Shown piece after piece: positions 1 through 64,000 of a DNA stretch of 64,000 nt. Every line of letters begins with the position of its first letter. The stretch's first letter is position 1. The notes beneath the pieces were generated by a model that was not told the DNA's origin, searched no databases, and worked only from the letters and a program-made list of their open reading frames with translations. The translations under genes and the position numbers were made by a program. The stretch is from a virus. The stretch covers positions 1-64,000 of IMG/VR virus record IMGVR_UViG_3300010373_000043. One strand, 5' to 3'.

Positions 1-5
1 CACAT

Positions 6-130
6 GTGCAGGGCCACGGCTGGCAGCTAAACGGTCGTCTTCAATTTTTTTACCGGCAACGGTCCGACCGCAAGACGGTTATCTCTATGCTAAAGAGGCT
101 CACTAGGTTCGACTCCTAGCCTGTACACCA
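6..130 (+). tRNA. tRNA with 57-nt insertion, anticodon GCT (Ser?)
   Basis: Acceptor GTGCAGG (6-12) pairs with CCTGTAC (120-126), followed by A and an encoded CCA. The T-arm CTAGG/CCTAG has loop TTCGACT. A miniature D-arm GCCA-CGGC-TGGC (13-24) follows the acceptor directly. The anticodon arm TCTCT-ATGCTAA-AGAGG (82-98) reads GCT. Between them lie 57 extra bases (25-81): outer stem CGTCTT/AAGACG, T-rich linker and hairpin ACCG-GCAA-CGGT. A serine tRNA would normally have a long variable arm; this one has only 4 nt there. Either an intron or an extra arm in the mature RNA fits. Confidence 0.7.
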
Positions 131-147
131 CTTTGAAAATTTAATAT

Positions 148-275
148 GCCGATCTAGCCCAACGGAAGAGGCGCCTAAAAAGATGGTCTCCACTTTTTGC
201 CCGGCAACGGTACGTCCGGTAGATCGTTATCTCTATGGAAGAGGGAAAGTCCTGGTTCGAATCCAGGGGTCGGCA
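148..275 (+). tRNA. tRNA with 56-nt insertion, anticodon GGA (Ser?)
   Basis: Acceptor GCCGATC/GGTCGGC with discriminator A275; CCA is not encoded. D-arm GCC/GGC is normal (157-172). T-arm is CCTGG/CCAGG. Anticodon arm TCTCT-ATGGAAG-AGGGA (230-246) reads GGA. The insertion at 174-229 repeats the plan of the first tRNA gene: stem TGGTCT/AGATCG, T-rich linker, hairpin CCG-GCAA-CGG, then GTTATCT. Removing 56 nt leaves a 72-nt tRNA. Confidence 0.7.
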
Positions 276-285
276 CAAATATTAT

Positions 286-415
286 GCAGCGTTCGTCTAA
301 CAGCTAGGACACCGGCATCCAGAGTCCTTCGAAACCCTTTTGCTCAGCAATGAGCCGCTATCTGAAGGTTATCTAATCCAAGCCGGTTATGTTGGTGCAA
401 CTCCAACACGCTGCC
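286..415 (+). tRNA. tRNA with about 58-nt insertion inside the anticodon loop, anticodon CCA (Trp?)
   Basis: Acceptor GCAGCGT/ACGCTGC is perfect, D-stem GTCT/GGAC, T-arm GTTGG/CCAAC with loop TGCAACT. No CCA is encoded. Anticodon stem CCGGC (312-316) pairs with GCCGG (382-386) across an interrupted loop. ATCCA occurs at both edges (317-321 and 376-380), so the exact junction is ambiguous. The insertion holds stem CCTTC/GAAGG, hairpin GCTCA-GCAA-TGAGC and then GTTATCT. Removing 58 nt gives a 72-nt tRNA. This is the clearest intron-like case of the three. Confidence 0.75.
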
Positions 416-508
416 CTGATTTACGGAACCAACGCAACAGAGGATCGACAGCTCGGTGATCACGGAACCGGTAAGCTCACATTAGCCCCGGATGAGTACG
501 TGAGAGTT

Positions 509-596
509 GCCCGCCAAGGCAGCCGCCTAAATCGATCGCGTGTTGGCGCACGAAACCGCCTAAAGGACGCCCTTGACCGGGCTATCCGTGGCGGGC
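509..596 (+). ncRNA. candidate structured RNA between tRNAs
   Basis: The ends GCCCGCCA (509-516) and TGGCGGGC (589-596) are perfectly complementary over 8 bp. Inside is a GGA-GCCC/GGGC-TCC hairpin. It resembles an acceptor-closed cloverleaf but lacks a standard T-loop. The rest of 416-614 holds no gene that I can support. Confidence 0.35.
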
Positions 597-614
597 GTTG
601 GTTTCATATTTTAT

Positions 615-692
615 GCTGTCGTAGTGCAACTGGTAGGAGACGGTGGTCTTAGAAGCCATACAGTGCAGGTTCGAATCCTGTCGACAGCACCA
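615..692 (+). tRNA. tRNA-Leu(TAG)
   Basis: Acceptor GCTGTCG/CGACAGC is perfect. The T-arm has loop TTCGAAT, and A-CCA is encoded. Anticodon loop CTTAGAA reads TAG. The variable region is short (about 5 nt), unusual for a leucine tRNA. Confidence 0.85.
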
Positions 693-769
693 TTTTAGCG
701 AGATTCAATTCTCGGTGTTTCCCGGCATCAATAACGGGAGGGTTCTCGGATCCGCCAAAACCGAGACAT

Positions 770-843
770 GCGCGTTTGATGTAGCGGCAACATGTCAGTC
801 TTCCAAACTGGTCTCGCGAGTTCGATCCTCGCAACGCGCACCA
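770..843 (+). tRNA. tRNA-Gly(TCC)
   Basis: Acceptor GCGCGTT/AACGCGC, T-arm GCGAG-TTCGATC-CTCGC, anticodon arm CAGT-CTTCCAA-ACTG, encoded CCA. Standard cloverleaf. Confidence 0.92.
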
Positions 844-844
844 T

Positions 845-922
845 GCTCTCGTAGCGCAATTGGTAGTGGCAACGATCTCAAAAATCGTACAGGTGTCGGT
901 TCGAATCCGATCGAGAGTACCA
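845..922 (+). tRNA. tRNA-Leu(CAA)
   Basis: Acceptor GCTCTCG/CGAGAGT with one G-T pair. Anticodon arm ACGAT-CTCAAAA-ATCGT reads CAA. T-loop TTCGAAT, CCA encoded. The variable loop is only 6 nt. It starts one base after the preceding tRNA-Gly. Confidence 0.85.
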
Positions 923-1003
923 CATGGCAGTCAGTCCCAGCGTGTGAGTCGCAGTATACTGGCAAGAGATACCGGTCTCTTCTCATAAAAACACCGGGCT
1001 CCC

Positions 1004-1077
1004 CCTCGTATGGTGTAACGGTTTCAGCACGGCTGCCTGATTAGCGGTTAGTTAAGGTTCGAATCCTTATACGAGGA
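1004..1077 (+). tRNA. tRNA-Ile(GAT)
   Basis: Acceptor CCTCGTA/TACGAGG, D-stem GTG/CAC, anticodon arm GCTGC-CTGATTA-GCGGT, T-arm TAAGG/CCTTA. The 3' end is A followed by CTC, so CCA must be added enzymatically. Confidence 0.85.
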
Positions 1078-1133
1078 CTCTACGTCGCCCCGACGCAGTG
1101 CCGATGGAGTGCAATCGGACGAAGAGGGCAAAT

Positions 1134-1207
1134 GCCTGTATAGCTCAGCGTAGAGCAGCGGACTTTAATCCGAAGGTCGCGTGGTTCAACTCCCGCTACA
1201 GGCTCCA
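1134..1207 (+). tRNA. tRNA, anticodon unclear (Lys TTT-like or Leu TTA)
   Basis: Acceptor GCCTGTA/TACAGGC and encoded CCA are clear. D-arm GCTC/GAGC has a shortened loop. The anticodon stem CGGA/TCCG closes only six bases, CTTTAA, so the anticodon cannot be assigned. The T-stem needs one bulged T. Either degenerate or an unusual phage tRNA. Confidence 0.7.
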
Positions 1208-1210
1208 TAT

Positions 1211-1293
1211 TCCGGCATAGCTCAAAGTAGAGCGCCGATCCGCCCTTCGATGGGCATCGGAAGATCCTGGCTCACGCCCAGGTGCCGGAGCCA
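1211..1293 (+). tRNA. tRNA with extended, bulged anticodon stem
   Basis: Acceptor TCCGGCA/TGCCGGA, discriminator G, CCA encoded. D-arm GCTC/GAGC is compact. The anticodon stem CCGAT/ATCGG encloses 16 bases that fold into a second helix GCCC/GGGC capped by TTCGAT, giving a 9-bp stem with a CC bulge. The T-loop CTCACGC is atypical. Anticodon TCG or CGA is possible; not resolved. Confidence 0.6.
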
Positions 1294-1446
1294 TTCGAGA
1301 GTGGATTAGTTAACTACTCTCAGCACGCAAGAAGTTTGCATCAAAACGCCGTGTGACGGTCGAGCGTCACGTTAGTGGGAGGGGCAACCCGGTGGTACCA
1401 CTTAAATCGGAGTCGCGGGAGCATAGCCCGCCTTGCAGTGCTACAT
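1294..1446 (+). other. gene-free spacer with hairpins
   Basis: No gene seen. It contains the hairpin arms GAGAGT/ACTCTC near 1298-1322 and a GTGG...CCAC stem around 1374-1400. Confidence 0.4.
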
Positions 1447-1521
1447 CAAGCTGTAGATCAGTGGTAGATCACTTCCATGACACGGAATAGGTCGCAGGTT
1501 CGAATCCTGCCAGCTTGACCA
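1447..1521 (+). tRNA. tRNA-Val(GAC)
   Basis: Acceptor CAAGCTG/CAGCTTG, D-arm GATC-AGTGGTA-GATC, anticodon loop ATGACAC, T-arm GCAGG-TTCGAAT-CCTGC, CCA encoded. Confidence 0.88.
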
Positions 1522-1546
1522 AACGAGCCGAAGTGAATCGGTTATC

Positions 1547-1620
1547 GTACTGGTGGTGTAAGGGTAACACGCCGGCCCTGTGAAGGCTGGAGAATGGACG
1601 TTCGAATCGTCCCTGGCACA
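1547..1620 (+). tRNA. tRNA-His(GTG)
   Basis: Anticodon arm CGGCC-CTGTGAA-GGCTG reads GTG. D-arm GTGT/ACAC, T-arm GGACG-TTCGAAT-CGTCC. Acceptor GTACTGG/CTGGCAC has one A-C mismatch. CCA is not encoded. Confidence 0.82.
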
Positions 1621-1653
1621 TCTCTTATCGATCGCGATAATTTGCTCGTTCAT

Positions 1654-1738
1654 GCAGACGTGGTGGAACTGGTAGACACGCAGGATTGAGAGTCCTGTGG
1701 CGAAAGCCGTGCAGGTTCGATTCCTGTCGTCTGCACCA
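1654..1738 (+). tRNA. tRNA-Leu(GAG)
   Basis: Acceptor GCAGACG/CGTCTGC is perfect. Anticodon arm AGGA-TTGAGAG-TCCT reads GAG. This is the only tRNA here with a proper type II variable arm (GGC-GAAA-GCC). CCA encoded. Confidence 0.93.
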
Positions 1739-1740
1739 TT

Positions 1741-1749
1741 CGCTATAAG
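1741..1749 (+). promoter_or_regulatory. early-type motif CGCTATAAG
   Basis: TATAAG followed by 6 nt and then ATG at 1756. No separate Shine-Dalgarno site is present. It sits directly behind tRNA-Leu(GAG). Confidence 0.65.
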
Positions 1750-1755
1750 TGGGAT

Positions 1756-2010
1756 ATGAAGCCCGCTGATGCGCAATACAACTTCGCTGCTCCTCAGGAA
1801 GTCGTTCGAGACAAGGTGAAGTACTGGATCGACCACATCATCAACGACCTCCGTCAACACGATCAGTCTGCGATGTGGCAGAGCCAGAGCGGCTTCAAGT
1901 ATTTCGAGATGGCATCCGTCGAGCTGGAACGTGCCGGCTACGTAGTGAGACGACACGTCAAGAAGGACGATCTGCAAAAGATCGAACGTATCGAGGTTCA
2001 ACTCCCATGA
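1756..2010 (+). CDS. hypothetical protein, 84 aa
   Basis: Small soluble protein without a family that I recognise. The N-terminal half carries an acidic/aromatic helix. The C-terminus (SVELERAGYVVRRHVKKDD) resembles a small alpha/beta domain. It is the first gene of a four-gene unit (1756-2630) under the CGCTATAAG motif. Its TGA overlaps the next ATG as ATGA, which implies translational coupling. Confidence 0.75.
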   Translation: MKPADAQYNFAAPQEVVRDKVKYWIDHIINDLRQHDQSAMWQSQSGFKYFEMASVELERAGYVVRRHVKKDDLQKIERIEVQLP

Positions 2011-2282
2011 AGAAGCTAGTTCTACTTGCAGCGCTCGCACTGAGCTGTGCGCACTCACCCGAGGTACAGAAGCACGACGGGAACTACACGCGTAAGTTCT
2101 TTTGCTCCGAAGAGAGCTGCCCGGCCTTCGCGAAGGTCCACAACTACACGCTCCTGACGACGCGCTACGACGCAGATGGCAGAGCTTGTGTGTGCAGGCT
2201 CCAGTCGGACAACATGCCCGACGCCTTCGACGTCTCGATCCCGATCCACGCTCCAGCAGACTCGCCAGTCGATTCGCTATAA
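2007..2282 (+). CDS. small lipoprotein, 91 aa
   Basis: The start at 2007 is chosen from the ATGA overlap with the upstream gene and from the signal peptide it exposes: MKKLVLLAALALSCA with lipobox A-L-S-C, so Cys14 is the likely lipidated residue. The mature part holds three further cysteines (two CxxxxC/CxC type). It would be anchored in the cell envelope. Its stop codon TAA lies inside the next CGCTATAAG motif. Function unknown; an envelope or superinfection role is possible but unproven. Confidence 0.75.
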   Translation: MKKLVLLAALALSCAHSPEVQKHDGNYTRKFFCSEESCPAFAKVHNYTLLTTRYDADGRACVCRLQSDNMPDAFDVSIPIHAPADSPVDSL

Positions 2283-2283
2283 G
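2275..2283 (+). promoter_or_regulatory. early-type motif CGCTATAAG
   Basis: Overlaps the stop codon of the upstream lipoprotein gene. Six nt after TATAAG stands GTG (2290), followed in frame by ATG (2293). Confidence 0.6.
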
Positions 2284-2289
2284 GGGCAT

Positions 2290-2547
2290 GTGATGATCTT
2301 CCTCGCAGCAATCGTTCCGACGGCGGTTTGGGCCATTGCGTACTTCGTGATGCTCAACAGCTACGACAAGAACGCGAAGCGCAAGACAGCGCTCTACGTG
2401 AACGAGCTGCTGAAGATTCAGAAGAAGTTCAACGAGGAGATCGACAGGCAGCGTCAGTCGTACCTCGAAGCGATCGAAGCAAAAGATCGCCAGTGGAAAG
2501 AGTACTACGACACGTTGATGGGCGGAAAGGATCGACTGCAATCATGA
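2290..2547 (+). CDS. membrane-anchored coiled-coil protein, about 85 aa
   Basis: An N-terminal transmembrane helix (about residues 2-22) is followed by a charged helix rich in K, E and R (residues 28-80), a single-span coiled-coil layout. The start GTG 2290 is chosen by the 6-nt spacing from TATAAG; ATG 2293 is the alternative. The layout is reminiscent of spanins (i-spanin/Rz-like), but no family motif is visible. It overlaps the next tiny gene by ATGA. Confidence 0.7.
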   Translation: MMIFLAAIVPTAVWAIAYFVMLNSYDKNAKRKTALYVNELLKIQKKFNEEIDRQRQSYLEAIEAKDRQWKEYYDTLMGGKDRLQS

Positions 2548-2630
2548 CCCTCGTGTTCATTCTCGGTCTCGCAGTACCGTTGATCGTGATCATCGGATCA
2601 TTGATGATTCGAGAGGCATTCAGAAAATAA
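2544..2630 (+). CDS. 28-aa single-span membrane peptide
   Basis: The ATG overlaps the previous TGA. The product is almost entirely one hydrophobic helix (MTLVFILGLAVPLIVIIG) with a short basic tail REAFRK. The coupling and composition support a real gene. Function unknown. It ends 8 nt before the tmRNA. Confidence 0.6.
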   Translation: MTLVFILGLAVPLIVIIGSLMIREAFRK

Positions 2631-2638
2631 GTTTCAAT

Positions 2639-3037
2639 GGGCTCGACAGGTATCGCTACGGGATACAGCGAGTCAGAACGCACGCAGAGAGCTGATGGGA
2701 TCTCTCTTAAAACAAGCCGGTCAAACATAAGCGACGATTATTCGTACGCGCCCGAATTCCGCGCGGCTGCCTAAAGCAGCTAAGCGAGGTCTCTCACGAG
2801 CCTGGGTCTAATCGTGAGTGGCGGCGGGGACCAACTTCGTTGGTTACTTCTCCTGTTTGCCGGAACATAAAACCGGATGGTGGAGGCGCCGAAAGGTGCC
2901 CTAGTCGGCCACAGACTTTAACTGTGGATGGTAGCGGGGACGGAAATACAGTGTCGGTGCTGTCTCACCTGACAAGCGTGTAACGTTTTGGCCGTGAGTC
3001 GCCGTATACGAGGGTTCGATTCCCTCCGGGTCCACCA
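2639..3037 (+). ncRNA. ssrA: tmRNA (one-piece)
   Basis: The tRNA-like ends are GGGCTCG (2639-2645) with CGGGTCC (3027-3033), then A-CCA. The T-arm GAGGG-TTCGATT-CCCTC and the typical GACAGG after the acceptor are present. The internal tag frame at 2730-2774 reads SDDYSYAPEFRAAA followed by TAA, ending in the Ala-Ala expected of a proteolysis tag. Pseudoknot-rich sequence fills 2775-2990. It rescues stalled ribosomes and tags the nascent chain for degradation. Phage-borne copies are known but uncommon. Confidence 0.93.
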
Positions 3038-3045
3038 ACTTGATC

Positions 3046-3054
3046 CGCTATAAG
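3046..3054 (+). promoter_or_regulatory. early-type motif CGCTATAAG
   Basis: It precedes 3075-3308. Here the spacing rule fails: the nearest ATG (3059) opens a shadow frame, while the real start at 3075 has its own GGAG. Confidence 0.55.
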
Positions 3055-3074
3055 GGTCATGACAGGAGCGAGAG

Positions 3075-3308
3075 ATGCGTTGCCATGTGAAGAAGAAGCG
3101 CTACCGCATGCACGTTCGCGAGCAAGTTCTCGCGGATCTGAAGAACAACCACGAAGGACAGTGGTCCAAGACCGGTTCTTCGAACGGCGTGGATCACAAC
3201 GTGTACCACGGCATGCTCGGCGGCGAGCCCGGCGTCGGTCGCCCGCAAAAGGGTGGCAGCGTCAAGCCGAAGCCCGAGATCTACGCTTCGCGCAATTTCC
3301 AGGATTAG
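3075..3308 (+). CDS. hypothetical basic protein, 77 aa
   Basis: Start chosen from the GGAGCGAG site 6-13 nt upstream. The product is basic (KKKRYRMHVREQ) and ends in a Gly/Pro/Lys-rich segment. An RNA- or DNA-binding role is plausible from charge only. It lies between the tmRNA and the large structured non-coding stretch. Confidence 0.65.
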   Translation: MRCHVKKKRYRMHVREQVLADLKNNHEGQWSKTGSSNGVDHNVYHGMLGGEPGVGRPQKGGSVKPKPEIYASRNFQD

Positions 3309-3896
3309 TGCAACGCGCACTAGCTTCAATAGTACCGACCGCCTTCGGGCCGAGGTTGAGAAGCAAGACAGCGTGACCGACTAGGAGAGGCTAGTCCGTC
3401 CAGTAGACGATATGACTGGCGTCGTGCAAAACTGCTCTACACGACAAGGCCAACCGGTTTGAGTATGACCGAAGCAAAAACCTCAGCGAGTCGGACGTGG
3501 CCCCGCGCCGATGATCGTATCTACTTATTGATGGCTACGCGGGGCACTTTCTCTGACAACAGAATAGAACGATAGGATCGGTTTCTCCATCGTGGCTGAT
3601 AACACCCTTACCTGGGGAAAAAGCACGGGCAAAGAGACTTGGTTCGATCTGAGAAAACTTGTGGAAGCGTAAAGCCTAAAGTGGCTGGGTGAAGATGAGT
3701 CTCTGAGCCCCAGTTGAAGGAAGCCCCGAAAAATATATACGGTCAAGGTTAGGGGTGTACGGGTGAAAAGTCCCGTCGAGCTTGAGCGCTGTGCTAGCTA
3801 CACAGCGTGCTCGTTGCCGAATAACGCGACTACAAGAAGAAGGTGCGAGGCTTGACAACCTCGTCGATGAAGAGATCGATCGTGTCGTTCTATTTA
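3309..3896 (+). ncRNA. candidate large structured RNA (about 590 nt)
   Basis: No convincing gene lies here, yet the stretch is dense in complementary segments: TAGTGC/GCACTA, GACTAG/CTAGTC, GTCGTG/CACGAC, GCCCCGCG/CGCGGGGC, CTGGGG with CCCCAG enclosing AGAGAC/GTCTCT, ACACCC..ACCT with AGGT..GGGTGT, GCTGTG/CACAGC and CGAGG/CCTCG. Long-range nesting is evident. Size and position beside phage tRNAs recall the ROOL and GOLLD ornate RNA classes. I see no conserved signature to assign it, and RNase P core motifs are absent. The exact ends are unknown. Confidence 0.55.
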
Positions 3897-3974
3897 TGCG
3901 GGATCGCCAAGATAGTTAAGGCGCTCGGCTCATACCCGAGCAATGCGGTGGCGCAAATCCACCTCCCGCTCCCA
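3897..3974 (+). tRNA. tRNA-Met(CAT), possibly initiator
   Basis: Anticodon arm CTCGG-CTCATAC-CCGAG; T-arm GGTGG-CGCAAAT-CCACC; CCA encoded. Acceptor GCGGGA/TCCCGC is preceded by an unpaired T-T at position 1-72, an initiator-like feature. The anticodon stem lacks the three G-C pairs of a typical initiator. Confidence 0.82.
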
Positions 3975-3976
3975 AT

Positions 3977-4047
3977 CGCTCTGGATTTGGTGATCACGCG
4001 GGTCTCATAAGCCTGCTAGTCGGGTTCGATTCCCGATGGAGCGACCA
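3977..4047 (+). tRNA. tRNA-Met(CAT) or tRNA-Ile2(CAT)
   Basis: Acceptor CGCTCTG/TGGAGCG, T-arm TCGGG-TTCGATT-CCCGA, anticodon loop CTCATAA, CCA encoded. D-arm GAT/ATC is small. CAT could read AUG, or AUA if lysidinylated; sequence alone does not decide. Confidence 0.82.
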
Positions 4048-4383
4048 GTGCCAACAAAGGACGCAGAGCTTCGAAAGAAGCACAACGCCAAGTACTATGG
4101 AGCGAACAAAGACGCTCAGATAGTACGAGTGAGATTGCATAAGAGAAAGGTGCGAGCTGAAAATCGCATCAAGATCGACGCGATCAAGGACGTTCCTTGT
4201 TTGGATTGCAAACAGAAGTTTCCTTCGTTCGTGATGGATTTCGATCATGTTCGAGGAGAGAAAGAATTCACGATCTCCGCTCGGCTTGAGCTTCCTTGGG
4301 AGCGACTTCAAGCAGAGATCGATAAGTGCGATGTGGTTTGTGCAAACTGCCACCGCATTAGAACATATGCCCCGGTCCGATAA
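4048..4383 (+). CDS. HNH-type zinc-finger endonuclease, 111 aa
   Basis: Begins with GTG immediately after the CCA of tRNA-Met and ends 15 nt inside the next tRNA-Lys. Residues about 50-105 show CLDC, then DFDHVRG, then CDVVCANCHRIRT: a ββα-metal (HNH) fold with a four-cysteine zinc site. Such proteins nick DNA and are often mobile, homing-like genes. The N-terminal half is strongly basic. The tight fit between two tRNA genes suggests a transposable insertion in the tRNA array, or simple packing. Confidence 0.75.
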   Translation: MPTKDAELRKKHNAKYYGANKDAQIVRVRLHKRKVRAENRIKIDAIKDVPCLDCKQKFPSFVMDFDHVRGEKEFTISARLELPWERLQAEIDKCDVVCANCHRIRTYAPVR

Positions 4384-4443
4384 CTGGCTAATCGACCAAA
4401 CTCTTAATTTGTGTGATGATGGGTTCGAATCCCTCCTGGGGCA
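4369..4443 (+). tRNA. tRNA-Lys(CTT)
   Basis: Acceptor GCCCCGG/CTGGGGC, D-arm CGAT/ATCG, anticodon CAAA-CTCTTAA-TTTG. No CCA encoded. The 5' end overlaps the HNH reading frame. Confidence 0.85.
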
Positions 4444-4456
4444 CTAAGGGTATAAA

Positions 4457-4714
4457 ATGACAGTTTTAATTTTTGACAAAGGTATTCTTACCAGCAAGGT
4501 CGACTTCAAATCTTCTGCATCACGCATTCCTGCCGTTGGCGAATACGTGCAATGGAAAGATCCGAAAGATGAAGACCTGAACGACGGAATCTTCTGTGTA
4601 GGAATCGTGAAAGGGATTCTTCACTCTCAGTACGGAGTTGGAGTATTCGTTAATATTCTCGACAAGGCCAAAGGTGGCGGTAGTCAGGAATTCTTTGAAA
4701 AATATTTGAAGTAA
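4457..4714 (+). CDS. hypothetical protein, 85 aa
   Basis: No family recognised. Beta-rich with the segment VGEYVQWKDPK and alternating hydrophobics, suggesting a small barrel. The upstream bases GGGTATAAA immediately before the ATG resemble the TATAAG element in weak form. It is wedged between tRNA-Lys and tRNA-Ala, ending 1 nt before the latter. Confidence 0.65.
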   Translation: MTVLIFDKGILTSKVDFKSSASRIPAVGEYVQWKDPKDEDLNDGIFCVGIVKGILHSQYGVGVFVNILDKAKGGGSQEFFEKYLK

Positions 4715-4715
4715 T

Positions 4716-4788
4716 GGGGTTATAGCTCAATTGGGAGAGCAGCGGCTTTGCAAGCCGAAGGTTCGGGGTTCGAGTCCCCGTAGCTCCA
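4716..4788 (+). tRNA. tRNA-Ala(TGC)
   Basis: Acceptor GGGGTTA/TAGCTCC, D-arm GCTC/GAGC, anticodon CGGC-TTTGCAA-GCCG, T-arm CGGGG-TTCGAGT-CCCCG. It ends A then CCG, so CCA is incomplete. The most canonical tRNA of the array. Confidence 0.94.
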
Positions 4789-4790
4789 CC

Positions 4791-4894
4791 GCACAACCAC
4801 AAGCCTTTACTCCGAGGCTCACTTCGCGCGAGTGAGTTGTTGAGGAGACCAATGCGGGTGGCGATCGGTCTGGCCAGACGATCTAGTGGTGTGC
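4791..4894 (+). ncRNA. candidate structured RNA between two tRNA-Ala genes
   Basis: GCACAACCAC (4791-4800) pairs with GTGGTGTGC (4886-4894) with one bulge. Internal arms include AGCCT/AGGCT, CACT/AGTG and GTCT/AGAC. It has the outline of a cloverleaf but no T-loop or CCA. Confidence 0.35.
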
Positions 4895-4897
4895 CAT

Positions 4898-4969
4898 GGG
4901 GGATGCGCAAGAGCGCAAGACTGCCTTGCAAGCAGACTTCGATCGGAGCGTTACCGATATTCTCCACCA
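4898..4969 (+). tRNA. second tRNA-Ala(TGC), miniature D-arm
   Basis: Acceptor GGGGGAT/ATTCTCC, then directly D-arm GCGC-AAGA-GCGC with a 4-nt loop and no spacer bases 8-9. Anticodon CTGC-CTTGCAA-GCAG, T-arm ATCGG/CCGAT with odd loop AGCGTTA, CCA encoded. Without D-loop GG and the TTC motif, normal elbow contacts cannot form. It duplicates the anticodon of the gene 180 nt upstream. Confidence 0.65.
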
Positions 4970-4971
4970 TT

Positions 4972-4980
4972 CGCTATAAG
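4972..4980 (+). promoter_or_regulatory. early-type motif CGCTATAAG
   Basis: TATAAG, 6 nt, then ATG at 4987; no other ribosome-binding site. Confidence 0.65.
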
Positions 4981-4986
4981 TGAAAC

Positions 4987-5220
4987 ATGACTACCCACTG
5001 CATCAAATGCAAGTTCAAGCGAGCCTCGGCGACACCGTCGCTGTGTCTTGGTTGCTTTACACGGATCGCGTGGGAATATTTCGTATTCAGCAAGCGTGAG
5101 ACGATCCCGTTTGCTTGTTACGAAATGCGTGACAACGCAGTATTCAAAAACTGGATGAATCGACTCCAGCGCAAGATCCGCAAGTCACATAAGCTGCACG
5201 ATTCGACGATCGAGTCCTGA
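4987..5220 (+). CDS. zinc-ribbon-like protein, 77 aa
   Basis: Two CxxC knuckles at residues 5-8 (CIKC) and 20-23 (CLGC) form a likely zinc ribbon. The C-terminal half is basic and helical (MNRLQRKIRKSHK). Nucleic-acid or protein binding is plausible. Monocistronic, within the tRNA array, with predicted leaderless expression. Function unknown. Confidence 0.72.
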   Translation: MTTHCIKCKFKRASATPSLCLGCFTRIAWEYFVFSKRETIPFACYEMRDNAVFKNWMNRLQRKIRKSHKLHDSTIES

Positions 5221-5223
5221 TAT

Positions 5224-5323
5224 GCTGCTCTAGGGCTGAAACGATAGGACCGGAGAAAATAGCGACCGGCTCGGTGGACAAATAAGAGGATGTCCGTCAG
5301 TACCGACTGGATGGCGTAGCAGC
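5224..5323 (+). ncRNA. candidate structured RNA
   Basis: Ends GCTGCT/AGCAGC pair over 6 bp. Inside are GGAC/GTCC and CAGT-ACCG-ACTG hairpins. The remaining bases to 5421 hold no gene. Confidence 0.3.
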
Positions 5324-5421
5324 GGGGCATCGGCTCTCCTCCTTGAAGTGAACACTGCCACTAACGCAGAACCAGCTTCGAGTAAGCTGAATGTCTAACA
5401 AGCTCTACTCGATCGTCACAT

Positions 5422-5494
5422 GCTCTGTCCGACGGATTCGGTGGCGGGTCTACGAAGCCTGCTTACGGGGGTTCGACTCCCTCACAGAGTACCA
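5422..5494 (+). tRNA. tRNA-Arg(ACG), miniature D-arm
   Basis: Acceptor GCTCTGT/ACAGAGT, followed without spacer by D-arm CCGA-CGGAT-TCGG (5-nt loop). Anticodon CGGGT-CTACGAA-GCCTG reads ACG, T-arm loop TTCGACT, CCA encoded. ACG would need A-to-I editing by host TadA to read all CGN wobble codons. Confidence 0.78.
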
Positions 5495-5587
5495 ATCACT
5501 ATCACCGAGCGGTGCGGCTTTAAGCGAAAGCGGTCATGGCGTCGGATCGCGTGGAACAATAACCCGGCAAAATCCACGTATAGTGAT
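5495..5587 (+). ncRNA. candidate tRNA-like structured RNA
   Basis: ATCACTAT (5495-5502) pairs with ATAGTGAT (5580-5587). A miniature arm CACC-GAGC-GGTG follows directly, as in the compact tRNAs, then GCTTT/AAAGC and CGTGGA/TCCACG hairpins. No T-loop or CCA. It fills the whole gap between tRNA-Arg and tRNA-Glu. Confidence 0.4.
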
Positions 5588-5591
5588 TCAT

Positions 5592-5664
5592 GGTGCTATC
5601 TTCTAATGGTTTAGGATGTCGGTCTCTCATACCGTCGATCCGGGTTCGAATCCCGGTAGCATCA
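5592..5664 (+). tRNA. tRNA-Glu(CTC)
   Basis: Acceptor GGTGCTA/TAGCATC, anticodon CGGT-CTCTCAT-ACCG, T-arm CCGGG-TTCGAAT-CCCGG. CCA is not encoded. Confidence 0.9.
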
Positions 5665-5799
5665 CTACTTCCACCACCGCCTCCGCGATACTAGTAAAGC
5701 CGGAAGATGCGGAGTAGGGAGGAAATGCCTCACAGGACAAGTCCCACGCAAAGACCGTCCGAGGCTGTCACGAGCGCACGTGGTGCTCGTAGACACAAT
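5665..5799 (+). other. gene-free spacer
   Basis: No gene seen. Complementary CTCCGC/GCGGAG segments suggest folding, as in the other inter-tRNA spacers. Confidence 0.4.
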
Positions 5800-5871
5800 G
5801 GTCCATTCGTCTAGTGGTTAGGATGCCTGACTTTCAATCAGAGAACGAGGGTTCGATTCCCTCATGGATCA
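5800..5871 (+). tRNA. tRNA-Glu(TTC)
   Basis: Acceptor GGTCCAT/ATGGATC, anticodon CTGA-CTTTCAA-TCAG, T-arm GAGGG-TTCGATT-CCCTC. CCA is not encoded. The 3' end overlaps the next start codon. Confidence 0.93.
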
Positions 5872-6460
5872 CAAATTGGCCCAGCTCATTCATACTCCAG
5901 TAGGAGCGTTAATCGTTCCTGGTGGGTCCGCTTATCCAATGCTCACGAAATCTGATCTCGATTCTTGCTTTGATTGGGCGCGTCGTCACGTGCGCAAGCA
6001 GTTCGTTGGGTACATTCCGAAGGACAGTGAGATGCCGGTCGTTGTCGATCAGAATTGGCGTCGACGTGGCGAGCATCGAGTGGTGATCACATGGCGCACT
6101 CTCCTATGGCAGTACTACGTCGAGGACGTTCGAATCCTCAATCCATTTAGCGGCAGCGAGAGTCTTGACTGGAAGGTGACGGAGTCAGTGATTCAACCGA
6201 CGATGAAGATGATCGATCAAGAAACGATTCGCTTCCTCGCAGAAGAAGCGGGACAAAAAGCCGCACCCGCACCTCTCTCAGCTCCAAAGATGAATGCCGA
6301 GGAGATCATCAAGAAGTACTTCGATACCGTCGTGCAGCAGAAGGAAGCACACAAATGCTATTTCTGTTATCGCGATACGCTGATGAAGATCTCGACGGGG
6401 TTCGTAATGTGTCCTCGTTGTATCACTCAGCACATCGTGCCAGCTCTCGTCGGTGAGTAG
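5864..6460 (+). CDS. hypothetical protein with C-terminal zinc ribbon, 198 aa
   Basis: The ATG at 5864 lies inside the acceptor of tRNA-Glu; a later ATG (5939, MLTKSD) is the alternative start. Residues about 165-185 hold CYFC and CPRC, a four-cysteine zinc ribbon. The central part is alpha/beta with many aromatic residues. No known family. It closes the tRNA array and is not preceded by either promoter motif, so it may be read through from the tRNAs. Confidence 0.7.
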   Translation: MDHKLAQLIHTPVGALIVPGGSAYPMLTKSDLDSCFDWARRHVRKQFVGYIPKDSEMPVVVDQNWRRRGEHRVVITWRTLLWQYYVEDVRILNPFSGSESLDWKVTESVIQPTMKMIDQETIRFLAEEAGQKAAPAPLSAPKMNAEEIIKKYFDTVVQQKEAHKCYFCYRDTLMKISTGFVMCPRCITQHIVPALVGE

Positions 6461-6490
6461 TGGTTACGGCGGTTTGTTCCGTCGATTACC

Positions 6491-6498
6491 GCAATCTT
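6491..6498 (+). promoter_or_regulatory. late-type motif GCAATCTT
   Basis: Lies 31 nt before ATG 6529. A GGGGGAG site stands between motif and start. Confidence 0.55.
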
Positions 6499-6528
6499 TA
6501 GGTACAGCCAGCTCGGGGGAGTAGGCTG

Positions 6529-6858
6529 ATGTCTAAGGATGATTCAATGCCCATTGATCCACTAGCACACGAGCGTATTTCGGCTCTCGAAGAAGAGCAG
6601 GGTAACTTGCGTGAGACGGTTGCTCGCATTGATCAGAACGTGTCGTCTATCGTCGAGAAGATCGACGGTTTCAACGAAACGCTGACGAAGCACGCAGCCG
6701 AAGACAAGATCACCGCAACGAAGGTCGACAAGATTGGCGACCAGCTCGAACGAAAGAAGAATCGTCGCGAAACGATGATGAAGGGATTTTGGTCCGTTCT
6801 TCTTCTCCTCGTCGGTGCAGCCGCCAAGTTCGCATTCGACTGGCTCTCAAAGCACTAA
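6529..6858 (+). CDS. coiled-coil protein with C-terminal membrane helix, 109 aa
   Basis: Residues 12-75 form a heptad-rich coiled coil (ISALEEEQGNLRETVARIDQ). Residues 85-104 are a transmembrane helix (FWSVLLLLVGAAAKFAFDWL), giving a tail-anchored topology. This resembles the haemolysin XhlA-like phage lysis accessory proteins in layout. Its neighbour 6869-7192 is a two-helix membrane protein, so a holin-type lysis pair is a fair inference. Confidence 0.75.
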   Translation: MSKDDSMPIDPLAHERISALEEEQGNLRETVARIDQNVSSIVEKIDGFNETLTKHAAEDKITATKVDKIGDQLERKKNRRETMMKGFWSVLLLLVGAAAKFAFDWLSKH

Positions 6859-6868
6859 TCTTTCGGGC

Positions 6869-7192
6869 GTGGACAAGACGCCCTCATATATCGGTATCAA
6901 TAGCCGAAAGTTGTGGTACGCAATCGGAACATCGATTGCGATTCTTGTCGTAGGCGTCGTAGCCGGCCTCTGGCCAGCAGTGAGACCGATGGTCGAAACG
7001 CTGATCGGTGGTGAGCTTGGTGCACTGGCGTTGTACCTCGGTGGCAACGTTTCAAACAAGTACGTGCTTGCGAAGCACGGCTTGATGACTCCCGCGTCTG
7101 GATCGGATGATAGTTCCGACGATGACGAAGAAGCGGAGACGGACGTTAAATCGGCCGCTCCCGTCGAGCCTCTTCCTGAAGAGACTCGCTAA
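6869..7192 (+). CDS. two-span membrane protein, holin candidate, 107 aa
   Basis: Start GTG 6869 follows a TAATCTT variant of the late motif that overlaps the preceding stop; an upstream ATG (6815) would overlap the previous gene by 44 nt. Two hydrophobic segments (about residues 13-33 and 43-60) are followed by an acidic tail rich in D and E (DDSSDDDEEAE). Length, topology and late expression fit a holin, but no holin family is recognised. Confidence 0.68.
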   Translation: MDKTPSYIGINSRKLWYAIGTSIAILVVGVVAGLWPAVRPMVETLIGGELGALALYLGGNVSNKYVLAKHGLMTPASGSDDSSDDDEEAETDVKSAAPVEPLPEETR

Positions 7193-7197
7193 ACAAT

Positions 7198-7272
7198 CTG
7201 GGTATAGCGAAGTGGTATCGCGCTCGTTTCGGGAACGAGAGATCGGAAGTTCGAACCTTCCTACCCAGACCA
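7198..7272 (+). tRNA. tRNA-Pro(CGG)
   Basis: Acceptor CTGGGTA/TACCCAG, D-arm GCGA-AGTGGTA-TCGC, anticodon CTCGT-TTCGGGA-ACGAG, CCA encoded. Confidence 0.93.
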
Positions 7273-7273
7273 A

Positions 7274-7348
7274 CAGGCATTAGCGAAGCGGTATCGCGCT
7301 CGGTTTGGAACCGAGAGATCGCTGGTTCGATCCCAGCATGCCTGACCA
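7274..7348 (+). tRNA. tRNA-Pro(TGG)
   Basis: Acceptor CAGGCAT/ATGCCTG, anticodon CTCGG-TTTGGAA-CCGAG, CCA encoded. The D-arm is nearly identical to that of the adjacent tRNA-Pro(CGG), which points to duplication. Confidence 0.93.
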
Positions 7349-7356
7349 TCACCAAA

Positions 7357-7385
7357 GCCCTCTGGTTCACTCCAGAGGGCTTTTT
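7357..7385 (+). terminator. intrinsic terminator
   Basis: GCCCTCTGG (7357-7365) pairs with CCAGAGGGC (7372-7380), followed by TTTTT. It ends the late unit after the tRNA-Pro pair. Confidence 0.9.
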
Positions 7386-7394
7386 GCGTTAGGG

Positions 7395-7402
7395 GCAATC
7401 TT
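7395..7402 (+). promoter_or_regulatory. late-type motif GCAATCTT
   Basis: Directly behind the terminator and only 6 nt before ATG 7409, so a very short or absent leader is implied. Confidence 0.6.
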
Positions 7403-7408
7403 ACCGGC

Positions 7409-7930
7409 ATGGATACAATCAAGGCTCTCTGGAGCAAGGTGGTTGCGTGGTGGAACCTTCTAATGGCGTATACCGTCTGGAAGGTCGTTTTCTGGTGGAA
7501 GAAGCAAACAGGCTGGCTTGATCTTGGTCAGACTATTACCGTCACCGGAACAATTGTCGCAGTCGACATGAATGTCACCGGGCTCTTCAACGACGGCGAT
7601 GTCTGCTTTAACGTCCAGCTAGATCCGGGACAAGAGAAGTACATCACCGGCTTCGGTGGTGTGCAGACGAACGAGGACAAGAGCGGCACCACGCCTCCGT
7701 CGATCCATTGCGAAATTACTCCGTGGATGCGTGCTCAGTTTGATGGCAAGTGGCAACAGCTCGCTGTAGGCAAGCGTGTGAAGGTTACTGGTGCATGGGG
7801 ATTCGACGGCGTGCATCTCGGCGGATCAGAGTGGCTGGAAATCTGGCGAGCGATTTGGCGACACATGCCGAACGTGCTCGACGGATGGTTTGAGATTCAT
7901 CCGGTCACGAGCTTCGACTACATCGACTAG
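7409..7930 (+). CDS. Trp-rich membrane-associated protein, 173 aa
   Basis: The N-terminal 35 residues are tryptophan-rich and amphipathic or membrane-inserting. Residues 40-130 look like a beta barrel of OB type (VTGTIVAVDMNVTG, VKVTGAWGFDGVHLGG). It is reminiscent of cytoplasmic-membrane OB-fold proteins, but no family can be named. Single-gene late unit between a terminator and a convergent minus-strand operon. Confidence 0.7.
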   Translation: MDTIKALWSKVVAWWNLLMAYTVWKVVFWWKKQTGWLDLGQTITVTGTIVAVDMNVTGLFNDGDVCFNVQLDPGQEKYITGFGGVQTNEDKSGTTPPSIHCEITPWMRAQFDGKWQQLAVGKRVKVTGAWGFDGVHLGGSEWLEIWRAIWRHMPNVLDGWFEIHPVTSFDYID

Positions 7931-8010
7931 CGTCGAAGTCTGCCGGCGAAGAAGCCGACGATGAGCCCGAGCAGCAGCGGGTAGATGTCTCGGAGCGATG
8001 CGTGGATCAC
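7927..8010 (-). CDS. 27-aa membrane peptide
   Basis: GTG start overlaps the TGA of the upstream gene (GTGA). One hydrophobic helix (YPLLLGLIVGFFAG) is flanked by basic residues RLRR. It ends 4 nt inside the convergent gene 7409-7930. The coupling supports translation. Function unknown. Confidence 0.5.
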   Translation of the reverse strand: MIHASLRDIYPLLLGLIVGFFAGRLRR

Positions 8011-8429
8011 GGCATCACCTTCTTGCACCACACACAGACGCCGCAACCGCAGCGACCGTTGGGCATCGGATTGCTGCGGCCAGTGCGCTTCTTCTCGGCG
8101 TAGCCGCGCTTCCAGCCGTCACGCCACGCACGATTCTCGGCTTGGCTCTGAGCTGAGAACGCACGGGCTTCCTTGCACGTGAACCTCGGCGACGTGCGAC
8201 GGTCGCGGCCTGCACCGCGACCCGTGCGGCTGTTGCCGCAATCGTAGCAGCCGCGATCGAGGTAGACCCAAGGGCCTCCGGGCTCGCCGTGCTTGTCCCA
8301 CGCATCCGGCCACGTCAGACCGACGTTGTAGCCTTCGAGGTACTTGCCGATCGTTCCACCCGCTTCGAGACTGAGGGCGTTGGGCAATTCCTCGTCGAGG
8401 AAATTCACTTCGGTTGGATTGAAGAACAT
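8007..8429 (-). CDS. cysteine-rich hypothetical protein, 140 aa
   Basis: Start at ATG 8429 comes from the TAATG overlap with the upstream gene. Cysteines cluster at CYDC (middle) and CGCGVCVWC (C-terminus), suggesting metal binding. The basic middle part (TGRGAGRDRR) may contact nucleic acid. It belongs to a coupled run of six small genes (7927-9463). Confidence 0.65.
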   Translation of the reverse strand: MFFNPTEVNFLDEELPNALSLEAGGTIGKYLEGYNVGLTWPDAWDKHGEPGGPWVYLDRGCYDCGNSRTGRGAGRDRRTSPRFTCKEARAFSAQSQAENRAWRDGWKRGYAEKKRTGRSNPMPNGRCGCGVCVWCKKVMP

Positions 8430-8656
8430 TAGAGCACCGCTTCCCAGTAGAGAAAGTTGAGGAGAGCGTCGAGCACATCGACCGCTTCCTGCGGCAGTCG
8501 ATACTTCTTCGGCACCACCGTGCCGTCGTACTGCGCCGCCTTGAGCGCAACACACGTCACGAGAAGCTCCCCACGGGAGAACTTGAAAGCTTCGTTGATG
8601 AAGTGCTGGAGCTTCAGCAGCTCACCGTCCTTCTTGGTCATGACGAATTTTTTCAT
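8429..8656 (-). CDS. hypothetical protein, 75 aa
   Basis: Small, mostly helical soluble protein (HFINEAFKFSRGELLVTCVALK). Its start overlaps the preceding stop as ATGA and its stop overlaps the next start as TAATG. No family recognised. Confidence 0.65.
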   Translation of the reverse strand: MKKFVMTKKDGELLKLQHFINEAFKFSRGELLVTCVALKAAQYDGTVVPKKYRLPQEAVDVLDALLNFLYWEAVL

Positions 8657-8898
8657 CGGCCCCTCCAGCCCGGTTTCTTCTGATTCTTCTCGCAGAAGAG
8701 GTTGGCGCAGACGTACCAGACCTTGTGGCCGGCACGAGTCTCGCGGTCCATTGGCTTGTCGCAGCTACGGCAGAACACCGGCACCTTGCCGTGCTTCTCG
8801 ACGAGGATTTTGAGAGCCGCTTCGAGCAGCTCACGACGGGCCTGACGCTCTTTGCCCTTGCCCATCGGCAGCTTCGCCTTCTTGCGCTTCTTGGCCAT
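8653..8898 (-). CDS. zinc-finger protein, 81 aa
   Basis: Start at ATG 8898 (MAKKRKKAKL), 2 nt before the upstream stop region; a longer frame exists but has shadow composition. The basic N-terminus is followed by a zinc-ribbon-like CRSC ... CANLFC at residues about 45-72. Nucleic-acid binding is inferred. Confidence 0.65.
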   Translation of the reverse strand: MAKKRKKAKLPMGKGKERQARRELLEAALKILVEKHGKVPVFCRSCDKPMDRETRAGHKVWYVCANLFCEKNQKKPGWRGR

Positions 8899-8900
8899 GG

Positions 8901-9149
8901 CTAGTCCTTCTTGTTGTGCTCGTGAAGCCAGACGCCGCCATTGTACGACAGATCGGCCCGCCAGGAGTCGCCAGAGCGATTCAGAACCACGAAGCCACGG
9001 TCCTGGAGGCTGCGAGCGGTCCGCAGCCACGCACCAGCCACGCGACCGGCGTCACGTCCGCCCACGAAGGGGCAGCGCTCGCTGCACATGGGCAGCCCGA
9101 GGAGACGCTCCAGGAACGAAGCCTGATTCTTGCTGAGCTTGGTCTTCAT
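8901..9149 (-). CDS. winged-helix-like hypothetical protein, 82 aa
   Basis: Start ATG 9149 follows a GGAGG-type site. The segment ARSLQDRGFVVLNRSGDSWR looks like the recognition helix and wing of a winged-helix domain. A transcription-regulator role is possible; the assignment is weak. Confidence 0.6.
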   Translation of the reverse strand: MKTKLSKNQASFLERLLGLPMCSERCPFVGGRDAGRVAGAWLRTARSLQDRGFVVLNRSGDSWRADLSYNGGVWLHEHNKKD

Positions 9150-9151
9150 GG

Positions 9152-9463
9152 TCAGCCTCCCAGCGAGTCGTTGACGAGGTCGGAGACCGCGTCGTGCAGG
9201 GCAGCCTGCTCGGCCTCCCACGCTTCCATCTCGGCCTCCGGCCAATCGCTCGGCGCGATGCCGAGGGAGAGCGCACGCTCGCGCCAGAAGCTCGCGACGA
9301 AGCAGTTGCCGTGGATGTTCCAGTCGACACGGTACCCGAAGGACTCGATCGCCGCCACGACGGCCTTGAACTGATTGTTCACGGCAGCGTCGGGCCCACC
9401 CGTGCAGAGCTGGATGTCGAGCTTGGTGAGCTTTTCGGCGAGCTGGTTGATCAGGGTTCGCAT
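9152..9463 (-). CDS. hypothetical protein, 103 aa
   Basis: First gene of the 9463-7927 unit. An AGGAGG site sits 6 nt before the ATG, and a σ70-like promoter lies 20-50 nt upstream. The product is soluble, mixed alpha/beta and acidic at the C-terminus. No family recognised. Confidence 0.7.
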   Translation of the reverse strand: MRTLINQLAEKLTKLDIQLCTGGPDAAVNNQFKAVVAAIESFGYRVDWNIHGNCFVASFWRERALSLGIAPSDWPEAEMEAWEAEQAALHDAVSDLVNDSLGG

Positions 9464-9483
9464 TGTCGGCCTCCTAAGGAATA

Positions 9484-9512
9484 GTTATAGGCTAGGCCGA
9501 AAATGGTTGCAA
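9484..9512 (-). promoter_or_regulatory. σ70-like promoter
   Basis: On the minus strand TTGCAA, 17 nt, TATAAC. This is one of two promoters here with recognisable -35 and -10 boxes, unlike the bare CGCTATAAG elements. Confidence 0.55.
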
Positions 9513-9513
9513 G

Positions 9514-10113
9514 CTAATTCTTCAGCAAAATGTCGCTGATGGAATCCACAACAATATCAACAGCTTTGACTGCCTGGGCTTCTTTGTAGTCAAGCCACCA
9601 AGTGCGGCCACCGTCGATCTTCTTCTGGAGCTGATCGTAGGTCACGTTCATGTGCATCACGTAGTTCATGATGCAGATCTCCTGAAGGTGCCAGAGATAG
9701 TCAAGCGAATTCTGCAAATCATTCGGTTGACCACCATTTCCGCCGTAGCCCGGCTGGTGGATCATCAGCAGCGAACGTTTCGTCATTACTCTTTTCGGAC
9801 ATGTCACGAAAATTTCTGAAGCCATCGAGTCCGCTTCACCGTCGACGATACACACGACAGGGACCTTGCTGCGCTCGATGTCGCGAATCAGCTTGAAGCC
9901 CTCGTCAATGTCACCACCGCCTGAGTTGATGTCGATGATGATCGCATCAGCCTCATTCTGGTTTGCCTTCTGCACGACTTCTCTGACGGGAGCAATTGTC
10001 TTCGCTGTGATTTCGTCTTCGAGTCTGACGTAGGCTGTACCGCCCTTAGCTTGAGCCTGTAGCGGTGATAGGAGCAGGCAGAGACCAAAAAGAAGGGCAG
10101 CTAGGTACTTCAT
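9514..10113 (-). CDS. exported ClpP-like serine protease, 199 aa
   Basis: Start ATG 10113 gives a clean signal peptide (MKYLAALLFGLCLLLSPLQAQA, cut after about residue 22). The ClpP/crotonase fold follows: DINSGGGDIDEG (61-72, oxyanion region), nucleophile Ser96 in GEADSMAS, His119 in MIHQPG and a probable acid Asp175. ClpP itself is cytosolic; an exported version resembles SppA/NfeD-type envelope proteases. It may act on envelope or superinfecting-phage proteins. It is divergent from 10162-10326. Confidence 0.82.
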   Translation of the reverse strand: MKYLAALLFGLCLLLSPLQAQAKGGTAYVRLEDEITAKTIAPVREVVQKANQNEADAIIIDINSGGGDIDEGFKLIRDIERSKVPVVCIVDGEADSMASEIFVTCPKRVMTKRSLLMIHQPGYGGNGGQPNDLQNSLDYLWHLQEICIMNYVMHMNVTYDQLQKKIDGGRTWWLDYKEAQAVKAVDIVVDSISDILLKN

Positions 10114-10161
10114 ATTGACAATGATTCCTTCTAGCATCAATCTCTGTAGTAGGAGGTTGTC

Positions 10162-10326
10162 ATGCTTGACGCCTGGATCATCGAAGAGATCGAACGTGCT
10201 CGTCGTGAACGCGAGGAGCAGCGCCCTGAGCTTCGCATCGAGATTGAACCTCCGATGCCGTACTGCGAGCCCGGTGAAGAGCCGAAGGAAGAGCGCGGCG
10301 TGATCATCATCGATTTGATCGGCTGA
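10162..10326 (+). CDS. small acidic protein, 54 aa
   Basis: TAGGAGG stands 4-10 nt before the ATG, a strong ribosome-binding site. The N-terminus MLDAWIIEEIERARREREEQ, followed by a Pro/Glu-rich tail, is like a widespread family of short uncharacterised bacterial proteins (from memory). It is the only plus-strand gene in a 7.5-kb minus-strand block and overlaps the convergent gene by 20 nt. It is probably acquired from a host. Confidence 0.7.
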   Translation: MLDAWIIEEIERARREREEQRPELRIEIEPPMPYCEPGEEPKEERGVIIIDLIG

Positions 10327-10477
10327 TTGATAGCACGCACAGTCCGAACATGATCGCCATGTAGAGGGCGAACATACCTAGGGCTGCAAACTTTCCTCCG
10401 ACGATTAGTCCGGTGACGCCGAGAGCAGTCATCGCACTGAAGAGTGCCGCGCCCTCGATCTTGTCTCTCTTAGTCAT
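10307..10477 (-). CDS. two-span membrane protein, 56 aa
   Basis: ATG 10477 overlaps the end of the AAA+ gene, giving MTKRDKIEG and two hydrophobic segments (AALFSAMTALGVTGLIVGG; LGMFALYMAIMFGLCVL). It is translationally coupled to the ATPase. Function unknown. Confidence 0.65.
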   Translation of the reverse strand: MTKRDKIEGAALFSAMTALGVTGLIVGGKFAALGMFALYMAIMFGLCVLSISRSNR

Positions 10478-11894
10478 CGTCGATTCCTTCGTCGACGTAA
10501 TCCGGCATAACGTTCGCGTCGTCATCTTCGGCGTCGTCATCTTCGTCGTCGGGGAATGCATCATCGTTGATGTGCAAGTTCCCTTCTTCGTCGATGAAGC
10601 CGACTTCGCGCAATTCGCCATTGACTTCTGCCGTGATTGTTTCTCCGGCGTTCTCGGCGAATTCTCCGTCACGCGGAGTCGCGTCGTCGATGTCCTCGAT
10701 AGCCTCCGCTGCCTTCAAGATGTCGTCGCTGCTTGATGCAGGATTCTTGAGAGCGTCGATCAAGTTCTCGATAGCCTCAACGGGATCGGGACGTGAAGGG
10801 CCGAGCGCGAAGCCGACCTTCTTCGTTTCCTTCACCACTTCGACCATTGCACCATTGCCCTTGGCGATCTTGTAGACGGTGCCGAGCTTGTAGAGCTTCT
10901 CTTTCAGCTCACCCTTCTTGCCAGTCAATCGCTCGTAGATGCTGTTCGCCATCTCGGCATCGAGCAAGCCGATCTCCATGCGAGTGCACAAACGTCCGTC
11001 GCGAGTGACGGCGGGATCGAGGTTGTCGATCTCGACGTTGGTCGTGCAGATCAGACGCATGTCTAGCAGCGTGCCGAAAATACCGTCGGAGAAATTCAGC
11101 AAAGCGCTGATCGCCGACGTGTTGCCTTCCTTGCGATTGACGAGAGCTTCGTCGGCATCTTCGAGGATGAGGATCAACGGACAATCCTTGCGCTGCTCAC
11201 GCATGAGCACGCTGAGGAATTGCGGGTCGCCGAGCTGCGCGATGTAGTTCGACGGGATCAGGATGAACGTTGCACGCGGCACTTCGTTGAGCAACGCACG
11301 AACCATGTGCGTCTTGCCAGTGCCGGGTGGTCCGTCGAGTAGAACGATGCGACCGCAAGGATCGCTCTTGTTCAAATCGTCCACGACGTGCTTGTACTGC
11401 TGCACGGCCTCAGGACGATAATTCGAAGGAATGAAGTTCTCGCCGGCTACGCCCATCTCACTCAGACGAGGACCCTGGCCCGAGCTGGTGACGACGTAGA
11501 TGCGCCCCTTGGTCTGCGTGCGAACGATCAAAGGATCGATGTATGCACGCAGACTGTTCATCAACTTATCGTCGACTGAAACAGCTCCGACGGTGATGCC
11601 ACGGTTCTTCGTCCAGTATTCGACCTGGACACCGGCCCCGTCCCAAATCACGATTGATTCGGAATTCTGATGACGGTTGGGAACTTGTTGGCGAGCGATG
11701 TGACCGCCGAGCTTGGTCAGCTCGGCGAGTAGTTCTTCGATCTGAACGCCGGGCTTCAGTGAGCCGGCGTTGTAGTAGCGGACGAGAGTTTCCTTCGATT
11801 CAAAGGCGCGTTCGAGGAGTTGAGTTTCGACCCAATGGAGACCAAAATCCGTAGTGCGATACTTGGTCGTGTACTTCCAGAATGGTTTCTTCAC
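10470..11894 (-). CDS. AAA+ ATPase, 474 aa
   Basis: Walker A GPPGTGKT (188-195), Walker B LILILEDAD (240-248), sensor-1 TTN (284-286) and an arginine-finger region TRDGRL (297-302) define a single AAA+ module of the BCS1/remodeller type. Residues 1-150 form an uncharacterised N-terminal domain. The C-terminal 60 residues are extremely acidic (DEDDDAEDDD). The GTG start stands 6 nt after TATAAG; the ATG two bases earlier is out of frame. It probably remodels protein or nucleoprotein complexes; the substrate is unknown. Confidence 0.88.
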   Translation of the reverse strand: MKKPFWKYTTKYRTTDFGLHWVETQLLERAFESKETLVRYYNAGSLKPGVQIEELLAELTKLGGHIARQQVPNRHQNSESIVIWDGAGVQVEYWTKNRGITVGAVSVDDKLMNSLRAYIDPLIVRTQTKGRIYVVTSSGQGPRLSEMGVAGENFIPSNYRPEAVQQYKHVVDDLNKSDPCGRIVLLDGPPGTGKTHMVRALLNEVPRATFILIPSNYIAQLGDPQFLSVLMREQRKDCPLILILEDADEALVNRKEGNTSAISALLNFSDGIFGTLLDMRLICTTNVEIDNLDPAVTRDGRLCTRMEIGLLDAEMANSIYERLTGKKGELKEKLYKLGTVYKIAKGNGAMVEVVKETKKVGFALGPSRPDPVEAIENLIDALKNPASSSDDILKAAEAIEDIDDATPRDGEFAENAGETITAEVNGELREVGFIDEEGNLHINDDAFPDDEDDDAEDDDANVMPDYVDEGIDDD

Positions 11895-11900
11895 ATACCT

Positions 11901-11909
11901 CTTATAGCG
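11901..11909 (-). promoter_or_regulatory. early-type motif CGCTATAAG
   Basis: Drives the AAA+ gene: TATAAG, 6 nt (AGGTAT), then GTG 11894. Confidence 0.65.
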
Positions 11910-11921
11910 AATCTCTAGTAC

Positions 11922-12209
11922 TTATTTGCCCTTTAATGCGTTTCCAATGACACAGTGCTCAGTGCACCGTTCTTCCTCACCGCAATAGATGCAATTGCCA
12001 CCCTGGCCAGCGGTTTGAACCTTCTGTAATACATGCTCCAGCTCTAGGATCCGATCTACGTTCTTGCTGTTGATTGCAACGATCGCGAGCAGATCGTCTT
12101 CGTCTTTTTGAAATTCTATTTCTATCTCGCGCTGCACGTCGCAGTAGTCTTCGAAGTAGACCTTCTTCAGACGCTTAATGATATTGTATGCGCGGTCCCG
12201 AATGGTCAT
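11922..12209 (-). CDS. hypothetical protein with Cys cluster, 95 aa
   Basis: N-terminal helical part (MTIRDRAYNIIKRLKKVYFEDY), central acidic helix and a C-terminal CIYCGEEERCTEHC cluster that could bind zinc. ATG 12209 is taken; GTG 12221 overlapping the upstream TGA is an equally coupled alternative (4 more residues). Last gene of the 15392-11922 operon. Confidence 0.65.
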   Translation of the reverse strand: MTIRDRAYNIIKRLKKVYFEDYCDVQREIEIEFQKDEDDLLAIVAINSKNVDRILELEHVLQKVQTAGQGGNCIYCGEEERCTEHCVIGNALKGK

Positions 12210-12224
12210 GGTAGTTCTCACTCG
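12210..12224. repeat. 15-bp boundary repeat, copy 1
   Basis: GGTAGTTCTCACTCG is identical to 24535-24549. Both copies sit at the 3' end of a minus-strand gene whose 5' side carries a second shared sequence (12551-12564 and 24748-24761). Confidence 0.6.
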
Positions 12225-12529
12225 CCGAGTTCGCGTTTCAGGCGTTCGAGCTGCGCGCGTTTCCGCTCACGTTCCTCGGTCTTCTTCAGCTCGTCGAGCT
12301 TCGCTTCTCTAGCGCGGACCATCGGCATGGCATCTTCAGCAAGCGACAGGATGAGCGCGTGGTCCATCTTGCGCTCGGCACTGCCGACCCCGTAGTACTC
12401 CATGGTCTTGTCCGCCTCGGTACGCGCCTGTTCCATCGTCTCAGCGTTCAGGAGAACGAGCCGCTGGCCGCACCCGATCGTGTAGTCGCATCCTTCGCCA
12501 CTCTGCTTCAACCACAGGTAGAACTTCAT
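12218..12529 (-). CDS. hypothetical protein with charged C-terminal coil, 103 aa
   Basis: ATG 12529 follows GAGGAG. The N-terminal 60 residues look alpha/beta. The last 40 residues are a highly charged helix (DELKKTEERERKRAQLERLK). The family is not recognised. Both flanks are shared with the unrelated gene 24543-24761. Confidence 0.65.
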   Translation of the reverse strand: MKFYLWLKQSGEGCDYTIGCGQRLVLLNAETMEQARTEADKTMEYYGVGSAERKMDHALILSLAEDAMPMVRAREAKLDELKKTEERERKRAQLERLKRELGE

Positions 12530-12550
12530 CGGCTTTCTCCTCGCACGTTT

Positions 12551-12564
12551 ATCGTCATTCTCAT
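12551..12564. repeat. 14-bp boundary repeat, copy 1
   Basis: ATCGTCATTCTCAT, identical to 24748-24761; it lies at the 5' side of the gene above. Confidence 0.55.
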
Positions 12565-13187
12565 CACGGCTTATCCAATTCACCCTTAACGTGATCGACG
12601 AGGATTTCCATCTTGTACTTAAAGCTGTCCTCGCAGTGCGGGTTGACGATCAGGTGGAAGTTCGGATGCGAATCCCACTGAGACATCGTGAGACCGTCGA
12701 GGATGCGAGCCTCTTCCGGCGTGTCCGTACGCACGGCGTCGTTCTTGTAATGCTTCTCCGCGCCGATGGCAGCCGACTGCAAGTGAAACACAGCATCGTA
12801 GCGCTTGAGAGCGTGGTGCACGTCGGTGTGAGCGTACGAGAGGATCGTATGCCAGTCCGTGCGAGCCATGTACGCACCGTTGTCGCAGAGACCGCGATCG
12901 CAAATGATCAAGCCGCGTCGCTCGCCTTGTGTGAAGCGAATGAAGCTCTCGGCCGCATCCTCCAGCTCGATCTGCAATCGAACAATTGTCGATTGGATGA
13001 TACGAATCTGAGCTGGATCGGTGAGCACGCGAGGATCGACGCCAGTGCTGATGAGTGTGCGTGCGACTTCAGGCACGACCATGCAGAGATAGTTGCGATC
13101 TTGTGCAACTCGCGTCAGCTCGGACAGTCCGGTTGACTTGCCTCCGCACGGGCCTCCGGTGATGACGAATTTCTTGATGACGTTCAT
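12564..13187 (-). CDS. P-loop NTPase / kinase-like protein, 207 aa
   Basis: Walker A ITGGPCGGKSTGL at residues 9-21, then PEVARTL, a LIICDRGLCDNGAYM (Walker B region) and PHCEDSFKYKMEIL near the end. This pattern fits the AAA_28/NadR-like nucleoside or nucleotide kinase group (family name from memory). Start ATG 13187 overlaps the preceding TGA (ATGA). It likely phosphorylates a nucleoside, cofactor precursor or RNA end; the substrate cannot be told. Confidence 0.78.
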   Translation of the reverse strand: MNVIKKFVITGGPCGGKSTGLSELTRVAQDRNYLCMVVPEVARTLISTGVDPRVLTDPAQIRIIQSTIVRLQIELEDAAESFIRFTQGERRGLIICDRGLCDNGAYMARTDWHTILSYAHTDVHHALKRYDAVFHLQSAAIGAEKHYKNDAVRTDTPEEARILDGLTMSQWDSHPNFHLIVNPHCEDSFKYKMEILVDHVKGELDKP

Positions 13188-13393
13188 TGCTTCGGCCTCT
13201 TGAAGAAGGCGGTCCATTTACCGACGCCGCCTCCTCCTCCGTTCGCAGGCATAAAGACCATGGAGTATGCCTCCCAGCCTTCTTCGCCCATCTTCTCCAT
13301 CTTCTCGTTCCAGCCTTTTAGGCCCTCATCGGAAGCGGTGCGGGTGAATTCGGCGTACTCCCACTTCTGGAGTATCGATTTCGCCTTCTTCAT
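13184..13393 (-). CDS. DUF4177-like protein, 69 aa
   Basis: Sequence KWEYAEFTRT, then EKMGEEGWEAYSMVFMP and KWTAFFKR matches the layout of the small DUF4177 fold (beta, helix with GxEGWE, two strands). ATG 13393 overlaps the upstream TGA. Two related small genes lie nearby (14666-14854, 14851-15042). Function unknown for the family. Confidence 0.65.
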   Translation of the reverse strand: MKKAKSILQKWEYAEFTRTASDEGLKGWNEKMEKMGEEGWEAYSMVFMPANGGGGGVGKWTAFFKRPKQ

Positions 13394-13584
13394 AGCAGCT
13401 CCCACGCTCTTTCAGCGATCAATTCGCGGATGCGAGGATGAGGACGTGCGACACCGATCGCCCAGCGGCGCACCGTGCTCGCAGCTACTTCGAATTCGCC
13501 ACGCAATACATCTACAAACTGATCAGCCTTCTTGTGGCTGACGAGTAGAAGAATCAATTGCTGGAATCCCTCTTGTGAAATCAC
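13390..13584 (-). CDS. Cro/CI-like helix-turn-helix protein, 64 aa
   Basis: The GTG start (13584) overlaps the upstream stop within ATGTGA. Residues 30-55 (GEFEVAASTVRRWAIGVARP) resemble an HTH of the Cro type, with recognition helix STVRRW. It could regulate transcription. The short length leaves room for one DNA-binding domain only. Confidence 0.65.
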   Translation of the reverse strand: MISQEGFQQLILLLVSHKKADQFVDVLRGEFEVAASTVRRWAIGVARPHPRIRELIAERAWELL

Positions 13585-14669
13585 ATCGACTCCACGATCT
13601 CGATGCAGAGCTGATTGAGCGCTGCACGATTCGGTTGCTTCGGTAGCGGCGTGGTGAGGATGAGAGCTTCGAGATTCTTCTCTTGCTGCTCTGCCCACTC
13701 CAGCAGGTAGTCGAGCGTCCAGGCTCCATTGCGAATCGCCTTCAGCTCTTCAGCATCGGGACGCTTCACGATGACACCCTCACCGCGCATGATCTCTTGC
13801 GACATGCGCATGAGACGAACGAGGTGCATGCCGTGCTTCGTGTCGTAGCCGTACTTCTCTTCCAGCTCGTGACGAACGGCGTTGCGAGTCTTCTTCCATT
13901 CCTGGTACTGCTTCCATCGCTGGTGAGCACCGCGGTATCCACGCTCTTGCGCAAGATACTCCAGGAAGTTCTCGTCGAAGCCGAGCTTGCGGCCGGCTGC
14001 CGTCCACACGTCATTCTTCGAGTACGCAGCGATCTCTGTGATTGCGTCCTCGTACGTGCGCAGCAAGCCGATACGAAGGGCATCGTCGATCTCGGCGAGG
14101 TCCACACGCCAAGCTTCGATCTGCTTCTGAATCTGCGACTCAGCAGCACGACGCTGCTCGACGGACAGTGCCGTGTACTCCGGCAATCCGAATTGCGTAC
14201 GCGTCGGCTCCTCTTCCATCGGATTCGTGATCCAGTCGCGATGCGTGCGGATGCGCTTGAGCTGCGCCATTGCGTAGCCCGAGAATCTGTACTTCGCGTT
14301 CTGCGACAAGAACAGCTCACGTGCAGCGTGGATTTTCTCCCAGCGCTTGCTGACGTAGATCCAATCGTTGATCCAGGCAAGCTCGATAATGTTCGGATTG
14401 CAGTCCGCTGCCAGCTTCATGAACTTGCGAAGCTCGTAGTAGCAGCAGTCGTACGGATCGAAGCCCTTGTCAGCTTGCTCGAACGTGTCGGTGAAGCCGA
14501 AGTCGTACTCCCTCGGAGCTACGCATACGCCCTTGACGTCGATGTCGCTTGTGGGCCCGTTGGTGCCGTACGCATGCGAGCCGTGCTTCATTAGCACAAG
14601 CGTGCGTCCGAAGATCCACTTCTGGTTGCCCTTGTAGGCGTTGTAGATGTCGTTCTCAGTTACGGTCAT
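13581..14669 (-). CDS. RlaP-like nucleotidyltransferase, 362 aa
   Basis: The N-terminus shows the polβ-type motif GSHAYGTNGPTSDIDVKG (30-47): GS followed by DxD acid residues Asp42 and Asp44. The length and long helical C-terminus fit the predicted nucleotidyltransferase group that includes RlaP (RNA-repair-associated polβ enzymes). Such enzymes are often encoded with RNA ligases. In this phage, KptA and a CCA-adding enzyme are also present. An RNA end-modifying role is inferred, not shown. Confidence 0.78.
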   Translation of the reverse strand: MTVTENDIYNAYKGNQKWIFGRTLVLMKHGSHAYGTNGPTSDIDVKGVCVAPREYDFGFTDTFEQADKGFDPYDCCYYELRKFMKLAADCNPNIIELAWINDWIYVSKRWEKIHAARELFLSQNAKYRFSGYAMAQLKRIRTHRDWITNPMEEEPTRTQFGLPEYTALSVEQRRAAESQIQKQIEAWRVDLAEIDDALRIGLLRTYEDAITEIAAYSKNDVWTAAGRKLGFDENFLEYLAQERGYRGAHQRWKQYQEWKKTRNAVRHELEEKYGYDTKHGMHLVRLMRMSQEIMRGEGVIVKRPDAEELKAIRNGAWTLDYLLEWAEQQEKNLEALILTTPLPKQPNRAALNQLCIEIVESM

Positions 14670-14854
14670 AGCTCTTCACTAAAGAAGAGGCGGTACTTGC
14701 CGCCTTCGATTCTCCACACAGCCACGAGCCGTGCGTTAGGATACTTCGCCATCAGCGAATCGAGTGATCGCGTGAACATCTCGTCGCTGTTCGTGTGGTC
14801 TTCAAACACGAGGTTGAAGTTTTTGAACTTCGGGTGTTCGTCTGCGCGCTTCAT
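14666..14854 (-). CDS. small alpha/beta protein, 62 aa
   Basis: Short protein ending ARLVAVWRIEGGKYRLFFSEEL, similar in layout to the next gene (QIANVVTGSSGRFWIFLTREL), so the pair is probably paralogous and DUF4177-like. ATGA overlaps on both sides. Confidence 0.6.
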   Translation of the reverse strand: MKRADEHPKFKNFNLVFEDHTNSDEMFTRSLDSLMAKYPNARLVAVWRIEGGKYRLFFSEEL

Positions 14855-15042
14855 AGCTCCCTCGTGAGGAAGATCCAGAATCGGCCAGAGCTACCAGTCA
14901 CGACATTGGCGATCTGCCAATTCTTCCACTTCGCCAGCTCTTCCGTCAGAGATTGAGCGTCCTCTTTGTTCGACGTAGTGCTGCCGAATTCGATGTAGAG
15001 CACCTTGTGCTCGTAGCGCTCTCTGTCGCTGGCCAGTTTCAT
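14851..15042 (-). CDS. DUF4177-like protein, 63 aa
   Basis: YEHKVLYIEF strand, central helix LTEELAKWKNW and two closing strands fit the DUF4177 fold. It is coupled upstream through TAATG and downstream through ATGA. Confidence 0.6.
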   Translation of the reverse strand: MKLASDRERYEHKVLYIEFGSTTSNKEDAQSLTEELAKWKNWQIANVVTGSSGRFWIFLTREL

Positions 15043-15392
15043 TAGTTCGCTCCGGTGCCGTTGCCCAGTGCGTTGTCGATCGTGCGCTTGCCTGCGATGA
15101 GGAAGTCGATATGGTCCTGAACCATCTTGACCATATCGTCATAGCCTCCGACTTCTTCGAAGACTTCGCGTGTCGTGACGCAGTGCTCGATCAGCCCCTC
15201 GACCCCACCTTGGAGCATGAGGTAGTTGATCTTGCCCAGCTCCTTCGACTTGGAGTCGATGTCCTTCGCCTTGTCGAGGATGCCGGTGAACTTCGTCTCC
15301 CACTTGGTGAAGTTGTCTCGGAAGCGCTGCTTCTCCTCGGGTGTGACACCGTCGCGGAGGAGCAATTCCTTCATCTTCTCTTTAATGGTCAT
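15042..15392 (-). CDS. helical hypothetical protein, 116 aa
   Basis: Almost entirely helical and charged (MTIKEKMKELLLRD, FTKWETKFTGILDKAKDIDSK). First gene of the 15392-11922 unit, 9 nt after TATAAG. No family recognised. Confidence 0.68.
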   Translation of the reverse strand: MTIKEKMKELLLRDGVTPEEKQRFRDNFTKWETKFTGILDKAKDIDSKSKELGKINYLMLQGGVEGLIEHCVTTREVFEEVGGYDDMVKMVQDHIDFLIAGKRTIDNALGNGTGAN

Positions 15393-15401
15393 GCCATAGC
15401 C

Positions 15402-15410
15402 CTTATAGCG
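15402..15410 (-). promoter_or_regulatory. early-type motif CGCTATAAG
   Basis: TATAAG then 9 nt to ATG 15392. It overlaps the stop of the 20-aa peptide gene upstream. Confidence 0.6.
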
Positions 15411-15465
15411 GATCTTTCACAACCCACGATACGGCCAGCAGAACCCCTAGTACCAAGTACACCAT
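15403..15465 (-). CDS. 20-aa hydrophobic peptide
   Basis: Between two CGCTATAAG motifs. The ATG follows AGAGG with good spacing and the product is one hydrophobic helix ending VVKDPL. The stop codon lies inside the next motif. It could be a real membrane microprotein or a leader. Confidence 0.4.
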   Translation of the reverse strand: MVYLVLGVLLAVSWVVKDPL

Positions 15466-15481
15466 GGTCGCCTCTGTGCCT

Positions 15482-15490
15482 CTTATAGCG
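15482..15490 (-). promoter_or_regulatory. early-type motif CGCTATAAG
   Basis: Precedes the 20-aa peptide by a short leader with AGAGG. It stands back to back with the late motif variant at 15494. Confidence 0.55.
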
Positions 15491-15493
15491 GAC

Positions 15494-15501
15494 GTAATCT
15501 A
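15494..15501 (+). promoter_or_regulatory. late-type motif variant GTAATCTA
   Basis: Forms a divergent pair with the minus-strand early motif; 33 nt before ATG 15535. Confidence 0.4.
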
Positions 15502-15534
15502 AGACCTACATCCCCAATCTGGAGACTTTGTACT

Positions 15535-15918
15535 ATGGCGATCAACGATCGACCGTTCAGCGTCCGCATTCAAGGCGACGCAACCGGTGAAACATGGGTA
15601 GGTGACTTCCGCGCGAAGGTTGCACTCACTCGTAGAGATATCCTTACTAAGGACCGCATCCGTCGCGAGATGCTGGGCCCCGTCGGCGAGCCGGATGAGC
15701 ACGCCCGTCTGCTTGCGATTGCGTATTCAGAGCTGAAGGTTCGTATCACCGATGCACCAAAGTGGTTCATCGAAAGTGATTGCGGACTCGATCTCGAAGA
15801 TGAAACACCGATGGCCGCTGTCTACAAGGAAGCGATGAAGGTGGAGAACGACACAGTCGAAGCCAAGATCAAGGAAGCTGCAACCAAGGCTTCTGATCTG
15901 AAGAAGGAAGCTGAGTAA
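15535..15918 (+). CDS. tail assembly chaperone candidate, 127 aa
   Basis: A beta-rich N-terminus (FSVRIQGDATGETWVGDFRAKVALT) is followed by helices with RDILTKDRIRREMLGP, typical of phage tail assembly chaperone or tail-associated small proteins encoded ahead of the tape measure. The C-terminus is a charged helix. Stop and next ATG overlap (TAATG). The assignment is mainly positional. Confidence 0.6.
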   Translation: MAINDRPFSVRIQGDATGETWVGDFRAKVALTRRDILTKDRIRREMLGPVGEPDEHARLLAIAYSELKVRITDAPKWFIESDCGLDLEDETPMAAVYKEAMKVENDTVEAKIKEAATKASDLKKEAE

Positions 15919-16169
15919 TGCCGGCCGGTGATCCGCCGCTGTTCTACGGCTACAACTTCGTGTTCGGCGATGATTACTGCTCGTGCAAGCGTTGTCCGTG
16001 TTGCGGTAAGCTGGTACCTGTACAGCTTGCTCCGTATATTCCGAATCCTTATATCCCGGTAATTCCTTCGCCGATTTGGATTCAACCATATCAGCCGTAC
16101 TTCGAGCCATACACTGTCACAGTCACGCTCGATAGCACACTACCTAACGGCGATCCTGAAAAGAAGTAA
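15918..16169 (+). CDS. Pro/Tyr-rich protein with Cys cluster, 83 aa
   Basis: Residues 21-30 hold CSCKRCPCC, a compact metal-binding cluster. The rest is rich in Pro, Tyr and Ile (YIPNPYIPVIPSP). Lying between chaperone candidates in the late cluster suggests a tail-assembly accessory. No family known. Confidence 0.62.
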   Translation: MPAGDPPLFYGYNFVFGDDYCSCKRCPCCGKLVPVQLAPYIPNPYIPVIPSPIWIQPYQPYFEPYTVTVTLDSTLPNGDPEKK

Positions 16170-16177
16170 GGTGTGTC

Positions 16178-16711
16178 ATGTCCAAGAAGAAGGACATGAA
16201 TATCATCGAGGCCACACGCCTAATCGCGTTGTGGAACGTTACTCGTGCTTCTGATAAGCAAGATCCTGAGTACATCTATCGCGTCATGGCACGCTGGTAC
16301 TCAGAGAAGTTCGGTTACAAGCTCGACGAGGTCGACGATATTCCTATCGAGACTGTAGCGATGCACTACTACGAAGCGCACTACGAGGACATGACTCCCG
16401 AAGAGCGCAACGAAGAGATCAAGCGTCTCACTCAGTCAGATGAAGAAAAGATCGCAGCCGATAAGGCCGATGACGACTTCCTCAAGCAAGCGATCAAGGA
16501 AGCCGAAGACGCTTCGAAGCTTCGTGCCGCCGCTTCTGCTCTCGCAAGAGCAACTGAAGAGCTACAGCAGGTTGCGATTCCGAAAAAGGTCGAAGGACTA
16601 AAGAAGGAATTGGCTCAGCCTGATATCAACATGACGTTCATTTCTGAGGAAGAGATGGAGCGCATGGGTGAATGGGACATCTTGGGCCCGACACCTTCGT
16701 CGGGAAAATAA
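16178..16711 (+). CDS. hypothetical late protein, 177 aa
   Basis: A helical N-terminal domain (EYIYRVMARWYSEKFGYKL) is followed by a long charged coiled segment and an acidic tail (FISEEEMERMGEW). Its position directly upstream of the tape measure candidate fits a second tail chaperone, but no frameshift site was seen and the family is unknown. Confidence 0.6.
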   Translation: MSKKKDMNIIEATRLIALWNVTRASDKQDPEYIYRVMARWYSEKFGYKLDEVDDIPIETVAMHYYEAHYEDMTPEERNEEIKRLTQSDEEKIAADKADDDFLKQAIKEAEDASKLRAAASALARATEELQQVAIPKKVEGLKKELAQPDINMTFISEEEMERMGEWDILGPTPSSGK

Positions 16712-16716
16712 CAACC

Positions 16717-16724
16717 GCAATCTT
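16717..16724 (+). promoter_or_regulatory. late-type motif GCAATCTT
   Basis: 19 nt before ATG 16743, behind a short gene-free gap. Confidence 0.55.
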
Positions 16725-16742
16725 ATGATTTAAGGTCATCCC

Positions 16743-19148
16743 ATGGCAGGCGAGAATAAGAACCTCGAAATCGGCGTCGTAGTCAACGAAGGCCAGATGA
16801 GCAAGTTCAACACCGCGATTCGCGATGCGACTCGTGAGGTGTCGAAGCTTACGGCTGAGTTGAATCGTGCTGCGTCCGCTTTCAAGGGCTTCTTGTCTGG
16901 AGCCCAGATGTCGGGCAGTGGCCAAGGTTTCCGTCCAGGCTCAGGCTTCGCTCGCGCTCCTCTCTCGCAAGGTGGCATCACTCAGCCTGCTGTAGCGATT
17001 GCATCAGCGATCAAGGCGACTGCGAAGGAGTCGACTGACGCTCTCCGCAGTATGGATCAGGGCGTTCGCACGACATCGAGCAAGATGTCAAGCAGCCTCG
17101 ACATGTTCGATCAGGCACTCGCAAAGGTCGAGCGTCGCTTCAAGAGTATCAAGGCTCTTGGTAGCAGTGGCGCTTTGTTCCCTGGTGGTGGTTCATCGAA
17201 TGGTGGATTGATTCCTGCGAATGCGAATATCGTTAATCGTGGTGGTATCGATTTCATCGGCCCTTCGAAGGGCGGTGGCGGCGGTGGCATTTTCGCAAAG
17301 CTGATGCGAGGAGAAGATGTGGGCGACATTGGATCGATGATCCGCAAGGTCGTTCCCTACGCACTAGCAATGCGCGGTGCTCAGATGATCGCTAGCGAGA
17401 TCGCAGCACAGCCGAACGATTTCATGAATCAGGCTGGACGCCAGGGCACTGCATTCGGTGGTCTCGCTGTGAGCATGATGCAGGGTCGTGACTTCGTCAC
17501 GCCATACGCTTTGCGTCGCATTGCTGAAGAAGGTAAGGCAAACAATCCTCGCATGACCTACGCTGAGCGCAATAGAATGCTCGGCAATCAGCTCAGCTCG
17601 CATTGGTGGTACAACGCTATGCCGGAATTCGGCAAGCGTTACTTCAGCACGATGGTAAAGCAAGGTCTCACTCAAGGTGATGGCGCAGGTAACGCCGCCA
17701 CTGATCTTATGGGCAATTCGAGTCTGTCGAATAGCTTTATCTCTGCGATCAAGGCAGCTCCTAGTTTGCTCACTCAAGGACCGGGCGGTGTGTTCCGTGC
17801 TCTTGAAGGCTCAGACGTAGATGAGAATCTACGCAAGCTCGGCTATGCGCAGCAATACGCATCAGCTCACCAAGCTGAAGTAGGATTCCGTGCACGTCAG
17901 GCTTACGGCTCAACGTGGGAATCGATGATTCCTGTTATGCGTCAGCTCGGCACGAGTGATCCTTGGACAACGCTTGCTAAGCTTCGTATGCGTGGCTTGG
18001 GTGGTGGCGATCTTGGTGCTGGCATTGGTCAGGTCGCTCCTCTCGCTGGTTGGGCAAACCGCGGCCTCGGCTACACAGCAATGAACGCCACGATTGGTCA
18101 CGTTGATAACGTCGGCCAGCTTCTCGGTGCTGGCATGCAGTCAGGCATCGGTGCCGGTGGTGCACGCAACCTCGCTGGCTTCCTCGCTGGTAACGGTACA
18201 GATCCATATGCACAAGGTGCAATCGCCAAGGCTCTAGCAGCTCAAGCGCTGAACGGCGGTCCTGTTGTCGATCCGACTGGCTCTCTCGGTGCTCTTAATG
18301 CGTTCAATGGTCGCGGCCAAGGTGCTGCTGAGCAAGTGCGCATTGCAAACGCTCAGGCTGGTGGTCTCGGTGCTATCAACAGCGATCTGTTTGGTGGTGG
18401 TATCGATAACCTTCAAAAGGCTCGCAACTACGCTAACGCGATTGATGTGATGCCAAACAACTTGTTTGGCTCGAACTATCTCGCCGAGCACTTCAACTTC
18501 GGCATGTACGCAGCGGCGAAGCGTGGTGGCAAGGGCTATCACGTTCCCGGCGTGATGGCGGCTCGTGGTATCTCGCAGAAGGACATCATCGGCTATGGCG
18601 ATGCGTCCGTAAACAGCATGTTCCGCAACGTCATGCTCGGTGGCACTGACACGCCAATGGGCCAGCTCGCTAGCTCGATGCTGCATGGCGGTTACGGATC
18701 GAACATCGGCAAGTACATCAAGGACCACCGCAAGGATAAGGGCTTTGACGTAAACGGTGTGCTCACAAACTTCGGTGCAATCCTCGCATCTGAAGGTTAT
18801 GGTGGTGGCAACGATCAGACCGCTGAAGGTATCGCTCGCGATCTAGCCGGTATCGAGAATCCTCTTCTTCGCAAGGGGCACTTCCGTGATGCTTCTGCTG
18901 GCACTAGAGCGCGATTGACTGCTGGTGCAGTAGGTAGTCGCGATCTTGAGACTGCTGGTGCAATTAAGGGCATCACTCCTGAAGAAGCGAAGAACACTCC
19001 TGGTCGTGGCGCAGATGTTGTGGGCGATATCGCTGGCAACATTGGTTACAGCTCGGACGTTGTCGCTGACAAGCTCCTCGGCCTTGCAGATGTTATCGAT
19101 CAAGTCACTCAGCGTATCGCTGGTGCTGGTGGCGGCTACGTCAAGTAA
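16743..19148 (+). CDS. tail tape measure protein candidate, 801 aa
   Basis: The N-terminus has a coiled segment (MSKFNTAIRDATREVSKLTAELNRAA). The body is rich in Gly, Ala, Ser and Asn with many short hydrophobic stretches, the usual look of tape measure proteins. There is a possible membrane-prone patch around residues 195-215. At 801 aa it would set a fairly short tail. It precedes hub and spike genes, as expected, and overlaps the next gene by ATGG/TAATGG. No lytic domain was seen. Confidence 0.62.
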   Translation: MAGENKNLEIGVVVNEGQMSKFNTAIRDATREVSKLTAELNRAASAFKGFLSGAQMSGSGQGFRPGSGFARAPLSQGGITQPAVAIASAIKATAKESTDALRSMDQGVRTTSSKMSSSLDMFDQALAKVERRFKSIKALGSSGALFPGGGSSNGGLIPANANIVNRGGIDFIGPSKGGGGGGIFAKLMRGEDVGDIGSMIRKVVPYALAMRGAQMIASEIAAQPNDFMNQAGRQGTAFGGLAVSMMQGRDFVTPYALRRIAEEGKANNPRMTYAERNRMLGNQLSSHWWYNAMPEFGKRYFSTMVKQGLTQGDGAGNAATDLMGNSSLSNSFISAIKAAPSLLTQGPGGVFRALEGSDVDENLRKLGYAQQYASAHQAEVGFRARQAYGSTWESMIPVMRQLGTSDPWTTLAKLRMRGLGGGDLGAGIGQVAPLAGWANRGLGYTAMNATIGHVDNVGQLLGAGMQSGIGAGGARNLAGFLAGNGTDPYAQGAIAKALAAQALNGGPVVDPTGSLGALNAFNGRGQGAAEQVRIANAQAGGLGAINSDLFGGGIDNLQKARNYANAIDVMPNNLFGSNYLAEHFNFGMYAAAKRGGKGYHVPGVMAARGISQKDIIGYGDASVNSMFRNVMLGGTDTPMGQLASSMLHGGYGSNIGKYIKDHRKDKGFDVNGVLTNFGAILASEGYGGGNDQTAEGIARDLAGIENPLLRKGHFRDASAGTRARLTAGAVGSRDLETAGAIKGITPEEAKNTPGRGADVVGDIAGNIGYSSDVVADKLLGLADVIDQVTQRIAGAGGGYVK

Positions 19149-21088
19149 TGGCTACGCAAGCTCCTACATACGATCTGCTCACTGAATTCGGTGATGGTGC
19201 GGAAGCGTCGAAGTCAACCTCGACGAGTCCGTATTGGGTGATTTGCGTATTCCCTCTTGGATTGCCGCTATCATTTTCTCGTTCGTCGATGGCTTCTGTT
19301 GAGCAGTTGCCTTCACATGGAGCACAGCTTCGCGGTCCGCGTCTAATCATCACTGGTGATTGCAAGCAGCTCACCATCACGAATTCGAAGGCGAGCCATC
19401 TCAAGTCTCTGCAAGCTACATTGCTCCAGACATCGACCAATTATCTCGTCGAGATTCTGCCGGGTGATTGGGTCATGGCGTGGATCGTCAACTACGAAGA
19501 CAAAGCCGTTGGCAACAACGGCATCGTGTCTCGTCTGCGCTCTGGCGATCCTTGCAACAATTTCGACGATGGATTGAAGTTTGTTGGTCGCGTCGACAAC
19601 ATCGAGAAGATGATCGATCGCGGTCCTGACGGGCAGCTCACTTCGAAGTACGCTCTCTCGGCTAACGCATTCAAGGAATTTGATTCTTCGATATTCTACG
19701 AATACAACTTCGCTGAGTTTGCGAAGAACCAAGTCGGTACGTGGCTCGCGAAGATCGGTCTCAACATCAACGAGCTATTTCGCTCTACAAAGAATGGTGG
19801 CATCCAAGACAATGTCCATGTCTTGATTCCATCTCTGTTCGAGATCCTATTCGGCTCGGGCATCAGCCCCAACATCAATCCTGGCGGCACGAGACTGCAA
19901 GCTGCAACAGGAGCGCTCGGTCCTTCGTCAACGACGAACAACAAGGAAGCTCCGTTCGCGTACCTTGTGCCCGAGGAGATCGGTGACGCTCTCAACAAGG
20001 AATCGCGTTCAAAGACCGGTGGCGTGCTTGCGTTTGCAGATATCGTCGAGCTTGTATTTGGAGTGCAGCAGTACTCGAATACGAATTCAGGAATCTCTTC
20101 GTACACGATGTTTCTGCCTGACACGCAAGATAGCGGTGGTACTAGCAACAACCCTCACCATTACACAGGCACGCCTCTGCTGGGAGCATTCATGCCTCTC
20201 ATGCCGACATTCACGAACACTCCGTTCTGGAATGTGCTTGAGCAATTCCTCAATGCAACCGTCAATGAGATGTACACGTGTCTGCGTGTGAACAAGGACG
20301 GCTATATCGTTCCACAGCTCATTGTTCGTCAGATCCCGTTCACCACGGACATATTCGCCGAGCAGATGGCGAGTGGATTGCCCTCAAATCAGAGTGGGCC
20401 TCTCAACCAAAATCAGAACGTCTCGATTCCGGTCACACGCTTTCTTAGCTTGCCTCGATGGAAGATGTCGCCGGTCTTGCTCTCTAAGGTGAGAGTTGGG
20501 CGTTCCGATGCAACACGCGTCAACTTCGTTCATGTCTACGGACAGAACAGCTATAACACAGGTATTCCGATTGTCCGTCAGCTCGTGGTGAATCCGCCCG
20601 TGCGTGATGATATTGATATCCAGAGATCCGGTCTGCGACCATACATCCAAACTGTCGCCTGCGACGCTGTCAATCAAGTGGGTAAGACTCCTGGTGTGTG
20701 GATGGACTTGGTCGCAGACCGTCTCATTGGATCACAATTCACGCTAAACGGTACCATGCAGAGCACGGGCATTTCGGCTCCTATTTGCGAAGGTGATAAC
20801 CTCGAATTTGACGGCGTTGTCTATCACATCGAAGGCGTTGTGCATCAGTGTGCTATAGACGCGAACGGCAATCGCACATTCCAAACACAGCTTTCTTTGT
20901 CGAACGGTATGCGCACAGCTCCCGAGACCGTTGCTGACGTATCAGCTTCTAACACCGAAGCGGCCATCTATCCTGGTGTGGCTCAGGACGATCTCACTCA
21001 GTACGATCCAGGCATCACTGACGATCACACGACGCCAAATGAGCAAGTCAACGATGGTCTGCGTTCAGGAAAGCCGGGTAAGGTCTAA
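19148..21088 (+). CDS. baseplate hub / gp27-like protein, 646 aa
   Basis: The pattern VEILPGDWVMAWIVNYED followed by GLKFVGRVDNIEK is that of hub domains in gp27/gpD-like proteins, where a beta domain carries 'wells' for the spike. The C-termin segment (ICEGDNLEFDGVVYHIEGV) is a further beta module. It is directly followed by a spike-like gene with TAATG overlap. It would form the trimeric hub at the tail tip. Confidence 0.68.
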   Translation: MATQAPTYDLLTEFGDGAEASKSTSTSPYWVICVFPLGLPLSFSRSSMASVEQLPSHGAQLRGPRLIITGDCKQLTITNSKASHLKSLQATLLQTSTNYLVEILPGDWVMAWIVNYEDKAVGNNGIVSRLRSGDPCNNFDDGLKFVGRVDNIEKMIDRGPDGQLTSKYALSANAFKEFDSSIFYEYNFAEFAKNQVGTWLAKIGLNINELFRSTKNGGIQDNVHVLIPSLFEILFGSGISPNINPGGTRLQAATGALGPSSTTNNKEAPFAYLVPEEIGDALNKESRSKTGGVLAFADIVELVFGVQQYSNTNSGISSYTMFLPDTQDSGGTSNNPHHYTGTPLLGAFMPLMPTFTNTPFWNVLEQFLNATVNEMYTCLRVNKDGYIVPQLIVRQIPFTTDIFAEQMASGLPSNQSGPLNQNQNVSIPVTRFLSLPRWKMSPVLLSKVRVGRSDATRVNFVHVYGQNSYNTGIPIVRQLVVNPPVRDDIDIQRSGLRPYIQTVACDAVNQVGKTPGVWMDLVADRLIGSQFTLNGTMQSTGISAPICEGDNLEFDGVVYHIEGVVHQCAIDANGNRTFQTQLSLSNGMRTAPETVADVSASNTEAAIYPGVAQDDLTQYDPGITDDHTTPNEQVNDGLRSGKPGKV

Positions 21089-22026
21089 TGCCAGTAATTC
21101 CTAGCCATCTACGTATAGGCAAGACTCAGCGCTTCTCTGATGGAGGAGTGTTCGATGATATCCAACTTCACTTTGGTGAAGTACAGGAGGTCATCTACGC
21201 AAATGATGAACGCTCACGCTCGAAGCAATTCACTGAATACTCAGTCTATGTGCAGTACAGAGATCCCGACACCAAGGCTGGTGTGGGAAAGATCTATGAC
21301 AACTGCATCATCTCGAACGTGTTCGGTGGCGTTGCTGACAACGTCTCTTACAACCTACGTGGCGACAAGAGCGTATCGAAGCCTTCAACCAATCGCCTCG
21401 GCCTCGGCTCGAAGGTGCTGTTGGCTTGCATCAATGGCGAGACCCAGTTTCCAGTAATTATCGGCGCGATTGGCGATCCACAAGACAAGTCGCAGAACGG
21501 CGATGCAGATCAGAAGCTCGGGCATTACTTCCGCTTCACATTTAACGGCATCGTAGTACTCATTAACAACGATGGCGAAGTGAGCATCACGCGTAATGGC
21601 CCTACGAAGATCGATGGTTCGTTGCAGGATGGTGTCGACAAGAAGACCGTCGGTGCATCTATCACGCTGAACAAAGATGGCAAGATCATCGTCAAAGAGA
21701 ATCAAGCTCTCGAAATCGGCGATGCTACCGATCACTTCATCCTCGGCGACACATACCGCAACGCCGAGCATGATATGAATCAGTCTCTTCAGACTGGCCT
21801 ACAGAACGTAGCTCAGAAGCTCACGATCGCTAGCACTCAGCTCGCAGCAGCCGGTGCTTCAATGGCTACGCCCATCACTGGCGCAGTGGCGGCAGCTCCT
21901 AACGTCACCTCGGCGTCGGTGCAGCTTGCTTTGGCTGTGGCCGAGCTGAACAAGATGGCTACGGCTATCGCCAAGATGGAAGCTCAGGCTAAGAAGTATC
22001 TGTCGTCTAAGAACAAGACTGACTAA
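21088..22026 (+). CDS. baseplate spike (OB-fold, gpV/gp5-like), 312 aa
   Basis: Residues 45-130 form an OB-like domain (KQFTEYSVYVQYRD, LGLGSKVLLACINGETQFPVIIGAIGD), typical of the spike's collar that docks on the hub. Residues 150-230 have the repeating short strands of a spike helix (ITRNGPTKIDGS, ITLNKDGKIIVKEN). The C-terminus is helical and Ala-rich. It would pierce the cell envelope. Confidence 0.72.
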   Translation: MPVIPSHLRIGKTQRFSDGGVFDDIQLHFGEVQEVIYANDERSRSKQFTEYSVYVQYRDPDTKAGVGKIYDNCIISNVFGGVADNVSYNLRGDKSVSKPSTNRLGLGSKVLLACINGETQFPVIIGAIGDPQDKSQNGDADQKLGHYFRFTFNGIVVLINNDGEVSITRNGPTKIDGSLQDGVDKKTVGASITLNKDGKIIVKENQALEIGDATDHFILGDTYRNAEHDMNQSLQTGLQNVAQKLTIASTQLAAAGASMATPITGAVAAAPNVTSASVQLALAVAELNKMATAIAKMEAQAKKYLSSKNKTD

Positions 22027-22027
22027 C

Positions 22028-22035
22028 GCAATCTT
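22028..22035 (+). promoter_or_regulatory. late-type motif GCAATCTT
   Basis: 14 nt before ATG 22050. Confidence 0.55.
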
Positions 22036-22049
22036 TATAGTCACAAGCC

Positions 22050-24527
22050 ATGGCGACGGTTAAGAACAACGCATCGATCAATGCGGATGCTATCTCAGCG
22101 AAGGACAATAGCTCAGTAGAGCAGAACGATCCGTTCTGGACTCATGCTGACATCGATACGCTTCGTTGGAATCAGCAATTCGCTTATCAGTTGCTCCTCG
22201 TGAAGCGTGAAAACGGTCAGTACATCATTGACCAGACTGCTTCGAAGTGGCAGTTCACCTTGCCGATTGGCCCATCAGGCGTCTCGTATTCGATGCCATT
22301 CGCGATCAATGGAGAAGTGAAGCTCGACGGCTTCAGCGAGCAGCACGGCGGTGCTCCTGTTCGAGCTATCACCATGAGCGGCACGACCGGAGTGTTGCCT
22401 CTCAAGGGCTCAGCTCCATCACGCTCGACCGCTGGATTCTTCTCAGGTATCTTTGCCGGCACTGTAGCCGCAGCTCAGCGTACAGCTCAATCGGCAGTCT
22501 CGCTCGCTACCGGCATATCAGCTTCTCCGAATATCGTCACTGATGACGATTTCCAAGACACGACCATTTCTAAGACTACTGGATATTACCAATTCAGAAA
22601 GCTTCAAGAGTTTTTTGAGAACTATGCTGCGTTCAAGAAGCTGCAAACGTCTCAGGACTACGTCCTCGCTTTGGCTATCTGGAAGGATCAGGCTGTCTAT
22701 CTCGTCACTCCGACGCAGTTCAACGTAACCCGTTCTGCCGATTCTCCGTACGAGTACCCATTCACGCTTGCATTCAAGTCGTGGAAGCGCGTGAACCTGC
22801 AACAGTCAGGACCACCCGCTAATTCATTCACACCTGTTACTCGCCAGCCTTCTGCTCTTGGCAACATGCTCGCATCGCTGATGAAGGCACGTCAGGTACT
22901 CGAAGGTGTTCGCGACACGATCCAAGCTGTGGGTGGTGATGTCGATACATTCTTGTTCACGCCGATCCGTGAGACCGTGTTGTGGGTGAAGGATCTTCTT
23001 GGTGTGCCGATCGCATTTGCCGATTTGCCCGTGCAGATCATCAGCGACGCAAAGCAAGCAATCATCACTGCCGTTGGCGTGCAGTACGCAGCCCAGGGCG
23101 TGCCCGCTGCATTCTTTAATGCTCAGCAATCGACGCAGGACTTGTTTGCTCAGATTGGCCAGATCGCTTCGCAGACAGATCAAGCAACAACTCAGGGCGG
23201 TCTCTCGCAGGACGTGAATGTCATCGACGGCTCGACGACGACTGACTACGCACAAAAGATTTTCGAGAACCCCGAGATGTACTATGACTTCTTTAGTCGT
23301 ATTAACGTCGCATCAGTATCTCTATCTCCATTCGTCATTCGCTCTATCGTGAATGAACGTGATCGTGTTCGTCAGATCACTCGCCTCGACTACGAACAGC
23401 GTCGTGATCAATTCGTACAGGCTATGAGCGACTACGCTGACTTCGTTGGTGCTGGCAACGCTACGTATGCAGCTACGTATGGGCGTGCAGCACCTACTAC
23501 GACTCGCACACCGTCGACGCAAGACTTCCAAGTCATCTTCGCGATGAATCGCGTGATCATGGAGCTGAATCGTCTCGCTGCATCTGGTGAAACCAACCAA
23601 TTCCAGGTCGACTCGATCAACTATGTTGCCGGTCTTGCATCGAAGTCTGGCATCGCATTCACGAAGCCTCAATCGAAGTTCGCTGTGCCGTTCCCGTATG
23701 GAATGACACTCGAAGAGCTTGCACAGCGCTACTTGCTATCGCCCGATCGTTGGATCGAGATTGCAACGCTCAATGGCCTGCGCGCTCCGTACGTAGATGA
23801 AGTGGGCTTCGATCTGCCGCTTCTCACGAATGGTCACGACAACCAAGTCACCATCGGCGATGCAACGAATCTATTCATCGGCCAGCAAGTGTGGCTCAGC
23901 TCGACCACGACAGCACGTACATCGCGTCGCATCGTGAAGCTCGAAACGCTAATGTCGGGCCAGACGATCCTCACGCTCGATGGCGATCCAGACCTAGCAC
24001 GCTTCTCTACGCTTGCTCAGGCATCGCTGCATGCGTTCTTGCCTGACACTGTCAACTCGATGATGCAAATCTACATCCCGTCTCCTGATGAGCCGGCTGA
24101 TGAGGATTATCGTCTCAAGTCGATTCCAGGTGTGAACTACTTCGATCCGCTTGTCGAGGCGGCTGGCGTAGACATCTTGTTGACAGAGAGCTTGGATCTT
24201 GCGATCACACCTGATGGTGATTGTCGTCTTGCCGTTGGTCTCGCGAACGTCGTACAAACCGCACGCATTCGCTTGAGCACGCCGCAGGGCACGCTTATTC
24301 GTCATCCGAGCTTTGGTCTGGCAATCAAGCCGGGCGAGTCCACAGCAGATGTGGATGCACAGACGCTACTGCGTAGCTGCCAGGATCTCTTTGCAGACGA
24401 TCCTACGTTCACTGGTGTTGAATCAGCTTCGATTGCGAAGCAGGGTCCGTCAGTGTTGATCCAATTGCAGGTTGGTATTCGTGGCGTGAGCCAGAACATT
24501 CCTGTTACGTTCAAGCTACAGGGCTAA
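22050..24527 (+). CDS. baseplate protein with LysM and gp25-like domains, 825 aa
   Basis: Residues about 1-250 resemble a baseplate connector of DUF6046 type (weak). Residues about 550-590 (GMTLEELAQRYLLSPDRWIEIATLNGL) match a LysM-like module as in T4 gp53. Residues about 705-825 (RIRLSTPQGTLIRHPSFGL) match the gp25/gpW wedge domain. It thus fuses parts that are separate proteins in many contractile-tail phages. It would sit between hub and wedge. Confidence 0.7.
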   Translation: MATVKNNASINADAISAKDNSSVEQNDPFWTHADIDTLRWNQQFAYQLLLVKRENGQYIIDQTASKWQFTLPIGPSGVSYSMPFAINGEVKLDGFSEQHGGAPVRAITMSGTTGVLPLKGSAPSRSTAGFFSGIFAGTVAAAQRTAQSAVSLATGISASPNIVTDDDFQDTTISKTTGYYQFRKLQEFFENYAAFKKLQTSQDYVLALAIWKDQAVYLVTPTQFNVTRSADSPYEYPFTLAFKSWKRVNLQQSGPPANSFTPVTRQPSALGNMLASLMKARQVLEGVRDTIQAVGGDVDTFLFTPIRETVLWVKDLLGVPIAFADLPVQIISDAKQAIITAVGVQYAAQGVPAAFFNAQQSTQDLFAQIGQIASQTDQATTQGGLSQDVNVIDGSTTTDYAQKIFENPEMYYDFFSRINVASVSLSPFVIRSIVNERDRVRQITRLDYEQRRDQFVQAMSDYADFVGAGNATYAATYGRAAPTTTRTPSTQDFQVIFAMNRVIMELNRLAASGETNQFQVDSINYVAGLASKSGIAFTKPQSKFAVPFPYGMTLEELAQRYLLSPDRWIEIATLNGLRAPYVDEVGFDLPLLTNGHDNQVTIGDATNLFIGQQVWLSSTTTARTSRRIVKLETLMSGQTILTLDGDPDLARFSTLAQASLHAFLPDTVNSMMQIYIPSPDEPADEDYRLKSIPGVNYFDPLVEAAGVDILLTESLDLAITPDGDCRLAVGLANVVQTARIRLSTPQGTLIRHPSFGLAIKPGESTADVDAQTLLRSCQDLFADDPTFTGVESASIAKQGPSVLIQLQVGIRGVSQNIPVTFKLQG

Positions 24528-24534
24528 CGATTCT

Positions 24535-24549
24535 GGTAGTTCTCACTCG
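24535..24549. repeat. 15-bp boundary repeat, copy 2
   Basis: Identical to 12210-12224; located at the 3' boundary of 24543-24761. Confidence 0.6.
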
Positions 24550-24761
24550 TCGCCGCACGGGCAGAGCGCCTTGATGCCCTCGCATTCGCCGCTCGGGTTC
24601 TCCCACGTGGCAAATTCAACAGCCCACCCCGAATAGCTGCGTTGCTCGTCGTCCGGCCGGGTCGCGGCGAACGCGTCAATGCGTGGCTGCCGATGCCTCG
24701 CGTTCGGCGACACTTCAGCATGGCGCTTGGCAAACTCGATTGCGTTCATCGTCATTCTCAT
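24543..24761 (-). CDS. hypothetical protein, 72 aa
   Basis: ATG 24761 overlaps the upstream TGA; an inner ATG (24749) is possible. The sequence SGWAVEFATWENPSGECEG and C-terminal CPCGDE give no family match. Flanks match those of 12218-12529 although the proteins are unrelated, suggesting exchange of a cassette. Last gene of a minus-strand run that converges on the wedge gene. Confidence 0.65.
   Translation of the reverse strand: MRMTMNAIEFAKRHAEVSPNARHRQPRIDAFAATRPDDEQRSYSGWAVEFATWENPSGECEGIKALCPCGDE
24748..24761. repeat. 14-bp boundary repeat, copy 2
   Basis: Identical to 12551-12564; here it includes the start codon of the gene. Confidence 0.55.
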
Positions 24762-25018
24762 AGCGCTATGATATCGCCCACGGCGTGGATCTCGTATCCG
24801 CCCGTGTAGCCCATGCGCTCGATTGCGGCCTCGGCTAGGCCCACGTCTGCATCGTTACGCACGTTGACGCGTAGCAGGTATTCGTTCTTGCCGATGTCGA
24901 ATCCAATGCCGACGCCCTTGAACCATTCGGGCAGATCGATCTTCATACCCGGCTCGTAGGTGCCGATCGTGCGCATGAATTCGTACTTCGCTTCCTGAAT
25001 CTCACTCCACGTCATCAT
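24758..25018 (-). CDS. hypothetical protein, 86 aa
   Basis: Start MMTWSEIQE (ATG 25018 or 25015) lies inside the acidic tail-coding part of the upstream gene and follows GAAGAGGA. Alpha/beta fold likely (EYLLRVNVRNDADVGLAEAAIERMG). No family recognised. Confidence 0.65.
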   Translation of the reverse strand: MMTWSEIQEAKYEFMRTIGTYEPGMKIDLPEWFKGVGIGFDIGKNEYLLRVNVRNDADVGLAEAAIERMGYTGGYEIHAVGDIIAL

Positions 25019-25193
25019 CGTCCTCTTCCTCATCCTCGTGGCATTTGCAATAGCATTTGTCTGGATCGAGTGGTGTTGGCTCGAAACCTTTCCAATACTG
25101 ATGCTCACCGAAGAAATATTTCTTCGGACCGGTGCGAATGATGACCGCAAGCTCAAGCACAGCAAAGAAGCCTATGATGAGCGTCCAGATCAT
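25002..25193 (-). CDS. membrane-anchored acidic protein, 63 aa
   Basis: N-terminal transmembrane helix (MIWTLIIGFFAVLELAVII), a CYCKC motif and a tail of ten acidic residues. Single-span protein with a probable cytosolic tail. Function unknown. Confidence 0.68.
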   Translation of the reverse strand: MIWTLIIGFFAVLELAVIIRTGPKKYFFGEHQYWKGFEPTPLDPDKCYCKCHEDEEEDDDDVE

Positions 25194-25438
25194 TCGTACT
25201 TGTACTCGTCAGCGACGATGACGAAGTCAGCGGAGTAGCAATTCGACACCGCAGTGACCATGATCGGATCATCGCCGGCAGTCTTGTAGACTGCGCCGCG
25301 ACGCTGCTGGTAGCGCTTCCACTCCATCTTGCCGCATGCAACGCAGTGATAGAGGTCCATAGCTCCGCACTCGCCACGACCTTCCATAAGGCCGCAGCCA
25401 CGCGGGCAAGGCACTTCTGGTTGCGTTTGGATCTTCAT
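25190..25438 (-). CDS. zinc-ribbon protein, 82 aa
   Basis: ATG 25438 overlaps the cupin gene stop (ATGA). Cysteine pairs CPRGC and CVAC (residues 10-35) form a likely zinc ribbon, followed by a beta-rich segment. Confidence 0.65.
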   Translation of the reverse strand: MKIQTQPEVPCPRGCGLMEGRGECGAMDLYHCVACGKMEWKRYQQRRGAVYKTAGDDPIMVTAVSNCYSADFVIVADEYKYE

Positions 25439-25905
25439 CGACGTGATGGTGAAATTGAGTAGCGCTTGCTGGGCTCTGGACCGAATACGCCCAAAGCCTT
25501 CAGGCGGCGATACTTCTCGTTGTTCATCCAGCCTTGGTTGGTGAGATAGCCCCACGTGCGTTCACGCTTGCCAGTGACGACCAAGCTCCAGCTCGTGCCG
25601 TTCAACAGGCGCAGGATCTTGTGGTACTCGCCGGCTGCCTGCATGCGCTTGAACGTGAATGGACTCGCCACACGCGTACTCACGATGCTGTTCTGATCGC
25701 AGTACAACTCCATGTAGCCACCCTTCAGGATGAAGCTCAGGAAGTTCCACGGATGGTCGTGCATGAAATGGTCACGATCGTGGTCGTAGACCGCATGGAT
25801 CAGCACTTGGAACCATCGCGTATTGATGGCACGCCATCGACGGAATACGACGCGACCAGCCTGCGACTTGATTTCGCGAGTCAAGAATCGATCAAAGAAG
25901 CCCAC
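25435..25905 (-). CDS. cupin-like protein, 156 aa
   Basis: The core YDHDRDHFMHDHPWNFLSFILKGGY carries the His cluster of a cupin metal site, and the later segments RLLNGTSWSLVVTG and TWGYLT close the barrel. GTG 25905 is preceded by GGAG and overlaps the upstream gene by 14 nt. Similar cupins are common in large phages; a dioxygenase-type or sugar-modifying role is possible. Substrate unknown. Confidence 0.72.
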   Translation of the reverse strand: MGFFDRFLTREIKSQAGRVVFRRWRAINTRWFQVLIHAVYDHDRDHFMHDHPWNFLSFILKGGYMELYCDQNSIVSTRVASPFTFKRMQAAGEYHKILRLLNGTSWSLVVTGKRERTWGYLTNQGWMNNEKYRRLKALGVFGPEPSKRYSISPSRR

Positions 25906-26284
25906 TCTTCACTCCACAATTCTTCTGACACGCAACGGTCGTGTTGAATCCGATGTACGCAGGCCCCTTGCACGCAGGACACACGTGAGGAAATTCGGCG
26001 ATGGTCCTGCCTGAAACACTCGCGGCCTTCTTAATGGGCCCGTCGAGAAACTCGACAATGCTCATCGGGCTGACCCAGCGATAGACCGGAGCCTTTCTAT
26101 CCGCGTCGATCACGAACACGGTCGTGCTCGTTGCCGATAGTCGCCCAGATCCTCCGTCGAGACAGAGGTAGCCGGTTTCGCGTTTGAAACCAACCACACG
26201 TCCGGTCGGATGGCTCATCGATTTGACCTTGACCATGCGGCCGGCGTTATCGCGCGCCCACTTCTCCAGATTGTCGATAATCAT
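25892..26284 (-). CDS. hypothetical protein with zinc-binding tail, 130 aa
   Basis: Residues 10-70 look like an SH3/PUA-type beta barrel (GRMVKVKSMSHPTGRVVGF). The C-terminal CPACKGPAYIGFNTTVACQKNC motif recurs, in variant form, at the end of 31363-32298 (CDRCGGPAYNGLFSSDC). ATGA coupling with the gene upstream. Confidence 0.67.
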   Translation of the reverse strand: MIIDNLEKWARDNAGRMVKVKSMSHPTGRVVGFKRETGYLCLDGGSGRLSATSTTVFVIDADRKAPVYRWVSPMSIVEFLDGPIKKAASVSGRTIAEFPHVCPACKGPAYIGFNTTVACQKNCGVKSGLL

Positions 26285-26568
26285 CGGACGATCTCCACAG
26301 TCGATTGCATCCAGCCCATTTCCATGCGATCGCGACACTTGGAGCAGTACATCTCTTCCATTGGTTTTGCGATGTGACTGATGTCTGTCGTAGCGAGCTT
26401 ATGCTCAGCATGGCAACGCACGCACGCGTAGATGTGTACCGCGTATGTGAGCGGCGGCGCCTTGCCACGACCAGCGATGCGCCAGCCGAGACGACGGAAC
26501 ACGAGGGCGAGCTTCTGGAATCTGAAATAGCTCTTCTTGCATGCGTACAAGAAAGCGATCCCGACCAT
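26281..26568 (-). CDS. zinc-ribbon hypothetical protein, 95 aa
   Basis: ATG 26568 is preceded by ACATAAGGG, a weak TATAAGGG-like element. The N-terminal stretch is basic and aromatic. CVRC ... CSKC (residues 50-80) forms a zinc ribbon. It is coupled to the downstream gene. Confidence 0.62.
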   Translation of the reverse strand: MVGIAFLYACKKSYFRFQKLALVFRRLGWRIAGRGKAPPLTYAVHIYACVRCHAEHKLATTDISHIAKPMEEMYCSKCRDRMEMGWMQSTVEIVR

Positions 26569-26591
26569 CACCCTTATGTAGCCGAGCTTGC

Positions 26592-26879
26592 TCACTTGAC
26601 GTCGCAGACCGAAGCGAACTTGACTTCCTGGTAGCCGCACCACTGCTTGTTGTCGACGGCGTACAGGTGCGGGTACGTGTCGATGACGAAGTACTTGTAG
26701 CCGAGCTTGACTGCGTGCTTCGCGCACTCCTGGAGTTGCACCCATTCGGTTGCCGCCTTGGCTCCGATGTTGAGCACGTTCTTCCACGTCAGCTCTTTGA
26801 GGATCTTCTCACGATCCTCACGACGCTGCACTTCGGCCTTCAGCTCTTCGGTGGTGAAGTTCTTTAGCACGATACTCAT
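26592..26879 (-). CDS. hypothetical protein, 95 aa, paralogue of the next gene
   Basis: Shares with 26892-27323 the pattern TTEEL..E, RRE.RE, TWKNVLN, YKYFV(I/V), (H/N)(L/V)YAV. Cys pairs are scarce. Preceded by the variant motif CGCTAAAAG at 9 nt from the ATG. The tandem pair arose by duplication. Function unknown. Confidence 0.68.
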   Translation of the reverse strand: MSIVLKNFTTEELKAEVQRREDREKILKELTWKNVLNIGAKAATEWVQLQECAKHAVKLGYKYFVIDTYPHLYAVDNKQWCGYQEVKFASVCDVK

Positions 26880-26888
26880 GATGTACCT

Positions 26889-26897
26889 CTTTTAGCG
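26889..26897 (-). promoter_or_regulatory. early-type motif variant CGCTAAAAG
   Basis: One mismatch to the consensus. It separates the two paralogous genes. Confidence 0.45.
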
Positions 26898-27323
26898 AAT
26901 CTCGCTCTTGTCGATCGGCAGCGACTTGAAGTGGAAGCCGGGCTCGCTCCACATCGGCTCTCCGACGGCGTAGACGTTCTGGTAGCCCTTGACCACGAAG
27001 TACTTGTAGCCGAGCATCGCAGCGGCCTTGGCAATGCGGTGGAACGTCATGCCGCCCGGCCACTGATCGTTGGTCACGTTCATGACCTTCTGCCACGTCA
27101 TGTCCTTCATGTGCTGGTCGCGCTCTTCACGCTTCTTCAGCTCTGCACGGATCTCTTCCGTCGTGCAGTCCTTGAGACTCTTGTTCATGTCTTTCCATTC
27201 CTTCATCGTGTACGCACCGAGAGTGACCTTCGGCGGATAGAACACGTGCTTGCCGAAAAAGTCGTAATCGTAGTCGCGCTCGTACGGAGCCCAGGAATAC
27301 TTGATGTCATGACGAAGTGACAT
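26892..27323 (-). CDS. hypothetical protein, 143 aa, paralogue
   Basis: Longer copy of the pair above, with an extra N-terminal region rich in Tyr and Asp (SWAPYERDYDYDFFGKH). Start ATG 27323 overlaps the coaD stop (TAATG). Function unknown. Confidence 0.68.
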   Translation of the reverse strand: MSLRHDIKYSWAPYERDYDYDFFGKHVFYPPKVTLGAYTMKEWKDMNKSLKDCTTEEIRAELKKREERDQHMKDMTWQKVMNVTNDQWPGGMTFHRIAKAAAMLGYKYFVVKGYQNVYAVGEPMWSEPGFHFKSLPIDKSEIR

Positions 27324-27835
27324 TACTTCTTCTCCTGAATCATCTTCTGCATGAGGTACTGCATCACCGACTCCGGCGTGTAGCGCTTGATCTCTTCCCA
27401 GTTGCCCACGCGCATCCATTCCTTGATCTGCGTCGAGCTGACGTGCTGGTAGTTGTCGTTGGCCGGAATCAGGATTGTCTCGACATGCGCACGCTTGCGA
27501 TTGAAGTCGGCGATCTCTTTCTCGTAGAGATAGTCCTTCTCGTTGCGCACGCCACGCACGAGCACGGCTTCGTCGCCGTACAGATCGCGGGCCCAGTCAG
27601 CGACGTATCCGTACGTGGCTGAGACGCCGACCTTGTACTTCAGTATCGCATTGTAGTCGCGGTGCAATGCATCGCGGATGAGGTTGTGTCGCTCTTCACC
27701 CGTCAGCATGTGCTGCTTGTTCGGATTGGTTGCGAGCAACACCACGCCCTTGCCGAAGTGCCTGACCATCATGTCGATGACGTTCATGTGCCCCTTGGTC
27801 AAGGGATCGAACGTGCCTGCGTAGATCGGTGTCAC
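27323..27835 (-). CDS. coaD: phosphopantetheine adenylyltransferase, 170 aa
   Basis: Full-length CoaD pattern: PIYAGTFDPLTKGHMNV (nucleotidyl-transferase TxGH), LVRGVRNEKDYLYE and the C-terminal VSSTQIKEW. It transfers AMP from ATP to 4'-phosphopantetheine, making dephospho-CoA in coenzyme A synthesis. GTG 27835 follows GGAGGCAG and overlaps the upstream TAG. It is embedded among small membrane-protein genes. A phage copy may sustain CoA supply in infected cells. Confidence 0.9.
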   Translation of the reverse strand: MTPIYAGTFDPLTKGHMNVIDMMVRHFGKGVVLLATNPNKQHMLTGEERHNLIRDALHRDYNAILKYKVGVSATYGYVADWARDLYGDEAVLVRGVRNEKDYLYEKEIADFNRKRAHVETILIPANDNYQHVSSTQIKEWMRVGNWEEIKRYTPESVMQYLMQKMIQEKK

Positions 27836-28056
27836 TATCTGCCTCCAATTTGATAAGCTTCGGTGCAGATCCACCAGACACCTACGACAATTCCGACCAT
27901 GATACCGATAATGGGGATGAGCACGGCGAAGAATACGCCGATTTCCCCATCAGCAGTTTCGCACCGTCCTCCAGTGATCTTACCCATGATAGAAGCAGAC
28001 AAAACCATGAGGAGCACGTAGAAGATAGTTCCGAATATGATGGGTACAGCAATCAT
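27835..28056 (-). CDS. two-span membrane protein, 73 aa
   Basis: Two hydrophobic segments (MIAVPIIFGTIFYVLLMVL; FFAVLIPIIGIMVGIVVGVWW) separated by a short loop. TAGTG overlap with coaD. Function unknown. Confidence 0.65.
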   Translation of the reverse strand: MIAVPIIFGTIFYVLLMVLSASIMGKITGGRCETADGEIGVFFAVLIPIIGIMVGIVVGVWWICTEAYQIGGR

Positions 28057-28313
28057 TCTTGCACCTTCTTAGCGAGCTTCGCACCGAGATCGACAATCGG
28101 ACCCAGTAAGCCCTTCCACAGCCACACGCAAAGACCCACAAAGAGACCGATGAATGCGACAATTGGTGCGAACAGAGTCGTGAAGGCGATTCCCCTCAGA
28201 TCTTCCTCGTCCACATCGCTTCTGTTGTCGAAGAATTGATGACAAAAGCCGAAGCAGAAGAAGCCCAGCACAACCCATAGTAGGCCGAGAAGGATAATAA
28301 GAATCGGGCCCAT
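28053..28313 (-). CDS. two-span membrane protein, 86 aa
   Basis: Two transmembrane segments around an acidic loop (DNRSDVDEEDLRG); ends in a basic amphipathic helix. ATGA coupling to the next gene. With its neighbours it forms a set of three inner-membrane proteins. Confidence 0.66.
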   Translation of the reverse strand: MGPILIILLGLLWVVLGFFCFGFCHQFFDNRSDVDEEDLRGIAFTTLFAPIVAFIGLFVGLCVWLWKGLLGPIVDLGAKLAKKVQE

Positions 28314-28514
28314 CTACTTGCAGCTCTCTGCCTTGGAAGGCTGCGGATTGCACTGGCACAGCTCGGAGTTGACGAACCTCACGCCAACCGAACCGCACGC
28401 CTTGCCACAGGCTTCGATTGAAGCACCGTCGACGCAGCCGCAGCACATGGCGACCATGCCGCCGATGCCGACGAGGAGCACGATCCACCAGATCGCTTTC
28501 GTGAACGACTTCAT
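28314..28514 (-). CDS. Cys-rich membrane or lipoprotein, 66 aa
   Basis: Start MKSFTKAIWW at ATG 28514, with GAGGAG just upstream. One hydrophobic helix is followed by CCGC and several more cysteines (CGKACG, CQC). A lipobox-like MCCGC is possible but imperfect. Function unknown. Confidence 0.62.
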   Translation of the reverse strand: MKSFTKAIWWIVLLVGIGGMVAMCCGCVDGASIEACGKACGSVGVRFVNSELCQCNPQPSKAESCK

Positions 28515-28515
28515 G

Positions 28516-28857
28516 TTAGTTCTCCTCTTCGTGCGGAGACGCTCGAAGCGCGTCGTCGACCATTGCACGAGCTGCATCCATCGGCAGGTTCAGACGGTCG
28601 TGGACCGCCATGATCGCGCGGCCACGGTTGACCTGGGCGAGACGAAGCTCTTCTTGTGTGAGAGCGACGGGCGCTTCCATCATCTTGTTGATGAGGAGAT
28701 TGAGTGTGTTGGAGAGAGCATTCATCTGACGCTCGATGATCCGGTTCGCGATCTCCATACGGAGACGCTTTGCCACAAGCTTGTCCTTCTGCTTGAGCAC
28801 CTTCTCGATCTCGCGTTCGAGATTCTTTTGCTCTTGGCTCTTCTTCGATTTGGACAT
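28516..28857 (-). CDS. coiled-coil protein with L7/L12-like C-terminus, 113 aa
   Basis: Residues 5-60 form a basic coiled coil (KNLEREIEKVLKQKDKLV). The end GRAIMAVHDRLNLPMDAARAMVDDAL has the spacing of the ribosomal L7/L12 C-terminal domain, and the gene at 29100 shows the same feature more clearly. It may bind translation factors or ribosome stalk partners. The assignment is inference. Confidence 0.65.
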   Translation of the reverse strand: MSKSKKSQEQKNLEREIEKVLKQKDKLVAKRLRMEIANRIIERQMNALSNTLNLLINKMMEAPVALTQEELRLAQVNRGRAIMAVHDRLNLPMDAARAMVDDALRASPHEEEN

Positions 28858-28866
28858 GACGTTGCC

Positions 28867-28875
28867 CTTATAGCG
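28867..28875 (-). promoter_or_regulatory. early-type motif CGCTATAAG
   Basis: TATAAG, 9 nt, then ATG 28857. Confidence 0.6.
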
Positions 28876-28899
28876 AATTAGTTGGGAAACTTCTGGTGA

Positions 28900-29097
28900 T
28901 TACTTCACCAGACTCAGCTTGGTGCTCTTCTTCCAGCCCTTCTTACGCGCACTAGCTGCGCACAAGGCTTGGCACTGCGGAATGCAGATCGAACAAATGC
29001 CCTGTGACGCATTGCCCGACTGAACCATTGTCTCTTCGTCGGGAATAGTAGTCTGGTCCCTTCCGCAGAAGAGGCACACGACGAGTTGCTTTGCCAT
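28900..29097 (-). CDS. ClpX-type C4 zinc-finger protein, 65 aa
   Basis: Residues 8-48 show CLFCGRDQ ... GICSICIPQC, the two CxxC pairs and spacing of the ClpX N-terminal zinc-binding domain, which in ClpX binds adaptors and substrates. No ATPase domain follows, so it is a stand-alone domain. With the ClpP-like gene at 9514 in the same phage it may modulate host ClpXP, but that is speculation. Confidence 0.7.
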   Translation of the reverse strand: MAKQLVVCLFCGRDQTTIPDEETMVQSGNASQGICSICIPQCQALCAASARKKGWKKSTKLSLVK

Positions 29098-29099
29098 GA

Positions 29100-29420
29100 C
29101 TACAGCCCGTTCTTCTGACGGTAAGCGTCGACCAGATCCTTCGCTTCCTTCAGACCGAGGTTCGTGCGAGCACGCACGGACTTGATGGCGGGGATGTAGT
29201 CACGAGCGAGAACCATCGAGCGCTCGGTAGCGGTGAGGGTTTCGCCTTCGACGCGAGACTTCTCTTGACGGTAGGTGTAGATGCTGTCGTTGATGTTCGC
29301 GAGTTGTGCATCCAGGATCGCGACACGCTCCATGAGGATCACGCGAGACGCGGTGACACGCCCCTTCTTCGCGATCAGAGCATTCAGATCCTTGTCTGCC
29401 TGACTGAGCTTCTTCGCCAT
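29100..29420 (-). CDS. coiled-coil protein with ribosomal L7/L12-like C-terminal domain, 106 aa
   Basis: The C-terminal residues 72-106 (IPAIKSVRARTNLGLKEAKD) closely match the bL12 C-terminal helix pair (IxxVRxxTxLGLKEAKxLV) that contacts elongation factors. The N-terminus is a coiled coil instead of the L12 dimerisation domain. The upstream leader contains GGAGG. A possible translation-factor-binding phage protein. Confidence 0.72.
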   Translation of the reverse strand: MAKKLSQADKDLNALIAKKGRVTASRVILMERVAILDAQLANINDSIYTYRQEKSRVEGETLTATERSMVLARDYIPAIKSVRARTNLGLKEAKDLVDAYRQKNGL

Positions 29421-29438
29421 TTTGGGCCTCCTGTGGCC

Positions 29439-29447
29439 CTTATAGCG
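29439..29447 (-). promoter_or_regulatory. early-type motif CGCTATAAG
   Basis: Followed by an 18-nt leader with CAGGAGG before ATG 29420 (the leadered class). Confidence 0.6.
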
Positions 29448-29450
29448 AAT

Positions 29451-29579
29451 CTATCTACCGCCGAAGTACCAGACCCACTTGCACAGCTCTTTCCAGAACG
29501 AAAACCATTCCTCATGCCACCAACATTCGTGGAAATAGGCACTATAGAAGGTGCCGTCGCAGAAGTGGCAATCGCGCAT
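29451..29579 (-). CDS. Trp/Cys-rich microprotein, 42 aa
   Basis: MRDCHFCDGTF start (ATG 29579) one base after the upstream TAA. It has CxxC, six tryptophans and several His, a small metal-binding or membrane-interacting peptide. The stop lies inside the following motif. Confidence 0.55.
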   Translation of the reverse strand: MRDCHFCDGTFYSAYFHECWWHEEWFSFWKELCKWVWYFGGR

Positions 29580-29580
29580 G

Positions 29581-29766
29581 TTACTGTTCCTGGAGAGCGA
29601 GCTTGCGAGCCCACAGCTCATGGCACTTGAGGCACTTGGCTGTGGGCTTGCGTAGGACTTTGTAGGTGGGATGCTTCTCACACAGCGGTTTTTGAACCAC
29701 CGTAGGACAATCGCAGTTGCCCATGGGGCAGCCGCAATTGTGGGTATTGCCGCCGTGCTCGAACAT
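29581..29766 (-). CDS. Cys-rich zinc protein, 61 aa
   Basis: ATG 29766 overlaps the previous TAA (TAATG). Two clusters, CGCPMGNCDC and CLKC, plus CEKH, suggest zinc coordination in two sites. A longer frame upstream has shadow composition. Function unknown. Confidence 0.6.
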   Translation of the reverse strand: MFEHGGNTHNCGCPMGNCDCPTVVQKPLCEKHPTYKVLRKPTAKCLKCHELWARKLALQEQ

Positions 29767-30323
29767 TACAGAAGGCCGGAATCCTGGAGGAGAGCCTTCG
29801 AGAAGTTGCGAAGAGCCTTCGCGATCTTCTTGCGGCGACGCTCCCAGCCCGACTTGGTGTCGTCGTTGGCTTCGCCCACGCGATCGCACGTGAGACGCAG
29901 CGTGCTGGGCGGCGTCGACGAATACGGGTAACCGCTTTCGCCCGTGACCGTCTCGGTCTTGCCGTACTCGACATCTTCCTCGTTGAGCCCGAGCGACTTG
30001 GCGAACGCCTCGACGTTGTTCTCGATGGCGTACAGCTCTTCGTCCTCTTCGATGAGCTTCTTCAGCTCTTCCTTGGACATCTTCATCACGCGCTGCACTT
30101 CCTCGGGCAAGCAGTGAGCTGCCGAGAGCACGCAACCGAATGCACAGACCGGCTGACCCTTCTCATCGAAGGCTTCGCCCGTGCCGAACTTCTTCTCGAC
30201 ACCAGCGTCGAGACGCTCCGCAGTGCGCTCCGCTTCGAGAGCGATCACGAGAGCCTTGCGCTTGAGAGCAGGCGTCCAACGAACCGACGACTTGACGAAC
30301 TTCTCTGATTCCTTGTTTTCCAT
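29766..30323 (-). CDS. hypothetical protein, 185 aa
   Basis: The N-terminal helical part contains GQPVCAFGCVLSAA, reminiscent of DUF6197-type phage proteins. The middle is an acidic helix (KEELKKLIEEDEELYAIE). The leader contains AGAGG 8 nt before ATG 30323. Function unknown. Confidence 0.68.
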   Translation of the reverse strand: MENKESEKFVKSSVRWTPALKRKALVIALEAERTAERLDAGVEKKFGTGEAFDEKGQPVCAFGCVLSAAHCLPEEVQRVMKMSKEELKKLIEEDEELYAIENNVEAFAKSLGLNEEDVEYGKTETVTGESGYPYSSTPPSTLRLTCDRVGEANDDTKSGWERRRKKIAKALRNFSKALLQDSGLL

Positions 30324-30341
30324 TTCGACCTCTGTGTGCCT

Positions 30342-30350
30342 CTTATAGCG
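30342..30350 (-). promoter_or_regulatory. early-type motif CGCTATAAG
   Basis: 18-nt leader with CAGAGG before ATG 30323. Confidence 0.6.
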
Positions 30351-30353
30351 GAT

Positions 30354-30695
30354 CTATTCTTCGACCAGCTTTGATTGCATCATCATGTCGCGTAGCATCC
30401 AGTCAGGCCACGTCGGCTTGTACATGTCGTCGAACCAAATCGCGACTGCACGATTGCGACAGAATGCATTGGACGGCGAGGGATCGTGATAGAGATGCTG
30501 CATGATGCAGCCTGGAGCCTTCGCGTTGTAGCTGAGGATGGTATGCGTGGGATCGAGATGCACATCACCACCTGTCATCAACAAGCCTTCACGATGCTTC
30601 TCGACGACAGTTTCGAGCTGTTCTCTCGTGATTTGCTCACCGAGGTAAAACGAGATCGACCCATCCTTGCGCTTGCTGCCGTACGAGATTTCCAT
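30354..30695 (-). CDS. hypothetical protein, 113 aa
   Basis: Start MEISYGSKRKD at ATG 30695 lies behind a CGATATAAG variant. Alpha/beta protein with ITREQLETVVEKHREG and an HLYHD segment. No family recognised. Confidence 0.65.
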   Translation of the reverse strand: MEISYGSKRKDGSISFYLGEQITREQLETVVEKHREGLLMTGGDVHLDPTHTILSYNAKAPGCIMQHLYHDPSPSNAFCRNRAVAIWFDDMYKPTWPDWMLRDMMMQSKLVEE

Positions 30696-30705
30696 ATTTG
30701 TATTC

Positions 30706-30714
30706 CTTATATCG
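30706..30714 (-). promoter_or_regulatory. early-type motif variant CGATATAAG
   Basis: One mismatch; TATAAG then 10 nt to ATG 30695. The upstream stop codon is inside the motif. Confidence 0.5.
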
Positions 30715-30871
30715 AATCTGTCCAATAGATCTGGAGGGCATCCCAGCATGGAGGCAAGCCTGGAGGAGGAACTTCGTGTACGTCCCTCGTGATCCAAGGC
30801 GCTTTCATCCAACGAAGCCAGTTCTGGATCTCATTGCGACAAATCTCGTGGTGTGGGCAGCCGCGTAGCAC
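30707..30871 (-). CDS. small Trp/Cys protein, 54 aa
   Basis: GTG start overlaps the TAG of the kinase-like gene (TAGTG). VLRGCPHHEICRNEIQNWLRW begins with a C/H cluster. Coupled translation suggests an accessory of the kinase-like protein. Confidence 0.55.
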   Translation of the reverse strand: MLRGCPHHEICRNEIQNWLRWMKAPWITRDVHEVPPPGLPPCWDALQIYWTDSI

Positions 30872-31341
30872 TATTTCCTCTTGAAAACGTACTCGTGGTT
30901 CGCGTAGTCCCACGCCACGAGTCGTCCATCACGAGTCCAGCCGCACTGACCGCCATCACACTCACCACACCACGGCTCGAACTTCTGACGGTTCTTCCGA
31001 TAGAATTCTCCCGCACTCAAAGCGCAGGGCGCAGCGTCGACGACCTCTTCCATGTGGAGGATCTTGACACCCTCGAACACTTCGATTGAGCAGCGAGCGA
31101 GACGAGGATCTTTCAAGCGAACGAACATGTCGTATTCGTTCTTGTTCGCATCCTCACCCGCTCTGGAGTGAGGCACCTTGATCACGCTACTGGTGTAGGG
31201 ATTGCGGAAGGTGACGCGATGGCGACCACTACCGATCTCTTCGAATCCGCCCAGGCCAAATGCCACGCGGATCTGTCGCATATCGTAATCGTCGACCAGA
31301 TATCTGAGTGATGTCTTCGATTCCGGCAAAAGGGCACTCAT
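30871..31341 (-). CDS. kinase-like fold protein, 156 aa
   Basis: FEEIGSGRHRVTF resembles a glycine-rich nucleotide loop and VIKVPHS the lysine-bearing strand of a kinase N-lobe, followed by NEYDMFVRL and GRLVAWDYAN. No full catalytic HRD loop is visible, so it may be a reduced or inactive kinase, as is common in phages. Also contains CGECDGGQC. Leaderless start, 6 nt after TATAAG. Confidence 0.65.
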   Translation of the reverse strand: MSALLPESKTSLRYLVDDYDMRQIRVAFGLGGFEEIGSGRHRVTFRNPYTSSVIKVPHSRAGEDANKNEYDMFVRLKDPRLARCSIEVFEGVKILHMEEVVDAAPCALSAGEFYRKNRQKFEPWCGECDGGQCGWTRDGRLVAWDYANHEYVFKRK

Positions 31342-31347
31342 GTGCCC

Positions 31348-31356
31348 CTTATAGCG
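31348..31356 (-). promoter_or_regulatory. early-type motif CGCTATAAG
   Basis: TATAAG-GGGCAC-ATG; the 25 nt from motif into the gene are identical to those at 61334-61349. Confidence 0.65.
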
Positions 31357-31362
31357 AATCGA

Positions 31363-32298
31363 CTAGTGGCACTTATTCTTGCAATCGGAGCTGAACAAAC
31401 CGTTGTAGGCTGGTCCACCACAACGATCGCACTTGTGCGGCCACTTCGTGGGATCGTTCGGATCTGCTGGTGCTGGTGCAGAAGAGAACACAGCCGGTTT
31501 GGGCTGTGCTGGTGCCGAAGGCTTGGTGAAGTAGCCCAAGCTCTGCTTAGGTGCTGGAGATGCACTGACCGTAATCGATCCGACCGCAGGAGCCTGATAC
31601 AGATAGCGGCCGAAGCCCTTCGGTGCACAACCAGGATTCTCGAAGAAGAGGACCGGCTCGGGATCGCCAGCGTCGTAGCGTGACTGGCTCAAGATCTCTC
31701 GTACTGCATCTGATTGCAACATCGCTTGGTACGTGATGCGCGTCTTTCTCGACCCCAGAGCCCTTGAGAGGCGAATGTAGATATGCTTCTTGCCCGGCGT
31801 GCCTGACTTCGAAGGAATGACCGCTTCAGCGACAAATGCCATGATGTTCTGCTCGAACACCGGCTTCGCACGCAGATACGCTTGGTACTGCGCATCGGAG
31901 TCGATGTCGATGAATAGCTCATCGCCCTTTGGTGCGAGCACATCCCAGCCATTCGACTGAGCGTGCTGGATTGCCTGCGGGCTCGTGCGACCACCCGTAT
32001 AGGGCGCGTTCATGCTCACAGGACCGATGCCACCAGGAATCACGTGTGCCGGCATCGCGTGCGGAGGGATCATCGCAGCGACGAGAGGCTGACGAGGATG
32101 CGTGAAGCCCTTCACTCTCGGTAGAGTGATCTTGTCGAAGTCTCGCCCTTGTGGATCGAAAAAGATGTCGACCTTCTCAGGCGTGCGAGGAACCTGTACA
32201 GCAGTGACGATCGGCTTGCCTGAGCGAATTGATTCTTCCATCAATTCAGCAATACGCTTTACTTGTGCATCCCAAAATGGATCTTTGCCTTGGCTCAT
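31363..32298 (-). CDS. PrimPol-like phage protein with zinc tail, 311 aa
   Basis: Residues 120-230 contain GDELFIDIDSDAQYQAYL, then SKSGTPGKKHIYIRLSR and SDAVREILSQSRY: acids in the first strand and a conserved His strand, as in archaeo-eukaryotic primase/PrimPol domains. A Pro/Ala-rich linker leads to a C-terminal CDRCGGPAY...CKNKC zinc motif. It could synthesise primers or be an inactive relative; uncertain. Confidence 0.6.
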   Translation of the reverse strand: MSQGKDPFWDAQVKRIAELMEESIRSGKPIVTAVQVPRTPEKVDIFFDPQGRDFDKITLPRVKGFTHPRQPLVAAMIPPHAMPAHVIPGGIGPVSMNAPYTGGRTSPQAIQHAQSNGWDVLAPKGDELFIDIDSDAQYQAYLRAKPVFEQNIMAFVAEAVIPSKSGTPGKKHIYIRLSRALGSRKTRITYQAMLQSDAVREILSQSRYDAGDPEPVLFFENPGCAPKGFGRYLYQAPAVGSITVSASPAPKQSLGYFTKPSAPAQPKPAVFSSAPAPADPNDPTKWPHKCDRCGGPAYNGLFSSDCKNKCH

Positions 32299-32516
32299 TA
32301 GAAATTAACTCCACCCGAGCGAATCACCGTCGATCGACGAATCATCCAGAACTTCGAGCAGCGCTTACATGTCTTGCTGACTCCGCTCCAGCTCGTTGAG
32401 TTGAACCACTTGTGACCAACAACGAAGCAGACCGATCGATAGAGAGTGCGACGAATCCGCTTCTTCATGCGGTGTCGCTGAACATGAAAATGGAACTTGA
32501 TGGTTGAAAGCTTCAC
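32298..32516 (-). CDS. basic zinc-knuckle protein, 72 aa
   Basis: GTG 32516 stands 6 nt after TATAAG. The product is basic with CFVVGHKW and CKRC, resembling small phage zinc proteins of DUF1660 type. Coupled to the PrimPol-like gene by TAATG. Confidence 0.65.
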   Translation of the reverse strand: MKLSTIKFHFHVQRHRMKKRIRRTLYRSVCFVVGHKWFNSTSWSGVSKTCKRCSKFWMIRRSTVIRSGGVNF

Positions 32517-32522
32517 GTACCG

Positions 32523-32531
32523 CTTATAGCG
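32523..32531 (-). promoter_or_regulatory. early-type motif CGCTATAAG
   Basis: TATAAG-CGGTAC-GTG, 6-nt spacing to a GTG start. Confidence 0.6.
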
Positions 32532-32534
32532 GAT

Positions 32535-32942
32535 CTACCAGCGGATCTCGAAGTTGTAGCTATAGTGACCTTCCCAATGCATGCCGTCGTCGTTGACTGG
32601 TTCTACCCAGTGACGAGTTGCTGTTGCCTTGAGACCAGCCTCGGTGACGAGCAAAGGCATCAGCAGAGCAAGAGCTTCGTCACCCCAATTTTCAAGCTCT
32701 GTGGGCTTGTAATAGGAGTTGAACGTGATCTTGTCGTGGCCGAGCCCCGCTTCTCTTTCGAGCAGCGTTGGCAGCTTGTCCTTGATCCAAGCGTGACAGC
32801 AAGCGAGAGTGTCGGCTTTCCACTTCTCGTGGGCAATTCGCTCTTCCTCGCGCTTCTTCTCGGCTGCGAGACGCTTCTCTTCTTGCTCTTCGGCGTGCTT
32901 CTTCTGACCACGCTCGATTGCTTCTTGGACAGCCTTATTCAT
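32535..32942 (-). CDS. coiled-coil hypothetical protein, 135 aa
   Basis: Residues 1-45 are a charged coiled coil (RGQKKHAEEQEEKRLAAEKK). The remainder looks alpha/beta with a strand-rich end (EGHYSYNFEIRW). It overlaps the upstream gene by 8 nt. Confidence 0.66.
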   Translation of the reverse strand: MNKAVQEAIERGQKKHAEEQEEKRLAAEKKREEERIAHEKWKADTLACCHAWIKDKLPTLLEREAGLGHDKITFNSYYKPTELENWGDEALALLMPLLVTEAGLKATATRHWVEPVNDDGMHWEGHYSYNFEIRW

Positions 32943-33288
32943 CGAATCGCCAATCGTCGTATGAGACTTCGACGGGGAACGTCGGCAGAGCAGGCACGTC
33001 GGTCATCTTGTGCGCAATCGCACGAGCGTACATATCGAATTTCTGGCGCAGATCGACAGCATCATCGCCCAGGCCGAGGCTGACGCTCCTGTCATTGTCG
33101 TCGCGACCAGTGACCCAGCTAAAGCTGACGCCATGCACCTTGATGCCGGTCGTCTTGAAAGCCTGAGCCATCAGACAATTCTTGCAGTACTCGCCACCCG
33201 GCTTACCCAGCTCGGGAATCGCTTCTGCAACAGCCTTGTCCCACATCTCTTGCGTGATGGTGATCTTCTTGCCGGTTTTCGTGCTCAT
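32935..33288 (-). CDS. hypothetical protein, 117 aa
   Basis: ITITQEMWDKAVAE, then YCKNCLMAQAFK (helix with a Cys pair) and a beta segment VHGVSFSWVTG. Leaderless start. No family recognised. Confidence 0.68.
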   Translation of the reverse strand: MSTKTGKKITITQEMWDKAVAEAIPELGKPGGEYCKNCLMAQAFKTTGIKVHGVSFSWVTGRDDNDRSVSLGLGDDAVDLRQKFDMYARAIAHKMTDVPALPTFPVEVSYDDWRFDE

Positions 33289-33294
33289 GTGCCT

Positions 33295-33303
33295 CTTATA
33301 GCG
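33295..33303 (-). promoter_or_regulatory. early-type motif CGCTATAAG
   Basis: TATAAG-AGGCAC-ATG 33288. Confidence 0.65.
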
Positions 33304-33306
33304 AAT

Positions 33307-33555
33307 TTAGGGCAACCACACTTGGAAACCGGTTGCGCCGTACATTTGGGATGTGTAGCCGGCTGCCGCAAATTCGCCCATTAGTCGTGTGGCGATGTTC
33401 TTGTGCGATTGCTGCTGCACGGTGGGAGACCACTTGAAGTAGCCTTCCTTGGCCATGGCCTCGATCGCCATCGTCTTGACGTGCTCATAGAGCCTGTCGA
33501 CCGACTGAGCAGTCGTCGGAATCGTGATGACGTTCGGATCGGGTGCAGCCTTCAT
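33307..33555 (-). CDS. hypothetical protein, 82 aa
   Basis: Mostly helical with AQSVDRLYEHVKTMAIEAMA. Monocistronic, leaderless. No family recognised. Confidence 0.65.
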   Translation of the reverse strand: MKAAPDPNVITIPTTAQSVDRLYEHVKTMAIEAMAKEGYFKWSPTVQQQSHKNIATRLMGEFAAAGYTSQMYGATGFQVWLP

Positions 33556-33561
33556 GTCCCT

Positions 33562-33570
33562 CTTATAGCG
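33562..33570 (-). promoter_or_regulatory. early-type motif CGCTATAAG
   Basis: TATAAG-AGGGAC-ATG 33555. Confidence 0.65.
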
Positions 33571-33574
33571 ATTG

Positions 33575-33811
33575 TTATGATTGCTGCATAGGAATCGTTA
33601 CAGTGATCTCATCGGCTACTCTTTCAGAAACTTCGTAGCCGCCGAGCTTGAAGCCTTCGAAATGAGAACGATAGATTCTCTGTACTTCATATGTATGATC
33701 GAACATCTTAACTTTAAAAGAGCCATACTGTTGAAGACTGGCAACGATTCTGTCGAGGATTGTCTTGGTAAGGGCTTCACGAGACGATTCAAGAGTAGGA
33801 TAAATTGTCAT
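33575..33811 (-). CDS. hypothetical protein, 78 aa
   Basis: Helix then beta strands (GGYEVSERVADEITVTIP). Base composition is more AT-rich than its neighbours. Monocistronic, leaderless. Confidence 0.65.
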   Translation of the reverse strand: MTIYPTLESSREALTKTILDRIVASLQQYGSFKVKMFDHTYEVQRIYRSHFEGFKLGGYEVSERVADEITVTIPMQQS

Positions 33812-33817
33812 GGACTT

Positions 33818-33826
33818 CTTATAGCG
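33818..33826 (-). promoter_or_regulatory. early-type motif CGCTATAAG
   Basis: TATAAG-AAGTCC-ATG 33811. The six bases are not G-rich, which argues that spacing and not a Shine-Dalgarno match is the conserved feature. Confidence 0.65.
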
Positions 33827-34277
33827 GATCTCGCCATCGTGTCCCGTTCACGATTCGACTCACTTGTTGATGGCTGATACCATAGAGCAGCGCAATCGCC
33901 TTCTGGCTCAGTGCGCCCTCGTGATAGATTTCCTTGATTGCCTCAACTTGATCCTCAGTGAGTTTCCTACGACCATGACGAATCTTGTAAGCGTGGCGTC
34001 TCTTCAGAACCATGTCCTGCATGTTGTCTTGGTGTGTGCCGAGGAATAGGTGATCTGGATTCACGCACAGCTTCACGTCACATCTATGAAGCACATGAGA
34101 GTCACCAATTGGCCCATGTTCTAGCTCAAAAGAGATACGATGGGCATAGGTCGGCACTCGCTTGACGCTAAATACGCCATAGCCGCTTCGAACGGCAGCC
34201 GTCCACAACCAACAGCCTCCCGGCGAGAGCTGGGATCGGTCGACCTTTGCCCAAAACAGATCTACTGATACTTCCAC
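33819..34277 (-). CDS. HNH endonuclease with C-terminal helix-turn-helix, 152 aa
   Basis: GCWLWTAAVRSGYGVF, then AHRISFELEHGPI and HRCDVKLCVNPDHL form the HNH_3 homing-type nuclease seen in free-standing phage genes. The C-terminal 45 residues (LTEDQVEAIKEIYHEGALS) add an HTH for site recognition. GTG start, leaderless. Likely a mobile gene at the border of the tail-module. Confidence 0.82.
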   Translation of the reverse strand: MEVSVDLFWAKVDRSQLSPGGCWLWTAAVRSGYGVFSVKRVPTYAHRISFELEHGPIGDSHVLHRCDVKLCVNPDHLFLGTHQDNMQDMVLKRRHAYKIRHGRRKLTEDQVEAIKEIYHEGALSQKAIALLYGISHQQVSRIVNGTRWRDPL

Positions 34278-34283
34278 ACTTCA

Positions 34284-34292
34284 CTTATAGCG
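34284..34292 (-). promoter_or_regulatory. early-type motif CGCTATAAG
   Basis: TATAAG-TGAAGT-GTG 34277; only 4 nt from the divergent late motif. Confidence 0.65.
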
Positions 34293-34296
34293 GATC

Positions 34297-34304
34297 GCAA
34301 TCTT
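34297..34304 (+). promoter_or_regulatory. late-type motif GCAATCTT
   Basis: 37 nt before the giant baseplate gene; divergent from the HNH gene. Confidence 0.55.
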
Positions 34305-34341
34305 CTTTAGCGAAACCCTCTAAGCCTAGGTCACTACTAGA

Positions 34342-37300
34342 ATGGCGACGATCCCAGTACCTCGTTCGTACTCACAAATTATCGGCGACATGATCGATGC
34401 GTTTTTGTCACGCTTTGGTCTGCGTTCGCTGAAGGTGGGCTCGCCCGTTCTCAGTATCCTAGAATCTGTCGCACAGTCTCAGCTTCGTAGCAGTGAGGAT
34501 ATCTTCACACTCCTCGAAGCCCAGTCTCTCGACAACGCTTCAGGGGATGCGCTTGATCGTATCGGTGCGGATGAGAGCACTCCTCGCATTCCGCAGAACC
34601 CTGCCTCGGGTACAGTTACGATCACCGATTCTTCATTTACAAAAGTTGCTTCAAAGATCTTTCAGGGAACACCGGCTCCGATTGTAGGCTCGACTAGCAT
34701 TAACGTCGTTGATGCGTCACTATATCCGAACACGGGATCTGTTTATCTTGGACGCAACACACCCCAATTCGAAGGCCCACTTGCTTACACGAGCAAGACA
34801 AATAACGGCACGTATTGGACACTAGCATTGAGCACACCTACCCTTCGTTTTCACAACCAAGGGGAGGGCGTGGTCCTTGCGCAAGGTGGCGACCGCCAAA
34901 TTCCAGCGGGTACGGTAGTACAAACACCTCAAGGGAATACCGCAGCAGCAGTCCAATTCAAGACGTTGTTCAACTCGACCATTCCTGATGGCGAGACTTC
35001 GATCACGGGTGTATTGGTCGTAGCGATTGTTCCGGGCATCTCGGGCAACGTAGCTGCGCTCGCTATCAATGGATGGGGATCAGGTAATGGCCCATTCACT
35101 GGTGCACAAGTCTCTAATCCTCTACCGCTTACAAACGGTACGAGCGTTGAAGATGATGACACCTACCGCGAGCGTATTCGTCAAGCAACTCAGTCACGCA
35201 CCAAGGGCACGGCACTGGCTATCCAGACGTTTGCCGTCGGTGTTACTTCGAGTGACGAAAATAAGCGCGTGCTCTCAGCGTCGGTGGTTACTCGTCAGGG
35301 TTACCCGACCACGCTGTATATCGATGACGGTACGGGCTATGAGATGCGTGCGCAGGGTGTGGCTATTGAATCACTCATTGATTCAGCCCTCGGTGGTGAG
35401 CAATACTTTAAAGTCTCACAACGTCCGATCGCCAAGGCATACATCCAGTCACTCAACGCAGCACCATACGTACTCGCTTCAGGAATGAAGCTGAGCTTCG
35501 CTGTGGATGGCGTAGTGACTGAGCACACGTTCGATGTGGATGGCTTCAGAAACATCACGAACGCTACAGCCTACGAAGTGGTTGCATCTATCAATGCAGA
35601 TACGACCCTTAATTGGCAAGCACGCACGGCAGGCTCAGGCACGCTCGTTGTTGTAACGGCTAAGGCTGATACCAACGAATCGATCCAGCTACAGACTGTC
35701 ACGGATGGCGATGACGCTAATTCAGCGCTGCTATTCCCTGCTGGTCGTGTGGATACGATGCGACTTTACCTCGATGACCGACTCCTATCTAAGGATGGGC
35801 GTACGGCCGAGGCATTGTCTAAGCCGATCGCTGAATGGGCTACGATGACATCGCCTCAATCCCTCGTGGTGAAGGTCGATGGTATCCAGCTCTCATTCGA
35901 TGCAGCGCAATTCCCGAAGTTCACCGATCAAGACTTCATTGACGCTAATACGGGCTTCACTACGCTAGGCCGCAATACGCTCGATGCATGGGCCAAGGTT
36001 TTCAACTACCGTATCCCAGGCATCACTGCGAGCGTAGAGGCTGGTGTGTTGGTCGTAGCCTCGAACCGTCAGCACTCAGCCAATGGCAAGGTGCAGATCG
36101 TATCGGGTGATCTTGTTTCGAACCACATGTTCGATACGCAGGTATCACTGGGTGCCAACAGCGATTACACACTCAATCGCAACACTGGCGAGCTGGCTCT
36201 TCAAACACCGCTCACAGTGGGCCAGAAGCTTTCAGCAGGCTCGACACAAACCCGAGCCTTCCTCCAGTCGCCTTCGATCTCAACGCTCAACCTAGCGGCT
36301 CAGGCGAATTTGTGGCTGGCTATGGACGCTGATGCTGCTGTGATCCCGACTGGTGTCAACAACGGCACTCCTCTCACATTCACTGCTACGGCTACTGCGT
36401 ACGGCTTCCTCATCAAGTGTGATGCAGGTACGGCTGTATTCCAGAATCTATTGGCTGGTGATTGGGTCGTGTTCTGGGATAGTGCTCTAGGAGCATTGAC
36501 CGGATCATACCGCGTATCGGCTGTCGACACCGGTTTCCAGTATTTCTATTTTGAAAAGAATACGACGTACTCTGGTGGACCAATCACTCTCACGAGCAAT
36601 GGTATCCAGTTCTGCCGTACGTCTACCGATCTGCCTCTACAGCACGACACGATCTCATCAGGCTCGCTGTACACCGCTACGTCTCTTGCCAATGCTTTGG
36701 ATGAGGAGCTGGTTGGTGCTCTCGCCACTACATATCGGACTAATATTCTCCGCGTTCGCACTAACACATTCTCGGATGTGAATGGCGATATCGCATTGGT
36801 AGCAGCAGACGTTGAGGCACAGAAGCTCGGTCTGCCTGTAGCGAATGCAACGAAGAACCTGACCGGCCACATGGCTTCGATCGAGTCTGGCAATTCGTTG
36901 GTCGGCACGCCTGACTTCCACTTGGCTCGTTACGTGACGAATGGTGGTACGCAGGATGATATCGTTATTGAACGTCTGCCGAATGAGATTCCCGACACTG
37001 GATTGACGCTATATGGTCTGCGTAATGACGACCTCGGTCTCACTCCATTGACTGATACAGCGTGGGGATCGCAATTCGGTTTCACCACGACTCTCAAGGA
37101 TGCATTCGCAAATGCTTCGAATTGGGAGATGGATATCCGTTCGACGCCTGAACAGCGTTGGATGGTGACTGACCGAATGATGTTCGCGAATGGCTTCATG
37201 CTCTCGCCGAGCGATCAATTCGGCGTGTTGGTCGATGGTGACGTTACACTCAAGCGCTTCTCGATTCCGATGTGGCGTACGTTCAAGCCGACATCACCGA

Positions 37301-39981
37301 CGTATGGCGTGACCAACGACTTCGTCGACGCTGACAACGGCAATGCATCACTCGCCGCAGCATTCGGCCTTGACTATTCGTTCGACGACTTCGCTGTGTT
37401 CATGGCCGCTCGTGGCAAGACGATGGCTGCTGATGCAAATCGTGCAGTGCTGTGGCGCTATTATCGTCTCGGGCCTGACGGTAATAATGCGCAGGTTCGC
37501 TACAGCGTTCCTCAATCATCGAATCAGCCTGTATCGGTCGTAGTCTCGAACAACGCAGATACCACGACTGAAGTCAGCATCACGCTCGCATCAGGTGCCG
37601 ATCGCACGCTCACCAATATCCGCGGCACGACTCGTGTTGGTTGGATTGTTCCGACAAATGCAGCAGGCATGGGCGACGCTACGTACATCGTCGGCATGTC
37701 GATCGCTTCGGGTACTCGCGCTGCAAACACTCCGACACTCACTGTGACACTGCCTACGGGCTGCCTCGATCACGGTTGGAACGTTGCGGACGTGATTTAC
37801 GTAAACAGCACTGACATTAATTATCCGTCAGGTGCGTACGCAATCACCGCACGTACTGCTACGACTATCACGTATTCAGATGCTAGTGCTTCAGTCGCAG
37901 CGTTCTCGGGCTCGGGCACAGTCAGCTTTGACAGTGCAGGCGAAGCCTCACTGGCTGGCGGTTCGGTCGTTGTTTCGGACTATATGTTCATCAATGGTCC
38001 GCAGCAACCGTTCGGCAGCTTCATTCCGCCGATCTATATCACCAACGTCAACAATCAAGACTGGTCAGGCTCGATCCCGTTCTCTGGCTCAGCTCTAACG
38101 ACTGTTGAATGGGGCGTTCCGCTTGGCGCATCGACCAACTTCCGTATCTTCGCAAACGCAGAACAAACGGCTGCTGCAATCGTCTCTGCTGTAGCTGCGC
38201 TCGACAATCCGATCGTCACTGGCACTCTCGTCAGCACTGGTACGGGCATTATCGATCGCAGCTCTGAGGAAGATGCGGCAGCTTCGCCTGCATGGACGAA
38301 CTTGGTTGACGGTATCAATTACGTCAAGACCACGACCGCTCCTGGTTCAATCGCTGGCAACTACACGATCGTCTTCAAGAACCAAATCGATTCATCGCTC
38401 GTAACCAATAGCGATTGGATCAACGAAATCATCCGCGTTGTGCCTCGTACGACCGAGAATGTCGTCGAATGGTTCAACACGCTTGCTGTCACTGGCTTGT
38501 CGTCGGTGGCTGATATTGAGGCATCGAGCGCAGGCACGAAGGTGCAGCTCAGCTCATTGCTTCCTGGGTCGACTGGCTCAATCCAGGTTCAGGGTGGTGG
38601 TGCAAACGCTGCCTCAGCTCAGGTTTTGGGCACAGCAGCTCAGTCACACAACCTTTTGCTCTTGAGCGTTCCGGCTGCAAATACACTAGCGCTCTACGCT
38701 GGTATGTGGGTGAACATCGACAACGAGAACGTCATGCCGAAGAGCGGCGTGTTCGATGCGGGCACCAACCTCACTTCGTTGTCAACGCTCGGTGTGTTCA
38801 CCTTTAACGGCGCCGGCACCAAGGTCGTCACGCAGCGCTCGGCCACGAGCAACGTCGGTCTCAAGTTTGAGAAGCAGGGCGATTTCGTCTGCATCAGCGA
38901 TACAACTTTCGGCACGAATGATTGGGTATTGCGTAGCGGTGGTCCGTTCTTCACGCCTCTCGTGAAGGAAGGCGATTGGATTAACCTCACGTTGCCGGCC
39001 GCTCCTACTTCAATGCCGCAAATTGGAGACGCCAACACCGGTCTCTACCGCGTTGTGCACGTGACTGCTCCTGGCTGGGGTTCAAGCCCTGGTAGTGTGT
39101 GGATCGAGAATCCTAACTTCGAGCCGCAGAACGTTGCTGAGTGTGACGTAGTATTTGTTTCGCCTAATTCAGTATTGCCGGGCGATACGATCCAAATCTC
39201 GACCAACTTGTGGAACATTAACAACCTCGGCTCATGGACCGTCACTGACGTTCCTGGCTTGACTGTTGGTGGCTCGCTCTACGAATTCACTGTCGACGTC
39301 TCACAACGTACGCCGGTAGCTGTTGGTGCTGTTGGTGCTCTTGGTTCAACAGACGCAAACCTCGTGCAGGACATCGAGGCGCATCCTTCGCACTTCGTCA
39401 AGAAGATCGTATCAATCGCTCAGAACGCTACAAATCCATCGCTTGCCGATTTGAAGTTTTCGGCACCGCAAGGAAGCGAATGGATCACGGCAGCCGCGGG
39501 CTCGATCATTACTGCACGCGACAAGCTCGCATTCAGTGGTGACGTTGCAAACGGCATCGACGGCTACCAGTACAACACGGGCCTCATCAAGGCGACGAAC
39601 CAAGTCGAGTACGGCGATCCGGCTGACAGTGGTGCATTCCCTGGTGTGGTCGCTGCTGGTGCGAACATCAACATCGAAGGTGCTCCTATCAAGCGCATTC
39701 AGGTGTCAATTGCATTGCGTGCACGCTCAGGCGCGAATACCGACTTGATCACTCAGTCGGCCAAGTCGAGCGTCGCAGCTATCATCAACAAGACGGGCGT
39801 CGGTCAGCCGATTGCGTTGATTGACATCGCAACCGCAGCGAAGGTTCCGGGCGTAATTAGCGTCATCATGCTCAGCCCGCAAATGATCACTGGTTCAGAC
39901 TTGATCAACGTGCAGCCGTTTGAGAAGCCGCTCGTCCTCAATCTCGACCAAGATATCCTAATCTCCTTCGTCGGAGACTAA
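34342..39981 (+). CDS. giant baseplate J-like protein, 1879 aa
   Basis: The first 320 residues follow baseplate gpJ/gp6-like proteins: an N-terminal wedge (SYSQIIGDMIDAFLSRFG), LDNASGDALDRIGAD, the VQFKTLFNSTIPDGETSI region and the DDDTYRERIRQATQSR motif. The rest is a long chain of beta domains rich in Thr, Ser, Asn and Val. Typical J proteins have 300-550 residues, so about 1400 residues are added, probably peripheral domains forming a large baseplate. Codon use is uniform. Confidence 0.78.
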   Translation: MATIPVPRSYSQIIGDMIDAFLSRFGLRSLKVGSPVLSILESVAQSQLRSSEDIFTLLEAQSLDNASGDALDRIGADESTPRIPQNPASGTVTITDSSFTKVASKIFQGTPAPIVGSTSINVVDASLYPNTGSVYLGRNTPQFEGPLAYTSKTNNGTYWTLALSTPTLRFHNQGEGVVLAQGGDRQIPAGTVVQTPQGNTAAAVQFKTLFNSTIPDGETSITGVLVVAIVPGISGNVAALAINGWGSGNGPFTGAQVSNPLPLTNGTSVEDDDTYRERIRQATQSRTKGTALAIQTFAVGVTSSDENKRVLSASVVTRQGYPTTLYIDDGTGYEMRAQGVAIESLIDSALGGEQYFKVSQRPIAKAYIQSLNAAPYVLASGMKLSFAVDGVVTEHTFDVDGFRNITNATAYEVVASINADTTLNWQARTAGSGTLVVVTAKADTNESIQLQTVTDGDDANSALLFPAGRVDTMRLYLDDRLLSKDGRTAEALSKPIAEWATMTSPQSLVVKVDGIQLSFDAAQFPKFTDQDFIDANTGFTTLGRNTLDAWAKVFNYRIPGITASVEAGVLVVASNRQHSANGKVQIVSGDLVSNHMFDTQVSLGANSDYTLNRNTGELALQTPLTVGQKLSAGSTQTRAFLQSPSISTLNLAAQANLWLAMDADAAVIPTGVNNGTPLTFTATATAYGFLIKCDAGTAVFQNLLAGDWVVFWDSALGALTGSYRVSAVDTGFQYFYFEKNTTYSGGPITLTSNGIQFCRTSTDLPLQHDTISSGSLYTATSLANALDEELVGALATTYRTNILRVRTNTFSDVNGDIALVAADVEAQKLGLPVANATKNLTGHMASIESGNSLVGTPDFHLARYVTNGGTQDDIVIERLPNEIPDTGLTLYGLRNDDLGLTPLTDTAWGSQFGFTTTLKDAFANASNWEMDIRSTPEQRWMVTDRMMFANGFMLSPSDQFGVLVDGDVTLKRFSIPMWRTFKPTSPTYGVTNDFVDADNGNASLAAAFGLDYSFDDFAVFMAARGKTMAADANRAVLWRYYRLGPDGNNAQVRYSVPQSSNQPVSVVVSNNADTTTEVSITLASGADRTLTNIRGTTRVGWIVPTNAAGMGDATYIVGMSIASGTRAANTPTLTVTLPTGCLDHGWNVADVIYVNSTDINYPSGAYAITARTATTITYSDASASVAAFSGSGTVSFDSAGEASLAGGSVVVSDYMFINGPQQPFGSFIPPIYITNVNNQDWSGSIPFSGSALTTVEWGVPLGASTNFRIFANAEQTAAAIVSAVAALDNPIVTGTLVSTGTGIIDRSSEEDAAASPAWTNLVDGINYVKTTTAPGSIAGNYTIVFKNQIDSSLVTNSDWINEIIRVVPRTTENVVEWFNTLAVTGLSSVADIEASSAGTKVQLSSLLPGSTGSIQVQGGGANAASAQVLGTAAQSHNLLLLSVPAANTLALYAGMWVNIDNENVMPKSGVFDAGTNLTSLSTLGVFTFNGAGTKVVTQRSATSNVGLKFEKQGDFVCISDTTFGTNDWVLRSGGPFFTPLVKEGDWINLTLPAAPTSMPQIGDANTGLYRVVHVTAPGWGSSPGSVWIENPNFEPQNVAECDVVFVSPNSVLPGDTIQISTNLWNINNLGSWTVTDVPGLTVGGSLYEFTVDVSQRTPVAVGAVGALGSTDANLVQDIEAHPSHFVKKIVSIAQNATNPSLADLKFSAPQGSEWITAAAGSIITARDKLAFSGDVANGIDGYQYNTGLIKATNQVEYGDPADSGAFPGVVAAGANINIEGAPIKRIQVSIALRARSGANTDLITQSAKSSVAAIINKTGVGQPIALIDIATAAKVPGVISVIMLSPQMITGSDLINVQPFEKPLVLNLDQDILISFVGD

Positions 39982-39987
39982 TCCCAA

Positions 39988-41766
39988 ATGGCATTGATTG
40001 ATCTGGAACTGCCCCTTAGCGGAGGCGGTGGTCCGACTTTGTCGGGCGGTATGCAGTTCAAGACTGCTGGCAGCGGTTTGCCCAATCGCATTACGGTACA
40101 GGATGATGCTGTCGTAGCTCCTGCCTTCGTTTCGTCAATCGGTTCAATTATGATCGATCCAGACGGCGCGCATTTCTGGCTGTCTGATTACACAGGCATA
40201 TGCACTAAGTACCTATTGGCTGATGCCTCAAATACGGGCATCACGACTCCGGCTGGTGCAATGGGTATCTTTGCGTACGATGGCAGTGTGTTCTACGCAG
40301 GCGATTACAGCAACGAAGCGGTAGTCGAATACAACTACGACGGTACAGTCAGTCGCAGCATGGATATGAGCGCTGATCCGTCGTATCCGCGTCCCATGTC
40401 GGTCGTCCGTGCATCGGCCAGCGATCTCGTTTGGATTGTCAATTACCCAAGCAGCATTCCTGCTGAATACAACTTTCCTGCTGCTACAGCTACGGGCCGC
40501 ACGCTACCAAGCAGCGCGGATATGATTTTTGCTCGCAATGGCTTCTTGTATTCTATTGACGGTAACAATGTAACGAAGTACGACGAAGCCACGCTGACGC
40601 TGCAAGAGACTTGGACCTTTATTCAGGACAATGCAACTTGGCCGGGCCATACGTTTCCTGGATACGTTCTCGACTTCTACGTAGATAGTACCGATCATCC
40701 TATCGTCTACAACGCCCTTGCATTCTGGATTGATCGCCTCGTGGTTTCTCCAGGCGCGTCGATTGGTCCTGATATGGTCGACAAGCGTCTCGTCTATCAG
40801 CAGCCCCAATTGGGCGGCTCTGGTTTGCAGGACTCAAATCCGACTCCTGGTATTGCGGTCAACGACAAGTACGCTGTATTCGTGAGTACGACAGGTGCAG
40901 GAGCGAATAGCTTCTGCGCTGTCGTCAAGAACCTCTTCGGTACTCAGCGCGCTCGTTGGAACAAGAGCTTCCCGCAAGGCGGAACGATTGAGCGCATTGC
41001 TGTTCCCGGCAACTACGTCGGTGATAAGGGCTCGACCTACGATCTACGCAAGACCAAGTTCTATTGGTCGATCGATGGTGGCGGATCACGTACTGAATTT
41101 CTTCCGGGCGATAACCTAAATATCGCAGTGCCTTCTGGTGGCACGCTCACCTTCGACGTCGACATGATCGAAGGCGACGGTCAAGCTACCAATCCTCCGT
41201 ATATTGGTGGTACAGCAGGCGAGGGACCGCGTGTCATCTATGATGATGGTACCAGCGGCTCATTCGTCGCTACTTCATGTACAGGTTCTGCTAGCAAGGT
41301 AACCGTAGCGTTCAACATGGCTCCGACAGCACTGACGGGTCCTGCTGCGGCACCTTCGAATTGGACGATCACTGTTCCTAATTCAGTTCAAGTCACTGCC
41401 GTTAATATCGTTGGATCTACCATCGAATTGACCACTACGAACCAGACTCAAGGCGGCTCTTATACGCTCAATATTCCGGTTGGTATTATGTCAGGTTCGA
41501 ACGGCTTCCTTGGACCGTACTCGATGGACTTCACCGGGGTAGCGAGCATTCCTGCTCTGCAATTCGCCAGATCACTCGATGAATTCACTGTCGATGTCAC
41601 GTTCACCTTCGCACCGAATGAATCGGATGCTCTCGACGTAACGAATTGGGGCATCACTCCTCCGATCACCATCTTCAGCGTCACCAAGATCACTGATTTG
41701 AATTACCGTCTCACGACCTCGTCGCAGACGATCGGTCAATCGTACACACTCTCGTGGACGCCGTAA
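39988..41766 (+). CDS. tail protein with propeller-like and Ig-like domains, 592 aa
   Basis: Residues 40-300 show repeats of SIMIDPDGAHFWLSDYTG and GIFAYDGSVFYAGDYSNE type, like NHL/beta-propeller blades. Residues 340-592 are beta sandwiches with paired VTVAFNMAP and VTFTFAP segments (Ig-like). It sits 6 nt behind the J-like gene. A host-contacting fibre or baseplate adhesin is likely. Confidence 0.62.
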   Translation: MALIDLELPLSGGGGPTLSGGMQFKTAGSGLPNRITVQDDAVVAPAFVSSIGSIMIDPDGAHFWLSDYTGICTKYLLADASNTGITTPAGAMGIFAYDGSVFYAGDYSNEAVVEYNYDGTVSRSMDMSADPSYPRPMSVVRASASDLVWIVNYPSSIPAEYNFPAATATGRTLPSSADMIFARNGFLYSIDGNNVTKYDEATLTLQETWTFIQDNATWPGHTFPGYVLDFYVDSTDHPIVYNALAFWIDRLVVSPGASIGPDMVDKRLVYQQPQLGGSGLQDSNPTPGIAVNDKYAVFVSTTGAGANSFCAVVKNLFGTQRARWNKSFPQGGTIERIAVPGNYVGDKGSTYDLRKTKFYWSIDGGGSRTEFLPGDNLNIAVPSGGTLTFDVDMIEGDGQATNPPYIGGTAGEGPRVIYDDGTSGSFVATSCTGSASKVTVAFNMAPTALTGPAAAPSNWTITVPNSVQVTAVNIVGSTIELTTTNQTQGGSYTLNIPVGIMSGSNGFLGPYSMDFTGVASIPALQFARSLDEFTVDVTFTFAPNESDALDVTNWGITPPITIFSVTKITDLNYRLTTSSQTIGQSYTLSWTP

Positions 41767-41770
41767 TCTT
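41763..41770 (+). promoter_or_regulatory. late-type motif variant GTAATCTT
   Basis: Overlaps the preceding stop and lies 11 nt before ATG 41782. Confidence 0.45.
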
Positions 41771-41781
41771 CTAGCTATCCC

Positions 41782-44700
41782 ATGTCTGTCGTATTCGTAG
41801 GTATTGCTCTAGAACTAGAGAGCGTCGAGCAGGTTGCACTTGCTACGCTACGAGTACGTTTTACGCAGATCCCGTTGCAGGCATCTCCGACGGGAGCACA
41901 CGATGCGTTGAACCCGGCTAACTGGACTCTCGCTGGTCCTGGGCCTGGAATGGTCGTTAGCTGTGTCACCACAGGCGATCCGCAGAACATCGATCTCATC
42001 CTCGCGGGTCCTCTAGCGGTAGGCATGTGGAGCGTCATCGGCTCTACGAATATCCAGACAGCAACGTCGAGCCCGCTGACTGATCCTCGCATCCTCAACT
42101 TTAACGTCACCACGTCTGGCTCAATCGAGCCTGTCAACGCTGGCTCGTTGAATGACACCGATGCAGACGTTATTCGCAAGCACCTCAACGCAGCTCTCAA
42201 GGGCGATGGTTGGGACGCTCTGATCGCAGCGGTAGCGACTGGTGAAAAGACAAATCGCGAGAATGCTCAGCTAGCATTTGATCAGCTATTCATCTCGACC
42301 GCTAGCGGCTTGTACCTCGACCGCGAAGCATCAGACGCAGGCATTGAGCGTCCCATCAATATGGGTATGTCAGACGACACATTCCGTCTGTACACGATTC
42401 GTCTCACCAACAACAAGCTCACTGAAGAATCATTCCTCGAAATCCTCGAAGTGTTCTATGGCGACTCGTCGCTGCGTGCGTCGGACAGCTCAGCTCAGTC
42501 AGAGCCGTACTTCCTGAATGATGGTGACGATCTCTCGATCTTGATTGACGAGGAAGTCGAAGTGCCCGTCGTGTTCAGCACGAAGGACTTCGCAATCATC
42601 AGCCAAGCTAAGGCTGTCGAGATCGCTGCCGCAATCACTCGCTATTGCCGTCTGGCCGGTTCGTTGGCTTATGCTGCGCCGGTTGTAGATCCGACTACTG
42701 GCGAAACGACTGTTCAAATTTTTTCGGGAGCACTTGGTCTAAGCTCGTCAGTGCGTGTGCAGGGAGGCAAGGCGCAGAACGTCTTGCAGTTCTCTACGCT
42801 ATTGCCGATCTACACTGGTCCGAGCGCAACACCGACGTGGAACATCACTGCCGATGTGGCCGCAGGTACGATGCGTTTTACTACGACATCGAACGCGGTC
42901 GATCTCTCGCAGCTCCAAGAAGGCGACTATGTCAACATCTTTGGATCTGAATTCAACGTTGCAAACCGCGGATCATTTACCGTCACCGCTGTGTCGGTAA
43001 CGTATCCTTCGGGCACGCTCACACAGTACTTCGAAGTTGAGAATCGCTCAGCGGTCCAACAGCTCGCTCTCGTGCAAACGCTCCAAGGCGATCTGCTGTA
43101 TTTCCGTCCTACGAAGAATACGATTCACACAACATCGTCGCGTGCAGTCATCGTTTCGGTTCCTGGCGATCGTGTTGACGTTGTGTTGCCTGCGACCTCG
43201 CAGGCTGTGTCACGCTCAGAGCTGAGCGGTGCATATGCACAAGGCCAATCTCTTGTCGATGTCACATCGCTAGAACGTGTAGATGGTGTTGTTACCGCTA
43301 TAGCTCCGTCACATGACTTCTTGGTTGGCGACACCGTCTATATCGAAGGCGCACGTCCTGTATTGGGCTTGCCTACGAAGGTGGCTGGAGATGGCAACCT
43401 CACGACCGACTATTCGCACGTTTCAGTTTCTTCGCTGATCTCTGCAACGAACGGCAATCAGGTTCGTCGCATGCCTCACGTCTGCAACCTCGGCGATGGT
43501 TCGATCGCTGTAGCTGGTGGTATTCAGGCTGCCGCTACGCCGAACCAACACCACGAAGTTTTGCAGTATGGCTCGGCCGCGACTCTCGCTGGCGGTGTTC
43601 AATACACGCTGGTGAAACCGGCTATTGGTGGTGACACTGGAGCGACCTTCGCGTTCATGGGCTTCATGCAAATGACCGGAGCGATCCGCAATGGGCAAGC
43701 CATCCAGATCGGCGGCACGGATTTCACGTCACCGGGCAATAGCGACTCAACTCGTTTCATTCTTCCTGGTGGCTCTGTCGATTCAGGCAGCAACCTCGCA
43801 TTCGCTGTAGCGGCTCCTGGCATCGGCGAATTGAACAACGGGAAGATTCTTGCATTCGGTGGCCAAGCTGTTCCCGCTGGGCCTGCCGTTGCTACGTCGC
43901 AAATCTACGATCCTCTCGCAAATACATGGACCGCGGATGCAAATATGGTTACCGGTCGTTTGCAGGCAAGCACCGTACATATTCCCGACACTGGATTGAT
44001 TGGTGAGATCTTTATGGTCACCGGTGGGCGCACGCTCGCAACAGGTGATCTTGACTTCACCGACAACACCGACATGGGCCCGATCCTCAACGATGTCGAA
44101 TTCTATTTGCCGGGCACTCCTGCTTGGGCACGTTCGAACATCGAAATGCAGTACGCTCGTTTCGGTCATCAATCGTTCTACGTTGGTGATGGTTTCAATG
44201 TCATCGTTATGGGCGGTTGGGGCTACGACACACTCCAGACCAGCATCACACCCGAGCTGCTCAACACATGTGAAATGGTCACTCTGAATGGCGTCATTCA
44301 GTTGCCGTCAATGAAGCACGGTCGTGCGTTCTTCGCTGCCGTTCAATTCGGCCGCAAGATCTACGTCGCTGGTGGCAATCCTGATACGACGGACATTGAG
44401 ATCTTCGATCTCGATACGTTCACGTGGTCAATCTCTATTGCGAAGCTCGACGTCGCTATGGAGCAAACAGCGGGCGCAGCCCTCACTGACAATCTGTTCG
44501 TTGTGGCGTGCGGCTATGCTTCGCAAGCTGCTACTGAGGATTCTCACTATCGTGTCATCTCACTCTCTTCTGAGTCATCGATCAGCGGTGGCTTGAACGG
44601 CACGCACAAGATCACTGCGGTCATCGACGGCAACACATTCCAGTACGAAACCGTCGAGCAGGACTACGTCAAGACAGGCGCGTGCACAGCTCAAAATGAA

Positions 44701-45243
44701 GCTGCGGCTCCTGGAGAATTCCCTGGTCCGTTCTCGTTCGACATCGATGGTGGCATTCCTGTCACTGACATTGAGTCAGATCTGACGATGGATCTCGACG
44801 CTGGTCTGCAATACGAATTCATTACCGTCACTGACGCGACGCAATTCCCGGATGAGGAAGGCTGGCTCGTGTTCGATTTCGGTTACCAGAACATGGTGTA
44901 TCCGGTGAAGTACTTCGGTCGTTTGTCTACGACTGAGCTTGCCTTGGATTTCTCGTTCGTATTTCCGAAGACCGTGTTGAGCGGTGCAAAGGTTTGCTTG
45001 CTTCAACAGAAGTCTCCATGGGTACCCACTCAGCCTCAACTCGTAGGATCGTTCTACTTGACCGATTCGCCTTCGGGCCGCATCGGTGCAGAGCAAGCTA
45101 TCAATGATGCAGCGGCAGCCGGCGTGGAAGTGGATATCACTGTCACGTATCCAGGTGATCGTGGCCTCGGCAATGAAGGCTCGCCTGACACAGGCACGGG
45201 CAAGACATCAGACGTGGTCTGGATCTTCGGTGGAGATCAGTAA
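41782..45243 (+). CDS. Kelch-repeat tail protein, 1153 aa
   Basis: The N-terminus repeats the Ig-like module found at the end of the preceding protein. Residues 130-330 look like a wedge domain. Residues about 550-930 hold Kelch-type blades: IAVAGGI, ILAFGGQ ... SQIYDPLANTWT, IFMVTGGR, VIVMGGWG, IYVAGGNP ... EIFDLDTFTWS. About six GG doublets suggest one propeller. The C-terminus is beta-rich. Kelch propellers usually bind protein or sugar, so a receptor-binding role is inferred. Confidence 0.72.
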   Translation: MSVVFVGIALELESVEQVALATLRVRFTQIPLQASPTGAHDALNPANWTLAGPGPGMVVSCVTTGDPQNIDLILAGPLAVGMWSVIGSTNIQTATSSPLTDPRILNFNVTTSGSIEPVNAGSLNDTDADVIRKHLNAALKGDGWDALIAAVATGEKTNRENAQLAFDQLFISTASGLYLDREASDAGIERPINMGMSDDTFRLYTIRLTNNKLTEESFLEILEVFYGDSSLRASDSSAQSEPYFLNDGDDLSILIDEEVEVPVVFSTKDFAIISQAKAVEIAAAITRYCRLAGSLAYAAPVVDPTTGETTVQIFSGALGLSSSVRVQGGKAQNVLQFSTLLPIYTGPSATPTWNITADVAAGTMRFTTTSNAVDLSQLQEGDYVNIFGSEFNVANRGSFTVTAVSVTYPSGTLTQYFEVENRSAVQQLALVQTLQGDLLYFRPTKNTIHTTSSRAVIVSVPGDRVDVVLPATSQAVSRSELSGAYAQGQSLVDVTSLERVDGVVTAIAPSHDFLVGDTVYIEGARPVLGLPTKVAGDGNLTTDYSHVSVSSLISATNGNQVRRMPHVCNLGDGSIAVAGGIQAAATPNQHHEVLQYGSAATLAGGVQYTLVKPAIGGDTGATFAFMGFMQMTGAIRNGQAIQIGGTDFTSPGNSDSTRFILPGGSVDSGSNLAFAVAAPGIGELNNGKILAFGGQAVPAGPAVATSQIYDPLANTWTADANMVTGRLQASTVHIPDTGLIGEIFMVTGGRTLATGDLDFTDNTDMGPILNDVEFYLPGTPAWARSNIEMQYARFGHQSFYVGDGFNVIVMGGWGYDTLQTSITPELLNTCEMVTLNGVIQLPSMKHGRAFFAAVQFGRKIYVAGGNPDTTDIEIFDLDTFTWSISIAKLDVAMEQTAGAALTDNLFVVACGYASQAATEDSHYRVISLSSESSISGGLNGTHKITAVIDGNTFQYETVEQDYVKTGACTAQNEAAAPGEFPGPFSFDIDGGIPVTDIESDLTMDLDAGLQYEFITVTDATQFPDEEGWLVFDFGYQNMVYPVKYFGRLSTTELALDFSFVFPKTVLSGAKVCLLQQKSPWVPTQPQLVGSFYLTDSPSGRIGAEQAINDAAAAGVEVDITVTYPGDRGLGNEGSPDTGTGKTSDVVWIFGGDQ

Positions 45244-45665
45244 TGGCACGTCCACGTCTACTTGTTGCAGCTCGAATTTTGGTCATTATCAATGGCCAGC
45301 AATACGGTCGTTGCGCTGGCATCCAATGGACCAGCTCGACACCGAAGAAGAAGGCACGCTCAGTCGATTCGCCTCTTGTGCAGGAGTACATGCCCACGAC
45401 TCTCGAAGTCACAGGCACGATGACGGTATATCGTATGATCGCTGATGGCGGTCTCGAAGGTGCTGGCATCCAGGCTCCTCAAATCCAACAGTCACGCGAA
45501 AAGTACATCACGATTCAGCTCGTGGAGCGCGAGACCGATACAACCATTCTTCAGATCAACCAAGCCACGATTGAAGGGCAATCGTGGAACGCTGTAGCGA
45601 AGGGCCTCCTAATGGGCTCGTTCAGTTTCAGCGGAGTCATTTTCACAAACGAAGCCGACGTATAA
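45243..45665 (+). CDS. tail-tube-fold small protein, 140 aa
   Basis: Beta-barrel pattern with ARILVIINGQQYGRCAGIQ at the start and INQATIEGQSWNAVAKGLL ... SFSFSGV at the end, as in tail tube and tube-initiator proteins. TAATGG overlap with the Kelch gene. It may cap or attach fibres; a main tube protein would be expected elsewhere. Confidence 0.6.
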   Translation: MARPRLLVAARILVIINGQQYGRCAGIQWTSSTPKKKARSVDSPLVQEYMPTTLEVTGTMTVYRMIADGGLEGAGIQAPQIQQSREKYITIQLVERETDTTILQINQATIEGQSWNAVAKGLLMGSFSFSGVIFTNEADV

Positions 45666-45667
45666 CG

Positions 45668-45675
45668 GCAATCTT
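45668..45675 (+). promoter_or_regulatory. late-type motif GCAATCTT
   Basis: 20 nt before ATG 45696. Confidence 0.55.
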
Positions 45676-45695
45676 CTCAAACAGGTAATCCCACA

Positions 45696-47783
45696 ATGAG
45701 CGTTCTTCGTCAGCAAAACTGGCTCGGTCAGCAGCGTGTCGATATTCCGCACATCCGTGCAATCGAGTCGTCGATCTGCGCAGACTTCGATGTGCTCGCT
45801 GGTCGTATCATGGCTGGCGATACGCCGATGGTTGTCACGGGCTTCGATGCAGTCACCGTTGGTATGACGGGTCAACCTGCGTCGACGATGCAGCTCGTTG
45901 TCGCAAATGCTGTCGTCATGCATCCGCGTGCAACGGAGGCAGGTACCATCTTCTTCGTTCCTGCCGATCGTCCGGTGGAAGTGCTCAACTCCGTCACGAA
46001 TCCTCGTGTGGAAGGCGGCTTCACTGCGAACACAGTGAACTACGTTGGTATCGATCTCGTCCGCAGCGCGGATGCGACGACATCTGACTTGGTGCAATTC
46101 CTCAATCCTCGTACGAATGCGGAAACACCGAAGGACGTTCCTCTCGGCCGCACACTCGATTACGTCATCACTGTCACGACGCAAGACTTCTCGACGACGC
46201 CGGGCATTTGTCCAATTGCGATCGTCACGACCGACTCGTCGAATAACGTCGTTTCGAATGGTATCGTTGACGCACGCGAGCTGTTCTATCGCCTCGGCTC
46301 GGGCGGCTCTGTTCCGAACGTCAACTATACTTATCCGTGGCCGGCTGGTCGCACTGAAAACGACAACGGCACCGACTATGGTGTAGCCGACAAGGCGATT
46401 ACCAATATGAAGGATTGGGCAGACGCAGTCATGACGCGTCTGTGGGAGATCGGTGGCGGTCTCCATTGGTACACGCCGACGAACATCATCAACATCACGA
46501 TGACTCGTTCGGGGTCGACGTTCACCAACGGACAGAACTTCGAATGGGACGGCACCAACCTCCATTGGAAGGGCCTCAATATTCTGTTCGACAACACGCC
46601 GGGATGGCAGAACACTGTCATCGACGTCACTGTCGACACTCCAGGCTTGACTGACCTTGCAGCAGGCGATTGCATCTACGTCGATCTCGATCGCACGATG
46701 AATGCAAACCTGAACGCTGCGAAGGCCCCTCTTGCTACGCTCGGCTCACCGCTGATCCCTGGCTCGCGTATCGTCATCGCGTGGAGATTCGGCGCAAGCA
46801 TCTTTACGCGTGGTAGCGATTACGCCGTAGGTACGACGTTCGCCGTCGCTACGACGACGTCTGTTGGTCTCGTGCAGCTCCAGCGCACTCCTGGCAATCC
46901 TGCTGCGCCGGTTGTGTTCAATCCTGACTCAAGCGGTAAGCTGCTTGTTCAGGCAACAAGCACAGCGATCCAGGCTGTTCGTACAGATCTATCTACGAAC
47001 AACGGCATGATGCTCGTACAAGACGGCAACAACCAGAACCGTTTCTTGATCGATCGCAACGGCTACATGATGGGCCGCAACGGTCGCTTCTACGAAGACT
47101 GGACCGGCGTCGCCCTCACCGGCATCAACAACAACATAACGCAGTCGCCGATGACCGGCACCATCCAGTGGAAGGCGCAAACCGCAGCCGTCGCTTCGTC
47201 GATCATCGACTTTGGTCGTAGCGACACTGGCGAGTACAACGGTGCATCAGTCAATCTGAGCGTCGGTAACGCAAACCAAGTCACGCACCTTGAAACAGGC
47301 AATCTGTTTAACGTTACCAGCACGGGCTTCACTCCGCTCGTGGCGACGTTCCAAGGTGATATGTCGTTCAACACCGGTCACGCTTCGTGGGGCTTTGGTA
47401 CAGGCGATCTTGTATCGGACAACGACTACGTTCGCTTCCGCTACGACGGCACGCAGTATCACATCGAGACGTGCAACAGCGGCACTCAGACGTCAGTCGC
47501 AACCGGCATCGCTGCCAACGCATTCTCTCGTCCTGATCGTCTGCGTATCGAGTGGTTTGGTTCGACTTCAGCTCAGGGCGTTGCAGCGGGCAATATCCCG
47601 ATCGTATGGTTCTACATCAACGATCTGACTTACTCCGCAAGCATCAACACGAACATTCCTAACGGTGCGGACTTCTCGTTCCACATGAAGTTCATTATCT
47701 CGGTTGATAGCAACAACGCGTCGTGCAGCTTCGGGCCCATCGAAGGCGCCTGGAACATCTGGAACAATCCTCCGGGCCTCTAA
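45696..47783 (+). CDS. tail fibre protein, 695 aa
   Basis: The N-terminal 180 residues look like an attachment domain. The middle has fibre-like beta repeats, and the C-terminal 200 residues form a compact beta domain (GDLVSDNDYVRFRYDGTQYHI). Rich in Thr, Asn and Gly. The stop overlaps the convergent metalloprotease gene. A receptor-binding fibre is the natural reading. Confidence 0.68.
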   Translation: MSVLRQQNWLGQQRVDIPHIRAIESSICADFDVLAGRIMAGDTPMVVTGFDAVTVGMTGQPASTMQLVVANAVVMHPRATEAGTIFFVPADRPVEVLNSVTNPRVEGGFTANTVNYVGIDLVRSADATTSDLVQFLNPRTNAETPKDVPLGRTLDYVITVTTQDFSTTPGICPIAIVTTDSSNNVVSNGIVDARELFYRLGSGGSVPNVNYTYPWPAGRTENDNGTDYGVADKAITNMKDWADAVMTRLWEIGGGLHWYTPTNIINITMTRSGSTFTNGQNFEWDGTNLHWKGLNILFDNTPGWQNTVIDVTVDTPGLTDLAAGDCIYVDLDRTMNANLNAAKAPLATLGSPLIPGSRIVIAWRFGASIFTRGSDYAVGTTFAVATTTSVGLVQLQRTPGNPAAPVVFNPDSSGKLLVQATSTAIQAVRTDLSTNNGMMLVQDGNNQNRFLIDRNGYMMGRNGRFYEDWTGVALTGINNNITQSPMTGTIQWKAQTAAVASSIIDFGRSDTGEYNGASVNLSVGNANQVTHLETGNLFNVTSTGFTPLVATFQGDMSFNTGHASWGFGTGDLVSDNDYVRFRYDGTQYHIETCNSGTQTSVATGIAANAFSRPDRLRIEWFGSTSAQGVAAGNIPIVWFYINDLTYSASINTNIPNGADFSFHMKFIISVDSNNASCSFGPIEGAWNIWNNPPGL

Positions 47784-48298
47784 TAGGCGTAGGGGATGTC
47801 CTTCTGCGCTTGCGGGAGGACCGTCGACCACCACACGCTCGAATGGCTCTGGTCGCCGTCGAGCCCGCTCGTCGAGTACGCCAGCCACGCATGCAATAGC
47901 TCGTGGTGCAGCACTCCATGGTCGATGCCCCAATCCATGATGTAGATGTCGCTAACGCTGTTGCCGAAGATGCAGGGCCACACGATCGTATCGCCTGCGA
48001 CGCCGGGATCACCGTCGGCCCAAAAGTCCTGATCGTTGTGCGTGGTGTCGTTTCCCTTGACGTACCAGTGCCACTTGATGTCCTTCGGCACAACGTCGGG
48101 ACCGTGGAACGGCGTGTTCGCCTTGTAATAGTCCCAAATGTCCTGCGCCATCGTCGACCAGCCCTCGGGGCCGACAGGATCAGAAACGCAGCTACCGTCG
48201 GAGCAGGGCGGATTGTAGGGATTGTGCGGACAATCCTGAGCACCGCAGCCAGCGAGCACCGTCAGGAACAGCACGAAAAACCCAAAGAAATTGCGCAT
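47780..48298 (-). CDS. lipoprotein zinc metalloprotease candidate, 172 aa
   Basis: Signal peptide with lipobox VLAGC (Cys18). The HELLH motif at 132-136 is the HExxH zinc site, and His152 in SHSSVW is a candidate third ligand. Several cysteines near the N-terminus may form disulfides. It would sit on the outer face of a host membrane. An own σ70-like promoter and an isolated minus-strand position among late plus-strand genes suggest moron-type expression. Substrate unknown. Confidence 0.7.
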   Translation of the reverse strand: MRNFFGFFVLFLTVLAGCGAQDCPHNPYNPPCSDGSCVSDPVGPEGWSTMAQDIWDYYKANTPFHGPDVVPKDIKWHWYVKGNDTTHNDQDFWADGDPGVAGDTIVWPCIFGNSVSDIYIMDWGIDHGVLHHELLHAWLAYSTSGLDGDQSHSSVWWSTVLPQAQKDIPYAY

Positions 48299-48317
48299 GT
48301 GAGCCTCCTATGGTTCT

Positions 48318-48346
48318 AGCCTAATCCCGATTTTTGGGCAAGTCAA
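48318..48346 (-). promoter_or_regulatory. σ70-like promoter
   Basis: Minus strand TTGACT, 17 nt, TAGGCT; a TAGGAGG ribosome site follows before ATG 48298. Unlike phage-specific elements, it could be read by the host polymerase alone. Confidence 0.55.
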
Positions 48347-48358
48347 GCACATTCGGTA

Positions 48359-48366
48359 ACAATCTT
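48359..48366 (+). promoter_or_regulatory. late-type motif ACAATCTT
   Basis: 6 nt before ATG 48373. Confidence 0.55.
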
Positions 48367-48372
48367 GACTGC

Positions 48373-48768
48373 ATGGAACAAAAGTTTTGCACTAAGTGCC
48401 AAAATTTTCGGAGTACCGAGGATTTCTATAAAAGAAACGGCAAGTTGCGTCTACCTTGTATCGTCTGTTTTAAGGCAGCAAGTGATGCGTGGAGGCTGGC
48501 ACATCCCGATCGTATCAAAGCAAAGACTCTCCGTCGGAGGTATCATGGGCTCACCGTCGAGAAATTCGAGGAAATGGTTGCAAATCAGAACGGCGTTTGC
48601 GCTATCTGCCAAAAACCTTGCAGCTCTAAGCCTCGTCTCTCAATCGATCATGACCATAAAACGCAGCGGATCCGAGGATTGCTCTGCGCAAACTGCAATC
48701 ATGGCCTCGGCCACTTTAAAGACTCGCCCGAGCTTCTACGCAGGGCTGCAATCTATCTAGAACAATGA
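48373..48768 (+). CDS. recombination endonuclease VII-like, 131 aa
   Basis: N-terminal FCTKC/CIVC zinc pair, then YHGLTVEKFEEMVANQNGVC, LSIDHDHKTQRIRGLLC and CNHGLGHFKDSPELL: the endonuclease VII family (T4 gp49), whose DHDH residues bind the metal. It resolves branched DNA before packaging. The family also includes mobile nucleases. ATG 48373 is chosen by the late motif 6 nt upstream. It overlaps the endolysin gene by 4 nt. Confidence 0.85.
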   Translation: MEQKFCTKCQNFRSTEDFYKRNGKLRLPCIVCFKAASDAWRLAHPDRIKAKTLRRRYHGLTVEKFEEMVANQNGVCAICQKPCSSKPRLSIDHDHKTQRIRGLLCANCNHGLGHFKDSPELLRRAAIYLEQ

Positions 48769-49277
48769 CCGACAACGACGACAACTTTGGGCGTATCGAT
48801 ACGCTGGGCCTCTACCAGCCGTTCCTGGAGCGCGTCAGCATGGTTATAGGCGCATGCCAGAAGCGTGGGGTGTACTTCGTGGCAACATGCGGTCTACGCA
48901 CCTACGACGAACAGGACGCGATCTACGCTAAGGGCCGCACAGCTCCGGGCGGCATCGTGACGAATGCAAAGGGTGGCCAGAGCCTCCACAATTTCGGAAT
49001 AGCTGTTGACTTCTGCCGTGACGCTAATTACCCGTCGAAGGAAGGTCTCAAGCCCGACTACACCGACTCGCACTACGCGATACTTGGTGAGGAAGCGGCA
49101 AAGCTCGGCCTCGAATGGGGCGGCGGCTGGAAGAGCATCAAGGACACGCCGCACGTCCAACTCCCATACAACCTCAAATTTGGTATTAAGCTCTCTGATC
49201 TGCGTCGCGAATACTCGAAGGGTGGCTATGCAGCCGTCTACAAGTTTCTTGATCAGTACAAGTGGTTTGACGACTAG
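48765..49277 (+). CDS. M15-family endolysin (L-alanyl-D-glutamate/VanY-like peptidase), 170 aa
   Basis: GLRTYDEQDAIYAKGRT, then SLHNFGIAVDF (first zinc His and Asp) and PHVQL (second His) are the M15_4 peptidase signature. It cleaves cell-wall peptides. There is no signal peptide, so export must rely on a holin, for which 6869-7192 is a candidate. The C-terminus has a short basic helix. ATGA-type overlap with the endonuclease gene. Confidence 0.88.
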   Translation: MTDNDDNFGRIDTLGLYQPFLERVSMVIGACQKRGVYFVATCGLRTYDEQDAIYAKGRTAPGGIVTNAKGGQSLHNFGIAVDFCRDANYPSKEGLKPDYTDSHYAILGEEAAKLGLEWGGGWKSIKDTPHVQLPYNLKFGIKLSDLRREYSKGGYAAVYKFLDQYKWFDD

Positions 49278-49281
49278 CACG

Positions 49282-49289
49282 GCAATCTT
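49282..49289 (+). promoter_or_regulatory. late-type motif GCAATCTT
   Basis: 21 nt before ATG 49311; CGAGGAG follows. Confidence 0.55.
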
Positions 49290-49310
49290 ACTCCGAGGAG
49301 TACTCTCAAA

Positions 49311-49658
49311 ATGCCTAGCATTCAAATTCCGAAGTTCGGCGAAGCGCTCGCCGGAAACGGTGGCGCAGACGGCAAGCTTCAAGTTGCCAAGTCAGACCCG
49401 TATTACGTTGGCTGTGTCGCTTATCTAAGCGACACAACTGGGAAAAATCAAGCAGTCCTCATCACGCAGATTGTCGACACGACGCACATTCGTGCTCGCA
49501 AGATCGCAAACGACGGTTCGTCGAATGTGAAGACTCTGTCGTATGCGGTTGGTTCTGATCTTTCGGCATTCACAACGGCCAACACCGCTCGTATCGATAT
49601 GCCGGCTCAAGTAGCGCGCGTCGATCAGCCGACATTCTCGAAGCCTTCGTCAATCTAA
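49311..49658 (+). CDS. small tail or capsid-decorating protein, 115 aa
   Basis: Beta-rich with LVAKSDPYYVGCVAYL-like strands and HIRARKIANDGSS; no coiled coil. It lies 18 nt ahead of the tailspike gene. It may be a tailspike adaptor. Family unknown. Confidence 0.62.
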   Translation: MPSIQIPKFGEALAGNGGADGKLQVAKSDPYYVGCVAYLSDTTGKNQAVLITQIVDTTHIRARKIANDGSSNVKTLSYAVGSDLSAFTTANTARIDMPAQVARVDQPTFSKPSSI

Positions 49659-49676
49659 CCCTTTCGAGGTCGGTAA

Positions 49677-52133
49677 ATGGGTCGTCAATGGATTGATGAT
49701 GTCGAGTCGGGCAAGCTTGTACCGATTCCCGATAGTAATGATTTCCGCACTCGTGGCCCACAGGGTCCGAAGGGAGATCCAGGAGCATCAGGCGAGCAGC
49801 TCCCCGATAAAACGGGCACGAGCGGCAAATTCCTTATGTCGCAAGGTGAATCAGCTCCTCCGGTTTGGGCCGTAGCTGCCGCTGCGCGCACGTTCTACGT
49901 CGACACCGCCGCGGAGGATCTCGGCGCTGCGATCAACGCGCTCGACGCCGCCGCCGGTGCATGGCCGGCAACGATCGTCGTTCCCGATTCTCCGACTGGC
50001 GAATACAATTTCGCTACGCACGTCGCGTTATCGAACCACCGCGTCCTCCGTCTCGGTTCGGCGACGTACGCCAATAACATCCCCGCGGGATCGGCGCTTT
50101 TTGAAATGAACCGCGGGCAGTTCGTTTCGATCATTGGTCAAGGTCCGTCGACGGTGATCAAGGAGCACACGGATCCCACCGGGGACGGTTCCCTTTACAA
50201 CTATATGTTCGCTCGCTACACGGACCAATACGACGCGACCAACATCGCGTACGGCGACGCTCTTTTCGCCGACTTCACGATCAGCGGAACCGGCCTGAAT
50301 TATGCCGGCAACGGCACGTCACAAACGTTTGCGCTCGCGAATGCGAAGAGGATCGACTTCCGCGGCGTTCGCCTCGATAGCACGCACGCGATCGGCATCG
50401 GAATCGGCGGCTCCATCCAGCTTACAATCAGCGGGCCGCCCGGAGACTTCGCCGAGGACGTTTCCATCATTGGTTGCAGGTTCATCAACGTCTCGACGCA
50501 GAATATAGGAGCGGTAAATTTCCGGGGGTTGCGGATCATAGGCAACGAATTCCGCGGCGGCCCGCTGTCGCAGGGCACGTATATCGACATCGAGACGAAC
50601 GACGGCGACGGGCATTGCGAAAACTTCATCATCGCCAACAACACGATCGACGTCGGGCGCGACAGCGTCGGTGATGGCACGGCGGGCAACACGTGGGGAA
50701 TCTTCGTCCAGCAAGGAACCGACGATCCGCTTGAAGGGCAGTGCGGACCGGGACTGATCATCGGCAACACGATCATGGGAGACTCAGGCGGCGTCAGTCT
50801 CGCGACGGCCATCGAGGTCAATCACTGCCGAGACGTCTCCGTCATCGCCAACTACGTCCGCGAGTCGAATACGATCCTGCTCGACACGTGCACCCGTTGT
50901 GACGTGTCTGGCAATCGCGTTCAAGCCTCTGGCGGGGGCGGCAATCCTGGTATTTGGCTCGCCAACACGACGCACACCGACGTCTACGGCAATAGGCTGA
51001 TTTGGACGCCGGGAACGTACGCGTCGAACAGCCCCGGGATCGCCGAAACCGGAGGCTCCGACTATAATAATTTCTGGGATAACAAACTAACGTTTGGCGA
51101 CGGGACGGGCACGTTCAACCCCGTCGTGACCGTTGTGGGTGCGCACTCCCGCTCCAAGGGAAATATCAAGGCGAACAACGCGAACCACGACAACTCGACG
51201 ACGTGGGACGTCGAGCTAGCAGACGGCGTGGCCGTGCGCTGCAACGGCTCTGGGTTCGGTACGGCGCTCGTTCATAACGGGTATCAGTACGCGCCGAAGA
51301 ATGTCGCCACGTCCGACAACAAAGTCCACGTGTGGATGCCAAGCTCTGTGCCGTCGAGCATGGCGTCGCCGATATGGGAATGGGGCACGGTCGTTCAGGC
51401 GGACGAGCCCGTCGAAGTGTCGGCGCTGCGCTTCTTCAAAGTCGCTGGCGACGCGCTTTCGACGCACACGTTGCGCATCTACGACGCGGACAACAACATC
51501 GGGGACGGGCCGCTTTGTGAAGTAGCGAGCACCGACGAGACGGCATCAGGGTGGCAGCGAGTAGCGCTCGGAACTCCGTTCATTCTTGTGAAGGGAAAGA
51601 AGTATGCGGTCACCCTCGTCCTGACCGGGTCCAACAATGCGGCCTATTTCGACTTGACCGGAACTCCGACGGTCAACCGACCGCCGTTCACGATCATCGC
51701 AGGGGCTGTCGACAACGCGACGGTTGCCGGTGTTCAGCCGTTCAACTCCACGTCCGCTACGAACACGCCCGCGGTCGGATTCGAGGCTGTCGTCGGAGAC
51801 GTCGCGTCGTACAACGTCGAAGAACTGGTTATCGCCGACACGAGCGCGATCGACCTCGTCGACGTGGCTACGCCACGCGAAGGCAACTATCTCGTCGCCG
51901 CCTACTACCGTGTCGTCACTGCGCCCACCGATGTCACGATCACGGTGACGTGGACCGACGGCAGCGGAAGCGAGCAGTCGCTCAATATTGAGACTGTCAG
52001 CGGTGCGACGGTAGGATCGCACAGTGTAGCGTCGAGGCTTATCAATGTTCAGCCTCTAGGGCCGCTCAAAATCAAACTAACCGCTAGTGTGGCTGATAAC
52101 GTCATTGCGTCAGCTACCGTAATTTTGTTGTAA
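49677..52133 (+). CDS. collagen-like / beta-helix tailspike, 818 aa
   Basis: Residues 29-40 are a short collagen-like stretch (GPQGPKGDPGASG). Residues 70-480 have the repeating pattern of a right-handed parallel beta-helix (SIIGQGPSTVIKEH, CENFIIANNTIDVG, VSVIANYVRE, CDVSGNRVQ), as in pectate-lyase-like tailspikes. C-terminal beta sandwiches resemble carbohydrate-binding modules. Codons are clearly GC-richer than neighbouring late genes, a sign of transfer. Probable polysaccharide depolymerase. Confidence 0.78.
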   Translation: MGRQWIDDVESGKLVPIPDSNDFRTRGPQGPKGDPGASGEQLPDKTGTSGKFLMSQGESAPPVWAVAAAARTFYVDTAAEDLGAAINALDAAAGAWPATIVVPDSPTGEYNFATHVALSNHRVLRLGSATYANNIPAGSALFEMNRGQFVSIIGQGPSTVIKEHTDPTGDGSLYNYMFARYTDQYDATNIAYGDALFADFTISGTGLNYAGNGTSQTFALANAKRIDFRGVRLDSTHAIGIGIGGSIQLTISGPPGDFAEDVSIIGCRFINVSTQNIGAVNFRGLRIIGNEFRGGPLSQGTYIDIETNDGDGHCENFIIANNTIDVGRDSVGDGTAGNTWGIFVQQGTDDPLEGQCGPGLIIGNTIMGDSGGVSLATAIEVNHCRDVSVIANYVRESNTILLDTCTRCDVSGNRVQASGGGGNPGIWLANTTHTDVYGNRLIWTPGTYASNSPGIAETGGSDYNNFWDNKLTFGDGTGTFNPVVTVVGAHSRSKGNIKANNANHDNSTTWDVELADGVAVRCNGSGFGTALVHNGYQYAPKNVATSDNKVHVWMPSSVPSSMASPIWEWGTVVQADEPVEVSALRFFKVAGDALSTHTLRIYDADNNIGDGPLCEVASTDETASGWQRVALGTPFILVKGKKYAVTLVLTGSNNAAYFDLTGTPTVNRPPFTIIAGAVDNATVAGVQPFNSTSATNTPAVGFEAVVGDVASYNVEELVIADTSAIDLVDVATPREGNYLVAAYYRVVTAPTDVTITVTWTDGSGSEQSLNIETVSGATVGSHSVASRLINVQPLGPLKIKLTASVADNVIASATVILL

Positions 52134-52175
52134 TCAGAATAAGACCGACTGGTTCGTCTCCGTATAATCCCAAAC

Positions 52176-52183
52176 ACAATCTT
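52176..52183 (+). promoter_or_regulatory. late-type motif ACAATCTT
   Basis: 6 nt before ATG 52190. Confidence 0.5.
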
Positions 52184-52189
52184 TCAGTC

Positions 52190-52804
52190 ATGAGCGCTCT
52201 TACAATACGTCAACAAGCCACTCTCGATGAAGCTCTTCGAAGACTTCTTCGTGATGCTGGATACCCAGACTTTGTTCCCAATGACGTATCACTGGGCGAA
52301 CTGATTGATAGCGGTAGCACGTCCTCGTCGCCGCCATCGGTCCTTGATCTTCCAGAGATCGCCACCGCTTTCACACCGACTACGTCGTCGGGCGATATTA
52401 CGACTTCGATGCAATTTATTCCAAGTCAGAATCGCGACATGACTGGCGTTAAATTCTATTGGGATGGCTTTGCGGGCGAGTCTCTTCAGGTAAAAGCAAC
52501 TCTCTATGCTGGTGACGGTACCGTTATGGCAAACAAAACAATTACCGTGAGTGCTGCTGGAGTTTATACAGCAACATTCGATACTCCGGTATCTGTTGCG
52601 CCGGGCGTACTTTACTTTGCTGCAATTTACCAGGGGATCTCTTTTCAAACCGGTATTTCGTCTGGCAATTTGCCTACCGTACCGATGTTTGCCGGTGGAG
52701 ACATCGTGCTCGTAGGGAGCTTTTTCACGAATGGAGATGCCTTGCCAGACTCTTCTCCTGGTGGACAGCTCTATCCAATAATTCCGATCTTGCAATACGA
52801 TTAA
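52190..52804 (+). CDS. fibre or adhesin with DUF4082-like domain, 204 aa
   Basis: A helical N-terminus (RQQATLDEALRRLLRD) is joined by a Ser-rich linker to a beta sandwich with FTPTTSSGDITTSMQF and TGVKFYWDGFAGE, resembling DUF4082-type carbohydrate-associated domains. A similar sandwich appears in the tailspike C-terminus. AT-rich codons. It converges on the minus-strand gene. Confidence 0.65.
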   Translation: MSALTIRQQATLDEALRRLLRDAGYPDFVPNDVSLGELIDSGSTSSSPPSVLDLPEIATAFTPTTSSGDITTSMQFIPSQNRDMTGVKFYWDGFAGESLQVKATLYAGDGTVMANKTITVSAAGVYTATFDTPVSVAPGVLYFAAIYQGISFQTGISSGNLPTVPMFAGGDIVLVGSFFTNGDALPDSSPGGQLYPIIPILQYD

Positions 52805-52965
52805 GGTCGAATGACCTTATTGCCACGCTTCTCGTGGTAGACGTGGAAGTAGGATCCGTCGCGGTGAGTGAACGCTTGATAGCGCTCGCCGCGCTGGTCC
52901 TTACCTGTCGGCGCTCCTCGCTTCCAGCCTGCGATACGCAATAGCAGTAGCGTGAACCAGCCCAT
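52801..52965 (-). CDS. small basic protein, 54 aa
   Basis: ATG 52965 overlaps the upstream TGA (TGATG). N-terminal hydrophobic patch (MGWFTLLLLRIAGW), then a basic segment with FTHRDGSYFHVYHEKRG. Overlaps the convergent fibre gene by 4 nt. Confidence 0.6.
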   Translation of the reverse strand: MGWFTLLLLRIAGWKRGAPTGKDQRGERYQAFTHRDGSYFHVYHEKRGNKVIRP

Positions 52966-53492
52966 CACTCGCTCTTGAGGAATGCGATCACTGCGTCGCA
53001 GTTTTGCTCGACGCCCCAGAGCGCATTCTTCTTGATGTGCTCGATGCCTTCGATCGCTTTGGCGAGCTTGGCCCTTAGGACGTTGCGCTCCTGCAAGACG
53101 TCGTAGTGACGCTTGGAGCGACGGAGGATGTCCTCCATATGTTCCTTTTCTCGCTTATTCCACGAGACGACGACACCTTGTCCGTACTTGGTCGACTGCT
53201 CAAGCTCCCAAGCGATGAAGTGCGCTTGACCGATGCTGTACCACATCGCACTCCATGCTTGCCACCACTGATCGTCTTTGGCAAAGAGCTGAGTCTCCAG
53301 ATTGCCGATCTCTGTGGTGTGTTCTGTTCTCGATACGCAACTCGAATGCAAGCTCGCATCGGCAACCGTATCAAGCATGACTCGAAGTATGACTTGCTCT
53401 ATGCGATCCGTAACGACAGTGCATCCGTCGAACGTGCCATAGCTGCGAAGCCTAACTTCTTCGGCATATTCTCTAGCAGTCTTTCTAGCCAT
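52965..53492 (-). CDS. helical hypothetical protein, 175 aa
   Basis: Long helices with many Trp, Arg and Glu (WWQAWSAMWYSIGQ, LRAKLAKAIEGIEHIKK). Overlaps the upstream gene by 8 nt. No family recognised. Confidence 0.66.
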   Translation of the reverse strand: MARKTAREYAEEVRLRSYGTFDGCTVVTDRIEQVILRVMLDTVADASLHSSCVSRTEHTTEIGNLETQLFAKDDQWWQAWSAMWYSIGQAHFIAWELEQSTKYGQGVVVSWNKREKEHMEDILRRSKRHYDVLQERNVLRAKLAKAIEGIEHIKKNALWGVEQNCDAVIAFLKSE

Positions 53493-53685
53493 TGGCCAGT
53501 ACCGACCAGTCGAACGCGCAGCCGATCTTTAGCTGCTGCGCTACGTTCCACTTGACGTCGACGAGCATCTTCATACCGGCGACATCTTCGAGCTGGACGC
53601 GCACGTAGTCGCCGAAGTTTTCCATCTTCTGCACGGTGACTGTAGTGAGCAAGCTGAAAGCCTTCTCTTCTCCGTACGCGCCCAT
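53485..53685 (-). CDS. small beta protein, 66 aa
   Basis: ATG 53685 shares bases with the Nudix gene stop. Strand-rich product (YVRVQLEDVAGMKMLVDVKW). Function unknown. Confidence 0.62.
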   Translation of the reverse strand: MGAYGEEKAFSLLTTVTVQKMENFGDYVRVQLEDVAGMKMLVDVKWNVAQQLKIGCAFDWSVLANG

Positions 53686-54140
53686 CACTTCACTCCAATG
53701 TGTGCTGCGAGCTTGCGGTTGTAATCGCCGAACGGACCGTCGAAGAGCTGTTGCCACGTGACCCAGGCAACGCGACCGGTTTCCTTCGTCGCCTCGATGC
53801 GGAAGATCATGCCTTGCGTTGCCATGAACGTGACGCCACCTTCACGACGGAACACTTCCACGAGAGCGCACGTCGCTCCAAACTGCTGGTAGAGCGTCAC
53901 GCCAGTCTCCTCGCGGAATTCTCGGCGAGCTGCCTCGTCCTCTGTTTCTGCCGCGACCCTTCCTGATCCTCTACAATCAGGACAGACGTCTTTGGAAACT
54001 CCAAAGTAGTCTACACAGCGACATTCCTTCTCTTCGACCTTGCCACCGGGTAAGCCCCACGCGTTCGGATCGTCCTTACGCGAGACACCGAGAACCATGC
54101 CCGTGATTGGGCATACCATCAAGATACATGCGCTAGCCAT
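53685..54140 (-). CDS. Nudix hydrolase with zinc-knuckle insertion, 151 aa
   Basis: The Nudix box is split: GLPGGKVEEKE (29-39) is followed by about 28 extra residues holding Cys40, Cys42, Cys53 and Cys56, and only then EDEAARREFREETGV (67-81). Nudix enzymes hydrolyse nucleoside diphosphates linked to X (NTP, ADP-ribose, NAD, RNA caps). The catalytic REFREE is intact. The insertion could form a zinc knuckle beside the active-site loop, possibly for RNA or protein substrates. TAATG overlap with the TPM gene. Confidence 0.82.
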   Translation of the reverse strand: MASACILMVCPITGMVLGVSRKDDPNAWGLPGGKVEEKECRCVDYFGVSKDVCPDCRGSGRVAAETEDEAARREFREETGVTLYQQFGATCALVEVFRREGGVTFMATQGMIFRIEATKETGRVAWVTWQQLFDGPFGDYNRKLAAHIGVK

Positions 54141-55009
54141 TAGAAATCGCCTCCCGCGCCGCCGCCACCCGACATTCCACCACCACCACCGTCGAAACCG
54201 CCGCCACCGAATCCGCCTCCACCGCTGTAATCGTCGTTCGATGACGAGGACGACCAGGATGAAGTGCTGTGGCGGTCGCTCGGCGTATCATCACGACGCG
54301 ACGGGCGGGAGGTTTCGATGACTGGCGCGACTACCGTCGTCGCATGAACCGGAGCCGGCGTAGTAACCCGATATGGAGCCGTAACGGGTCGATCCGGCGT
54401 GATTCGATATGGAGCTGGTGCGTTGACCTTCTCATGGTCCTCACGAACCAGAAAGTAGATGATGAGCCCCACGATGCCAGCACCGAAGAGCAAGAAGAGC
54501 AGAATGATCAGCCCGTCGCTCGGATGGCTGTGCTCGGGCGTTGTTACCGGAGCGGCTTCACGAGCCTCGGCGTGCATCAGCGGAACGATCTGATCGACAA
54601 CAGCGACCAAGCCGCCGCCCCAATCACCACGCTTCCACGCGGGCACACCGAATTGCTGACCGATGTGAGCTGCCTGCAAATCGGTGATGCGGCCTTCTAG
54701 ACCGTAACCGACTTCGATACGCCACTTGCGCATCTGCGGCGAGAGCACGATGAGCACTCCGTCGTTCTTGCCTGCGTGACCGATCTTCCATTCGGTGAAG
54801 AGCTTGTTCGTAAACTCTTCCTTTTCGTCGCCGCGGAAGTCGTTCGTGACGACGACTTCGAACTGTCCATCACCAGACTTGTCCATGGCTTCGCATGCAC
54901 CTTCGAGCTGCGTGAACTGCTGGACGTTGAGAGCGTTCGCTTCATCGAGGACGCAGAGTCCGCGAGGCTGCGCAGGCAGAAGTGACAGGAACAGTAGAAT
55001 AGCGTGCAT
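54140..55009 (-). CDS. TPM-domain (YgcG-like) membrane protein, 289 aa
   Basis: Short signal sequence, then a TPM domain (about 18-150) with FEVVVTNDFRGDEKEEF, KNDGVLIVLSPQMRKWRIEVGYGLEG and TDLQAAHIGQQ. A membrane helix (about 168-190) leads to a Pro-rich linker and an extreme Ser/Gly tail (FGGGGFDGGGGGMSGGGG). The same architecture is found in bacterial YgcG proteins. The TPM fold has been linked to phosphatase activity and photosystem repair in plants. A phage copy is unusual; host origin is inferred. Confidence 0.85.
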   Translation of the reverse strand: MHAILLFLSLLPAQPRGLCVLDEANALNVQQFTQLEGACEAMDKSGDGQFEVVVTNDFRGDEKEEFTNKLFTEWKIGHAGKNDGVLIVLSPQMRKWRIEVGYGLEGRITDLQAAHIGQQFGVPAWKRGDWGGGLVAVVDQIVPLMHAEAREAAPVTTPEHSHPSDGLIILLFLLFGAGIVGLIIYFLVREDHEKVNAPAPYRITPDRPVTAPYRVTTPAPVHATTVVAPVIETSRPSRRDDTPSDRHSTSSWSSSSSNDDYSGGGGFGGGGFDGGGGGMSGGGGAGGDF

Positions 55010-55027
55010 TTTCGTCTCCTCATGACC

Positions 55028-55036
55028 CTTATAGCG
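55028..55036 (-). promoter_or_regulatory. early-type motif CGCTATAAG
   Basis: 18-nt leader with GAGGAG before ATG 55009. Confidence 0.6.
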
Positions 55037-55451
55037 AAAGTCCCTCGTAGGTGACGCCGCGTGTAGGCCAGAGTATGATCACGGGCTTGTCGATCTTGCG
55101 AGCGTAGTCGACCGTGTACCACGTGCCACCCTTCGATTCTTCGAAATCGTTGTAGGGTGTGGCGATCAGAACCTCGCTCGCGTGCACAATGTCACGGTTG
55201 CGAGCGAAGTGAGTTTTCTCCGGGAACATCATCACAGAGCCCTTGCAGAAGGCTCGGTGCTTGTCGTCGACAGGAGGATGGATGTGAACGAAGCCACCGA
55301 CAGCGATTGTCAGATAGTGAGCTTCTTTGTCTGCACCTTCGCAGTCGCCATGATGCAATTCGACGGATGATCTTTCAGAAAGGATCCGCTCCAGGTTGTG
55401 GAGCTGTAATTCCGTCATGCCGAAACGAGTGCCGGTGAAGCCGATCTTCAT
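55029..55451 (-). CDS. SLOG/DprA-like nucleotide-binding protein, 140 aa
   Basis: MKIGFTGTRFGMTELQLHNL, then HHGDCEGADKEAHY, then RNRDIVHASEVLIATP and KGGTWYTVDYARKIDKPV follow the SLOG (LOG/DprA-like Rossmann) layout, with a GTRxG-type phosphate loop. SLOG proteins bind nucleotide-derived ligands; it may process or sense an ADP-ribose-like product. It overlaps the KptA gene by ATGA, suggesting a linked role with its NAD-using chemistry. Confidence 0.75.
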   Translation of the reverse strand: MKIGFTGTRFGMTELQLHNLERILSERSSVELHHGDCEGADKEAHYLTIAVGGFVHIHPPVDDKHRAFCKGSVMMFPEKTHFARNRDIVHASEVLIATPYNDFEESKGGTWYTVDYARKIDKPVIILWPTRGVTYEGLSL

Positions 55452-55990
55452 GGAAGGGTAGCGGTCAGATACTTTGCCGGAATGTCGTCGCTGAGCCACA
55501 CGCCATTGTCGGCACGATAGAAGCGGATCCCGTCCTTGTGAGCTTGCAGAGCGTTTACCTGGATCAAGACCGGCTTGCCTCGACGAGCACCGACCTCGAC
55601 GGCTGCTGCCGTTGTCTCTGAAAGATGAACGTGCGTGCGCTTCATCTTGCTTAGGCCCGTGTCGAAGATCTCGCTGAGCACTGCTGTGTGCGTCCCGTGG
55701 AAGAGCATGTCAGGCGGCTCGACCGTCGGCAGATTCAAATCGACGTCGACGCTGTGACCCTGAGCGGCCTTGATGAAGAGAGTGCCAGCACCGTGAACGA
55801 TGAAGCGAACCTTGTCCGATGGAGTCGTGACAACCTCCATGATCTCCTCGACGGTGCGACCAAGAGCCTCAGCGAGCCTGTCGAGTGGCACGTTGCCTTC
55901 GAGCCCGAGCGTGAGACCAAATTCCTCAGGATGATGTCGCAACGCGTACGACATCTTCTTGCTGAGCTTCGTTCGTTCCTTTTCAGTCAT
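55448..55990 (-). CDS. kptA: RNA 2'-phosphotransferase KptA/Tpt1, 180 aa
   Basis: Whole-length match to KptA: KKMSYALRHHPEEFGLTL, DKVRF, QGHSVDVDL, LFHGTHTAVL, MKRTHVHLSE and GVWLSDDIPAKYL. The catalytic Arg18-His19-Arg62-Arg118 set is present. The enzyme removes an internal 2'-phosphate from RNA by transfer to NAD+, giving ADP-ribose 1''-2''-cyclic phosphate. That mark arises when tRNA exons are joined by plant/fungal-type ligases. Here it sits with SLOG-like and small genes, in a phage with insertion-bearing tRNA genes. Confidence 0.93.
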   Translation of the reverse strand: MTEKERTKLSKKMSYALRHHPEEFGLTLGLEGNVPLDRLAEALGRTVEEIMEVVTTPSDKVRFIVHGAGTLFIKAAQGHSVDVDLNLPTVEPPDMLFHGTHTAVLSEIFDTGLSKMKRTHVHLSETTAAAVEVGARRGKPVLIQVNALQAHKDGIRFYRADNGVWLSDDIPAKYLTATLP

Positions 55991-56192
55991 TGATTCTTTC
56001 CAAAATCTCTACATCATCCGGCCCGAGCCAAGCAGCCCACTTTGCCATCTTGTCCTTGGTCCATCGCCAAGTTTCGCTCAAGCTCTCCAATAGCATCTTG
56101 CCGTTCTTCTCGTTCTTCACGAGGAACGTGTCGCCGTGTTGCTTCACGCGATTCTTGGCGTATTGCGTGAGCGGTTTGATTCGAACCTTCAT
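55983..56192 (-). CDS. hypothetical basic protein, 69 aa
   Basis: ATG 56192 overlaps the upstream TGA; an in-frame ATG 6 nt earlier is less likely. MKVRIKPLTQYAKNRVKQHGD then KMLLESLSETWRWTKD. The beginning resembles RNA-contacting basic strands. It overlaps the kptA start by 8 nt. Confidence 0.65.
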   Translation of the reverse strand: MKVRIKPLTQYAKNRVKQHGDTFLVKNEKNGKMLLESLSETWRWTKDKMAKWAAWLGPDDVEILERIND

Positions 56193-56365
56193 GTGCATAT
56201 CGGACGAATGGTCATCTTACCGTCGAGGCTCCATTCTTTGGTTACACGACCCTCTTGTTCCCATGAAGCGAACAGGCAGATCAGGTGCCACGGAGCTAAC
56301 CACAGCGCACGACCGGCCGCGTGCATGGCGATGTAGAACCAATTGACGTTGCCGAGCGCGGTCAT
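56189..56365 (-). CDS. small Trp-rich protein, 58 aa
   Basis: ATG 56365 overlaps the upstream stop (ATGA). Hydrophobic/aromatic helix (NWFYIAMHAAGRALWLAPWH), possibly membrane-associated. ATGA also at its 3' end. Confidence 0.6.
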   Translation of the reverse strand: MTALGNVNWFYIAMHAAGRALWLAPWHLICLFASWEQEGRVTKEWSLDGKMTIRPICT

Positions 56366-56727
56366 TTCGAAACCTGACAGCAGCCATCGCAACCATGAAC
56401 AGCATGTGCATCGACGGCATCCTTCGGGACTCGCGTTCGCAGAAAGCTCAGCTCATCGGGATCGGGATGGCCGATGCCGTGAGGACAGATGCGCTCCATC
56501 ATGCGGCGATCCTCTCGCCAGTGCTGACGCCACGTTTTCATATGGTGATCGGACGGATGATGAATCGAGCAATCCTGTCCTTTGCACAGCGACGGGAGAT
56601 GCGTGTAGAGCACTTCGCCACCGACGAGAGTCACGCAATCCATCTGACGAACGACCGGACGCCAACGCGTGCGAAGCGGCTCTTTTGTTGCCTTCTTCGG
56701 CTTCTTGCGTGGGGGTGTTGACTTCAT
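56362..56727 (-). CDS. Cys/His-rich hypothetical protein, 121 aa
   Basis: ATG 56727 follows AGGTG. A basic N-terminus is followed by CKGQDCSIHHPSDHHMKTW and MERICPHGIGHPDPDE, an arrangement of Cys and His fit for metal binding and found in uncharacterised phage proteins. C-terminal HGCDGCC. Function unknown. Confidence 0.66.
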   Translation of the reverse strand: MKSTPPRKKPKKATKEPLRTRWRPVVRQMDCVTLVGGEVLYTHLPSLCKGQDCSIHHPSDHHMKTWRQHWREDRRMMERICPHGIGHPDPDELSFLRTRVPKDAVDAHAVHGCDGCCQVSK

Positions 56728-56754
56728 CTGGACACCTGTCGTATAGGGAGTGCG

Positions 56755-56805
56755 CAAGGGGCTGAGAGCGGGAGGCGGCGGCGTAGGAGGGCTCTCAGCC
56801 CCTTG
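56755..56805 (-). promoter_or_regulatory. 15-bp perfect hairpin in leader
   Basis: CAAGGGGCTGAGAGC pairs with GCTCTCAGCCCCTTG around a purine-rich 21-nt loop, between two minus-strand genes. No T-run follows on either strand, so it may be an RNA processing or stability element, not an intrinsic terminator. Confidence 0.55.
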
Positions 56806-56812
56806 CTATGCG

Positions 56813-57061
56813 TTACTGCTTCGGTCCGACCGGACACTTGAAGTCAGCGAACAGCCAGATCGCCGGAGCGAAGATCGTCTCGAAGAAGATCACTCCGAGG
56901 ACGGTGTTGCGCACCGACAGCTTGTACTGGAGGTTCGGCTTCATCTGATCTTCCTCTTGAATGCCGACGCACTCGCCGTACGAAGTGCTCGAACGGCAGC
57001 CCGAGGCGAAGACCATGGTCAGAGCCAGAAGCATCGTTGCGATTGTCTTTTTCATGTTCAT
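56813..57061 (-). CDS. YceK-like lipoprotein, 82 aa
   Basis: Signal peptide with lipobox FASGC (Cys near residue 22). GECVGIQEEDQ, a central strand region and LFADFKCPVG resemble the small YceK/YidQ lipoprotein family. ATG 57061 overlaps the peptide deformylase stop; ATG 57055 has better spacing from AAAGGA. Envelope protein, role unknown. Confidence 0.7.
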   Translation of the reverse strand: MNMKKTIATMLLALTMVFASGCRSSTSYGECVGIQEEDQMKPNLQYKLSVRNTVLGVIFFETIFAPAIWLFADFKCPVGPKQ

Positions 57062-57573
57062 TTTCCTTTGTTGAGTTTCTTCATCGCCTGTCGAGCGGCT
57101 TCACGGCGTCCCTGCGACACGTGGTCCAGGAAGATCTTCCCGTCGAGATGCTCCGACTCATGCTGGATGACGTGCGCGCGATATTCCTTCTGCGTCTCCG
57201 TCCCAGGCATTTCGGCGAAGGTGAACTTGTTGCCGGTGCGATCGTAGGCGTAGCCGTCCACCTTCGTGAACCGCATCACCTTCTCGAACACACCCGGCAC
57301 CGATAGACATCCTTCGTCCATCATTCGCTCATCGCCGTGGGCGTTTTCGATGACCGGATTAAAATAGACTTCCGGCCCGAGCCCGACGTCGACGACGAAA
57401 ACGCGGATGTTGTTCCCAACCTGAATCGCTGAGAGACCGACACCCTTCTCTTCGTACATCGTCTGGATCATGTCGTCGACGAAGGTCGAAAACAATCCGA
57501 TGTCCTCGACACGCACTTCCTTCGACTCTTGCCGAAGGATGTTGTTCGGCCACATGACGATCTTTAACGACAT
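57058..57573 (-). CDS. def: peptide deformylase, 171 aa
   Basis: All three motifs are present: GVGLSAIQVG (motif I, with Ser where Ala is usual), EGCLSVPG (metal Cys) and QHESEHLDG (HExxH zinc ligands). It removes the formyl group from nascent N-termini. ATG 57573 is chosen for its GAGGAGA site and for the usual PDF length. The frame is open to GTG 57666, which has the 6-nt spacing to TATAAG, so a 202-aa form may also be made. Confidence 0.9.
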   Translation of the reverse strand: MSLKIVMWPNNILRQESKEVRVEDIGLFSTFVDDMIQTMYEEKGVGLSAIQVGNNIRVFVVDVGLGPEVYFNPVIENAHGDERMMDEGCLSVPGVFEKVMRFTKVDGYAYDRTGNKFTFAEMPGTETQKEYRAHVIQHESEHLDGKIFLDHVSQGRREAARQAMKKLNKGK

Positions 57574-57672
57574 CGGTGCTCTCCTCAGCGGTTTGACAGA
57601 AGCGAGCACGCTCACTGATGGTGAGCCCACCCGCTGCGCAAACTCTATGAACTTCCGCCCTCTCACATGCCT

Positions 57673-57681
57673 CTTATAGCG
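57673..57681 (-). promoter_or_regulatory. early-type motif CGCTATAAG
   Basis: TATAAG-AGGCAT-GTG 57666, in frame with peptide deformylase. Confidence 0.6.
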
Positions 57682-57684
57682 AAA

Positions 57685-57903
57685 CTAGTAGATGCCCCAG
57701 TCACGCATGAGAGCGTCGAGCTTGTTGTTCGCCTCGACGGCATTCTCGACTTCGTAGTGTCGCTGAGCGCAGATATCCTGCACCCAGTCGACATTGCCGG
57801 AGAGAACGGGTCGCCCGTCTCCGTTGATGAGATCGCACACGGGGCGACCGTTGATGCGGCGGATGTTCTTGATCCGCAGGTTGTACATCTCGCTACGCTT
57901 CAT
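57685..57903 (-). CDS. hypothetical protein, 72 aa
   Basis: Begins MKRSEMYNLRIKNIRRINGRPVCDL, a basic beta-hairpin-like start, then a helical end (AVEANNKLDALMRDWG). Overlaps the upstream gene by 11 nt. No family recognised. Confidence 0.65.
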   Translation of the reverse strand: MKRSEMYNLRIKNIRRINGRPVCDLINGDGRPVLSGNVDWVQDICAQRHYEVENAVEANNKLDALMRDWGIY

Positions 57904-58036
57904 TGCTCTTCCTTATGTTGGCGAGGATCGCCTCCGCGATTTCTTTTTCTCGCGGAGTCATGGGTAGGCTGGCGATGTATTTCACCCACGCGGTGTACGC
58001 GTCGCCGCCAACCCGTGCTAGCTCGTCTGCGGTCAC
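57893..58036 (-). CDS. small helical protein, 47 aa
   Basis: GTG 58036 overlaps the upstream TGA (GTGA). Helical and charged (MTPREKEIAEAILANIRKS). The coupling on both sides and the codon use support translation. Confidence 0.55.
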   Translation of the reverse strand: MTADELARVGGDAYTAWVKYIASLPMTPREKEIAEAILANIRKSNEA

Positions 58037-58371
58037 AGGCTGCTGACGGAGAAGCCCGTGCGTGGACGCGACGGCATCGAGCGAGTGCCCTTGCCCGGTC
58101 GCATCTTCGCGCCGAAGCGGCTCGGCTTGGTGAGCACGCGAATCGGCTCACCTTCCTTGCGGTACTCGCGCGAGCTGATGCGCTCGTAGCCGATCTTCAC
58201 GAGATAGTTCCCGTGGCACTTGAAAGCCTCGACGGGGCCAGCGTGACAACGCAAGCCGCGACCCTTGAGACCGTTCGAGAGCTGTGCGAGACCACCGGAG
58301 CAATGCTCCGACGGAACGCCGCAAAGATGGACGGTCTTACCCTTACCTGCCCTTGAATCTGTCTCAGCCAT
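58033..58371 (-). CDS. basic hypothetical protein, 112 aa
   Basis: Many Arg, Lys and Gly (GLKGRGLRCHAGPVEAFKCHGNY). A strand-rich middle carries three Cys/His. An AAGGA site stands before ATG 58371. No family recognised. Confidence 0.62.
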   Translation of the reverse strand: MAETDSRAGKGKTVHLCGVPSEHCSGGLAQLSNGLKGRGLRCHAGPVEAFKCHGNYLVKIGYERISSREYRKEGEPIRVLTKPSRFGAKMRPGKGTRSMPSRPRTGFSVSSL

Positions 58372-58386
58372 TGGCTGATCCTTTCG

Positions 58387-59172
58387 TTACTGACGCGAAC
58401 GAGCATCCTTCGGAGGGACGAACGTGCCGTCGTTCTCGATCACGTTCTCCATGATCATCTTCATGCGCTTCGACGCCGAGCGCTGCTTGAGCGTGAAGAA
58501 GAGCGCATCCTTCTCCTGCACCGAGACCTTGTCGTCACCGATGTCGACGAACTGGAACGTCTCCGCTCCGAACGACTCGCCGACGTCACGCTTGCGCGTG
58601 ATGATGGTGTCGCTGTCGTAGTGCGGCGTGAGGACGTTGTATCCGCCGTAGCCGCGCTCGAAGGCGATCTCCATCAGCTTGATCTGGTTCTTCGTGAAGA
58701 ATTTGCTGAGGTAGTTCTCGATGTCCTTCATCGAGACTTCCGAGATCTCGCCACCGTTGACTTCGTCGAATTCGGCCAGATCCTTGACCTTGAACTTGTC
58801 GGCGAGCTGCACCGTGCACGAGAAGAGCGCGCCAAGCTGGCAAGCCTGACACGACTTCATCTCCGTCAGGACGTCCTGAAGCTCCATGTCGCCGATCGCC
58901 TTCAGATCCTTCTTGTCCTGATCCTCGGTGCCGGCATCTTCCGACCAGTACGGGCGGTACGTGTTCGGAGCCTCGGCGATTGCGCCGCCGTCGGTGTTGC
59001 GAAGCCACACGCCGCTCTTCGCACGAATGCGACGCGAAGCGAGCTGCTTGAGCACGTCTTTGGCGATGAGCACGCGACGCTCGGCCTTCGTCGCCGAATC
59101 GAACTTCTTGTTCGCGCGATCGACGCGGCGGTTGTAGTTCTTGAGGAGCTTCTTGAGATCTACCTTTGCCAT
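58387..59172 (-). CDS. hypothetical protein, 261 aa, paralogue pair member
   Basis: Shares with 59185-59874 the start LKKL..YN.R.DRANKKF..ATKA.RRV.IAKDVL.QLA, the central EMKSCQACQLGALF / GMKSCSACALGSVF, the ...IE.AFERG segment and the end MENVIENDGTFVP / MKNVIANNGTFIP. The CxxC core and conserved ends point to a phage-specific family. Function unknown. Confidence 0.75.
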   Translation of the reverse strand: MAKVDLKKLLKNYNRRVDRANKKFDSATKAERRVLIAKDVLKQLASRRIRAKSGVWLRNTDGGAIAEAPNTYRPYWSEDAGTEDQDKKDLKAIGDMELQDVLTEMKSCQACQLGALFSCTVQLADKFKVKDLAEFDEVNGGEISEVSMKDIENYLSKFFTKNQIKLMEIAFERGYGGYNVLTPHYDSDTIITRKRDVGESFGAETFQFVDIGDDKVSVQEKDALFFTLKQRSASKRMKMIMENVIENDGTFVPPKDARSRQ

Positions 59173-59184
59173 GGTCGTTGTCCT

Positions 59185-59874
59185 TTACGGAATGAAGGTG
59201 CCGTTGTTGGCGATGACGTTCTTCATGATTTGTTCGAGGCGCACGCGAGGATCGTCGGATTCACAGAAGTCCTCGCAGCGCTCTTCGAGAGCGTTGTCGA
59301 ATTCGACGCACGAGTAGCCGCACTTGTTGCAGTACAAGTCCTTGTGGCCCGGCTTGTAGAGCGCGTTGACGCAGCCACGCTCGAACGCGTTCTCGATCAT
59401 GTGAAGCTGCTTCAGCGAGAACACCTTGCCGAGGTACTTGCGCATGCCGTCGTCGTCGCCGATGTAGCTGTCCTCGACGATGTCGCCGACGGTGAGCTTG
59501 TCCATGATGGATACGGCCGAGACGAACACGCTGCCGAGCGCGCAGGCGCTACAGCTCTTCATGCCCTTGAACACGTCGCACATCTGCGTGTCCTTGGCTT
59601 CGTTGATTTCCGTCTTGCTGGGCTGTTCCGAATCCCACGTCTCGCCACCTTCAGCCTTGTTGAAGAGGCTGTCGACGTCGCTGTCGTCGATGTTGAGGTA
59701 CGTGCCCGGCGACGCGATGATCTTGCCGAGCGCGAGCTGAGTGAGCACGTCCTTGGCGACGATGACGCGCTTCTGCGCCTTGGTCGCTTCCTGGAAGCGC
59801 TTGTTGGCGCGACGGATGCGATCGTTCTCGTTCTTGCGGAGACGACGGAGATCTTCGAGTGTGAGCTTTGACAT
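59185..59874 (-). CDS. hypothetical protein, 229 aa, paralogue pair member
   Basis: Second member of the tandem pair. It has an extra zinc-like CNKCGYSC segment near residue 190, absent in its neighbour. The leader contains AAGGA before ATG 59874. The 12-nt gap between the pair holds a GGACAACGACC leader. Confidence 0.75.
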   Translation of the reverse strand: MSKLTLEDLRRLRKNENDRIRRANKRFQEATKAQKRVIVAKDVLTQLALGKIIASPGTYLNIDDSDVDSLFNKAEGGETWDSEQPSKTEINEAKDTQMCDVFKGMKSCSACALGSVFVSAVSIMDKLTVGDIVEDSYIGDDDGMRKYLGKVFSLKQLHMIENAFERGCVNALYKPGHKDLYCNKCGYSCVEFDNALEERCEDFCESDDPRVRLEQIMKNVIANNGTFIP

Positions 59875-59895
59875 GATTTTCGTCCTTGTGTGACC

Positions 59896-59904
59896 CTTAT
59901 AGCG
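59896..59904 (-). promoter_or_regulatory. early-type motif CGCTATAAG
   Basis: 21-nt leader with CAAGGA to ATG 59874. Confidence 0.6.
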
Positions 59905-59907
59905 GAA

Positions 59908-61209
59908 CTACTGCCCCGCCTTGAATCCTTGCTCTTTGAGAGCGCGCTGAACAGCGCTACCCTTCTTCGAACGGATGTGAGTACCGATCTGCTTCCCGAC
60001 GAGTTGCTCGGGAACAGGTTGACCCTTCTCCGCTCGGCATGCCGGAGCAGCGACCGCCAACGCGAGCGCTCCGACTGCGCCGTCGTGGTGACTCTTCGGA
60101 TCACCACCGCGCCCCATGCAGTCGCCGATGCAGACCGTCGACAGACCTTCTGCGTGGATCATCGTCTTGTCGGCAGCCTGGATGAGGTCCACCTTCTTCC
60201 CCTTCTTCATTTCGAGGAAGACGTGAACGCGCATGTGCTGCAAGCAAGCCATGACGGCAGCCTTGGTCAGGTTCGTCGGCAGCTTCAGTCGAGCGCAAGC
60301 AGCTTCGACGATGGGGACGCCAGCGACGTCGTGACCGTGATGCGATGGCCACTTCGCTTCTGGAGTAACACCCTTGCCGAGATCGTGGAAGAGAGCCGAC
60401 AAGCGGATCGCTTCACCAACCTCGTCGCCTTGCGTGCGTGCCGTGACGTCGCGCAAGCTCAGTAGCGAGTGAGTCAGAGTATCACCTTCAGGGTGATGCT
60501 CGGGCTTGCCCGCGGGAACCTTGCGCAGATGTGCCAGCTCAGGGAAATGCAGCGACAGAACGCCCGCATGCTCCAGCTCTTCGATGAACCTCCACGGTTC
60601 AGCGGAGCGCAAGCTCTTGCGGAATTCTTCGCACACTCTCTCAGCCGGCAACGCCGTCAGATCACTCAGCGGAACCGTCCGTGCAAACTTCATTGTCTCG
60701 GGCGCAACCTTAAAACCAAGCTGCGCAGCGAAACGAGCGAGACGGTAAACACGTAGCGCGTCCTCACTAAATGCAGGACCGACATGACGCAAAAGCTTCG
60801 CCGCCAGATCCTTCGCTCCACCGAATGGGTCGAAGATCTCACCATCGGGACGCATCGCGATTGCGTTGATCGTCAAATCACGGCGCGAGAGATCTTCCTC
60901 CAGCGTGACTGACGGATCGAACAGAACCTCGAAGTCCGTGTGATACGGCCCCAGCTTGCGTTCTTTGCGCGCAAACGCGACTTCTCCCAGACCCTCGACG
61001 AGGTACACCGGAAAGCTCTTCCCAACAGCCTGAGCCTTCGGGAAGACCTTCAGGAATGCATCTTGCGTCGCGCCGACTGCGACGAAGTCCAGATCCTTCG
61101 GCTCGCGGCCGAGGAGCTTATCGCGCACTGCGCCTCCGACAAGCAATAGCTCGAACGGAGGGTGTAGCTGGCCACCCAGCCACTTCAAATAGAGACTTCG
61201 GTCGGTCAT
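59908..61209 (-). CDS. cca: CCA-adding tRNA nucleotidyltransferase with HD domain, 433 aa
   Basis: Class II nucleotidyltransferase head: LLVGGAVRDKLLGREPKDLDFVAVG (GGxVRD and DxD acids), RRDLTINAIAM, then the RLARFAAQLGF and LPAERVCEEF RNA-binding helices. The C-terminal half carries an HD phosphohydrolase (LFHDLGKG; HH in PSHHGHD), as in E. coli-type CCA enzymes. It completes CCA ends; eight tRNA genes here lack CCA. ATG 61209 is used in place of an upstream in-frame codon. Confidence 0.93.
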   Translation of the reverse strand: MTDRSLYLKWLGGQLHPPFELLLVGGAVRDKLLGREPKDLDFVAVGATQDAFLKVFPKAQAVGKSFPVYLVEGLGEVAFARKERKLGPYHTDFEVLFDPSVTLEEDLSRRDLTINAIAMRPDGEIFDPFGGAKDLAAKLLRHVGPAFSEDALRVYRLARFAAQLGFKVAPETMKFARTVPLSDLTALPAERVCEEFRKSLRSAEPWRFIEELEHAGVLSLHFPELAHLRKVPAGKPEHHPEGDTLTHSLLSLRDVTARTQGDEVGEAIRLSALFHDLGKGVTPEAKWPSHHGHDVAGVPIVEAACARLKLPTNLTKAAVMACLQHMRVHVFLEMKKGKKVDLIQAADKTMIHAEGLSTVCIGDCMGRGGDPKSHHDGAVGALALAVAAPACRAEKGQPVPEQLVGKQIGTHIRSKKGSAVQRALKEQGFKAGQ

Positions 61210-61217
61210 AGGCGCAC

Positions 61218-61334
61218 CTACTTTCTGGCGAGCTTGATCGCGCACCAGAGCAGCACATACCGAATGGCATGCACTGCGGGTTCAAGATCGGGATTGCCTC
61301 TGACAGCCGCTTCGACGTAATCCAGGGCACTCAT
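61218..61334 (-). CDS. 38-aa peptide
   Basis: ATG 61334 stands 6 nt after TATAAG. MSALDYVEAAVRGN then a hydrophobic helix (VHAIRYVLLWCAIKLA). The start sequence equals that of the kinase-like gene (31341). It lies just ahead of the CCA enzyme gene. Confidence 0.58.
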   Translation of the reverse strand: MSALDYVEAAVRGNPDLEPAVHAIRYVLLWCAIKLARK

Positions 61335-61340
61335 GTGCCC

Positions 61341-61349
61341 CTTATAGCG
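61341..61349 (-). promoter_or_regulatory. early-type motif CGCTATAAG
   Basis: TATAAG-GGGCAC-ATG 61334; leads the peptide/CCA-enzyme unit. Confidence 0.65.
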
Positions 61350-61352
61350 AAA

Positions 61353-61547
61353 CTACTTTGGAGGCTCTTCTTGGGGAGGAAGGTGAATCGAGAGGATATC
61401 GAAAACCTTCTTCACCAAATCCTTATTCTGCTGCTTGCCTTTGGTGAAGTAGTCGCGATTGAAGCTGGTGGTGGGAGCTTCGAACCAATGACGGAGCACG
61501 GTCCCGGAGAGATGCACGGACAGTGCGTGTAATTCCTTCTTCGTCAT
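61353..61547 (-). CDS. hypothetical protein, 64 aa
   Basis: Helical, basic-then-acidic product (MTKKELHALSVHLSG; KQQNKDLVKKVFDIL). Follows the Cys-rich gene by 3 nt. No family recognised. Confidence 0.62.
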   Translation of the reverse strand: MTKKELHALSVHLSGTVLRHWFEAPTTSFNRDYFTKGKQQNKDLVKKVFDILSIHLPPQEEPPK

Positions 61548-61550
61548 GAG

Positions 61551-61742
61551 CTACGAATGGATTTCGCAGCGACCATCCTGGCAGTGGTTCGAGCAGTGCC
61601 CACACACCGAGCTGCCGTTGGGATCGTTGCAGAGCTTCACCTTGCGACCGACGATCACCTTGCGCTTGCAGGGAATCGCGTGCGGCTTGTCGAGCTTCGC
61701 CGGCACCGGTTGCATCAACTCTTCGAAATTGTCCTCGCGCAT
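61551..61742 (-). CDS. Cys/His-rich small protein, 63 aa
   Basis: C-terminal CNDPNGSSVCGHCSNHCQDGRC holds five cysteines with His, fit for zinc or iron-sulfur binding. AGGAGG leader before ATG 61742. Confidence 0.64.
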   Translation of the reverse strand: MREDNFEELMQPVPAKLDKPHAIPCKRKVIVGRKVKLCNDPNGSSVCGHCSNHCQDGRCEIHS

Positions 61743-61760
61743 TTCCGTCCTCCTGTTTCC

Positions 61761-61769
61761 CTTATAGCG
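61761..61769 (-). promoter_or_regulatory. early-type motif CGCTATAAG
   Basis: 18-nt leader with CAGGAGG to ATG 61742. Confidence 0.6.
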
Positions 61770-62361
61770 AACGAAACTGAGGCATGCAGTACTTCTCGTC
61801 GAGTGCCTTCGTGTTCTTCGACGAGTAACGCACCACCTTCAGTGCGTCCTGCGGCTTCACGATCACTTCGCTCTGCGTCCGCACGTTCCAGCAGAACTGC
61901 TCGCCGTCGATGTGCGGGTGCATGTTCGCCGCTTCCGAGAGGAACGTGCTGAGCATTCCGCGGCGGGCCCACTCCGCATCAAACAACACGTCGTCGACCT
62001 TCGGCACAACACTCGCGATGTAGCCCTCGACGCTCGGGCGAATCTGCTTCACGTATCCGCTCATGATGCTCTTCGTGTCCGCGAACCACTCCGCGACGCC
62101 GTAGTCGCGCGAGAAACTGACGAAGCTCAGACGAGGATCGGGCGCGAGCTTGCCGTTCACCACTTCCGTCGGCTCGACGAGCACGCCACGCCACAGCGGC
62201 TCCAGCGCGACGGGATACAGACGATTGAGCACGCCTGCAAACTCGTAGATCTCCGACTGATACTTCTCCAGCAAGCCGTCCGCTTCCTGCATGCGACCGA
62301 CGACGGCGTAGAGCAGCCAGTTGACGTAGTAGTTCATCTTTTGGAGCGGGCTCTTCTCCAC
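61762..62361 (-). CDS. ADP-ribosyltransferase-like protein, 199 aa
   Basis: Three elements match the R-S-(Q/E)xE type of ART: Arg58 in PLWRGVLV, the SFS strand at 82-84 (LSFVSFSRD) and Gln163-Ser-Glu165 near the end (RTQSEVIV). The spacing suits a small mono-ADP-ribosyltransferase, like phage enzymes that modify host proteins. GTG 62361 follows GAGG; ATG 62337 is the alternative start. The fold is inferred from motifs only. Confidence 0.65.
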   Translation of the reverse strand: MEKSPLQKMNYYVNWLLYAVVGRMQEADGLLEKYQSEIYEFAGVLNRLYPVALEPLWRGVLVEPTEVVNGKLAPDPRLSFVSFSRDYGVAEWFADTKSIMSGYVKQIRPSVEGYIASVVPKVDDVLFDAEWARRGMLSTFLSEAANMHPHIDGEQFCWNVRTQSEVIVKPQDALKVVRYSSKNTKALDEKYCMPQFRSL

Positions 62362-62362
62362 G

Positions 62363-62611
62363 TTACACCTCGTCGATTCCGAGATAGCCGGCCTGGAATT
62401 CCTCGTCGAAGAACGCTTCACGGAGCTTCGCAAGCTCGGTCTCGGCGAAGCCGTCGCGACGCGTGAACATATGGAGCACGTTCTCGAAGTTGTTGAAGAT
62501 GAAAATCGCAGCGCGGTCGCGGCGCGCTTCCATCTTCGTGTACGCCGACGCAAGCTCGGCGATCTTCTGCTGCATGAACGCGTCCTGCTCTTCCTTGGTC
62601 ATCTTCGGCAT
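62363..62611 (-). CDS. helical hypothetical protein, 82 aa
   Basis: Charged helices (TKEEQDAFMQQKIAELASAYTK) with a central aromatic patch AAIFIFNNFENVLHMF. It precedes the ART-like gene by 1 nt and is probably co-translated, so could be a partner. Confidence 0.64.
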   Translation of the reverse strand: MPKMTKEEQDAFMQQKIAELASAYTKMEARRDRAAIFIFNNFENVLHMFTRRDGFAETELAKLREAFFDEEFQAGYLGIDEV

Positions 62612-62630
62612 TTTGACCTACCTTCCAGCC

Positions 62631-62660
62631 GCCCCGCCCGAAGTCACCCTCGGGCGGGGC
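62631..62660 (-). promoter_or_regulatory. 11-bp GC-rich intercistronic hairpin
   Basis: GCCCCGCCCGA pairs with TCGGGCGGGGC with an 8-nt loop, between 62669-64000 and 62363-62611. There is no T-run; partial attenuation or mRNA protection is possible. Confidence 0.6.
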
Positions 62661-62668
62661 CTGCAAGG

Positions 62669-64000
62669 CTAGTCGATTTCGAGCTGGGCGGCGCGGGTCG
62701 TCGCCTTGTTCAGCTTCTTCACCAGCTCGGCCAGCTTCTCGGCCGGAGCGGTGAACTTCTGCCCCAGAAGGCCCTCGTAGTTGCGGACCTTCGAGAGGAA
62801 CTGCTCCACTTCCTTCACGCGGTTCTTCGCAGCGCGAGCACCGATACCGTCGCCAGCGTTCAGCTCGCACTCGATATCGTTGATGTACTGCGCCGCCTCG
62901 CTCGCCACCGCGTCGTAGATCGCCGTGATGGCTTCCGAGGAGTGCATCGCCGGAATCTCGTACACGATGCAGCCAGCCTTCGCACCCGAGAGAGCCGCCT
63001 TGACCTTGCGCAGCGTCTCGATGTTCGCGCGGGGGATGAAGTAGATTCCACCGCGGTCACGGAGCGGAACGCCGTCGAGCTTGCTCGCGAGCTTCACCAG
63101 CCACGAGGAAAGATCGACCACCGAGAGAGCCGCGCGGACCTTGTTGTACTCCGCGATGATGCGGTTAAACTCGATGGCAGCCTGCTCCTCGTGCCCCGAC
63201 GTCGGCACGTACTTGACCTCCTCGTTGTCCTTCTCACCCTGGAGGTAGACGCGGAGGATCTGCTGGGTAACCAGCTCCGCGTTCACTTCCGTCTCGTGCA
63301 CGACAGCCCAGCCACCAGCCGCCTTCATCTTGCGGATGAGCACCGAGCGGCCCTGCAACTCCTTCGCAGCGCGGCCGAGGGCGACTTCGGGGGTCGCGAG
63401 GGCCGGCGCGTCCGACTCCTCCAAGCCCTGCTCGATGAGCTTCGCCACCAGCGTCGCACGGTCGACTTCGCCCGTGAGCTGCCAGTAGACGACGCCGCCC
63501 GTCACGTCCGACTTGTTCTCGACGGCAATCAGCCCGTCGCGGAACTTCTTTTGCTCCTCGACCTTGTGCTGCTGAGCCGTCTGCGACGCCACGCGGTTCT
63601 CGGGCACGCGCTGCATGATGCCCTCGATGTCGCGAATCAGCTCGGCCTGGACGACGCCCTCCACCGAGCCTACTTCCAGGGTGCCCAGGCGAGCCGTCTC
63701 GCTCACCAGCGCAGCCTGGAGCAACGGGTAGACCGCCTTGACCTGGGTGTCCGTCGACCAGTCCGACAGGCCGATGCCGGCGTCCTTGCACCAGCGGTAG
63801 AAGCGGTGCATGCGGTCCGAGCCCTTGACGCCGTGCGCGGTGCGGTACTCGCCGACGAGCGGGCGGAAGGCAGCCGGAACTTCCTTGGCCGGAGCGACGA
63901 CCACAGCCGCAGCCGCGAGGGCCACCGCAGCGGCCGGAGCCGGGAGCGGCAGGGCCGGTGACGCAGCGGGAACCTCGACGACCGGGGCCTGGACCTGGGC
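62669..64000 (-). CDS. partial gene, DUF6744-like phage protein, over 443 aa
   Basis: The frame is open to the window edge, so the true start lies beyond 64000. A Pro/Ala/Val-rich N-terminal part is followed by helices around a beta core (GGVVYWQLTGEVDRATLV, SVLIRKMKAAGGWAVVHE, GGIYFIPRANIETLRKV) like the DUF6744 family of large phages. The C-terminus is a coiled coil (AEKLAELVKKLNKAT). High GC. Function unknown. Confidence 0.7.
   Translation of the reverse strand, partial: AQVQAPVVEVPAASPALPLPAPAAAVALAAAAVVVAPAKEVPAAFRPLVGEYRTAHGVKGSDRMHRFYRWCKDAGIGLSDWSTDTQVKAVYPLLQAALVSETARLGTLEVGSVEGVVQAELIRDIEGIMQRVPENRVASQTAQQHKVEEQKKFRDGLIAVENKSDVTGGVVYWQLTGEVDRATLVAKLIEQGLEESDAPALATPEVALGRAAKELQGRSVLIRKMKAAGGWAVVHETEVNAELVTQQILRVYLQGEKDNEEVKYVPTSGHEEQAAIEFNRIIAEYNKVRAALSVVDLSSWLVKLASKLDGVPLRDRGGIYFIPRANIETLRKVKAALSGAKAGCIVYEIPAMHSSEAITAIYDAVASEAAQYINDIECELNAGDGIGARAAKNRVKEVEQFLSKVRNYEGLLGQKFTAPAEKLAELVKKLNKATTRAAQLEID

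Follow-up and report, generated by a model that had tools for sequence, protein, structure and literature searches.

The window, that is, the whole stretch of DNA analysed (64,000 nucleotides), corresponds to bases 1-64000 of a 71,188-base IMG/VR virus record. The record of this phage is tRNA-rich and also contains a tmRNA, from which the host is probably a bacterium. The features considered here were:

6..130, plus strand: tRNA gene 1 (acceptor stem 6-12/120-126, T arm 103-119, CCA 128-130)
29..82, plus strand: insert 1, 54 nt, predicted intron AAACGG..GGUUAU, after tRNA nucleotide 27
148..275, plus strand: tRNA gene 2 (acceptor stem 148-154/268-274)
177..230, plus strand: insert 2, 54 nt, predicted intron AAAAAGAUGG..CGUUAU, after tRNA nucleotide 29
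286..415, plus strand: tRNA gene 3 (acceptor stem 286-292/408-414, anticodon stem 312-316/382-386)
319..376, plus strand: insert 3, 58 nt, inside the anticodon loop, with ends ambiguous by a few nt
2639..3037, plus strand: tmRNA, a context feature outside the intron system
13581..14669, minus strand: RlaP, RNA-repair nucleotidyltransferase (PF10127, E = 5.3e-17)
55448..55990, minus strand: Tpt1/KptA RNA 2'-phosphotransferase (PF01885, E = 2.1e-42), candidate remover of a splice-junction 2'-phosphate

In all three tRNA genes an acceptor stem of 7 bp is present together with a T arm. The predicted anticodon is GCU in gene 1, whose D arm is degenerate, and AUG in gene 2 (GGA in another register). 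None of these insert-bearing genes was detected by ARAGORN or by Rfam at the gathering score. In agreement with a preliminary description of the locus, each insert contains an outer stem (36-41/72-77, 184-189/221-226 and 326-330/364-368 in inserts 1, 2 and 3, respectively), a T-rich linker and, after the stem, the sequence GTTATCT (78-84, 226-232 and 368-374), of which no further copy is present in the 71-kb record. The statement that the hairpin is always capped by GCAA holds for the three window inserts; in the family described below the hairpin stem is kept and the loop varies. Single-sequence folding gave z values of -1.7, +0.5 and -2.7 for the inserts of genes 1, 2 and 3, respectively; for the first two genes this is a weak signal, so that the support for the fold is comparative.

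Relatives were sought by scanning IMG/VR with patterns derived from the window inserts, which returned chance matches as well; the matches of one loose insert pattern were due to chance and were discarded. About 25 further large-phage contigs were found to have the same element in tRNA arrays or tRNA genes; many of these contigs are longer than 100 kb, and the largest is of 368 kb. The contigs are metagenomic fragments, and some records are near-duplicates (L265/L290, L278/L301, L283/L289, L246/L268 and L240/L287). A covariance model search, as earlier suggested, was carried out with model R2, built from 33 relatives without any window sequence, and ranked the window inserts first, second and third (29-82, E = 1.5e-5; 178-230, E = 5.9e-5; 324-372, E = 0.42), with no other match at E ≤ 10 within the 64 kb. 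Three contigs found later by pattern also matched R2 (E from 2e-15 to 7.5e-8). With model R1, which includes insert 3, an E value of 2.3e-6 was obtained for that insert, and 26 of 32 large-phage records were matched, with 59 matches at E ≤ 0.01; a downstream T arm was located by script in 46 of 52 matches, and the acceptor partner too in 43. When named phages and plasmids were searched by BLASTN with the tRNA and its insert, nothing useful was obtained, and a search for relatives by the baseplate protein returned a single identical contig. A narrow scan of bacterial genome contigs, with a pattern that fits only a minority of the members, gave seven matches, none of them in a tRNA.

The alignment of 36 members contained 12 base pairs, with 95.1% of the cells paired and double changes in eight of the pairs; this proportion of paired cells was reached in none of 500 shuffles, and slid controls gave 15-59%. 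When 51 distinct copies were aligned, 94.9% of the cells in the 12 base pairs were paired, nine pairs had compensatory changes and both partners had changed in 106 cells (0 of 500 shuffles; slid controls, 17-57%). The 36-member figure is the cleaner one, because the 51-copy alignment was fitted to the model. The earlier observation that pairing is kept while the stems differ was thus extended to 51 homologous copies, and homologues with the same pairing in related phages, whose absence had been taken in advance to indicate decaying genes, were looked for and found. These alignments demonstrate, at the level of sequence, a fold made of an outer helix with the consensus AUCGUUUG/UGAAUGGU, including conserved G.U pairs, and an inner hairpin (GUUG..CAAC) with a conserved single-stranded CUUUUU before it and CG after it. 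Conserved across the family are AAAAC-AUCG, U-rich-UUG, CCG and GGUUAU. An extra GNRA hairpin was observed at the 5' side of the insert in L265, L266, L296 and L298.

Inserts 1 and 2 had been placed between the D arm and the anticodon arm; they actually lie within the 5' strand of the anticodon stem. In most members this strand is split after nucleotide 27, 28 or 29 (fully paired genes: after 28 in 14, after 27 in four and after 29 in three), by an insert of 50-59 nt (median 53). Enumeration of the possible excisions usually gave a single best solution, exon1^(U)AAA.../GGUUAU^C, and removal of (U)AAA..GGUUAU restored a 5-bp anticodon stem and a 7-nt loop; at the junction of insert 2, CCU|CU pairs with AGAGG. 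In an anchored test, with the D arm, the T arm and the GGUUAU end as anchors and 6-bp T stems allowed, the upstream nucleotides 27-29 paired with 43-41 in 35 of 41 cases, against 20.7 (sd 2.4) when upstream parts were swapped between genes, with none of 20,000 swaps as high; the insert's own last bases paired at this position in 21 of 41. The test was weaker before 6-bp T stems were allowed (19 of 29; 79 of 10,000 shuffles), and a fully paired stem was obtained in only 14 of 19 strictly parsed genes. Independently, the Rfam tRNA model aligned several genes with CC:GG paired and the insertion next to it. Most of 14 excised sequences folded freely as cloverleafs, and three aligned across the junction, at 76-81% identity, with other sequence, apparently uninterrupted tRNAs. 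Excision restored a canonical tRNA, with the boundaries of gene 3 and the poor D arm of gene 1 as exceptions, and the boundaries and exon complementarity of the family are established, as far as sequence comparison goes, by these results.

Insert 3 splits the anticodon loop, as first described, and belongs to a group with L112, L246, L265, L454 and L455 in which the exact ends are ambiguous. In the anticodon-loop members L112, L246, L265, L266, L454 and L455 an unusual C.A mismatch occupies the centre of the anticodon stem (GCCGC/GCAGC or a variant). As a separate observation, anticodons starting with A, except ACG, were found in 5 of 20 insert-bearing tRNAs in L341-L379 (ACU, AUC, AUU, AGA, AUG) and in 6 of 428 ARAGORN tRNAs of the same neighbourhoods (Fisher p = 4e-5).

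At about ten loci (L272, L287/L240, L276, L302, L251 and others; none was found in the window) the tRNA gene is permuted, with the 3' half first. The order is the 3' part of the insert, the anticodon arm, the T arm and the acceptor 3' strand, then a short linker (AAAATGA, CCTAG, GAAA), and after it the acceptor 5' strand, the D arm and the 5' part of the insert. The break falls in the hairpin loop of the insert, and the transcript ends are complementary, as in L272 (GTTGATTA/TAATCAAC) and L287 (GTTCAGTTTT/AAAACTGAAC). The two ends of the same gene paired over at least 7 bp in 10 of 15 cases; with equal search freedom, 11 of 210 combinations of ends from different genes did so. The 3'-half-first order with a short acceptor linker and the pairing of the transcript ends, both features of permuted tRNA genes, were present. 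Without joining of the halves, or an RNA that works in two pieces, such an order yields no tRNA; these loci therefore provide the strongest sequence argument for splicing. Permuted tRNA-like sequences with the insert motif and without a normal D arm were also seen in L249 (minus strand, offset about 4448) and L259 (plus strand, about 7791). About 1 kb from the permuted tRNA gene of L272 lies a GOLLD RNA (L272:3172-3629, RF02032, E = 3.9e-56). No permuted tRNA gene of a phage or bacterium was found reported in the open-access PMC literature.

The element was compared with known systems. Group I introns, which have a P3-P9 catalytic core and usually exceed 200 nt, occur in genes of bacteria and phages, and also in bacterial tRNA anticodon arms, whereas the inserts are about 53 nt long and lack a group I core; the early judgement that they are too short for this class agrees with the 50-60 nt range and with the lack of a match to any Rfam intron family. 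Bulge-helix-bulge (BHB) tRNA introns of archaea and eukaryotes have a 4-bp helix between two 3-nt bulges that hold the splice sites. The inserts resemble them in being small, in occurring at several tRNA positions and in a structure-based removal signal, but have sequence-specific splice sites (AAA.., GGUUAU) and an 8-bp consensus helix flanked by about 5 nt (AAAAC) at one side and by 3 nt (UAU) at the opposite side. Circularly permuted tRNA genes are known from algae and Thermofilum (PMC3978253, PMC3218864), with the same 3'-half-first order, short linker and paired ends; those described here are phage-borne, would be joined in the anticodon stem or loop via the new intron and not a BHB motif, and in some cases have GAAA linkers.

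The closest precedent is that of the Lak megaphages, whose tRNA introns of unknown class were reported as the first in phage tRNAs (Devoto 2019, PMC6784885). Both these and the present inserts are short, unclassified and located in tRNA genes of very large phages. R1 gave no significant match on Lak-A1, A2 and B1 (best E = 0.13, over a 31-nt stretch), and two Lak anticodon-region inserts (L448:29-143 and L449:55-158) share a different motif, CCAAATCCCAGGGATAAGAGAT..AGAAGATTTT, possibly that of a second small intron family. The Lak tRNA introns, although prior art, belong by these comparisons to a different sequence family. Permuted genes, present in the phages studied here, are not mentioned for Lak megaphages in the passages of PMC6784885 consulted.

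Candidate enzymes were searched for in the insert-bearing records. EndA (PF01974) was found in none of 23, many of which are fragmentary, while four archaeal controls were positive; a host enzyme is possible. RtcB was likewise absent from the insert-bearing records. An Rnl2-type RNA ligase (RNA_ligase, PF09414) was encoded in 15 of 24 records, among them every one of the eight contigs with a length of 190 kb or more; it was present in four of nine other jumbo phages, a small and unmatched comparison. Tpt1 was found in six of the eight contigs of at least 190 kb, in addition to the window phage. In eight contigs the ligase gene lies about 2-12 kb upstream of the insert-bearing tRNA on the same strand, and in five of these an HNH-like N-terminal stretch, weakly matching the IscB HNH region, is fused to the ligase (L392:16169-17296, L393:3912-4967, L394:6330-7355, L395:15010-16065 and L396:13948-15015). 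Tpt1 and the ligase also occur in phages without the element. Tpt1 was rejected as its sole marker because several Tpt1-bearing named phages lack the element, and RlaP was not distinctive as a marker. Genes resembling GIY-YIG and HNH homing endonucleases recur in the tRNA arrays of ten contigs (neighbourhoods L391-L410). T4-type phage RNA-repair systems have been proposed to mend tRNAs cut by host nucleases, and the HNH-Rnl2 fusion type has already been noted (Iyer 2021, PMC7824862). Rnl2, also as HNH-Rnl2 fusions, KptA and RlaP occur in the phages studied here; the difference is the splicing role that we infer for these enzymes.

The explanation that we prefer, with a probability of about 0.8, is that each insert is an intron of about 50-60 nt, of a class not described before, which would be cut out of the tRNAs of large bacteriophages with joining of the exons. 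The intron RNA would fold into the outer helix and the inner hairpin joined by the conserved single strands, the cuts would fall at exon1^(U)AAA(A)C and at GGUUAU^C, and exon joining would complete the anticodon stem. In a permuted transcript the two ends would rebuild the hairpin, and their joining would give a circular precursor, to be opened at the acceptor stem. The reaction would be carried out by phage enzymes: a putative endonuclease, the Rnl2-type RNA ligase and often Tpt1, which would clear the 2'-phosphate from the junction. We infer that splicing occurs and that phage proteins perform it, and an RNA-splicing reaction probably operates in the bacteria that these phages infect.

Self-cleavage, and perhaps self-joining, by the conserved 50-nt fold, with proteins at most assisting, appears unlikely. 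The strong conservation of unpaired positions (the UUG linker, CCG and GGUUAU), a size within the range of small self-cleaving RNAs, the tolerance of many ribozymes to a break in a variable hairpin loop, such as that of the permuted genes, and the lack of both EndA and RtcB would agree with a ribozyme. However, no Rfam ribozyme family was matched, 50 nt is little for two cuts plus joining, and we know of no self-splicing RNA as small as about 50 nt. Although EndA and RtcB are absent, phage-aided enzymatic splicing is favoured, because RNA_ligase, Tpt1 and ligase genes near the inserts are present.

The preliminary description had left the choice between a tiny intron and an arm kept in the mature tRNA. 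The homologues with compensatory changes, the restored stem and the permuted genes speak for the intron. A retained arm, in which case the insert helices would hold together the two pieces of a nicked tRNA made from a permuted gene, is quite improbable: the inserts fall within the anticodon stem or even the anticodon loop, and a permuted gene depends on joining of its halves. Its conserved fold and the known two-piece permuted tmRNAs of bacteria (PMC3978253) would fit such an arm, but the anticodon-loop members, which have the same element, would then lack a readable anticodon, and a 50-nt arm between nucleotides 28 and 29 would fall where the small subunit holds the tRNA. Least probable of all, in our view, is that a small mobile DNA element without an RNA role invaded tRNA genes that are decaying or serve as decoys. 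Genes 1 and 3 of the window are indeed imperfect tRNAs, and homing-endonuclease-like genes (GIY-YIG, HNH) lie near many arrays; against this, covariation in the 51 copies and the permutation largely refute decay, the element has a single orientation in tRNAs, its excision restores the stem, and the permuted genes would be left unexplained.

According to the general view, the introns of bacteria and phages are all self-splicing, of group I or II; enzymatic removal of tRNA introns and permutation of tRNA genes belong to the textbook picture of archaea and eukaryotes. We consider it somewhat probable that a 50-nt intron with its own fold and splice sites is spliced in bacteria while a phage infects them, be it as the smallest known self-splicing RNA or through a new set of phage enzymes. 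It would then also be able to drive the expression of permuted tRNA genes, which would be the first of their kind in viruses or bacteria. Undercounts of phage tRNAs by tRNA finders would be explained by such a class of intron; ARAGORN and the Rfam default cut-off missed all three window genes. If the reading is true, phage Tpt1 and RNA ligase genes would have a concrete substrate, and the compact intron class together with the permuted genes would represent a separate origin of tRNA splicing.
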